The notes beneath the pieces are model-generated. The model was not told the DNA's origin and ran no database searches. It saw nothing but the letters and a program-made list of their open reading frames with translations. From Clostridiales bacterium (GTDB lineage Bacteria; Bacillota; Clostridia; Peptostreptococcales; Acidaminobacteraceae), in NCBI GenBank assembly GCA_021107455.1, contig JAIOSU010000067.1, positions 1 to 33,121 of the forward strand: a stretch of 33,121 nt of DNA. Reading direction: 5' to 3'. Positions 1 through 33,121 of the stretch are shown here, piece after piece. The translations under genes and the position numbers were made by a program. Each line of letters starts with the position of its first letter. The first letter of the stretch is position 1.

Positions 1-1579
1 AAGAACCACCAGTGACAAAGAGATGTGATTCATCCATGTCAGTATACTTTTCAAGTGCTTTGTTTGTGAATAGCATGATGTCATCATAATCGATTGTGCC
101 GTACTTCCCTCTGATGTCAGCAAAAGCATCTCCTTTGCCATCGCTTCCCCTTGGATTACAGAAGAATACAAAATAGCCCTCGTTTGCCCATGCTTGCATC
201 TCATGATAGAAAATTGATCCATAAACTGTTTTCGGACCACCGTGAATATTGAGAAGTCCAGGATATGATTTTCCTTCAACATAACCTATCGGTTTCATCA
301 CCCAGCCAGTGATCTCAATACCGTCCATATTGGTGAATGTCAGTTCCTCTGGTGTTGACAAGGTATGATTCTCATTCACCCATGTGTTGAAACTTGTTAT
401 TCTTTTTTCAATACTAGAGTCAACAGAGTAGATTTCCTCCAAACTGTCACCCCTCATAGCATTTATAAATACTTGACCATCTGAGACATCAAAGTCATCC
501 ACTGAACCATTCATTTTTGTGATATATGAAATATTACCTTCCTTATCCATCACATTAAGATAAGCGCTATCATTTTCAGTTGTGATGAAATATAAAACTC
601 CACCAACTGCTCGCGCACTGCGTCTGGTTCCAAATCTTGAGTCCGAGCCAACAGAATTACCTACGCTTCTATTGAAATCTCCGGAAAACAATTCATATTC
701 AAGTGTTTTTAGATCCAATTTGTAGAACACACTGTTTTGATTCAGACCGTATGTTGACATGTCATTACCAAAGAATATGATTTTGTCTGAATCCAAATAA
801 TAAGCGAACTGGATATTCATCGTACCACCGAGGAGTTTGGTGACATGCTTGTTTTCAAGATCATAGGTAAATAAGTCATTGAATAATGGCATCTTACCTT
901 TGAATGTTTTGGAAGTGAAAATGATTTTGCCAATTTTTTGATCTAGTTCAAAATAACCAACACTCTCATCAGGTGCTGTGATAGGTTGCAACGCTCCTGT
1001 GGATTGGTCATATATATAGAGTCTATTCCTTTTTTTGCCAGTGTAAGATGCACCATTAGACCAAAATGGAATTTCTTCTGCGATTTCATAATCTTGTTCA
1101 TCTTTGAGGTTATCAAGAAATTTCTTCTTGCCCTCTTTGTCGAGTGCCTCGAATCCTTCAAATTTCGGATCATAGCTGGCTAGCAAAACAAATTGGTTTT
1201 CATCAATTGCCCGAATCGAGGACACTGTCAGTGGCACTCTCATGTACTCGATGCTTTCGCCACCAGTTACATCAATCTTATAAAAAACAGTCAAGGGTTC
1301 ACCAGCTTCAATAGCCTTTTTGACCTTTTCATCTTTATTTGAAGGATAGAGCAATTTATTGCCTTCATCGAGCCAAATGTGTGACCCCACTTTGTTTGAA
1401 GTGGTGAGTTGTTTGACCTCCACTTTGGCGACATCCAAAATCCAAAGATTTGAATGGTAAAGATTTTCTTCCATATTACTCTGATGGACGTGAAATGACA
1501 CCAGGTTTCCATCCGGTGAAAAATTCATTCCCGACAGGAATTTGTATCCGGCAAAAGCGTCTAAAGTCAATTTGTTCAT
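1..1579 (-). CDS. S9 family peptidase (acylaminoacyl-peptidase-like), 3' end outside the window
   Basis: Serine peptidase of the prolyl oligopeptidase family: a beta-propeller followed by an alpha/beta-hydrolase domain, probably cytoplasmic because no signal peptide is seen. The frame is open from ATG 1579 to the window edge (526 codons). The start is preceded by an AAGGGGGAT ribosome site six bases upstream. Residues 1 to about 410 are propeller-like. The hydrolase domain shows HGGPKTVYG (His446 onward), NPRGSDGKGDAF and, at the very edge, VTGGS. The serine of that last motif (codon 4-2) is residue 526 and should be the nucleophile of GGSYGG. The catalytic Asp and His lie beyond the edge. 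Family assignment is firm; the substrate is not known. Confidence 0.9.
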   Translation of the reverse strand, partial: MNKLTLDAFAGYKFLSGMNFSPDGNLVSFHVHQSNMEENLYHSNLWILDVAKVEVKQLTTSNKVGSHIWLDEGNKLLYPSNKDEKVKKAIEAGEPLTVFYKIDVTGGESIEYMRVPLTVSSIRAIDENQFVLLASYDPKFEGFEALDKEGKKKFLDNLKDEQDYEIAEEIPFWSNGASYTGKKRNRLYIYDQSTGALQPITAPDESVGYFELDQKIGKIIFTSKTFKGKMPLFNDLFTYDLENKHVTKLLGGTMNIQFAYYLDSDKIIFFGNDMSTYGLNQNSVFYKLDLKTLEYELFSGDFNRSVGNSVGSDSRFGTRRSARAVGGVLYFITTENDSAYLNVMDKEGNISYITKMNGSVDDFDVSDGQVFINAMRGDSLEEIYSVDSSIEKRITSFNTWVNENHTLSTPEELTFTNMDGIEITGWVMKPIGYVEGKSYPGLLNIHGGPKTVYGSIFYHEMQAWANEGYFVFFCNPRGSDGKGDAFADIRGKYGTIDYDDIMLFTNKALEKYTDMDESHLFVTGGS

Positions 1580-1618
1580 AATAATCCCCCTTAAGTTTAT
1601 AAATTGTCCTACATCATC

Positions 1619-1647
1619 ATTATACGCCTATCATTCGGAAATCGAAA
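1619..1647 (-). promoter_or_regulatory. Candidate promoter of the S9 peptidase gene
   Basis: On the minus strand TTTCGA and a perfect TATAAT are separated by 17 bases, about 40 bases upstream of the peptidase start. The -35 box is weak. It lies back to back with the promoter of the divergent M23 gene, so the two starts share a short control region. Confidence 0.5.
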
Positions 1648-1654
1648 TGTAATT

Positions 1655-1681
1655 TTGTTAAGTGGTCCTTTGTGGTATAAT
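1655..1681 (+). promoter_or_regulatory. Extended -10 promoter of the M23 peptidase gene
   Basis: TATAAT at 1676-1681 is preceded by TGG, giving an extended -10 element; TTGTTA at 1655-1660 is a possible -35 box with a short 15-base spacer. Transcription would start near 1688. This lies downstream of an in-frame ATG at 1662, so translation must start at the later ATG (1731). Confidence 0.6.
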
Positions 1682-1730
1682 GTTTGTGTCATCAAGCGCA
1701 ACTAATATTAAGGTTTCTGGAGATTATATA

Positions 1731-3347
1731 ATGAGAAAAGGGAAATTTGTTTTTATATTCATAGTATTGATTATTGTGGCCTTGGCAGTGTTTTATAAGT
1801 TTTATGTCAATGTCTTCACCGTGGACAACTTACAGTCCATCGACATATTATCAGGAGAAAATGCACAACCAGTTGTCTTCCAATTGAACGAAGATGAAAC
1901 CAATCAACTTTTTCAAAGTCTTTCGAGTTATGAAAGCATAGAATCCATCCCTGAAATGGATTCAAACTTTGTACTGACTATGATCAATCGTTGGAATCTT
2001 TCTAAAAAAGTGAATGTTTACTTTTTTGAGGATGGTAAAGTCGCTATCCAGGAGGAAAATGACAAATACTTCTACCAACTCACAGATCCTTTGTTTTTTC
2101 ATGGACATCCCGGCTTTGATCTCGTTTATCGAAACGCATTTTTACCCGAATTAAGTTTAAAAGTCGAAGAGGACAATTACCCTGTAGAGGTTATCTCCGG
2201 AAGTTGGGCTTTCAAGAGACTGAACGGCAGCTGGGTTGAACAAGAAGCATCTGTTCCCGATGTTGATTCAAATCATCAAATCGTTGAAATTACATCATCT
2301 AGCATGGCTTTTTCACTCAATTCATCAAAACGACCCGATACTGTATATTTGAAAATCGAAACTGTGGATTCAAAAGAAGTTGTATTTGAAGGTCCTGCGG
2401 ATGTGGACGCATTGCCACTTCCTGAAATGGATGGTTCCTTCTACTATACTACTCAACTTCTATGGAATGAAGGCTCCGAACTCTACAAAGGTGAACTGGG
2501 GACTCAATTCCGTATCAATGTCAATCGTCCAGCTGAAATTCATTTTTCCAAGACCAGTGTCGTTCAAGGCGACTTTATCGAAATTGATATGTTGTATGCC
2601 GAAACACCAGATGAACTCGTTATGGAACAGAATCTATTCGAAAATTTCAAATGGATCAAGTCTGGAACATCAATAAAAGGCTTTGTGCCAACCAACTATT
2701 ATACGGCTGTTGGTAAATATTCCTTTATTTTCACCAATGAGTCAAAAGGGACTTCTTCTACTACTGAAGTGGAAGTTTTACCAAGAGACTATAAGGTTCA
2801 GAGTCTCACAGTCGATCCGAATATCAGCGCAAGTACAAGAAACGATGCGGCTTATGCCGAATACAACCAATATTTCGTTCCAGCAAGAAATGTTTCAAAT
2901 GAAACCCGCTACTTTGACACACCTTTCGTCTTTCCAACCATTGGTCGTTTGACGACAGAATTTGGAGAGAAAAGAACGGTCAATGGAGAACTCACTTCAT
3001 ATCGACATAATGGTTATGATATTGGTGCCCCGGAAGGCGCAGATGTCATCGCTACAAATTCAGGCAAAGTTGTACTGGCAATGAAAATGATCATGACAGG
3101 CAACACCATCATCATCGATCACGGCGGTGGACTTTTCAGTGCATATGAGCATTTATCAGAACTGTTGGTTGAGGAAGGTCAAATGGTTGAACAATCTGAA
3201 CTGATCGCAAAAGTCGGTTCTACAGGATTTTCGACTGGACCACATCTGCATTTCTTGATTTCTTATTATGACATCAACCTCGAACCCGGATTCTTCATAT
3301 ATGGGGTAAACCTTACAAAAGAGAATTTCAAAGAATTTATAAAATAA
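1731..3347 (+). CDS. Membrane-anchored M23 (LytM-type) metallopeptidase
   Basis: Predicted zinc peptidoglycan endopeptidase held at the outer face of the membrane by one N-terminal helix (about residues 5-24 of 538). The start at 1731 has GGAG eight bases upstream; an earlier in-frame ATG at 1662 lies before the likely transcription start. Residues 40-400 form a long extracellular region with no motif I recognise, possibly containing a beta-sandwich segment before the peptidase. The C-terminal 120 residues are the M23 domain: RHNGYD gives zinc ligands His426 and Asp430, and GPHLHF gives His505 and His507. A bidirectional terminator follows. The peptidase assignment is firm; whether it cuts peptidoglycan or only regulates other hydrolases is open. 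Confidence 0.88.
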   Translation: MRKGKFVFIFIVLIIVALAVFYKFYVNVFTVDNLQSIDILSGENAQPVVFQLNEDETNQLFQSLSSYESIESIPEMDSNFVLTMINRWNLSKKVNVYFFEDGKVAIQEENDKYFYQLTDPLFFHGHPGFDLVYRNAFLPELSLKVEEDNYPVEVISGSWAFKRLNGSWVEQEASVPDVDSNHQIVEITSSSMAFSLNSSKRPDTVYLKIETVDSKEVVFEGPADVDALPLPEMDGSFYYTTQLLWNEGSELYKGELGTQFRINVNRPAEIHFSKTSVVQGDFIEIDMLYAETPDELVMEQNLFENFKWIKSGTSIKGFVPTNYYTAVGKYSFIFTNESKGTSSTTEVEVLPRDYKVQSLTVDPNISASTRNDAAYAEYNQYFVPARNVSNETRYFDTPFVFPTIGRLTTEFGEKRTVNGELTSYRHNGYDIGAPEGADVIATNSGKVVLAMKMIMTGNTIIIDHGGGLFSAYEHLSELLVEEGQMVEQSELIAKVGSTGFSTGPHLHFLISYYDINLEPGFFIYGVNLTKENFKEFIK

Positions 3348-3350
3348 AAA

Positions 3351-3393
3351 AATGCAATTGATGATCATGTTTTTAATCATCAATTGCATTTTT
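3351..3393. terminator. Bidirectional terminator between convergent genes
   Basis: A perfect 15-bp stem (3351-3365 pairs with 3376-3390) with a 10-base loop is flanked by an A-rich run on the left and a T run on the right, so it can end both the M23 transcript and the opposing mnmA-operon transcript. Confidence 0.85.
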
Positions 3394-4216
3394 AATTTAT
3401 CGTGAAAACGCTGATTTCCGGAGGGTTGCCAATACGGATTGGAATCCTTGTATTTCCTATTCCGGTGTGGACATAGAGTTTGGTTTGCGCCTCATTCTCA
3501 ATTTCAAAAAGACCTCTTTTGTACAGCCTGGCAAGCGGTGGTGTTATTGCAATGTAATTGCCAAATGAAATCTGACCACCATGCGAATGACCACTTAACA
3601 CCAAATGGATGGGATATTCAGTATATCTGTCATAAATATCCGGTTCATGAACCAAAAGCACATTGAATGTATCCGGATCTGAATCCAAAGATTCAAAATC
3701 ATAAGATGGATTGCCCAGCATTCCATCATCGAGTCCAACGATTTCAATAGCTTGACTATCAATCTCAACAGCCATCTTTTCATTGACAAGCACTGTAAAT
3801 CCACTGTCCTTCATGAAATCCCTGTAGATTCTGTATCCTCCTCCACCGAGATCGTGATTCCCAAAGATGGCAATCTTTATGATTTTAGGATCTAGAGATA
3901 AAAAAGCATCTCTTGCTTCATCATAAAACTCATAAAATTGCGCGTTATCGAACAGATCTCCAGTGAACACCAAAATATCAGGACCAATTGCATTGATTTC
4001 TTCCAAAATGGGCAACAACTGCTTATCTGAAAAATGATCACCAAGATGAATATCCGATATCTGAGCAATGGTAACCCCAGCATCAAATCCATTGTCATCA
4101 AGCACAAACTCTCTAACTACGATTCGATTGGGTTCAATCCAGTAACCATAAACTGCTACAAGCATGGCAGTGATTATCATCAAGATCGGAATACTTAGCC
4201 GTTTTCGATTGGACAT
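3392..4216 (-). CDS. Membrane-anchored metallophosphoesterase (YkuE/YaeI-like)
   Basis: Calcineurin-type phosphoesterase with a two-metal site. An N-terminal hydrophobic helix (about residues 8-25) anchors it, with the catalytic domain probably outside. Metal-binding motifs appear in the expected order: SDIHLGDH (Asp55, His57), TGDLFDN (Asp87), FGNHD (Asn120, His121), His190 and SGHSHGGQ (His210, His212). The length, 274 residues, is normal for this family. AAGGA precedes the ATG. The start lies three bases after the stop of the nucleoside kinase, so it is the last gene of the desulfurase-mnmA operon. Relatives act on phospholipid or nucleotide-type phosphoesters; the substrate here cannot be told. 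Confidence 0.87.
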   Translation of the reverse strand: MSNRKRLSIPILMIITAMLVAVYGYWIEPNRIVVREFVLDDNGFDAGVTIAQISDIHLGDHFSDKQLLPILEEINAIGPDILVFTGDLFDNAQFYEFYDEARDAFLSLDPKIIKIAIFGNHDLGGGGYRIYRDFMKDSGFTVLVNEKMAVEIDSQAIEIVGLDDGMLGNPSYDFESLDSDPDTFNVLLVHEPDIYDRYTEYPIHLVLSGHSHGGQISFGNYIAITPPLARLYKRGLFEIENEAQTKLYVHTGIGNTRIPIRIGNPPEISVFTIN

Positions 4217-4219
4217 AAC

Positions 4220-4924
4220 TTATTCCTTTGAGCCGATGAAAGGCTCAGTAGCATCCAGAATTTTCTGTGTCACTTCAGGGTTGATTTTACCGTCGTGGTC
4301 CAGTGCGCAATCGTTGAAATCAATTCTAACCTTCGGACAAAGATCGAAAGCCTCATACCAAGCTTCATAGTTGCGTCTCAAATCTTCCATATAATCCCTT
4401 GGAATAGTATCCCCTTCAGTTGAACGGGCACGATTTCTGATTCTTTGCATAGCCGTATCCACAGTGACGTCAATATAAATCAGAACCTCCGGTGGATTGA
4501 TATGCTGTAGCATGTTGTGTAGAAGATCCCTATAGATTTCAAACTCATCTTCCGTCATTTCTCCACGATCATGAATGGTTTTTGCAAAGATTTCATCACC
4601 ATAAATGGAGCGATCCAATATGGCTGAATCCCCATCCTTTTCTATGCGTTTCAAATCCTTGAAGCGATCATTCAGAAACATCACTTGAATGATGGCACTC
4701 CATCTCTCAGGATTGGCGTAGAAAAGATCCAACATCCTTTGTGCTCTGGAATCTTTTCCATCGTCCTTGAGCTCTTGATAGAGCGGCACATCAAGCTTCT
4801 CACTTAAAAAATGTCCCACTGTACTTTTTCCCGCACCGATGATGCCATCTATAACTATCGCCATATTATGATTAATGCCTCCGTCTTTAAAATTGTTTTT
4901 ATCGTTGACCGCAAACCTACTCAT
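4220..4924 (-). CDS. Deoxynucleoside kinase (dAK/dGK/dCK family)
   Basis: Predicted to phosphorylate deoxyadenosine, deoxyguanosine or deoxycytidine in the salvage of DNA precursors. The P-loop GIIGAGKST lies at residues 28-35, and the family DRS motif appears in AILDRSIYGDEIF; RIRNRARS is the arginine-rich lid region. I placed the start at ATG 4924, which overlaps the mnmA stop by eight bases and has AGAGG at good spacing. An internal ATG at 4864, giving MAIVIDG at the N-terminus, fits the family length better but its GGAGG lies 13 bases away. The frame stays open to 5023 inside mnmA, but that extension has no support. Base specificity is not readable from the sequence. Confidence 0.85.
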   Translation of the reverse strand: MSRFAVNDKNNFKDGGINHNMAIVIDGIIGAGKSTVGHFLSEKLDVPLYQELKDDGKDSRAQRMLDLFYANPERWSAIIQVMFLNDRFKDLKRIEKDGDSAILDRSIYGDEIFAKTIHDRGEMTEDEFEIYRDLLHNMLQHINPPEVLIYIDVTVDTAMQRIRNRARSTEGDTIPRDYMEDLRRNYEAWYEAFDLCPKVRIDFNDCALDHDGKINPEVTQKILDATEPFIGSKE

Positions 4925-6023
4925 TGCCTTTTCCTCTGATGATTGTTCCACCGCCCACGAGCCACTGATCTTTATAGAATACAACTGCCTGACCTGGTGT
5001 GATGGCTCTTTGAGGATCATCAAATATCACTCTGACCCGATCACCTTCCGGATATAAAGTACATGGAGCCTCTTTTGCACTATATCTTACTTTTGCTGTA
5101 CATCTATAGGCTTCTTCTAATTGATCAAATAAAATGAAGTTGTTTTGATCTGAAACAAGCTCACTTTTAAACACATCTGAATTCTCACCAAGAGTCACAA
5201 CGTTGCTTGTCGTATCAATATCGATGACATACATAGGCTTTCCAAAAGTCACGCCGAGGCCTTTCCTTTGGCCAATTGTGTAGTTTACAATTCCTTGGTG
5301 TTTGCCCAGGACTTCACCGTCTTTTCCTACAAATGCACCTTCTTCAATCGCCATATCACTATTGCGTTTGAGGAAACCCACGTAGTCCTGATCCGGTACA
5401 AAACAAATTTCCTGAGAGTCAGATTTTTGTGACATCTGAACATCAAATTGTGCAGCCACTTTTCTTACATCATCTTTGGACTCAAAATCACCAAGTGGCA
5501 TCAGTATATGCTTTAGCTGATCTTGAGTCAGGTTATAAAGCGCATATGTTTGATCTTTCTCCACCGCATTTGATTTCTCTATAGTATAGCGACCAAACTC
5601 TTCATTAAATTGGATTTTCGCATAATGCCCTGTTGCGACATAATAAGCGCCAAGTTGATGAGCTTTATCCAATAGAGCTTCAAATTTCACATACTTGTTA
5701 CATGCAATACAAGGATTTGGAGTTTCCCCCTTTTGATACGAATCGATGAAATAATCGACAACAGTTGTCTTAAAGACCGCTTTGAAATCCAGCGCATAAA
5801 ATGGAATTCCGATTTGCGCACACACTCTCCTAGCATCTTCTGCCGATGAAAGGCTGCAACAGCCACCATCTTTCTCGAAGTGTGCTTCTTCAAGGGCATC
5901 ATCCTGCCACAGGCGCATATTGACACCAATGACGTCATAACCCATTTCTTTCAATTTAAAGGCGGCGACAGTACTGTCCACTCCACCGCTCATGCCTACT
6001 ACAACTCTATTATTCTTAACCAT
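4917..6023 (-). CDS. mnmA: tRNA 2-thiouridine(34) synthase MnmA
   Basis: Adenylates U34 of tRNA-Lys, -Glu and -Gln and replaces its 2-oxygen with sulfur delivered as persulfide by a cysteine desulfurase. The PP-loop SGGVDS is at residues 12-17. The catalytic cysteines are Cys105 (in NPCIACN) and Cys207 (in SQEICF); TGHYAKI and YTIGQRKGLG are also family signatures. It is 368 residues, full length, and appears intact. It starts three bases after the end of the desulfurase gene and overlaps the kinase start, so the genes are co-transcribed. This matches the yrvO-mnmA pairing known in Bacillus, where the desulfurase is a dedicated sulfur donor; here that partner is broken, so sulfur must come from another enzyme. 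Confidence 0.96.
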   Translation of the reverse strand: MVKNNRVVVGMSGGVDSTVAAFKLKEMGYDVIGVNMRLWQDDALEEAHFEKDGGCCSLSSAEDARRVCAQIGIPFYALDFKAVFKTTVVDYFIDSYQKGETPNPCIACNKYVKFEALLDKAHQLGAYYVATGHYAKIQFNEEFGRYTIEKSNAVEKDQTYALYNLTQDQLKHILMPLGDFESKDDVRKVAAQFDVQMSQKSDSQEICFVPDQDYVGFLKRNSDMAIEEGAFVGKDGEVLGKHQGIVNYTIGQRKGLGVTFGKPMYVIDIDTTSNVVTLGENSDVFKSELVSDQNNFILFDQLEEAYRCTAKVRYSAKEAPCTLYPEGDRVRVIFDDPQRAITPGQAVVFYKDQWLVGGGTIIRGKGNE

Positions 6024-6026
6024 AAT

Positions 6027-7105
6027 TTATCCTTTCAATATCCTTTCAGTAGTCTCAATCAGTTGATCGATCTCATCGGTTGTCGTCGGTAACCCCATTG
6101 AGAATCTCACACAACGACTTGCCATAACCGGATCCATTCCAATCGCCAAAAGTACATGTGAAGCAGAGATCGCTCCAGAGCTACACGCTGAACCACTGGA
6201 TACACATATTCCTTCAAAGTCATATTGTATGACCAGTCCATCGCCATCCCTTGTCGGGAAATTGAAACAGACTATAGCCGGATGGCTACCCTCTTGCTCA
6301 CCAATGACTGAAAGACCCGCATCAATCTTCAGCAGACCATCAATCAATCTTGACTTTAGTGATTTCAGGTGTCTGATATGATTATCAAGGTTGCTTTCAG
6401 AGATCTCAATGGCTTTTCCAAAACCTGTGATAGCTATATCGTCGATTTCTTCTGCACAAATTGAATAGCCATGGTTCTGATCTTTTGTATAAAGCGCACC
6501 ACAACCTTTTGGACCATAAATCTTATGAGCAGAAAATACCATTGTATCCGCACCTATCTTTGAGATGTCAATCACAGCTTTTCCAAGCGCTTGAACTGCA
6601 TCCACATGAAAAGCAATTTCCTTGTCATTTAAAAATTCACCAAGCGCTTCTACGCGTTGTTAAAAAACATGACCGCGACTAAAATGGTATCATTTGTGAC
6701 TAGTTTTTTAGCCGCCTCAAGATCGATGATTCCTGCTGGTGACACCGGTAATTTCACAACTTCGAATCCTTCTGTTTCTAGTGCGGTGAAAACATTTAGT
6801 ACGGAAGGATGCTCGATTCCCGATACCAAAAGTCGTTTCCACCTATGTCTTCCTCTATTAGCGTGTTCGCGAATCGCAAGGTTATTAGCCTCTGTCCCAC
6901 TTGCTGTGAAAATGACATCACCTGATTTTGCATTGATGGCATCCATGAGTCTATATTTTGTCCTATCCATTTGGATTTTTATATATTTTGAACTTTGCCT
7001 ATCAAAAAAAACTTCTGATGAATACTCATTGAGCATCACTTCGAGTACTTCTTGGTCCACAGGAGTTGTGGCGGCATAGTCCATATAAATCTTATTATTA
7101 ATCAT
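6027..7105 (-). pseudogene. Cysteine desulfurase (NifS/IscS family), frameshifted and missing PLP-site motifs
   Basis: A PLP enzyme that takes sulfur from cysteine, expected here to serve MnmA. The reading frame begins at ATG 7105 with GAGGA upstream and stops at 6650 after VAVMFFNNA; homology continues in another frame from 6653 (VEALGEF, then HVDAVQALGK) to 6027. At the junction (6654/6655) the usual NNEIGTIQP is cut after NN: about 21 bases are replaced by GC, a net loss of about 19. Two further conserved stretches are abnormal: FGNPSS reads FFDRQSS, and the GGGQE-RSGT loop after GPKGCGALY is about ten residues short. The PLP lysine (SAHKIYGPKG), cysteine (SSGSACSSG) and His (SGIEHPS) remain. 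Sequencing or assembly error at 6654 cannot be excluded, but would not explain all three sites. Confidence 0.85.
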
Positions 7106-7120
7106 AATTTCCTCACAATT

Positions 7121-7137
7121 CCTACTTTAACTGTAGG
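7121..7137 (-). promoter_or_regulatory. Small inverted repeat at the start of the desulfurase-mnmA transcript
   Basis: CCTAC and GTAGG form a 5-bp inverted repeat with a 7-base spacer, starting about six bases after the predicted transcription start. It may be an operator, perhaps for an Rrf2-type sulfur or iron-sulfur regulator, or a weak 5' hairpin. It fits the CymR consensus poorly. Confidence 0.25.
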
Positions 7138-7149
7138 ATATCAAAAAAT

Positions 7150-7178
7150 AGTATACCTTCTCAGGCACCTCCTGTCAA
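7150..7178 (-). promoter_or_regulatory. Sigma-A promoter of the desulfurase-mnmA-kinase-phosphoesterase operon
   Basis: Minus strand: a perfect TTGACA (7178-7173), a 17-base spacer, and TATACT (7155-7150). The predicted start is near 7143, 38 bases before the first ATG. This is one of the best promoter matches in the window. Confidence 0.75.
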
Positions 7179-7207
7179 CTAAACCTATTATAGCATATTA
7201 AGGGCAC

Positions 7208-7245
7208 AAAAAAGAGAAAATGGATGCTGGCGATGCATCCATTTT
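7208..7245 (-). terminator. Intrinsic terminator of the candidate small RNA
   Basis: Minus strand: AAAATGGATGC pairs perfectly with GCATCCATTTT (11 bp, seven-base loop), followed by CTCTTTTTTG. There is no protein gene directly upstream on this strand, so the terminator needs another transcript to explain it. Confidence 0.8.
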
Positions 7246-7356
7246 CGTGAGGTATTCTAAATAAAGTTTACGTTTTGGGGGGTACCTATTCTTTATAAGT
7301 CAGCGGGGTGGCCAAGATATAAAGTGTGTTGCGAGTATAAGGAGTTTTGTTCTAAT

Positions 7357-7371
7357 TGATATTGATTATCA
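7357..7371. promoter_or_regulatory. Fur box (7-1-7 type)
   Basis: TGATATTGATTATCA matches the Firmicute 7-1-7 consensus TGATAATNATTATCA at 13 of 14 defined positions. It lies at about +7 to +21 of the minus-strand promoter, a position that blocks transcription when iron is plentiful. It also covers the -35 region (TTGATA 7356-7361) of a possible plus-strand promoter with TATATA at 7379-7384, so it may control the gene at 7490 as well. Confidence 0.72.
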
Positions 7372-7383
7372 ATCTCTATATAT

Positions 7384-7412
7384 AATATAACACCTGTTTT
7401 TATTTTTGTAAA
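7384..7412 (-). promoter_or_regulatory. Promoter of the candidate small RNA
   Basis: Minus strand: TTTACA (7412-7407), a 17-base spacer, TATATT (7389-7384), with TGT directly before the -10 box, making it an extended -10. Start predicted near 7377. Confidence 0.65.
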
Positions 7413-7441
7413 GCCTTTTTTTAAAAAAAATAGTTTTATTT

Positions 7442-7470
7442 TTTAGATTATGTTACGATGTTCGTAAGAT
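7442..7470 (+). promoter_or_regulatory. Weak candidate promoter for the gene at 7490
   Basis: TTTAGA (7442-7447) and TAAGAT (7465-7470) are 17 bases apart. The match is modest; the AT-rich block at 7356-7386 offers an alternative plus-strand promoter overlapping the Fur box. Confidence 0.35.
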
Positions 7471-7489
7471 AAGAAACCGGTGGTGACAT

Positions 7490-8623
7490 ATGCAGGATAT
7501 TATTGCAAAGCTTAAAAATTGGATCATACTTTCACTCAGTGATATCAAGAATATAAGATCCTCCATAGAAGAACAGTACAGCAACTATTCCTCACAAGAA
7601 CGTGCCAAGCATTTCGCCGCAGCAGTTCATAAAGTACTGGACAAACATCTGGACGGAATCTCCACAGATCAGCGAGATTCTCTTAAAAAGGAAATCATCA
7701 GCAGCACCATACTTAAAAACATTGAGTCCATAACAAAATTTGATGTTTTCACATCAATCTTTGAATTGGACCTCGATAATGATACACAAGTTACACTCGC
7801 AAAAAATTGGTTGAAGGAAAGCGAAAAAATTGTTGTGAAGGAAGACGAAATCAGATCATTCCTCAATTTTTATGATCAAGCGCCTTCCGTAATCAAAAAG
7901 CGTACTGATTTCAAACCTATTTGGGTCATTTTAAGTATATTAACACTGATGGTCATTGTCATTGGATCCATAATCAAATTTACGCCTACTGAAAAAACAC
8001 CCCCACTAGTGACATCGAAGCCTTTTGAAATTGTCAAAAGAAATTATGTGGAATCATTTCCAGCCTTCGGTTTAATCAATACATTTCATATCATATCAGA
8101 AATCAACTATACCGATAACGACGAACAGGTGGGATTCATTCTTCATTATCAAGTGTTTCATCCGTTTTTCAAACAACGTGAATTCCCATACCCCTATCGA
8201 ATCATAAATTATTTTTCTTTAGTGGATTATATCAAGACCACACGCAACGGTGCCATGGCTGAACCTCAACATTTCAATATGGTCATGTCCCTTGCACGGA
8301 TTAATGATATCGATCCACTCTTATTATTTGCAATCATTGGTCATGAGCAAGCTTTTGTACCTGTTGGTCACACCTATGCCCTCATGATGGTGAACAACCC
8401 TTACAATGTTTATAATAATTGGTGGGATTACAACACTACACTTAGTGACAGCACTACAATTGCCATCAATACGATAAAGAATCGTATGCTCTCGCTGCCT
8501 GCCGATACCGATCCACTTTTATGGTTGAATGGCATTTACGCCGAAGATCCTTACTGGCACATTGGGGTCGGATTAATTTATGGTCAATTGGATAAAATTG
8601 CAAGTGTTAAACGCATTATATAG
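7490..8623 (+). CDS. Membrane protein with lysozyme-like (glucosaminidase/transglycosylase) C-terminal domain
   Basis: 377 residues with one membrane helix in the middle (about 143-163). Residues 1-140 are charged, helical and probably cytoplasmic; residues 170-377 would lie outside. The outer part has lysozyme-fold-like features: IDPLLLFAIIGHEQ, with Glu286 a candidate catalytic acid, NNPYNVYNNWWDY, and near the C-terminus YAEDPYWHIGVGLIYGQL, which resembles the final helix of phage-tail and wall glycosidases (YAEDPNW...). I infer a membrane-tethered wall hydrolase; no wall-binding repeats are seen. The start has GGTGGTGA just upstream. It is followed after 34 bases by a small gene, probably co-transcribed. 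The Fur box upstream may control it. Function is uncertain and the arrangement is unfamiliar to me. Confidence 0.7.
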   Translation: MQDIIAKLKNWIILSLSDIKNIRSSIEEQYSNYSSQERAKHFAAAVHKVLDKHLDGISTDQRDSLKKEIISSTILKNIESITKFDVFTSIFELDLDNDTQVTLAKNWLKESEKIVVKEDEIRSFLNFYDQAPSVIKKRTDFKPIWVILSILTLMVIVIGSIIKFTPTEKTPPLVTSKPFEIVKRNYVESFPAFGLINTFHIISEINYTDNDEQVGFILHYQVFHPFFKQREFPYPYRIINYFSLVDYIKTTRNGAMAEPQHFNMVMSLARINDIDPLLLFAIIGHEQAFVPVGHTYALMMVNNPYNVYNNWWDYNTTLSDSTTIAINTIKNRMLSLPADTDPLLWLNGIYAEDPYWHIGVGLIYGQLDKIASVKRII

Positions 8624-8657
8624 GGTATTTAATCTATAAGTCTAGACAAGGAGTGTG

Positions 8658-8957
8658 ATGTCAATGCCTTATAGAGGTACAAATACCAAACGGAATGTTG
8701 TACATGACAAAAGTCGTGGCACTATCCGAGAAGAGTCACGGGCTCATTTTTTAAATGAAAAAAAAGAGCATGAACACGAATTAAGCGAAGCACGCACTAG
8801 GATTCAGAAACTGATGAACGAAGGTTTCAGATATGAGAAAAGAGAGGACCGAAATCATCAGGTCTATGTGTACTTTGTCAATGATAACAGAGAAAGGGAA
8901 GTGATTGAACTCAAGTTCCCTATAAATGCGGATGTTTTGAAAGAGTATTTGCATTAA
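8658..8957 (+). CDS. Small charged protein of unknown function
   Basis: About 99 residues, rich in Arg, Lys and Glu, with no signal peptide or membrane helix, so probably cytoplasmic. Residues 25-60 (EESRAHFLNEKKEHEHELS and after) look like a long charged helix or coiled coil; the C-terminal third, with VYVYFVNDNREREVIELKF, looks like a small beta unit. AAGGAG at 8648-8653 serves one of three close in-frame starts: GTG 8655, ATG 8658 or ATG 8664; ATG 8664 has the most normal spacing, ATG 8658 is given here. It follows the lysozyme-like gene by 34 bases and ends in the large hairpin at 8962. I do not recognise the family. Confidence 0.7.
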   Translation: MSMPYRGTNTKRNVVHDKSRGTIREESRAHFLNEKKEHEHELSEARTRIQKLMNEGFRYEKREDRNHQVYVYFVNDNREREVIELKFPINADVLKEYLH

Positions 8958-8961
8958 TAAA

Positions 8962-9010
8962 AGAATAAGAGGGTCATTGCAGCAAAGCTGCAATGACCCT
9001 CTTATTCTTC
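8962..9010. terminator. 23-bp perfect hairpin, likely terminator and part of a repeat
   Basis: Arms 8962-8984 and 8988-9010 are perfectly complementary around a three-base loop. It follows the stop at 8957 by four bases. The right arm ends in a T-rich stretch without a long pure T run. The right arm recurs at 9095-9117 and, degenerate, near 9203, so the element is also part of a tandem repeat. Confidence 0.6.
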
Positions 9011-9230
9011 GCGTAGTTAAGTTTCCGAAGGAAACTTATTAGCGTCTCAGTCTATTTTTCGAGATGTAATTAAGAAACTTACGAGTAAATCAAAGCTGCA
9101 ATGACCCTCTTATTCTTCGCGTAGTTAAGTTTCCGCAGGAAACTTATTAGCGTCTCAATCTATATTTTCGAGATGTCAAAGAGGAACTACATGTAAATCA
9201 ATACTGCAGTGACCTCCTTATTTTTACGTT
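8985..9230. repeat. Tandem repeat, about 107 bp, 2.3 copies, with internal palindromes
   Basis: Copy one starts at 8985, copy two at 9092 and a degenerate partial copy at 9200. Each full unit holds the hairpin arm GCTGCAATGACCCTCTTATT, a palindrome AAGTTTCCGAAGGAAACTT (loop base A in copy one, C in copy two) and a weaker inverted repeat, GTCTCA...CGAGATG. Copies one and two are almost identical for the first 80 bases and diverge in the last 25. The block fills the gap between two convergent genes; the last copy enters the end of the yitT-like gene. Confidence 0.8.
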
Positions 9231-10093
9231 TCAGATGTCAATCGATCAAAACCTACACCCTCACCCCATACTGAGCTCACAGGCATAACACTGACAAATG
9301 CCTTGGGATCCAGATTTGCGATCATATCGCGAACCAAAATAGATTCTCTGAATGAACAAATGGTCACGAGTTTGATCCGGGATAAATCTGTATAGCCACC
9401 GACGATATTATATTTTGAAATACCTCTTCTCAATTGCTTCATTATGAATGATTCAATTTCAGCCTCTTTCTCGCTGATGATCTCAAGTTTGACCATTTTG
9501 GACGAAAAACCGAAGAGAACCGTTTCAACAGACTTCATGGCCACAACCTGAGTGAATAGCGCGTAAAGGGCCACTCTGGTGTCAAAGACAAATGCGGCAA
9601 GGAAGATCACACTGACGTCGAGAACAGCTATTATGGTGGATAGACTCATAAAACGAAAGAGTTTTCTGTTGATGACGAGTGCGATTGTATCTGTTCCTCC
9701 AGATGAGAACCCTCCCTTTAAAATCAATCCCGTTCCTCCACCTGCCATGACACCATAGTAGATTGAGGCAAGGAAAAGATCGTCTTCCGTCAAATTGAAC
9801 TTCAGATTTTCAAATAAGATCAAAACCAGTGGAAAAAACAGTGAGAAAACGACTATTTTTCGAGCTTCTCTCTTGCCCAAAGTAAAGTAAGTCAAAATGA
9901 GCACACCAAGCGACATAAAATAGTACATATAAGTATAGTTGATGTGAAATATTCTTTCCATCACCAGTGAAAATCCGGTGATTCCTCCTGTTATAATCCC
10001 ATTGGGCTTTAGAATCGATGTGATGGCAAGAGCAATGATGATTGATCCGGCCAGTACATATAAAATATCATATATTTTCTTTTTCTTATCCAT
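9224..10093 (-). CDS. YitT family membrane protein (DUF161 + DUF2179)
   Basis: 289 residues. The first 200 contain five or six hydrophobic helices with the family pattern PNGIITGGITGFSLV and GGFSSGGTDTIA; the last 80 residues (ISEKEAEIESFI to SVWGEGVGF) are the soluble DUF2179 domain. Length and order are standard. The transported substrate of YitT proteins is not established. AGGAG lies six bases before the ATG. It is transcribed alone, divergently from the LCP gene, and its 3' end enters the tandem repeat. A good promoter with an overlapping inverted repeat lies upstream. Confidence 0.9.
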   Translation of the reverse strand: MDKKKKIYDILYVLAGSIIIALAITSILKPNGIITGGITGFSLVMERIFHINYTYMYYFMSLGVLILTYFTLGKREARKIVVFSLFFPLVLILFENLKFNLTEDDLFLASIYYGVMAGGGTGLILKGGFSSGGTDTIALVINRKLFRFMSLSTIIAVLDVSVIFLAAFVFDTRVALYALFTQVVAMKSVETVLFGFSSKMVKLEIISEKEAEIESFIMKQLRRGISKYNIVGGYTDLSRIKLVTICSFRESILVRDMIANLDPKAFVSVMPVSSVWGEGVGFDRLTSET

Positions 10094-10141
10094 AATGCTC
10101 TCCTAATCTTACAAAACCAAGTATCCCAAGTAACCGATGAA

Positions 10142-10170
10142 ATTATAACATATTAGAGGACCGTTCACAA
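10142..10170 (-). promoter_or_regulatory. Promoter of the YitT-family gene
   Basis: Minus strand: TTGTGA (10170-10165), 17-base spacer, TATAAT (10147-10142) preceded by TGT (extended -10). The -35 box lies inside an inverted-repeat arm. Confidence 0.65.
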
Positions 10171-10191
10171 ATTGTTTTCATGCTTGTGAAC
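10163..10191. promoter_or_regulatory. Inverted repeat, candidate operator between divergent genes
   Basis: GTTCACAA (10163-10170) and TTGTGAAC (10184-10191) are perfect 8-bp inverted copies with 13 bases between, so their centres are 21 bp (two helical turns) apart. The left arm covers the -35 box of the YitT-family promoter; the LCP promoter lies 30 bases to the right. No regulator is known. Confidence 0.45.
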
Positions 10192-10221
10192 AAAGCTTCA
10201 TCTGTTAAGACTTTAACCCTA

Positions 10222-10249
10222 TTGACTAAACCCCTCAGTTGCATATAAT
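10222..10249 (+). promoter_or_regulatory. Promoter of the LCP gene
   Basis: TTGACT (10222-10227), 16-base spacer, TATAAT (10244-10249). An ATG at 10249 overlaps the -10 box, which rules it out as the translation start. Confidence 0.7.
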
Positions 10250-10281
10250 TGGTAATAGGATATAGAAAAGGAAGGTCATTT

Positions 10282-11121
10282 ATGAGTACCAAAAAGAAAA
10301 TTATCATTGGATTGGTCATGTTTCTTGCTTTTATAGCCATCGGGGGAATCGTCATCGGTGCAGTCTATAACGAGAAGGTGAACATCGTCGTCATGGGTGT
10401 TGAAGGCACACGTACAGATACACTTTTTTTCATGACAATCGATACAAAGACCAATACAGTCAAAGCACTCTCCATACCACGTGACACTTATGCACCAACA
10501 GAAGGTAAGAACGGTCTTGGTCAGAAAAAAATCAATGCAGTTTATGGATTTAAAGAAATCGGTGGGATCCCTGGCGTAGTCCGTACCGTTGAAAATTTGC
10601 TTAATGTCAAAGTAGACCACTACGTCAAAGTGGATTATGACGGTGTGGCAGCAATCGTAGACCTGATTGGTGGCGTTGAAGTCGATGTTCCAATTCGCAT
10701 GGAATACGACGATCCTTATTCCATACCACCTCTACACATTGATTTTCAGCCAGGTCTACAAACCATTGATGGCGATCAGGCGATGGCATATCTTAGATTC
10801 AGAAAATCCAATGATGGCAAAATCAGTGGTGGCGACGTGCAAAGAATTGAACGTCAGCAAGATTTTTTGGTTAATGCCGCAAAAGGGCTCATCACACCAA
10901 AACTTCCTTATATTGCTTATCAAGCAATGACTTACGTCGATACTGATATGTCAGCCGCAAAAGCTGCCCTACTCGGTACCGCAATGTATGGTGTTGATAA
11001 AGAATCAGTTGAGTTTCAAACACTCCCTGAAGATTATATCGGTTCAGGAAAAGATGGTCTAAGCTACTTTTTCCATGACCCTGTAGCAACACAAGCACTG
11101 ATGGACGAATGGTTCAAATAA
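10282..11121 (+). CDS. LytR-CpsA-Psr (LCP) family glycopolymer transferase
   Basis: LCP enzymes move teichoic acid or other glycopolymers from lipid carriers to peptidoglycan. The protein is 279 residues, with one N-terminal membrane helix (about 7-28) and the catalytic domain outside. Motifs: TRTDTLFF (Arg44, Asp46), SIPRDTY (Arg67, Asp68), KINAVYGF, DYDGVAAIVDLIGGVEVDV, and the arginine-rich RFRKSNDG...DVQRIERQQ that binds the carrier pyrophosphate. AAGGAAGG precedes ATG 10282. It has its own promoter and a terminator directly after it, so it is a single-gene unit. The polymer transferred is not known. Confidence 0.92.
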   Translation: MSTKKKIIIGLVMFLAFIAIGGIVIGAVYNEKVNIVVMGVEGTRTDTLFFMTIDTKTNTVKALSIPRDTYAPTEGKNGLGQKKINAVYGFKEIGGIPGVVRTVENLLNVKVDHYVKVDYDGVAAIVDLIGGVEVDVPIRMEYDDPYSIPPLHIDFQPGLQTIDGDQAMAYLRFRKSNDGKISGGDVQRIERQQDFLVNAAKGLITPKLPYIAYQAMTYVDTDMSAAKAALLGTAMYGVDKESVEFQTLPEDYIGSGKDGLSYFFHDPVATQALMDEWFK

Positions 11122-11124
11122 TAT

Positions 11125-11178
11125 GAAAAAAGTCTCTTTCCACCCAATGATTCAAAGGGTTGAACGAGACTTTTTTTT
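11125..11178. terminator. Terminator after the LCP gene, probably bidirectional
   Basis: AGTCTC pairs with GAGACT, extended inward by a partly mismatched TTC-ACCC/GGGT-GAA stem, followed by eight T. A six-A run before the left arm suits termination of the convergent gene, whose stop codon overlaps the T run. Confidence 0.8.
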
Positions 11179-11635
11179 AGTGATACATTTCATTGGTTAT
11201 GCCTTTTTCAAGATCCACCAATTCTTTTAGAATGCTTTCCTGGTCAAAGCCATAGAATGTCATTTCATAAATGCAGATTGCAATAAGTTCTTCAGGCGAG
11301 ATCATAAGATCTTCCTGGATTATGATTTTAGCGTTTGCCCACTCTTCCCACTTTGAAAAACCAAGTGCGAAATGTAAATCTTCCTTGACGCTGTAGCCAG
11401 AAATGCTGAGATAGGCCTCTTCATCGACGCCCTCTTCATAGTCCTCATCCGATGATGGATCGATCAAGCCGACCTCGATGACGAACTCATCAAAATTGGA
11501 TTCAGGCGTGTTCGCCACATAATCAATCACATCCTCATATGCCTCACTTTGCGCCAGGCACTCTGGATACATTTCTGTAAGGGCTTCCATAATCAACGGT
11601 TTTGTTGAACTTTCAATGTATTTTTTTAAAGTCAT
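11177..11635 (-). CDS. Small acidic protein, DUF6557-like
   Basis: 152 residues, strongly acidic, with no membrane helix or signal. The pattern MTLKKYIESS, MYPECLAQSEAYEDVIDYV, then an acidic strand region and FSKWEEWANAKI resembles, from memory, the uncharacterised Firmicute family DUF6557. Function unknown. AAAGGA lies eight bases before the ATG. It stands alone between an LCP gene and proC, both on the other strand; its stop codon overlaps the T run of the shared terminator. Confidence 0.75.
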   Translation of the reverse strand: MTLKKYIESSTKPLIMEALTEMYPECLAQSEAYEDVIDYVANTPESNFDEFVIEVGLIDPSSDEDYEEGVDEEAYLSISGYSVKEDLHFALGFSKWEEWANAKIIIQEDLMISPEELIAICIYEMTFYGFDQESILKELVDLEKGITNEMYH

Positions 11636-11729
11636 TTTTTTTCCTTTCTATTATATCTCAAAGATACATAAACATATTATCTGATTTTGAAGAATTTTTC
11701 AATGGAATTGAACGAAACGGATTAATTCA

Positions 11730-11738
11730 TGTTACAAT
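11730..11738 (+). promoter_or_regulatory. Extended -10 promoter of proC
   Basis: TGT followed by TACAAT; a TTGAAC at 11708-11713 could act as the -35 box, with a long 19-base spacer. Confidence 0.5.
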
Positions 11739-11764
11739 AATAGAAAATCATTCAGGAGGTATCC

Positions 11765-12568
11765 ATGTCATATTCCATTGGATTCATCGGTGGTGGCAAC
11801 ATGGCCGGTGCCATTGTCAAAGGTTTGATAAGTGGTAAAGTATACGATAAAAGTGAAATCATTGTTAGCGTACTCAGAAATGAAAGTCTCGATCGAATCA
11901 AAACAGAACTCGGTGTGGATGCAACATTAGTTAATTCGGAAGTTGCAAAAATGAGTAAAATAGTGGTTTTGGCAGTAAAGCCTCATTTCATAGTCAAAGT
12001 TCTTGAAGAAATAGCCCATGTACTCACAGAAGATCACTTGGTGATCTCAATTGCTGCGGGAATCACTCTCGACCAAATGAAGCCTTTTACGGGCAAGGCA
12101 AAATTGTTCAGGGCAATGCCAAACACTCCAGCGGCAGTCAATGCGGCTATGACGTCCATTTGTTCCGATATCCCGCAGAGCGACCCTATCACTAAAACTG
12201 TTTTCGATATTTTCAGCGCCATCGGTAAAGTGGAATTCATCACGGAAGCACAAATACATGCGGCAATTGCTGTTCATGGTTCATCGCCGGCATACGCCTA
12301 TATGATGATGGAAGCCATGGGTGACGCAGGAGTACTCCTTGGTCTTCCGCGTGATCAAGCTTACAGAATGGCTGCACAAAGTCTATTTGGTGCCGCGCTC
12401 ATGCTATTGGAAAGCGGCAAACATCCAGGCGCATTAAAAGATCAAGTCACGTCACCTGGTGGCACAACTATAGTTGCAGTCGCTTCACTAGAGGAGCAAG
12501 GTTTTCGAAATGCCATTATTGAAGCAATGAGAAAATGTGCTGACAAATCCAAAGAAATGTCATCCTAG
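11765..12568 (+). CDS. proC: Pyrroline-5-carboxylate reductase
   Basis: Last step of proline synthesis: reduces pyrroline-5-carboxylate with NAD(P)H. The Rossmann motif GFIGGGNMAGAI is at residues 6-17; MPNTPA, the C-terminal HGSSPAYAYMMMEAM and VTSPGGTTI are the family signature. At 267 residues it is full length. The ribosome site AGGAGG is ideal. It is a single-gene unit, overlapping the convergent CxxCxxCC gene by nine bases at their 3' ends, with no terminator visible between them. Confidence 0.96.
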   Translation: MSYSIGFIGGGNMAGAIVKGLISGKVYDKSEIIVSVLRNESLDRIKTELGVDATLVNSEVAKMSKIVVLAVKPHFIVKVLEEIAHVLTEDHLVISIAAGITLDQMKPFTGKAKLFRAMPNTPAAVNAAMTSICSDIPQSDPITKTVFDIFSAIGKVEFITEAQIHAAIAVHGSSPAYAYMMMEAMGDAGVLLGLPRDQAYRMAAQSLFGAALMLLESGKHPGALKDQVTSPGGTTIVAVASLEEQGFRNAIIEAMRKCADKSKEMSS

Positions 12569-13267
12569 ATTGGCAGCCTTAAGAGCTTCCAGTCTGAGAT
12601 CACTCAGCATTGTCCTCAACAGCACTTTTGGATCAATTTCATCAAGTAACGCTTCGATAAACCAGCCGACTAAGTTCTGATTGAACTCAGTCGGCTTTAA
12701 AAAGCCCTTGAACGCAAGTTCTCCATCCATATTGACAAGCGCATCGTACATCGATTGCACTTCATTTCTATCAAGCCTTTCATCCACGATGTAATCCTCG
12801 CAAAAACCGATTTCCTTTTGTACAACATTTTTAGGCATCTTTAGATTTGACTCTTGAAGCAACTGATAAGCCACTTTCACGTTTTGAATCTTGATTTCCT
12901 TATAATTGGACTCGTAGGCTGCTTTTGTCGTATTTCCAAAAATTCTACATGGCAATGGCCTGTACATATAAATATCACACAAATTGTCTGCATTCAAAAA
13001 TGGACATTTCATAGGCTGAACAAGTTCAAGTAAATAATACCGGATCAAACGATTCACGAAATCCGGGTGGTCCATTATACTACCATCTCCAATATAATGC
13101 TCATGGATATTTAAAAACTCTACATAACTCATATTGACTGATTCACTACAGCACCGGGTACATCCGGCACAAGTACCACTTGGCACATTTTCATAAAGTG
13201 CTTCCAGTCGATTCACAAGTCTGTTCTCAGATACATAAACCTTACTTTTAACAATTTTCATATCCAC
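12560..13267 (-). CDS. YkgJ-type CxxCxxCC cysteine-cluster protein
   Basis: A 235-residue soluble protein with the metal-binding pattern CAGCTRCC (Cys33, Cys36, Cys39, Cys40) and a second cluster CPFLNADNLCDIY...PCRIFG, as in the Pfam family known as CxxCxxCC (PF03692). These proteins probably bind zinc or iron; no reaction is established for this group. AGAGGTGG precedes the ATG. It starts three bases after the end of the PAP2 phosphatase gene, so the two are co-transcribed. Confidence 0.88.
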   Translation of the reverse strand: MDMKIVKSKVYVSENRLVNRLEALYENVPSGTCAGCTRCCSESVNMSYVEFLNIHEHYIGDGSIMDHPDFVNRLIRYYLLELVQPMKCPFLNADNLCDIYMYRPLPCRIFGNTTKAAYESNYKEIKIQNVKVAYQLLQESNLKMPKNVVQKEIGFCEDYIVDERLDRNEVQSMYDALVNMDGELAFKGFLKPTEFNQNLVGWFIEALLDEIDPKVLLRTMLSDLRLEALKAANLG

Positions 13268-13269
13268 CT

Positions 13270-14124
13270 CTAAAAAATTCTATGTCTTGATAGTTTCATC
13301 ACCATGAACAAAGCTGGTGCTCCAAACATCACGAAAAATATCGTCAGAAAATATCGGAGTCCATCCCAATATACTCCGGTTGGAAGAACCATCTTAAGAC
13401 CAAGAAAAATTGCTCCGGTCACAGCCAGGCCTATAAGATATTTCATAATCTGAGTTACTAGTGGTGCTCTGACATCAAACTGTAGAAAGTTCTCTTCAAA
13501 AAAATATCCGACAAGATAACCTAACAATAAAGCGACAGCTTTGATATAGGCGGAAGAGGTCAAAAAGAAAACTGATACTACCGCAAGTACCAAAATCACA
13601 AAATATGGAAGATATTCACCCTTTTTTTCACTTTTCTCATATATGAATTTCCCAACAACAATGGAAAGTATTCCAAATCCGATACCTGCAATGACATCTA
13701 GTGGCCAGTGCACACCAAGATATAGTCTGGAAATCGCAACCAATACAATGAGAATCGAAAATCCTATCCATAAAAGCGGGTTCTTTGCTGCAAGTCCTGC
13801 CGCCCCAAAGAAGGCAGTGGCATTTTGTGTATGGCCACTAGGAAAAGATGCCCCTTCAGCAGTATCTGTATATTTAGACCTAATGCCCACTTCACCAATC
13901 GGTCTGCTATGACCTACAACTTCCTTGATAGCTCCATTGACTGTTGCAGATAGTGCTAGGATCAAAACAAGGAATCTTGCTGTCTGTTTGTTGATGTTCC
14001 AGTATATCATACTAAGAATAGCAATATAAAAATACTCTTCACCCAGCATAGTGACGAGTATGAAAAATTGATCCAGCGTATCGCTGTGAAAAGATTGTAT
14101 CCATTTGATCAAATCCGATGTCAT
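13270..14124 (-). CDS. PAP2-family membrane phosphatase
   Basis: Integral membrane phosphatase acting on lipid phosphates, perhaps phosphatidylglycerol phosphate or undecaprenyl pyrophosphate. All three signature motifs are present: K67xxxxxxR74P, P95SGH98, and S132R133xxxxxH139xxxD143. About seven hydrophobic helices are visible, with two or three after the catalytic motifs, longer than minimal PAP2 proteins. GTAGGAGG precedes ATG 14124. It leads a two-gene unit with the cysteine-cluster gene; a TATACT box about 30 bases upstream of the start may be the promoter. The substrate cannot be read from the sequence. Confidence 0.9.
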   Translation of the reverse strand: MTSDLIKWIQSFHSDTLDQFFILVTMLGEEYFYIAILSMIYWNINKQTARFLVLILALSATVNGAIKEVVGHSRPIGEVGIRSKYTDTAEGASFPSGHTQNATAFFGAAGLAAKNPLLWIGFSILIVLVAISRLYLGVHWPLDVIAGIGFGILSIVVGKFIYEKSEKKGEYLPYFVILVLAVVSVFFLTSSAYIKAVALLLGYLVGYFFEENFLQFDVRAPLVTQIMKYLIGLAVTGAIFLGLKMVLPTGVYWDGLRYFLTIFFVMFGAPALFMVMKLSRHRIF

Positions 14125-14227
14125 TCATTCCTCCTACGCTTTTTAAACAGTATACCCTATTTTTTTCTTCAGTTCTACTGTGATTTATCACTAATTTGTG
14201 GTATATTATGATAAAGGAGGTTGACCC

Positions 14228-14428
14228 ATGAAAAAACTATCCAACATTTTATTTATACTCGCTGTCGGTGTCAGCGCATACACACTGATCAGCACATATC
14301 TTATAAGAAATAATTTACCTCCGGGGGTTTGCCCGATAGATTCCCGTTCGGAACTATATTATATTTCCATCGGTCTACTGATCGTCTCATTTGTCTTGTC
14401 TTTCTTCGAAAAAAAAAGTAAAGCCTGA
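14228..14428 (+). CDS. Small two-helix membrane protein, unknown function
   Basis: 66 residues with two hydrophobic helices (about 5-24 and 43-60) joined by a loop containing PPGVCPIDSRSEL, and a short basic tail. A strong AAAGGAGG lies seven bases before the ATG, and an extended -10 (TGG plus TATATT at 14202-14207) sits just upstream, so I take it as a real gene. Its last 70 bases overlap the convergent pflA reading frame. I do not recognise the family; the lone cysteine in the loop could face the outside. Confidence 0.7.
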   Translation: MKKLSNILFILAVGVSAYTLISTYLIRNNLPPGVCPIDSRSELYYISIGLLIVSFVLSFFEKKSKA

Positions 14429-15108
14429 TTGAGCCTTTCCATAATCTCTTCAGAGGTTTCAACCGCTTCCAATCTTTTCACTCTGCAACCAGAGGGCCAT
14501 TTATGCCTCCCCATGTTGTGGTGTGGAATGAGCTCAATTTTACTGCGATACTTGGAATACGTCAATTTTTCGAGTTTTTCGATCTCTAGGGTCGTATCAT
14601 TGACGCCTTCCACTATGACTTGACGAATCCAGTACTCCATTTTTAGTTCATTCAATATTTCGATGAAATTCAAAGTGATTTCCATATTTTCACCAGTCAA
14701 CCACAAGAAAGTATCAGGATCCACATGTTTGATGTCAAGAATCACCAAATCAACGATTTTCAGAAGGTTTTCCACATCTTGATCCATAATCACCCCAGCG
14801 GTGTCAATGGCGATATGGAAGCCTTCTTTTTTTAGTCTCCTGCAAAGCCTTTCAAGTGCACTAGCTTGCAACAGAGGTTCACCACCTGAAAAAGTGATGC
14901 CTCCGTTTTTAAGATAATAATTTCTGTTTCTCATGATCCAGTTGTATATCTCATTTTCAGGCCAAGTCTCTCCACCAGAAATCTGCCAAGAGTCGGCATT
15001 GTGACAATACCGACATCTCTTATGGCAGCCACTTAGAAAGATTACTCCTCTAAGTCCTGGTCCATCCAGTGTTCCAAATGACTCCAATTGATGAATTATA
15101 AGGCTCAT
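14359..15108 (-). CDS. pflA: Pyruvate formate-lyase activating enzyme
   Basis: Radical SAM enzyme that abstracts a hydrogen from the conserved glycine of PflB, switching it on under anaerobic conditions. The cluster motif CHKRCRYC gives Cys28, Cys32 and Cys35, and FSGGEPLLQ is the SAM-binding GGE motif. The N-terminus (FGTLDGPGLRGVIFLSGC) is typical. It starts one base after the pflB stop, so the two are translationally coupled. The C-terminal end runs about 70 bases into the convergent small membrane gene and is slightly longer than usual. Confidence 0.95.
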   Translation of the reverse strand: MSLIIHQLESFGTLDGPGLRGVIFLSGCHKRCRYCHNADSWQISGGETWPENEIYNWIMRNRNYYLKNGGITFSGGEPLLQASALERLCRRLKKEGFHIAIDTAGVIMDQDVENLLKIVDLVILDIKHVDPDTFLWLTGENMEITLNFIEILNELKMEYWIRQVIVEGVNDTTLEIEKLEKLTYSKYRSKIELIPHHNMGRHKWPSGCRVKRLEAVETSEEIMERLNQALLFFSKKDKTNETISRPMEI

Positions 15109-15109
15109 A

Positions 15110-17335
15110 TCAAATCCTCTCGTGAAAGGTTCTGCCTATGACTTCAAGTTGTTGTTCCCTGTTCAGTCTATGAAAATCGACCGCATAACCTGAGACGCGA
15201 ATTGTGAGTGAAGGATGTCTGTCTGGATGCTCCATGGCTTCAATCAATTTATCCTTACTGAGAACATTCACATTGAGATGATGCGCACCAGAGGTAAAAT
15301 AGCCTTCCAGCAATGCGACCAAGTTCGATACTTTGTCGGATTCTGTTCTCCCGAGCGTCCCAGGAGTGACAGAGAACGTGCACGAAATACCGTCTTTACA
15401 GCTTGAATACGGGAGCTTAGCGACGGAGTTGAGTGCTGCAACTGCTCCATTTCTCTCTCTCCCCCGCATAGGATTTGCTCCAGGTGCGAAAGGTTCCCCT
15501 TTTCTTCTTCCATCAGGCGTATTGCCGGTCTTAAGACCATAAACGACATTTGAAGTAATCGTCAACAATGATAGTGTGTGCTCAGAGTTTCTGTAAGTGT
15601 CGTACTTCGACAGTTTTTCATGAAATGACTTTGAAAGAGCTGTTGCAATATGGTCAACACGATCATCATCATTACCGAAGACTGGGAACTCACCTTCATT
15701 AATATAATCAGTGATCCAGCCTTGGTCATTTCTCAAAGGGGTCACTTTTGAATGTTTTATTGCTGAAAGCGAGTCAGCAACCACACTGAGTCCTGCGATT
15801 CCAAAAGCCATATAGCGATGGACATTCGTATCATGCAGAGCCATCTGAGTTTTCTCATAAGCATATTTGTCGTGCATGTAGTGAATCACATTCATGGTGC
15901 CAACATATTGTTCACATAACCAGTCCATATAAAGATCAAAACGTTTCATTACCGAGTCGTAATCAAGAATCTGATCATTCAAGACGTCCATTTTGGGACC
16001 AATTTGCTCTCCAGATATTTCATCATAACCGCCATTGAGTGCGAGCAGGAAAACTTTAGGGAGATTGCATCTGGCTCCAAAGAATTGCATTTCCTTTCCT
16101 ATTCTCATGGCGGATACGCAGCAGGCGATACCGTAATCATCTCCAAAATTCGGCCTCATGAGGTCATCATTTTCATATTGAATTGCATCAGTCTTTATTG
16201 AAATAACCGCGCAATATGCTTTGAAAGGTTCGGGCAGGTCTTTTGACCAAAGGACTGTCAGATTCGGTTCTGGCGCCGCACCTAGATTGACAAGTGTATT
16301 CAAGAATCTAAAGGCATTTTTAGTCACTAGCGTGCCCCCACCTATCGACATTCCACCCACCGCTTCAGTGATCCATAACGGATCTCCTGCGAATAATTCA
16401 TTATAATCCGGCGTTCTGAGTTGTCTGGCCATACGCAATTTAATGATGAAATCATCTATCAGTTCCTGAGCGTCTTTTTCAGAAAGAGCACCACTTAAAA
16501 GGTCTCTTTCGATATAAATATCCAGAAATCCTCCGACTCTTCCGAGCGACATGGCTGCCCCATTTTGCTCTTTTATGGCACCAAGATATCCATAGTATGT
16601 CCATTGTATGGCCTCGAGTGAATTCTCAGCAGGACGTCCTATATCATGTCCATAAGCTTTTGCCATATCTTTCAATTTATCCAGAAAATCAAGTTGCCTG
16701 AAGAGTTCTTCCATCAAACGAATATTCTCTTCATTCATCGGTTGCTCAGACAATTCTTTTTGATCCACTTTTTTGAACTCCACCAACCGATCAATACCAT
16801 AAAGGGCTACTCTGCGGTAATCCCCTATGATGCGTCCTCTTCCATAGGCATCTGGAAGACCAGTGATCAGACCACTTCGTCTCAGTTTTTTCATGGTATC
16901 GCTATAGGCTCTGAATACACCGTCGTTATGTGTTGTCTTGAACGAAAACTGTTCTTCAACCTGGTCTGACAATTTGTACCCATAAGCCTCACAGGCATCT
17001 CTTGCCATTCGTATACCGCCAAAAGGGTTCACACTTCTCTTCAGTGGAGCATCGGTCTGAAGCCCGACTATTTTTTCTAGAGCCTCATCAATAAAGCCAG
17101 GTTCGTAACTGAGTAGACTGGATACCCGCTCGGTGTCAATGTCGAGAACACCGCCTCTCAATTGTTCCTCAGCCATCAGAGACGTCACCTTACCCCAAAG
17201 TATTTCTGTTCGCTCTGTCGGACCCTCCAAAAACGATTCGTCGCCATAATAGGGTGACACGTTGTTTACAATGAAATCTCTGACATCCACTTGTTCCTTC
17301 CACTTGGTTCCCTTAAATCCATTCCATGCCTGCAT
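15110..17335 (-). CDS. pflB: Formate C-acetyltransferase (pyruvate formate-lyase)
   Basis: Glycyl-radical enzyme converting pyruvate and CoA to acetyl-CoA and formate in fermentation. The paired catalytic cysteines are Cys405-Cys406 in [11 protein letters not shown]. The radical glycine is Gly716 in RVSGYAV, 25 residues from the C-terminus. At 741 residues it is full length and intact. AGGAGG precedes the ATG. It lies downstream of a ZTP riboswitch with a terminator and upstream of pflA. Formate made here can feed 10-formyl-tetrahydrofolate and so purine synthesis, which explains the riboswitch. Confidence 0.97.
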
Positions 17336-17383
17336 TTCTAATTCCTCCTGTCCAATTGGGTTGGTCCAGGTGCGTCAGGCAAT

Positions 17384-17482
17384 AAAAAACCGACACACCT
17401 AGACATATTTATGCCCAGGCGGTCGGCTGTTGATCCTTCTCAATCCCTCGTGGTATTCCACTTTTTCCGCCAGTTTTGAGAA
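17384..17482 (-). promoter_or_regulatory. ZTP (pfl motif) riboswitch with transcription terminator
   Basis: On the minus strand, P1 TTCTCAA pairs with TTGAGAA and encloses ACTGGCGG, the P2 hairpin GTGG-AATA-CCAC and GAGGGA; the 3' domain carries the hallmark CCGCCTGGGCA (17422-17412). The same bases pair with ATGTCTAGGTGTGTCGG to make a terminator stem followed by TTTTTT (17389-17384). Aptamer and terminator are therefore mutually exclusive, giving an ON switch when ZTP/ZMP rises (10-formyl-THF shortage). It begins about 15 bases after the tkt stop and controls pflB-pflA. Confidence 0.88.
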
Positions 17483-17496
17483 TTCTTTTTATTGAT

Positions 17497-19464
17497 TTAT
17501 TTTTTTAAAAGTTTCTTTGATCGAGTTACTACGTTATCCACAGTGAAACCAAAAGCTTCGAAAAGGACTTCTCCTGGTGCAGATGCACCGAAATCTTCCA
17601 TACCGATAACGTCACAAGCGTATTTATGCCATCCAAATGTGCTGGCGGCTTCAATAGCAAGTTTAGGCACACCTTCCAATAAGATTGATCGCTTGTACTC
17701 ATCCGATTGTTTATTGAAGATCTCCTGACAAGGCATTGAAACCACTCTTGCATCAATACCTTCAGCCAATAGAGCTTCCTTCGCATCCACAGCAAGAGCC
17801 ACTTCTGAACCAGTTGCAATCAAAACTAAATCCGCTTTATTTTTTTCTTTTGAGATGACATATGCACCTTTCAGTGCTTCTCTGGAAGAATGCTCTAATT
17901 CACGAAGATTCTGACGCGTCAAAACAAGTGCCGTTGGACAATCTTTAGTCGTCATAGCCACATACCAGGCTGCTGAAACTTCTCTTGCATCTGCTGGTCT
18001 GATGACTTGGATGTTTGGAATTGAACGAAGCATTGGAAGATGATCGACTGGCTGGTGCGTTGGACCATCTTCTCCTACTCCAATACTATCATGAGTAAGA
18101 ATATAAGTCACAGGTAATTTCATAAGTGCCGCTAAACGAATCGCCGGCTTCATATAATCTGTGAATACGAAGAATGTTGCCGCATATGCTTTGAGGCCAC
18201 CATGCGCCTGGATTCCATTTACAATAGCAGTCATAGCGTGTTCTCTTACACCAAAGTGTAAGTTGGATCCATGACGTTGATCTGCAAAGAAAGAGTCTCT
18301 CTTTTTCATGTCTGAATTGTTGGATGGAGAGAGGTCCGCTGAACCGCCAAAGAGGTTCGGTACCACATCTGCCAATTTATTGAGCACTTTTCCTGACGAA
18401 CTTCTTGAAGCTGTAGCTTCTGAATAATTCCAAAACTCATCCGATTCAAGGAATTCCATTGGGGCATCTCCACTGAACCATTGCTTGTATGCTGTTGCCA
18501 GTTCAGGATAAGCTTTTTCATATTCTTTGAAAAGTGAGTTCCACTCAGTTTCTTTTTCCGTGAGCTTCACGACTTCATCTTTCAAAAATGCTCTGATATC
18601 TGCTGGGACATCGAATGGTGCTTTGCCTTCCCAACCAGCAAATGCTTTCAGTTCAGCCACACCGTCATCACCTAGTGGTGATCCATGGACTTTATGAGAG
18701 CCTTGCTTTGAGGCAACGCCGAAACCAATTATGGTTTTCACTATGATGATCGAAGGTTTTTCTGTTTCAGCTTTAGCCGCTTCAAGCGCTTCTTGTATAG
18801 CCGCCACATCATTGCCATCTTCAACTGTGAGCACTTGCCAGTGCATAGCTTCGAAGCGCATGCCGACATCTTCAGTGAATGCAAGATCAGTACTACCTTC
18901 AATGGAGATTTTGTTCGAATCGTACATCAAAATGAGTTTGCCGAGTTTTAAAGTACCTGCAAGTGATGCGGCTTCATATGAAATGCCTTCCATCAAACAA
19001 CCGTCGCCTGAAAGTGCAAATGTGTAATGATCTACAATTGGGAATTCCGGTTTGTTGAACTCAGCTGCCAGTCTAGTTTCTGCCATGGCAAATCCAACCG
19101 CATTGGCAAGACCTTGACCTAGTGGACCGGTAGAAATTTCAATCCCTTTTGTATGACCGTATTCCGGGTGTCCCGGAGTTTTACTGCCGAATTGTCTGAA
19201 ATTCTTGATTTCTTCCATCGGGAGGCCATACTCGAATAAATTGAGTAGAGAGTAAATGAGCATGGACCCGTGACCGGCAGAAAGGACAAATCTGTCTCTG
19301 TTATGCCAATCAGGATTGCCAGGACTATGTTTCATGACCTTTGACCATAGTGTGTATGCCATCGGTGCAGCACCAAGCGGAAGACCTGGGTGACCCGAAT
19401 TCGCAGCTTGAACGCCTTCAGCAGAGATAACTCTTATGGCGTTTATAACCTTTGTATCCATCAT
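17497..19464 (-). CDS. tkt: Transketolase
   Basis: Thiamine-diphosphate enzyme exchanging two-carbon units between sugar phosphates in the non-oxidative pentose phosphate pathway. The TPP motif starts at GDGCLMEGISYEAASLAG with the Asn of YDSNKIS; GHGSMLIYSLL and the pyrimidine-domain signature (HDSIGVGEDGPTHQP) are present. It is a full-length single chain of 655 residues, not a split transketolase. The start is ATG 19464 or the next ATG at 19461; the AAAGG ribosome site is 11 bases from the first. It has its own promoter. No terminator other than that of the riboswitch follows, so tkt transcripts may read into pflB when the switch is on. Confidence 0.95.
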   Translation of the reverse strand: MMDTKVINAIRVISAEGVQAANSGHPGLPLGAAPMAYTLWSKVMKHSPGNPDWHNRDRFVLSAGHGSMLIYSLLNLFEYGLPMEEIKNFRQFGSKTPGHPEYGHTKGIEISTGPLGQGLANAVGFAMAETRLAAEFNKPEFPIVDHYTFALSGDGCLMEGISYEAASLAGTLKLGKLILMYDSNKISIEGSTDLAFTEDVGMRFEAMHWQVLTVEDGNDVAAIQEALEAAKAETEKPSIIIVKTIIGFGVASKQGSHKVHGSPLGDDGVAELKAFAGWEGKAPFDVPADIRAFLKDEVVKLTEKETEWNSLFKEYEKAYPELATAYKQWFSGDAPMEFLESDEFWNYSEATASRSSSGKVLNKLADVVPNLFGGSADLSPSNNSDMKKRDSFFADQRHGSNLHFGVREHAMTAIVNGIQAHGGLKAYAATFFVFTDYMKPAIRLAALMKLPVTYILTHDSIGVGEDGPTHQPVDHLPMLRSIPNIQVIRPADAREVSAAWYVAMTTKDCPTALVLTRQNLRELEHSSREALKGAYVISKEKNKADLVLIATGSEVALAVDAKEALLAEGIDARVVSMPCQEIFNKQSDEYKRSILLEGVPKLAIEAASTFGWHKYACDVIGMEDFGASAPGEVLFEAFGFTVDNVVTRSKKLLKK

Positions 19465-19504
19465 ATTGATACCAACCTTTCTTTAACTTAAATATTCCAT
19501 AAAT

Positions 19505-19533
19505 ATTATATAGGTTCTTACTTAGAATAACAA
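19505..19533 (-). promoter_or_regulatory. Promoter of tkt
   Basis: Minus strand: TTGTTA (19533-19528), 17-base spacer, perfect TATAAT (19510-19505); start near 19498. Confidence 0.7.
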
Positions 19534-19546
19534 CCGCTTATTCACA

Positions 19547-19594
19547 CTAAAATGAAAAGAGCGTTCTTGGAATCGATGCCCCTAAACGCTCTTT
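19547..19594 (-). terminator. Terminator after hfq
   Basis: Minus strand: AAAGAGCGTT (19594-19585) pairs perfectly with AACGCTCTTT (19565-19556), with a 19-base loop, followed by a T-rich tail. It ends the miaB-mutS-mutL-miaA-hfq transcript about ten bases after the hfq stop. Confidence 0.75.
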
Positions 19595-19603
19595 CTCTAA
19601 TTA

Positions 19604-19825
19604 TTATGCCTGAAAATTAATCGTTTTCGATGGTATGATTGTTGAAATTGCATGCTTGTAAATCATTTGCTGCTTACCTTCGCTGTCGAGTACAATCGTG
19701 TAGCTGTCAAATCCCTTCACTAATCCTCTGATCTGGTACCCGCTGATCAAAAAAATCGTAATTGGTGTTTGGTCTTTCCTACATTGATTTAAAAATACAT
19801 CTTGCAAATTGATTGTATTTTTCAT
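19604..19825 (-). CDS. hfq: RNA chaperone Hfq
   Basis: Hexameric Sm-like protein that binds small RNAs and mRNAs. At 73 residues it is only the core, without a long C-terminal tail, as usual in Firmicutes. Sm1 is seen as LQDVFLNQ...[25 protein letters not shown] and Sm2 as [14 protein letters not shown], including the conserved YKH. It overlaps the end of miaA by four bases, the classic miaA-hfq arrangement, and is followed by a terminator. A candidate small RNA lies in the same window at 7208-7377. Confidence 0.96.
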
Positions 19826-20766
19826 AAATCCCCCTCCTTCTCTCTATTTTTTATCTTTGACAGGATTTCTTCTGTGATGTCCATTACCGATGTGAATTTA
19901 TCAAGGTCAATCCATTCCATATCCTTATAACGTCTGAACCATGTCATTTGTCTTTTGGCATATCTTCTGCTGCTTTGCTTTAAAACAGTCAACATGGTGT
20001 CAAAATCATACTTGTCATCCAGATAATCCAAAACTTCCTTATATCCTATACCCTGCATAGATTGATATCTACCATCTATTCCATCATTTTTTAATTTTTT
20101 TACTTCTTCAAGTAAACCTGATGAAAGCATGATGTCCACGCGCTTGTTGATGCGTCCGTAAAGTTTAAGACGAGAACGGGTGAGTCCAATGATGACCGTA
20201 TCATAATCATCTGTGGGAACCGGATCTGAGGCAAAATCTGACATGGGTTTTCCAGTCAACTTATTGACTTCAAGTGCCCTTATGACTCTTCTCAGATTAT
20301 TGGCATGGATTTTTTCAGCAGCTTCGGGATCGATGGCTTCAAGCATTTGATGCAATGCCTCATTACCTTTTTCCTCAGCGATCTTCTCAAGTGTATTTCT
20401 ATACTCGTCATCTGACTGAGTTTTTCCAAAGTCCATGTCATAAAGCAGCGCATTGACATAGAGCCCGGTACCACCTGCGACGATTGCTGTCTTACCTCTT
20501 GATCTGATTTCCCGAATAACCTCTTTTGCCAGATGAGTATAATCACTGACCGAAAAAGATTTGTCCGGTTCGACGAAATCGAGGAGGTGATGCGGGATGC
20601 CGTCCATTTCTTCCGGTGTAGGTTTAGCTGAACCAATATTCAATTTCTTATAGATTTGAACTGAATCAGCTGAAACGATTTCACCATTCAAAGCTTTTGC
20701 TAGCTGGATGGAAACATCCGTTTTACCTACTGCTGTCGGTCCTACTATGAAAATGACTTTATCCAT
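19822..20766 (-). CDS. miaA: tRNA dimethylallyltransferase MiaA
   Basis: Adds a dimethylallyl group to N6 of A37 in tRNAs reading UNN codons; the product is the substrate of MiaB, encoded at the head of the same cluster. The P-loop GPTAVGKT is at residues 9-16; [33 protein letters not shown] and [13 protein letters not shown] are family signatures. 314 residues, intact. It follows mutL after 64 bases and overlaps hfq by four. Confidence 0.97.
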
Positions 20767-20830
20767 AATTATTATACCTGCTTATTATAATATAATTTTG
20801 TCAAAAATGTAACACTATTGACTCTCTTTT

Positions 20831-22630
20831 TCACAATATCCGCTTAAATTTTCTTTCAATCTCATGTTTTCCAAACTGGATGACTATCGGTCTTCCATGC
20901 GGACACGTGTAAGGTGATTCGAGGATCGATAGTTGTTCCACCAACGCGTCGACTTCAATGGACTGGATTATATCATAAGCTTTGATCGCAGCCTTGCACG
21001 CCTTCGAAGCCAATTTTTCCTCAAAATGATCCTCCATGCCCGTTCTAGTTCCTTCAAGAATTTCTGAAAACATCAATTTTGCGCTTTGAATAGAAAGCAG
21101 ACTTGGAATCTCCCTGAGTATAACGGTTGAATTTCCAAACCTCTCGAATTCAAATCCCATATTTGTGATAAAAGATTCCATTTGATCGAGTGAACTCATA
21201 TCCAGGGCATCCAGTTCCACAGTTTCTGGTATCAAAAGTAACTGTGAGGCTATTTCCTGGCTTTTGAAAGCGTGCATGAACTGCTCATAAAGAATCTTCT
21301 CATGGGCTGCATGCTGATCGATCATGACAAGCTGTGAATTTTTTTCAAAAAGGAGATAGGTCTTGTCAAAGACGCCGATAAAATTCAGACCATCATAGAC
21401 GGAATCCTTGATGATTTCAGGAGATTCACGAATCATATCCTCCACAAAAGCATTCATTTGTGAAATGGCTTCAAAATCGACTTTCTCAGGTGTGAATGCC
21501 GGTGGTGAATACTTTGGGGCACTAGTAAATTTCTTTTCAGGTTTGAACACTTCCTGCTCACTTCTTAACGGTTCAGGTTCTACCTTAGGTTTTACAAACA
21601 CTTCTTTTTCACTGAACGTCACACTTGGAACTTGATCGTAAAGATTGAATGATTTTTTCAGTGCCATGTAAATCAATTGCTTGATTTTTCCTTCCTCGTG
21701 AAACTTGATTTCAGTTTTGGCCGGATGAATGTTCACATCCACTGAAGAAGGGGGTACATTTATGAAGAGAAAACACACTGCATGTCTATTGTTCATAAGA
21801 TATGGCTTGTATGCCATTTGTACGACATCTTTGACCACATCGCTCTTCACATACCTACCATTGACAAAAGTCAGCTGATGGCTCTTTGTGCCTTTTGTGT
21901 AATCGAATTTCGAGACAAAGCCATGTATACTGATATCATCTTGCGATTCACTGATTTTATGGAGATGTTTCAGAATCCCTGCTTCATAAATTGAAAAAAT
22001 GGCATTGCCGAGATCTCCTTTGCCCGGAGTATGAAACACGAGTTTATCATCATTCATATATTTAAATGCGATTTCTGGATGGGATATCGCAAGAGTACTG
22101 ACAAGTTCAGTTATGGATCTCCCTTCGGCTTGATCGCTCTTCAAAAATTTAAGTCTGGCTGGTGTGTTGAAAAAAAGGTCTTTTACAAAAATACTCGTCC
22201 CTCGTATGGCACCTACTTCGGACTGCTTTAGGATCTTGCCTCCGGCCGCCTGAATTTTGATACCATATGAATCCCCTTCACACATAGTGATCATCTCAAC
22301 TTGAGAGACGGCACAAATACTTGAAAGTGCTTCTCCTCTAAATCCCAAGCTCTGCGTGTCATAAAGATCTTCAATCGATCTGATCTTACTCGTCGCATGA
22401 CGTTCAAAAACTAGAGTCAAATCCTCAACGTGTATGCCCGAACCGTTGTCAGAAACCCTAATGCTTTTTTTTCCGCCATTTTTGACATCAATGACAATCT
22501 CGTCCGCACCGGCATCAATAGCATTCTCCACCAGTTCCTTCACGACCATGGCCGGTCTCTCTACTACTTCTCCTGCGGCGATTTTACTTGCGGTGAACTC
22601 ATCCAATTTTTGTATCCGTCTCATTTCCAT
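20831..22630 (-). CDS. mutL: DNA mismatch repair protein MutL
   Basis: Couples mismatch recognition by MutS to strand nicking. The N-terminal GHKL ATPase has ELVENAIDAGA, DNGSGI and GFRGEALSSI. The C-terminal half carries the metal-dependent endonuclease motif DQHA(x)2E(x)4E, with Asp438 in DQHAAHEKILYE, and CPHGRPI near the end, so this is a nicking MutL as in bacteria lacking MutH. I chose ATG 22630: GAGG lies five bases upstream and it follows the mutS stop by one base. ATG 22624 is an alternative; an upstream extension to 22669 would lie inside mutS. Confidence 0.96.
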   Translation of the reverse strand: MEMRRIQKLDEFTASKIAAGEVVERPAMVVKELVENAIDAGADEIVIDVKNGGKKSIRVSDNGSGIHVEDLTLVFERHATSKIRSIEDLYDTQSLGFRGEALSSICAVSQVEMITMCEGDSYGIKIQAAGGKILKQSEVGAIRGTSIFVKDLFFNTPARLKFLKSDQAEGRSITELVSTLAISHPEIAFKYMNDDKLVFHTPGKGDLGNAIFSIYEAGILKHLHKISESQDDISIHGFVSKFDYTKGTKSHQLTFVNGRYVKSDVVKDVVQMAYKPYLMNNRHAVCFLFINVPPSSVDVNIHPAKTEIKFHEEGKIKQLIYMALKKSFNLYDQVPSVTFSEKEVFVKPKVEPEPLRSEQEVFKPEKKFTSAPKYSPPAFTPEKVDFEAISQMNAFVEDMIRESPEIIKDSVYDGLNFIGVFDKTYLLFEKNSQLVMIDQHAAHEKILYEQFMHAFKSQEIASQLLLIPETVELDALDMSSLDQMESFITNMGFEFERFGNSTVILREIPSLLSIQSAKLMFSEILEGTRTGMEDHFEEKLASKACKAAIKAYDIIQSIEVDALVEQLSILESPYTCPHGRPIVIQFGKHEIERKFKRIL

Positions 22631-22631
22631 C

Positions 22632-25277
22632 TCAACCTCTTCCTGATTGATCTTTAAAATCAGTGACAATCTTATATAGTGTGTTCATGGCTTCTATAGG
22701 AGTCATCCGATCGATTTCCAATTGGTCGATGAAGCGATAAAGACCTTCTGTTATGGCATATTCAGAGGGCGCCGTCACAAGTTGCTCTTTTGAACCGCTT
22801 TGTTCATCGTGTTCCTTGAGATTTTGAATATTGTTGTTGATGTCATTGATTTCCAGCTTCGCAAGAATTTCTTTAGCCCTCTGGATTACCGGACCCGGCA
22901 CTCCAGCCAACTTGGCCACCTGGATACCAAAACTCTGATTGGCTCCACCTGGCTCGATCTTACGCAGGAATATGATATCGTCCTTTGATTCTTTTACTGC
23001 GATTCTGAAATTTCGAACACCTTCTATACGTCCCTCAAGCTCTGTGAGTTCATGATAATGTGTCGCAAATAAAGTTTTGGCATGAATGCCTGAATGCTTA
23101 GCGATATATTCCACTACACTCCAAGCAATACTCAGACCGTCATAAGTGCTGGTTCCTCTGCCGATCTCATCCAAAATGATCAATGATTTGGGTGTGGCAT
23201 TGTTCAGTATATTCGCGAGCTCGTTCATTTCCACCATGAATGTACTCTGTCCTTGGGACAAATCATCAGATGCACCGACCCTCGTGAATATGCGATCTAC
23301 TATTCCAATCTCAGCTTTTTCCGCAGGGACATAGCATCCGATTTGAGCCATCAGAGTGATGAGCGCCACTTGTCTGAGGTAAGTGGATTTACCAGCCATG
23401 TTGGGTCCGGTGATGATGTAGAACTGATGGCCTTTGTGGTCCAAATGGGTATCGTTTGGCACAAAAATCGTATCATTGAATATCCGTTCAATCACGGGGT
23501 GTCTTCCATGCTTGATCTTAATGGTGGATTGATCACTGATTTTTGGTTTGACATAGCCATATCTATAGCTACACTCTGCAAACGAAAGAAGCGCATCGAG
23601 TGATGCAATCGCATTTGCTGTACGTTTTATTCTCTCAATGTGAACCATGATGTCTTGCTTCAGGTTGCCAAAAAGCTCAAGTTCCAGTCTCCCGATTTTT
23701 TCTTCTGCACCAAGTACAGTCTCTTCCAGCTTTTTAAGTTCGGGAGTGATATACCTTTCCGCATTTGCGAGAGTTTGTTTTCTGATGTATTCCTCGGGTG
23801 CATTTTTGATGCTGCCTTTTGATATTTCGATATAATATCCAAATACTTTATTGAAACCGATTTTCAGGTTTTTGATCCCTGTGCGTTCTCTTTCACTCTG
23901 CTCAATGCCAAGAATCCATTGTTTACCATTGAGCGCAGCATCTCTAAGTTCGTCGAGTTCTTCGTTGAAGCCATTTCGAATGACGCCACCCTCTTTTACT
24001 CCGAATGGTGGTTCATCAATAATGGCTCTTTCAATAAGTTCGTAAACCATTTGAAGCGGATCGATTTCTGAATCAATGGTCTCAAATTCACCAGAGGTCA
24101 AGTCAGAGATATATGCCTTGATGTCAGGTAAAACGAGTAGCGATTGCTTAAGTGCTACGAGGTCTCTTGGATTGACACTGCCATATACCAGTTTGGAGGT
24201 CAAACGTTCAAGGTCGTAGATTTCTTTTAGTAGTGTCCTGAGGTCACTTCTGAGCATCAGGTCATCCACAAGCACTTCCACAGTGTTCAGTCGTTTTTCA
24301 ATACTCTTTTGATTGAGCAGAGGCTCCTCCACCCACGATTTGATCCTTCTGGCTCCCATGGCTGTACAGGTTTTATCGATCACCCATAATAGACTGCCTT
24401 TCTTATCACCTGTCCTCATGGTTTCGACGAGCTCAAGATTGCGTCTGGTGAACTTATCGAGCATCATGAAATACGAATGATTGTACAGTTCTATTCTGGA
24501 AATGTGCATGAGTGGCACTTTTGCGGTTTCTTCCACGTAGGCAAGAAGAGCCCCGCTGGCGCAAAGAGCCACCGGATAATCTGAGAACCCCAATGATTCC
24601 GGTGAATAGACATTCAGTATGCGTTCGATAGTCTTTTCACTTGAATGATTTAAGAACGCATGGTCCATATAAGGAGTGAAGCTGATGTTGTTCGCCTTGA
24701 TATAATCAGATAACTGATGATCCAGTTCACCACTTACAGGATATATGATCTCACTTGGTTCAATCTTCATGACTTCATCCATCAAAATGGAAATGGTGAC
24801 CACTTCTGTGGATTTGAAAGCACCAGTTGTGATATCACAGTATGCAAGCCCATAACCATGTTCGTTTTTAAAGACGGCTGCAATGTAATTGTTGCTCGAG
24901 GCATCCAGCATATCCGGATCAGTGATTGTTCCAGGAGTGACTATTCTCACTACTTCTCTTTTGACGATGCCCTTTGCCAGTGCTGGATCTTCTGTCTGTT
25001 CACAGATGGCGACTTTGATCCCTTTTTCCACCAGTTTCTTGATGTATCCATCCACGGCATGATAAGGAACCCCACAAAGTGGAGCCTTGTCCTCAAGTCC
25101 GCAGTTCCGGGCCGTCAGTGTGATTTCGAGTTCCCTTGCCGCCTTTATGGCATCGTCAAAAAACATCTCGTAGAAATCACCCAAACGATAGAGCAGGATA
25201 TAGTCCATATATTGGTCTTTTATTTCAAAATACTGTTTCATCATCGGTGTTAATTTGGAACGATCCACATTCATCAT
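22632..25277 (-). CDS. mutS: DNA mismatch repair protein MutS
   Basis: Recognises mismatches and small loops. Near the N-terminus, GDFYEMFFDDA contains the Phe-x-Glu that probes the mismatch. The ATPase domain has Walker A GPNMAGKST, the DEIGRGTSTYDG Walker B and signature region, and ATHYHEL. At 881 residues it is full length. AAGGA lies seven bases before ATG 25277. It sits 19 bases after miaB and next to mutL, the usual clostridial order. Confidence 0.97.
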   Translation of the reverse strand: MMNVDRSKLTPMMKQYFEIKDQYMDYILLYRLGDFYEMFFDDAIKAARELEITLTARNCGLEDKAPLCGVPYHAVDGYIKKLVEKGIKVAICEQTEDPALAKGIVKREVVRIVTPGTITDPDMLDASSNNYIAAVFKNEHGYGLAYCDITTGAFKSTEVVTISILMDEVMKIEPSEIIYPVSGELDHQLSDYIKANNISFTPYMDHAFLNHSSEKTIERILNVYSPESLGFSDYPVALCASGALLAYVEETAKVPLMHISRIELYNHSYFMMLDKFTRRNLELVETMRTGDKKGSLLWVIDKTCTAMGARRIKSWVEEPLLNQKSIEKRLNTVEVLVDDLMLRSDLRTLLKEIYDLERLTSKLVYGSVNPRDLVALKQSLLVLPDIKAYISDLTSGEFETIDSEIDPLQMVYELIERAIIDEPPFGVKEGGVIRNGFNEELDELRDAALNGKQWILGIEQSERERTGIKNLKIGFNKVFGYYIEISKGSIKNAPEEYIRKQTLANAERYITPELKKLEETVLGAEEKIGRLELELFGNLKQDIMVHIERIKRTANAIASLDALLSFAECSYRYGYVKPKISDQSTIKIKHGRHPVIERIFNDTIFVPNDTHLDHKGHQFYIITGPNMAGKSTYLRQVALITLMAQIGCYVPAEKAEIGIVDRIFTRVGASDDLSQGQSTFMVEMNELANILNNATPKSLIILDEIGRGTSTYDGLSIAWSVVEYIAKHSGIHAKTLFATHYHELTELEGRIEGVRNFRIAVKESKDDIIFLRKIEPGGANQSFGIQVAKLAGVPGPVIQRAKEILAKLEINDINNNIQNLKEHDEQSGSKEQLVTAPSEYAITEGLYRFIDQLEIDRMTPIEAMNTLYKIVTDFKDQSGRG

Positions 25278-25296
25278 ATTAAGTTCCTTCGATTAA

Positions 25297-26733
25297 TTAT
25301 TCTACCACTTCGCCAAACAACGAAAATTTCTTAGGTTTTGTTATTTTGATATTGACCAGCTTGCCAATCAATGATGCGTCTCCTATGAAGTTGACGATTT
25401 GATTTTGTCTTGTTCTACCCATCAACAGTTCATCAGAGGTCTTCGACGGACCCTCCACCAATATTTCAACGGTCTTACCATCAAATGTTCTCATCTTTTC
25501 ATGGATCATAGGATTGAGTACCGCTAGAAGACGGTTCATTCTATCATGTTTGTCATCTTCAGTGACTTGATGATCATGTGTGGCCGCAGGTGTTCCAGTT
25601 CTTTTTGAGTAAAGATAGGTGAAAGCTGAATCATACTTGATGGTCTTGATCATATCCACGGTATCCATGAAATCGGATTCGGTCTCACCTGGAAAACCAA
25701 GAATGATATCTGTCGTGATTCCAAGTTCTGGCATCAAATCTTTTGCTCTGCTTATGATATCTATATAATGCTCTCTGGTGTATTTTCGGTTCATGTTTTT
25801 AAGGATGACATTACTTCCCGATTGAATCGGCAAATGCAGATACTCGCAGACCTTGTCCGCTTCCGCCATCGTTTCAATGAGTTTTTGCGTGATGTCCTTT
25901 GGATGTGAGGTCATGAAACGGATGCGTTCAATCCCTTCAATCTCATTGACCATCTTCAAGAGATCCGCAAAATCTACAGGGTCATCGATGTTATTTCCAT
26001 ACGAGTTGACGTTTTGCCCGAGAAGCATCACTTCTTTGGTGCCCTCAAAAGCAAGTTGTCTGATTTCCTCCACAATGTCCTCAGGTCTTCTGCTGCGCTC
26101 TCTGCCTCTTGTATAAGGCACGATGCAGTATGAACAGAAATTGTCACAACCGTACATGATGTTTACGTAAGCTTTGACCTCTTTTTTTCTTGAAATTTGC
26201 ATGCCTTCTACCACGTCGCCCTGAGAGTCCCATACTTCAACGACCTGATGGTCTCCAGTCAACGTCTCTTCCAGCAGTACCGGGAAATTGTGCAAATTAT
26301 GTGTCCCGAATACGAGATCCACATACTTGTATTTCTTCTTGATTTGCTCCACAACGTGAGGCTGTTGCATCATGCAACCACAAACAGCCAAAATCAAATC
26401 CGGCTTGGTTTCCTTGAGTTTTTTGATACGGCCGAGGTTGCCATAGACTTTAAATTCAGCATTTTCTCTGACACAACACGTGTTGAAAATCACTAAATCG
26501 GACTCTTCAACGCTTTTTACAATATTGTAGCCCATATCCACAAGCATGGCTTCGAGCTTCTCTGAATCGTGTTCATTCATCTGGCAACCATAGGTCACAG
26601 TGAATGCGTTCTTTTGATGTCCAGACTCCTTGAAAATCTGATCATTGATTGCTTTGATGTTCCTTATGACTTCATCGTTCCTATTTAAAATCTCTTCTAC
26701 GGATTCGATGTTGAATACTTCTCTCTTTGACAT
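25297..26733 (-). CDS. miaB: tRNA-2-methylthio-N6-dimethylallyladenosine synthase MiaB
   Basis: Radical SAM methylthiotransferase that turns i6A37 into ms2i6A37. The N-terminal UPF0004 domain supplies Cys50, Cys86 and Cys120 for the auxiliary cluster; the radical SAM cluster is Cys196, Cys200 and Cys203 in CDNFCSYC. A TRAM domain (GRTRQNQIVNF) closes the protein. The first 40 residues are a longer leader than in E. coli, as common in Firmicutes. GAGGAGA precedes the ATG. It opens the five-gene cluster; its promoter overlaps the terminator of the upstream response regulator. Confidence 0.96.
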   Translation of the reverse strand: MSKREVFNIESVEEILNRNDEVIRNIKAINDQIFKESGHQKNAFTVTYGCQMNEHDSEKLEAMLVDMGYNIVKSVEESDLVIFNTCCVRENAEFKVYGNLGRIKKLKETKPDLILAVCGCMMQQPHVVEQIKKKYKYVDLVFGTHNLHNFPVLLEETLTGDHQVVEVWDSQGDVVEGMQISRKKEVKAYVNIMYGCDNFCSYCIVPYTRGRERSRRPEDIVEEIRQLAFEGTKEVMLLGQNVNSYGNNIDDPVDFADLLKMVNEIEGIERIRFMTSHPKDITQKLIETMAEADKVCEYLHLPIQSGSNVILKNMNRKYTREHYIDIISRAKDLMPELGITTDIILGFPGETESDFMDTVDMIKTIKYDSAFTYLYSKRTGTPAATHDHQVTEDDKHDRMNRLLAVLNPMIHEKMRTFDGKTVEILVEGPSKTSDELLMGRTRQNQIVNFIGDASLIGKLVNIKITKPKKFSLFGEVVE

Positions 26734-26765
26734 TAATTTCTCCTCATTTCACACTTTTAAGCACC

Positions 26766-26793
26766 AAAAAAAAGGGAGCTAAGTCCCTTTTTT
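26766..26793 (-). terminator. Terminator after the GlnL-like regulator
   Basis: Minus strand: AAAAAGGGA pairs with TCCCTTTTT around a short loop, with T8 at the end of the stem (26773-26766). Confidence 0.75.
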
Positions 26794-26821
26794 ATTATAT
26801 CAACTCTTCCATCAAAAACAA
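26794..26821 (-). promoter_or_regulatory. Candidate promoter of the miaB-mutS-mutL-miaA-hfq cluster
   Basis: Minus strand: TTGTTT (26821-26816), 16-base spacer, TATAAT (26799-26794). The predicted start falls inside the terminator hairpin of the preceding gene. Confidence 0.5.
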
Positions 26822-26850
26822 ACCCTTAAATTGTAAACATTTCAAACTGG

Positions 26851-27753
26851 TCAATTGCTTTGGGCTTCAGAGACCAGGCCGATGATGAATTTCTTGATAT
26901 TGATCTTGCCTCTGATTTTTGATATGCGTTTTATGTAGTCCATCTCTTTCCGGACTTCTCTGAACTCGAATAGTGTCGATGCGTACCTCATGAATGCGAG
27001 ATGTTCGTAATCATCGAGCGCAAGCTCCGACACATTTTCAAGCGCCTGACCGATTGCCCTTCTGATCCGTTGTTCAATAGCCTTCTCATTGACGATCTCA
27101 CCGCGTTCCTTTTCATACTTGGTGCTGAGGTAGGCGTAAAGATCGGTCAATTTGAACTCAATGAGTTTCTTATGGCTCATTTCATCATTTTGAATGACGA
27201 ATTCAAGTATGTTGATGATGTCCTTGCAGCCCGCCTCGCTGAGTATGCCAAGTTGATTCAGTATTTCTTTTGCATTCTCCAGTATCGGGTCGAGTTTGGA
27301 CGATTTGGAGTTTGTTGAGATTTCATCAAGTGTCCTCATACTTTGAAAAGCACTTTGGAACGAATCAATCACCTTCTTCATCCTCAGTTTCTCATCTACT
27401 CTTTTAATGACATTCATGACTTCAATGACATTGATCGGCTTGTTGACAAAAAATTCAACACCACTGTTATAGGCCTTTGAAACCATTTCCTTCGAATGGA
27501 CTTCACTGATCATAATGAAAGGCATTTCTGGAAAAACCGTCTTGAGTCTTTCCACCAGAGTGATGCCATCCACTTTTGGCAGTAGAAGATCCACAATAAC
27601 TATGTCGGGTGAAAGTTTAGGTATTTCCAATACGGCTTGTTCACCATCAATGGCTTTTCCGATGATATCCCCAAGATTTTGATTGACGATAATTTTGCTC
27701 AATATGCTGAGCACACTTTTGTCGTCATCCACCAAATAAAAGTTGTAATTCAT
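26851..27753 (-). CDS. Response regulator of the GlnL/YcbB type
   Basis: Receiver domain in residues 1-120: acidic pocket Asp9-Asp11, phospho-acceptor Asp55 in VDLLLPKVDG, and Lys105 in NKPINV. The remaining 180 residues match the YcbB-type output domain of Bacillus GlnL (ending in YASTLFEFREVRKEMDYIKR), not an OmpR or NarL domain. In Bacillus, GlnK-GlnL responds to glutamine and activates a glutaminase-transporter pair; no such genes are adjacent here. The kinase stop TAA abuts this ATG, with GGTGAGGTG as ribosome site, so the pair is translationally coupled. Confidence 0.87.
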   Translation of the reverse strand: MNYNFYLVDDDKSVLSILSKIIVNQNLGDIIGKAIDGEQAVLEIPKLSPDIVIVDLLLPKVDGITLVERLKTVFPEMPFIMISEVHSKEMVSKAYNSGVEFFVNKPINVIEVMNVIKRVDEKLRMKKVIDSFQSAFQSMRTLDEISTNSKSSKLDPILENAKEILNQLGILSEAGCKDIINILEFVIQNDEMSHKKLIEFKLTDLYAYLSTKYEKERGEIVNEKAIEQRIRRAIGQALENVSELALDDYEHLAFMRYASTLFEFREVRKEMDYIKRISKIRGKINIKKFIIGLVSEAQSN

Positions 27754-29052
27754 TTACACCTCACCTGTCATTATCGTGTCTTTTTTGAATTCATGTGGTT
27801 CAAGCAGTTTGGAAAGTGGCATCCAAAGTTCAAAACGAGTCCACTCACCTTTCTTGGACTCGACTTTTATATCTCCTCCGAAAAAGGATCTCACCAATTG
27901 TTTGACGTGGGTCAGTCCGATCCCGGAAGCCATGATACCGTTGTTTTCATTGAACTTTGTTGAAAAACCAGGTTCGAAAATAAGTTCCATATCATATTCA
28001 TCTATTCCGGTCCCATTGTCTGAAATCGATAGGTGGAGATTCTCACTCTGGAAATCCCCGATTACAACTATTTCTCCAGACGAAGGAATCGCATCAATGG
28101 CATTGGTAATCAAATTATTGAGTATGGAAATAAGTGCGTAAAATTCCGGGGTCTTAAAATCACAATTGACGGAAAACTGAAACCTGATCGATTTATCTTT
28201 CGATCTTGCGTTCTTTTCGTTGGCATCTTTGACAATCTTCATGATTTCCTTGAAATGCATGAGATAAATTGGAGTTTCCTCAATACTTTTCTCAATACCG
28301 GAAATGACCCGCGAATAGTCCTTTTTAATTTCATGGATATCCTTGGCGACAGTGAGCATGGAATCCTTGAGCTGTGTCTCATTCAATTGTTCATAGACTT
28401 CATAGCTACGTTGCATGGCCTGTTCGATGTCGTTTTTGGACTTTCTTAGAAAAAACAATTCCGTTTTAAGATTGGACATCAAAATGATTTTTTCGACGAA
28501 TTTCTGATGATGTTCCCTTTCTTTTACGAATGAATAATAATAACGTGTCAAGTAGATCAGAACAACGGTCATAAATGTTCTCACCAGACCGATAAGAATA
28601 ATCACATAGATAGCCTCTTCGAGATTAACCCCTTGCCAATCACCTCTGACCATGATTTCAACGATATTTGGAATCGTGTCACAGATCCAGATGCCTAGAA
28701 AGAGGCTGACCGGTGTCTTGATGAGACTTCTGACATTCAGGACGACAAAGAAGAAACTGTAGAACAAATAGAAGAAAATTACCGGATAATAAACTGAAAA
28801 CGCTTCCAGAACAGTACCGTTTTGATTGTACACAAAGACTATGCTGCGCACAGAAAACATTAAAAGTCCCACGAGATTGATCGTCGGAATCGGATTGATC
28901 TCGAGGAATGTCAACATCAGCACATTGAGTACCATAACAGCAATGGTGAGCCTGAAATTGGTTCCAAATGGCGTGACGTAGATCTGTCCCATGAATGTGG
29001 TGAAAATCGCCACAAGTAAAATTTTATCTATGTTCCTTACACGTTCATTCAT
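27754..29052 (-). CDS. Membrane sensor histidine kinase, GlnK-like
   Basis: 432 residues. About six membrane helices fill residues 8-175 with little extracellular sequence, so it may sense a membrane or intracellular signal. A coiled-coil linker follows. The phosphorylated residue is probably His240 in DIHEIKKDYSRVI. The ATPase core has the N box NNLITNAIDAIPSSG, G1 SDNGTGIDE, F box FEPGFSTK and G2 SGIGLTHVKQL. I chose ATG 29052: a GTG at 29064 lies within the GTGGGGA ribosome site itself. The partner regulator begins directly after it. Confidence 0.87.
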   Translation of the reverse strand: MNERVRNIDKILLVAIFTTFMGQIYVTPFGTNFRLTIAVMVLNVLMLTFLEINPIPTINLVGLLMFSVRSIVFVYNQNGTVLEAFSVYYPVIFFYLFYSFFFVVLNVRSLIKTPVSLFLGIWICDTIPNIVEIMVRGDWQGVNLEEAIYVIILIGLVRTFMTVVLIYLTRYYYSFVKEREHHQKFVEKIILMSNLKTELFFLRKSKNDIEQAMQRSYEVYEQLNETQLKDSMLTVAKDIHEIKKDYSRVISGIEKSIEETPIYLMHFKEIMKIVKDANEKNARSKDKSIRFQFSVNCDFKTPEFYALISILNNLITNAIDAIPSSGEIVVIGDFQSENLHLSISDNGTGIDEYDMELIFEPGFSTKFNENNGIMASGIGLTHVKQLVRSFFGGDIKVESKKGEWTRFELWMPLSKLLEPHEFKKDTIMTGEV

Positions 29053-29077
29053 CTTATTCCCCACTTACAAATATAAC

Positions 29078-29105
29078 ATTATATTAACATATTTTTCTCC
29101 ATAAA
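29078..29105 (-). promoter_or_regulatory. Candidate promoter of the two-component operon
   Basis: Minus strand: a perfect TATAAT (29083-29078) about 26 bases before the kinase start, with TTTATG 16 bases upstream as a weak -35 box. Confidence 0.45.
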
Positions 29106-29153
29106 AAAAGAAAACAATGATCACACAAATAGTTATTGTGCAATCACTGTTTT
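29103..29153 (-). terminator. Terminator after the aspartate aminotransferase gene
   Basis: Minus strand: a roughly 15-bp stem (29151-29136 with 29128-29113, a few G-U or mismatched positions) followed by TTTTC and T7. Confidence 0.75.
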
Positions 29154-29156
29154 TAT

Positions 29157-30338
29157 TTAGTAAGTTTCGCAGAATTTTTTGAGTCTGGCGAGACCCTCTT
29201 CGATATTCGCCATACTGGTCGCATAGGATAAACGGATATAATTGTCCACTCCGAATGCTATACCAGGAATTACAGACACCATTGCTTTTTCAAGCAATAC
29301 TGAAGCAAAATCGATGGAGCCTTCAATCTTATTGCCTTCAACTGTCTTGCCAAAGAATGTTGAAACATCAACCATGACATAAAACGCTCCTTTGGGTTCA
29401 ACGCATGTGATTTGAGGAATAGACTCGATCGTTTCGACCATATATTTTCTTCTCTCGTCGAATGCCAGTCTCATCTCCTCAATCGGAGCTGGATCTCCGC
29501 TGAGTGCTTCAATACTCGCATATTGTGCAATCGTGTTTGGATTGGATGTGGCGTGAGATTGGATATTGCTCATGACTTTGGCGATTTCCACCGAGCTGGC
29601 AGTATAACCGATTCTCCAACCTGTCATCGCATATGCCTTGCTGAGTCCGTTGACGACAATAGTGCGGTCGTAAGCGAATTTTGCGATGCTCACATGTTTT
29701 TCACCGTAGATGAGTTTCTCATAAATCTCATCTGATATGATATATAAATCATGCTTCTCAGCAAGTTCTGCTATTGCTCTTAGCTCCACCTCGGTATAAA
29801 CAGCGCCGGTCGGATTGTTCGGAGAATTAATCAAGATTGCTTTTGTCTTCTCTGAGATTGCATTTTCCAGTTGTTCGATGCTCACTTTGAATTCCTGGCT
29901 TGATGAAGCTTCCACTAAAATCGGTTCTGCATCAGCAAGCTTTGTGAGTTCATAGTAACTCACCCAGTATGGAGAAGGAATGATCACTTCGTCACCAGGA
30001 TTGCATAGGGCTTGCAGTGCATTGAAAAGAGAATGTTTTGCACCACATGAGACTACAATTTGGTTGTTCTTATATTCGAGTTCATTGTCATCTCTCAACT
30101 TTTTGCAAATTGCGGTTTTGAGCTCAGGTAATCCTGATGCGTCGGTGTAACCATTTCCGCCTTTTTCAATTCGTTTGATGGCTGCCGTTCTGATATACTC
30201 TGGTGTGTTGAAATCCGGTTCACCTGCACCGAAACTGATGATATTGGCACCTTCAGCCTTCAATTGTTTCGCTTTTGCTGAAATCGCCAAAGTCATCGAT
30301 TCAGAAATACCTAAATTCTTTATAGACAACGCTTTCAT
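29157..30338 (-). CDS. Aspartate aminotransferase, class I/II (AspB type)
   Basis: PLP-dependent aminotransferase linking aspartate/oxaloacetate with glutamate/2-oxoglutarate. The PLP lysine is Lys234 in GLSKAYAMTGWRIGY; other signatures are GAGEPDFNTP, NSPNNPTGAVY and SDEIYEKLIYG. 393 residues is the standard length. The start ATG 30338 has GGAGG seven bases upstream and a good promoter; the frame is open up to 30518 but that extension passes through the promoter. Exact amino-acid specificity could include prephenate or other acceptors in this subgroup. Confidence 0.92.
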   Translation of the reverse strand: MKALSIKNLGISESMTLAISAKAKQLKAEGANIISFGAGEPDFNTPEYIRTAAIKRIEKGGNGYTDASGLPELKTAICKKLRDDNELEYKNNQIVVSCGAKHSLFNALQALCNPGDEVIIPSPYWVSYYELTKLADAEPILVEASSSQEFKVSIEQLENAISEKTKAILINSPNNPTGAVYTEVELRAIAELAEKHDLYIISDEIYEKLIYGEKHVSIAKFAYDRTIVVNGLSKAYAMTGWRIGYTASSVEIAKVMSNIQSHATSNPNTIAQYASIEALSGDPAPIEEMRLAFDERRKYMVETIESIPQITCVEPKGAFYVMVDVSTFFGKTVEGNKIEGSIDFASVLLEKAMVSVIPGIAFGVDNYIRLSYATSMANIEEGLARLKKFCETY

Positions 30339-30378
30339 CTTTACCTCCACAAATCTTAAATATTCATTGATTGACATC

Positions 30379-30407
30379 ATTATAACAAGCGCTTGTAAAC
30401 TTGTACA
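30379..30407 (-). promoter_or_regulatory. Promoter of the aspartate aminotransferase with a palindrome in the spacer
   Basis: Minus strand: TGTACA (30407-30402), 17-base spacer, TATAAT (30384-30379) preceded by TGT. The spacer contains the perfect 12-bp palindrome ACAAGCGCTTGT (30385-30396), a possible operator with the AAGCGCTT core seen in many LacI-family sites; its outer bases do not fit a CcpA cre site. Confidence 0.55.
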
Positions 30408-30483
30408 TGTAGGAAAACAATATTTTGGGGAAATCCGTTTTTCATAATTAAGCAATTCGATGAAAAAGTTACTTTTATTACGT

Positions 30484-31113
30484 TTAAATACTTTTTGCAA
30501 AATACCCTTCCTGGGCACTCACTTCAATAATCGCATCAAATTTTTCGCCGTCGAAATGATAGTGTACAGGTCTTGCATTCTGAGATAGAGCATAAGTCCC
30601 GATGTTGGCAATCTCATCACTGTTGAATATCAATTGCATCATCATGAGCGTCAAACCATGTGTCACAATCAGAATTTTTTTATTGACCGTTTCATAGTAA
30701 AACTCTTTTATGAGATCACTCACGAAAGAAGAGACTCGTCTATGAAGATCATAGTAATCCTCTCCATCTGAAAGCCTAAATTTTCCCGGTTCGAAGAAAT
30801 AATTGTAATAGGCATCGGGATACTCTTTTTCGATTGTCTCAATAGTTTTTCCTTGCCAAGACCCTAGACAGATTTCTTTCAATCTGTCGTCAACGACATA
30901 TATGGCATCAGGCATAGCGAGACTTAAAGTACTGATTGCTCGTCCACTCGGAGAACTGAATATACGATCAAATTCTATATCGCCGATTTCCTCTCTGAGT
31001 AGAAAAGCACTGCGCTCTCCTTCAAGTGTAAGTGGTGAATCGAGCCAACCTTGAAGCCGTCTCTCCACATTCCACTCAGTCTGTCCATGCCTTACAATAT
31101 AAATATCCAGCAT
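30484..31113 (-). CDS. Histidine phosphatase family protein (phosphoglycerate-mutase-like)
   Basis: 209 residues with the catalytic VRHGQTEWN near the N-terminus (Arg8, His9) and the second histidine in VTHGLTLMM. It is the small cofactor-dependent type that includes phosphatases such as CobC, PhoE and GpmB; the substrate cannot be told. ATG 31113 has GGAGG five bases upstream; the frame is open to 31161 but that would pass through the promoter. It is a single-gene unit between the aminotransferase and a DUF975 gene. Confidence 0.88.
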   Translation of the reverse strand: MLDIYIVRHGQTEWNVERRLQGWLDSPLTLEGERSAFLLREEIGDIEFDRIFSSPSGRAISTLSLAMPDAIYVVDDRLKEICLGSWQGKTIETIEKEYPDAYYNYFFEPGKFRLSDGEDYYDLHRRVSSFVSDLIKEFYYETVNKKILIVTHGLTLMMMQLIFNSDEIANIGTYALSQNARPVHYHFDGEKFDAIIEVSAQEGYFAKSI

Positions 31114-31129
31114 AAAAACCTCCACGTCC

Positions 31130-31158
31130 ATTGTATTGCATCCGACCTCTAAAATCAA
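31130..31158 (-). promoter_or_regulatory. Promoter of the histidine phosphatase gene
   Basis: Minus strand: TTGATT (31158-31153), 17-base spacer, TACAAT (31135-31130). It directly follows the terminator of the upstream gene. Confidence 0.65.
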
Positions 31159-31159
31159 C

Positions 31160-31187
31160 AAAAAAGGCTGAGCTTAGGCTCAACCTT
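31160..31187 (-). terminator. Terminator after the DUF975 gene
   Basis: Minus strand: AAGGTTGAGC pairs with GCTCAGCCTT (one G-T wobble) around a four-base loop, followed by T-rich sequence. Confidence 0.8.
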
Positions 31188-31208
31188 ATTCCTTCGTTGT
31201 CTTTGATT

Positions 31209-32015
31209 TTAAGATTCGTATCTGTACCAATCCTCGTCCACTTCTTCCACAGCCAAAACATCCAGATTCAATTCATCAGAACTACAAATATGTGCATTAA
31301 CAGCAATTTTTCTAAGAGTCAAATAGAGCTGCGCTTTTGTCGAATCCACATATGGGTTCACAAAGAGTGTGCCGATTCCAAACGCAAGTGCCCCAAGGAT
31401 ATACCAGCCTATGAATGAGAGGTCTAGAATAAACATTTCCCATTTGTGACCCCGTGTCATTTCGTTACTGAGTTCCAGTGCGCGCTCGTGCCCGATTTCC
31501 GGATTGTCCGTCAAGATATATGGCACCATCGAATACGCATAGGATTTGACGACACCAGGAAAGAATAATAGCAAATAAAACAGAAAATTGATGACACCTT
31601 TGTAAAGCATGGCCACTACTATTTTCATGTAGTGTTCACCGCTAAACGTACTGGTGATGTTTGAGAACTCCACTTCACCTTCAGCACCTCTTACAAAGAA
31701 TTTTCTTCCCCCAACCTCAAGTGGATAACCGAGGAAAATTCTGAAAGCCAATGATGCAATGATGAGTACCACAATAATAATGAAACTGAGTCCGAAGATA
31801 AATCCAAACGGAACCGCATCAGTGACAGTTCTGCCCATCTCCGACATATTTGAAAAATCCAAATCCAACATGGCATTGCGTTCTTCTTTCCACGATGAAT
31901 TTGAGCCTCCTGAACCACTGACAAAAAATAGCATTAAACTCACAAAAAATGCTTTGATATAGTTTTTGCTCAAGAACTTTTTAGCACTTGATTTCAAGTC
32001 CGATCGTAACCACAT
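31209..32015 (-). CDS. DUF975 family membrane protein
   Basis: 268 residues, about five or six hydrophobic helices. The pattern KSSAKKFLSKNYIKAFFVSL, then YSMVPYILTDNPEIG, SNEMTRGHKWEMFILDLSFIGW and NPYVDSTKAQLYL is that of DUF975 (PF06161), whose function is not established. Between the first two helices there is a Ser/Gly-rich loop. GGGAGA lies before the ATG and a terminator follows, so it is probably transcribed alone. Confidence 0.88.
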   Translation of the reverse strand: MWLRSDLKSSAKKFLSKNYIKAFFVSLMLFFVSGSGGSNSSWKEERNAMLDLDFSNMSEMGRTVTDAVPFGFIFGLSFIIIVVLIIASLAFRIFLGYPLEVGGRKFFVRGAEGEVEFSNITSTFSGEHYMKIVVAMLYKGVINFLFYLLLFFPGVVKSYAYSMVPYILTDNPEIGHERALELSNEMTRGHKWEMFILDLSFIGWYILGALAFGIGTLFVNPYVDSTKAQLYLTLRKIAVNAHICSSDELNLDVLAVEEVDEDWYRYES

Positions 32016-32116
32016 GTTATTCTCCCTTCACTTCTTTTTCTATAAGATACAATATAAATCTTATTAAATCCTTAAGAAAAAACATGAAAACCATTAATAT
32101 CGGGTTAGAATACCGA

Positions 32117-33121
32117 TTAATATGTTTCTATGATGAACCATTTGGTATTGATTGATAAATCCACATCAAAATAAAGCCGCTTGATATTTTGCTCTTTTGG
32201 AGTAAATACTCTGACAATAGGGCTTTCAGGATACAGTTTGTTTTGATGTAATACGATACCACGATGACCAGAATTGAGTATGATTCCTGTACCTGTGGGA
32301 TATATGTTGATGTGTTTGGCAAAAGTTTCCATGATATGCGCATCGAAATGTTTATCACCAAGATGCGTTATTTCCCTGAAAACTTTGTCTGGGAGCGTCC
32401 TTCGTTTATAGACCCTGTCATTCGACATAGCATCATAAACATCCGCCACAGCCACAATTCGGGCAAATAACGGTATATTGGTGTTTCTGAGTCCCCAGCA
32501 ATACCCTGTTCCATCATATTTCTCATGATGATGAAGAGCGATTTGCGCCGCTTCCTCCGCGATGTTGGTCTGCATCAGGATTTCATAACCATATAGGGTA
32601 TGTTTTTTGACTTCACTAAATTCATCTATAGTAAGTTTGGAGGGTTTTTTGATCAAATCCTCCGGAATCATTATTTTTCCTATATCATGTAAAATGGCAC
32701 CGGTACCCAAATGTCTCAACTGATCCTTATCGAGCATCAGGTCTATCCCAATGATGAGCGCAAGAACCCCTACGTTCACCGAATGCTGATACGTATAGTC
32801 GTCGACAGAGCGAAGTTGAGAAAGTGCAAACACAAAGTCCTTCTGATCCAAGAGTTGCTCTATCATGTCTTCAACGATTTGACCGATTTTTTGTATATCA
32901 CTGCGACTAACCGATTTGAATTTCATCATTGTTTTCTTAATTTGGTTATGCGCGTGTGATCTCGTCTTCTCGTGAATGACATCTTGAATGTTAAGTGACT
33001 TGCGTATTGCATTTATCGTATCCGTTGACATTTCGCCATTTTCTTCAATTAAAATTTCCTGGACGCCCGCCTCTTTGAACCTTGGCGTGTAATGTTCCCG
33101 GAACGCTGTGCCTTTTTTAAT
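32117..33121 (-). CDS. HD-GYP domain protein (c-di-GMP phosphodiesterase type), 5' end outside the window
   Basis: The reading frame continues past an internal ATG at 33031 to the right edge: 30 more codons read IKKGTAFREHYTPRF, matching the usual N-terminal region of these proteins, so the gene is cut by the window. The HD domain has HSVNVGVLAL, the metal pair in LHDIGK, HTLYGYEIL and HHHEKYDG. The GYP loop reads GYCWGL, with Cys in place of Pro. VAVADVYDAMSNDR completes the domain, and about 65 residues follow it with GHRGIVL and a beta-rich tail. No receiver domain is seen in the visible part. Confidence 0.9.
   Translation of the reverse strand: MKKGTAFREHYTPRFKEAGVQEILIEENGEMSTDTINAIRKSLNIQDVIHEKTRSHAHNQIKKTMMKFKSVSRSDIQKIGQIVEDMIEQLLDQKDFVFALSQLRSVDDYTYQHSVNVGVLALIIGIDLMLDKDQLRHLGTGAILHDIGKIMIPEDLIKKPSKLTIDEFSEVKKHTLYGYEILMQTNIAEEAAQIALHHHEKYDGTGYCWGLRNTNIPLFARIVAVADVYDAMSNDRVYKRRTLPDKVFREITHLGDKHFDAHIMETFAKHINIYPTGTGIILNSGHRGIVLHQNKLYPESPIVRVFTPKEQNIKRLYFDVDLSINTKWFIIETY

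Follow-up and report, generated by a model that had tools for sequence, protein, structure and literature searches.

Genes and features at the locus

Directly upstream of mnmA, the window analysed here (the whole stretch of 33,121 nucleotides, part of a draft genome of 333 contigs) carries a nifS-like gene whose reading frame is interrupted, preceded by a promoter-like site and a candidate small-RNA gene (Table 1). The first-pass annotation had described this frame as stopping after NNA with homology resuming in another frame, and this is what we find: the 5' part ends with VMFFNNA and a stop codon, and VEALGEF takes up at position 6653 in a different frame. Its estimate of around 19 lost bases was likewise accurate, since exactly 19 nt are absent at one place relative to the intact gene of the same-genus genome G002 (Bacillota isolate LH_M70); an alignment to that gene reveals no other indel inside the window gene. 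The PLP lysine, the catalytic cysteine and the substrate arginine are encoded by the 3' part, and the lysine, histidine and active cysteine that had been reported to survive are indeed all present across the two parts, as are the aspartate and the glutamine.

Table 1. Features of the nifS-like/mnmA locus (positions in the window).
Feature	Position	Strand	Remarks
mnmA (tRNA 2-thiouridylase), next gene	4917..6023	-	intact frame
nifS-like gene, 3' part, other frame, VEALG to stop	6027..6653	-	PF00266, 63.7 + 41.1 bits
Site of shortened GGGQE-RSGT loop (limits approximate)	6436..6490	-	from alignments; trait of the whole loop-less group
Joint with 19 nt missing after NN, compared with intact relatives	6650..6658	-	NNEIGTRQP in G002 and G001
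nifS-like gene, 5' part	6650..7105	-	151 codons, stop 6652-6650; PF00266, 76.9 bits (cut-off 21.5)
Site of absent GNPSS loop (limits approximate)	6965..7020	-	from alignments; trait of the whole loop-less group
Promoter of nifS-like/mnmA operon, TTGACA-17-TATACT	7150..7178	-	11/12 matches; kept in G002 and G001
Candidate small-RNA gene upstream of nifS-like gene	7376-7209	-	promoter-like site 7412-7384; terminator 7246-7216

The mnmA frame is uninterrupted, as had been stated, and its product is 95% identical to that of G002. The promoter of the nifS-like gene had been called the best of its operon; it does rank first among 10 sites between 3300 and 7500, but these 10 are no more than the 12.5 obtained from shuffles. 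Two mnmA matches in other genomes (G003:C25:23693-24787 and G056:C19:111577-112608) are reported with one in-frame TGA each, and in G003 a frame of 364 aa is listed there.

Intact relatives lack the same two loops

A search with the 192-codon 3' part of the window gene finds single-frame genes of the same genus in G002 (86%), G001 (75%) and G003 (48%), and other genera of the family have matching single-frame genes as well. These relatives read NNEIGTRQP or similar where the window has its gap, and they are without GNPSS and without the GGGQE-RSGT loop. The first-pass annotation had counted both stretches as in-frame damage and regarded the gene as broken at several conserved sites. GNPSS is indeed replaced and the other loop is about ten residues short, but 13 intact relatives share both changes in one open frame, an observation that the annotation itself had said would refute its reading, so neither is a lesion and the gene as given is broken at one site, the frameshift. 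The window's shortened stretch is of the same length as in its two nearest relatives (the match comprises 192 codons on both sides), in which the interval equivalent to residues 218-247 of Escherichia coli IscS has 18 residues, compared with a uniform 28 in the 30 canonical rows. The interrupted frame is specific to the window copy, all 13 related loci having a single open frame.

The 13 intact genes were assembled from a search of 41 genomes of the family, a motif table and, for two loci, the neighbouring small RNA. Counting the window's own, the loop-less locus is present in 14 of the 41 genomes and in 5 of 21 genera, including Fusibacter sp. 3D3 (G019; NCBI taxonomy places Fusibacter in Fusibacteraceae) and Clostridiales bacterium 38-18 (G011); of the other 27 genomes, the 17 that were read in the motif table have a canonical match. 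Across 393 genomes of the order, our profile A4 retrieved 11 loop-less genes at 482-563 bits with the next match at 433.5, and since it missed those of G023 and G047, recovered later through the small RNA, further divergent members in the order are possible. In a contig scan of 80 loci among the matches listed, both motifs are absent next to mnmA in G002, G011 and G019; some further rows did not fit the narrow motif patterns either, but those of them that we aligned had the loops. The genetic setting is constant: in all 13 relatives, as in the window, the desulfurase gene is directly upstream of mnmA, from 32 nt of overlap to 64 nt apart in the annotated frames. MnmA supports the same grouping, being 70-100% identical to the window's across the 14 loop-less genomes and 62% identical in the next genome.

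The two loops are near-invariant in canonical enzymes and consistently absent from this group (GNxSS in 0/13 loop-less versus 33/34 canonical rows, GGxQE and RxGT each in 0/13 versus 34/34). The catalytic residues by which class I is recognised are present in 13/13, namely the PLP lysine K206 with H104, D180 and Q183, the cysteine C328 in a long loop, and N155 and R354 (E. coli IscS numbers); N154, E156, S203 and H205 are equally kept, and position 76 is Thr or Ser. Which letters remain in the altered stretches depends on the alignment, with agreement in 4/13 at most (E236 in 4/13, T243 in 3/13). An arginine in GTRQP looked like a marker of the clade at first (6/6), then stood at 10/11 with lysine allowed and finally at 10/13, so it does not define the group. 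Scored against the 25 NCBIfam families listed, the G002 protein stays under every curated cut-off, the best being TIGR03402 (NifS) with 322.3 versus 530.75 bits, and the titles found in our literature search include none on a loop-less MnmA-linked desulfurase.

Behind Arg354, the tail that holds the IscU site measures 23-30 residues in 11 loop-less rows and 34-51 in 24 of 30 canonical rows. Such a short tail would also weaken IscU binding, and it is not specific to the group, because the other 6 canonical rows are equally short, three of them mnmA-adjacent.

Phylogeny and predicted structure

In a tree of 49 rows, a branch with 100/100 support separates all 14 loop-less rows (including the window's 3' part) from the canonical ones. 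For 12 of the 14, support is 99 in a quick tree of 110 rows; both trees are midpoint-rooted and several of their branches are long. The loop-less group itself evolves fast and forms long branches in the 49-row tree. Beside it, on the canonical side, branch the enzymes of the Acidaminobacter-type genomes G009, G054 and G055, which belong to the same family and occupy the same site before mnmA but keep their loops. Because intact relatives beside mnmA have both altered stretches, we interpret them as the mark of a lineage branch and not as damage. On the sequences compared here, the locus appears to hold a lineage-bound variant of a familiar enzyme, plus one putative lesion in the window's genome sequence.

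An AlphaFold monomer of the G002 protein (mean pLDDT 92.2) has IscS as its best structural match (Z 48, rmsd 1.8 over 355 residues, 37% identity). Its weak blocks (64, 69-77 and 58) coincide with the Cys loop and with what is left of the two missing loops, and the model says little about the lost loops since its alignment of 60 rows includes only 3 loop-less ones.

Selection and the nature of the 19-nt loss

Between the window and G002, dN/dS is 0.112 for the 5' part and 0.139 for the 3' part, compared to 0.106 and 0.142 between G002 and G001, which are both intact; these values are based on three genomes, and dS is near saturation toward G001. The window and G002 branches carry 16 amino acid changes each, distributed over the 5' and 3' parts as 4 and 12 in the window and as 8 and 8 in G002; for mnmA, the same branches have 6 and 7. 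The nifS-like gene thus evolves faster than mnmA (dN/dS of 0.03-0.04) yet is constrained, and neither dN/dS nor branch counts indicate relaxed selection in the window copy relative to its intact sister G002. It follows that the 19-nt loss is either very recent or not real, and it may be a mutation or an assembly error with about equal plausibility.

If the loss is real—a reading to which we give an even chance—the window copy is a very recent pseudogene, and its MnmA obtains sulfur from the canonical IscS or from another desulfurase. The frame is interrupted in the sequence as given, relatives have a canonical IscS with NifU, and the draft contains other desulfurases; on the other hand, the gene lacks further lesions, its constraint is unrelaxed, and the canonical iscS was not found in the draft, where its place falls at a contig end. 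Nearly as plausible is an error of assembly or consensus in a genome that has an intact loop-less gene. Such an error would fit a single lesion under unrelaxed selection behind a conserved promoter, in a draft of many contigs and with all 13 relatives intact. A clean loss of 19 nt is nevertheless unlike the usual single-base error, the joint lacks microhomology, and querying the draft with a 201-nt stretch returned no second copy or variant.

That the window gene gives rise to a complete protein by programmed frameshifting is very improbable. Both parts do look constrained, but the relatives need no shift, and the absent 19 nt include the codons of E156 (13/13 in relatives) and G158 (11/11), so a frameshift cannot restore the active site from which the loss has deleted residues. 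Whether mutation or artefact, the frameshift of the window is by itself of little consequence. The wider caution is that motif-based annotation would label a constrained lineage-specific gene as decayed.

Other desulfurases in the same genomes

A second NifS-like match (358-375 bits) is found in 13/13 loop-less relatives, with a NifU gene directly beside it in all 11 genomes tested, and the loops can be read in this second gene in four (G001, G003, G023 and G047). The first-pass annotation had suggested looking for a second cysteine desulfurase, and desulfurase-like genes are present in the window draft on contigs C284, C155 and C238: C284 has a SufS-like gene with a NifU-type gene alongside, and the gene on C155 stands before what we take, from its letters, to be thiI. 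The canonical iscS and its NifU were not found among the 333 contigs. Contig C202 starts just past the place of canonical iscS in G001 synteny, and no contig was identified for the alaS side, so a gap explains the missing gene as well as a loss, and a loss in the window genome is not claimed. A repeat of ~35-40 nt occurs in both orientations in this genome (G000), at C202 1-405, C286 ~2123 and C73 ~21903.

The view that MnmA depends on another supply of sulfur requires the 19-nt loss to be genuine, and the unrelaxed selection on the window gene speaks against such a loss. Another sulfur source is likely to be available in any case, given the canonical NifS-like gene elsewhere in 13/13 relatives.

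A desulfurase probably dedicated to MnmA

We consider it likely that this loop-less class I-like group, intact and constrained beside mnmA in the relatives, sulfurates MnmA, with the 19-nt loss of the window copy being recent or an artefact. In Bacillus subtilis, the desulfurase YrvO and MnmA produce s2U by themselves, without Tus proteins (PMC5372745, PMC11784392). Like the loop-less gene, yrvO is class I-like and directly upstream of mnmA, and by this analogy the loop-less enzyme is most likely dedicated to MnmA. The likeness does not extend to the loops: GNPSS and RxGT are kept in the mnmA-adjacent Bacillales relatives L106 and L120 (YrvO itself was outside the alignment), while the loop-less group has neither.

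We propose that the enzyme would strip sulfur from cysteine, form a persulfide on its own cysteine in the usual way and transfer it directly to MnmA to make s2U34 in tRNA, in the manner of YrvO. It shares the PLP, substrate and Cys residues with E. coli IscS and, according to the model, the fold; it differs in both loops and its short tail and has lost or changed the docking residues around W45-D52 and R220-M239. Mutants of IscS at W45, E49 and D52 lose TusA binding, and those at R220, R223, R225/E227, G234 and R237/M239 weaken or lose the binding of ThiI, CyaY or IscX (PMC2854127). These positions lie within or next to the two segments missing from the loop-less group. The overlap of the lost segments with IscS surfaces for TusA, ThiI, CyaY and IscX suggests a one-client enzyme: loop loss most likely took away a generalist docking surface, and the canonical IscS-IscU pair would be retained elsewhere in the genome.

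It most likely also removed one contact to the PLP phosphate, because T243 of the lost loop is presumably the counterpart of Thr268 of the Thermococcus onnurineus desulfurase. Thr268 is listed there as a ligand of the PLP phosphate (PMC5426080), so desulfurase activity could be reduced. The loop threonine need not be essential, however, given that the descriptions of SspA (PMC7188994) and DndA (PMC3343029) name only ligands of the phosphate at other sites; a literature search on IscS Thr243 found nothing.

It is also conceivable, if unlikely, that the whole loop-less group has no desulfurase activity left and acts as a mere persulfide relay between IscS and MnmA or as a scaffold for MnmA. The loss of motifs that are near-invariant in 34 canonical rows, the fast evolution of the group and the presence of canonical IscS in the same genomes are compatible with such a role, and altered IscS proteins are known (PDB titles name an 'unusual' IscS of Archaeoglobus fulgidus and a D199K mutant). 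Yet the PLP- and cysteine-binding residues that we checked are kept in 13/13, and a mere relay would need the cysteine alone.

SspA (PDB 6M4J), which belongs to the Ssp system of DNA phosphorothioation, has its His99, Asn150, Asp175, Gln178, Ser198, His200, Lys201, Cys314 and Arg340 numbered exactly as in the G002 protein, a comparison by numbers only, and the PADLOC SspA model gives 334 bits. This model is 374 long, so the lack of loops need not be a general trait of SspA. The neighbour of the loop-less gene is mnmA and not an ssp gene; the SspA partner SspD is an ATP pyrophosphatase, much as MnmA is a PP-loop enzyme. Two plasmid records considered as a source of SspA sequence were dropped since neither match lies beside ssp genes.

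Should the loop-less enzymes be active, they would amount to a natural deletion experiment on a hub enzyme, separating the IscS loops needed for catalysis from those that serve partner choice alone and telling whether private sulfur lines emerge by shedding docking surfaces. More tentatively, the Fusibacter/Acidaminobacter desulfurase branch might have become a one-client, private sulfur line to MnmA by deleting the docking surfaces of IscS, leaving Fe-S clusters to the canonical IscS-IscU pair, and the conserved small RNA with its Fur-box-like sequence described below may tie tRNA thiolation to the supply of iron.

A candidate small RNA and neighbouring elements

The 216 nt around the candidate small RNA share 100% identity with G002 and 98% with G001, and the candidate aligns in all 12 first-found loop-less loci. 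At its presumed start (7371-7357 in the window), the sequence TGATAATCATTATCA resembles a Fur box, matching in 13-15 of 15 bases in 12/12. The candidate further carries an anti-SD-like ACTCCTTATA and a C-rich CCCCAAAACGTAAAC core, and its terminator has changes on both sides in 6 of 12 pairs, a value reached by 0 of 500 shuffles. We propose that it may be an iron-sparing RNA under the control of Fur, comparable in its action to FsrA or IsrR (features of IsrR as given in PMC9410917). An Rfam search with the candidate gave no gathering-level match and nothing related up to an E-value of 5, and a literature search on Fusibacter, small RNA and Fur yielded no paper.

Searching the 393 genomes of the order with model R1 of this RNA returned 16 matches, 12 of which are its own building set. 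The further ones are in G023 (upstream of the loop-less gene) and in G047, where the match sits at the end of a contig, plus two weak ones in a different family (G093 and G107). On the plus strand, two genes at 7490-8957 (377 and 100 aa) run divergently from the small RNA and have relatives at the same place in other genomes: both genes in G001 and G011, and the first only in G002 and G023. Farther along the window, a ZMP/ZTP riboswitch (RF01750, 62.8 bits) lies on the minus strand at 17406-17487, upstream of the gene at 15110-17335, which we take from its letters to be pyruvate formate-lyase-like.
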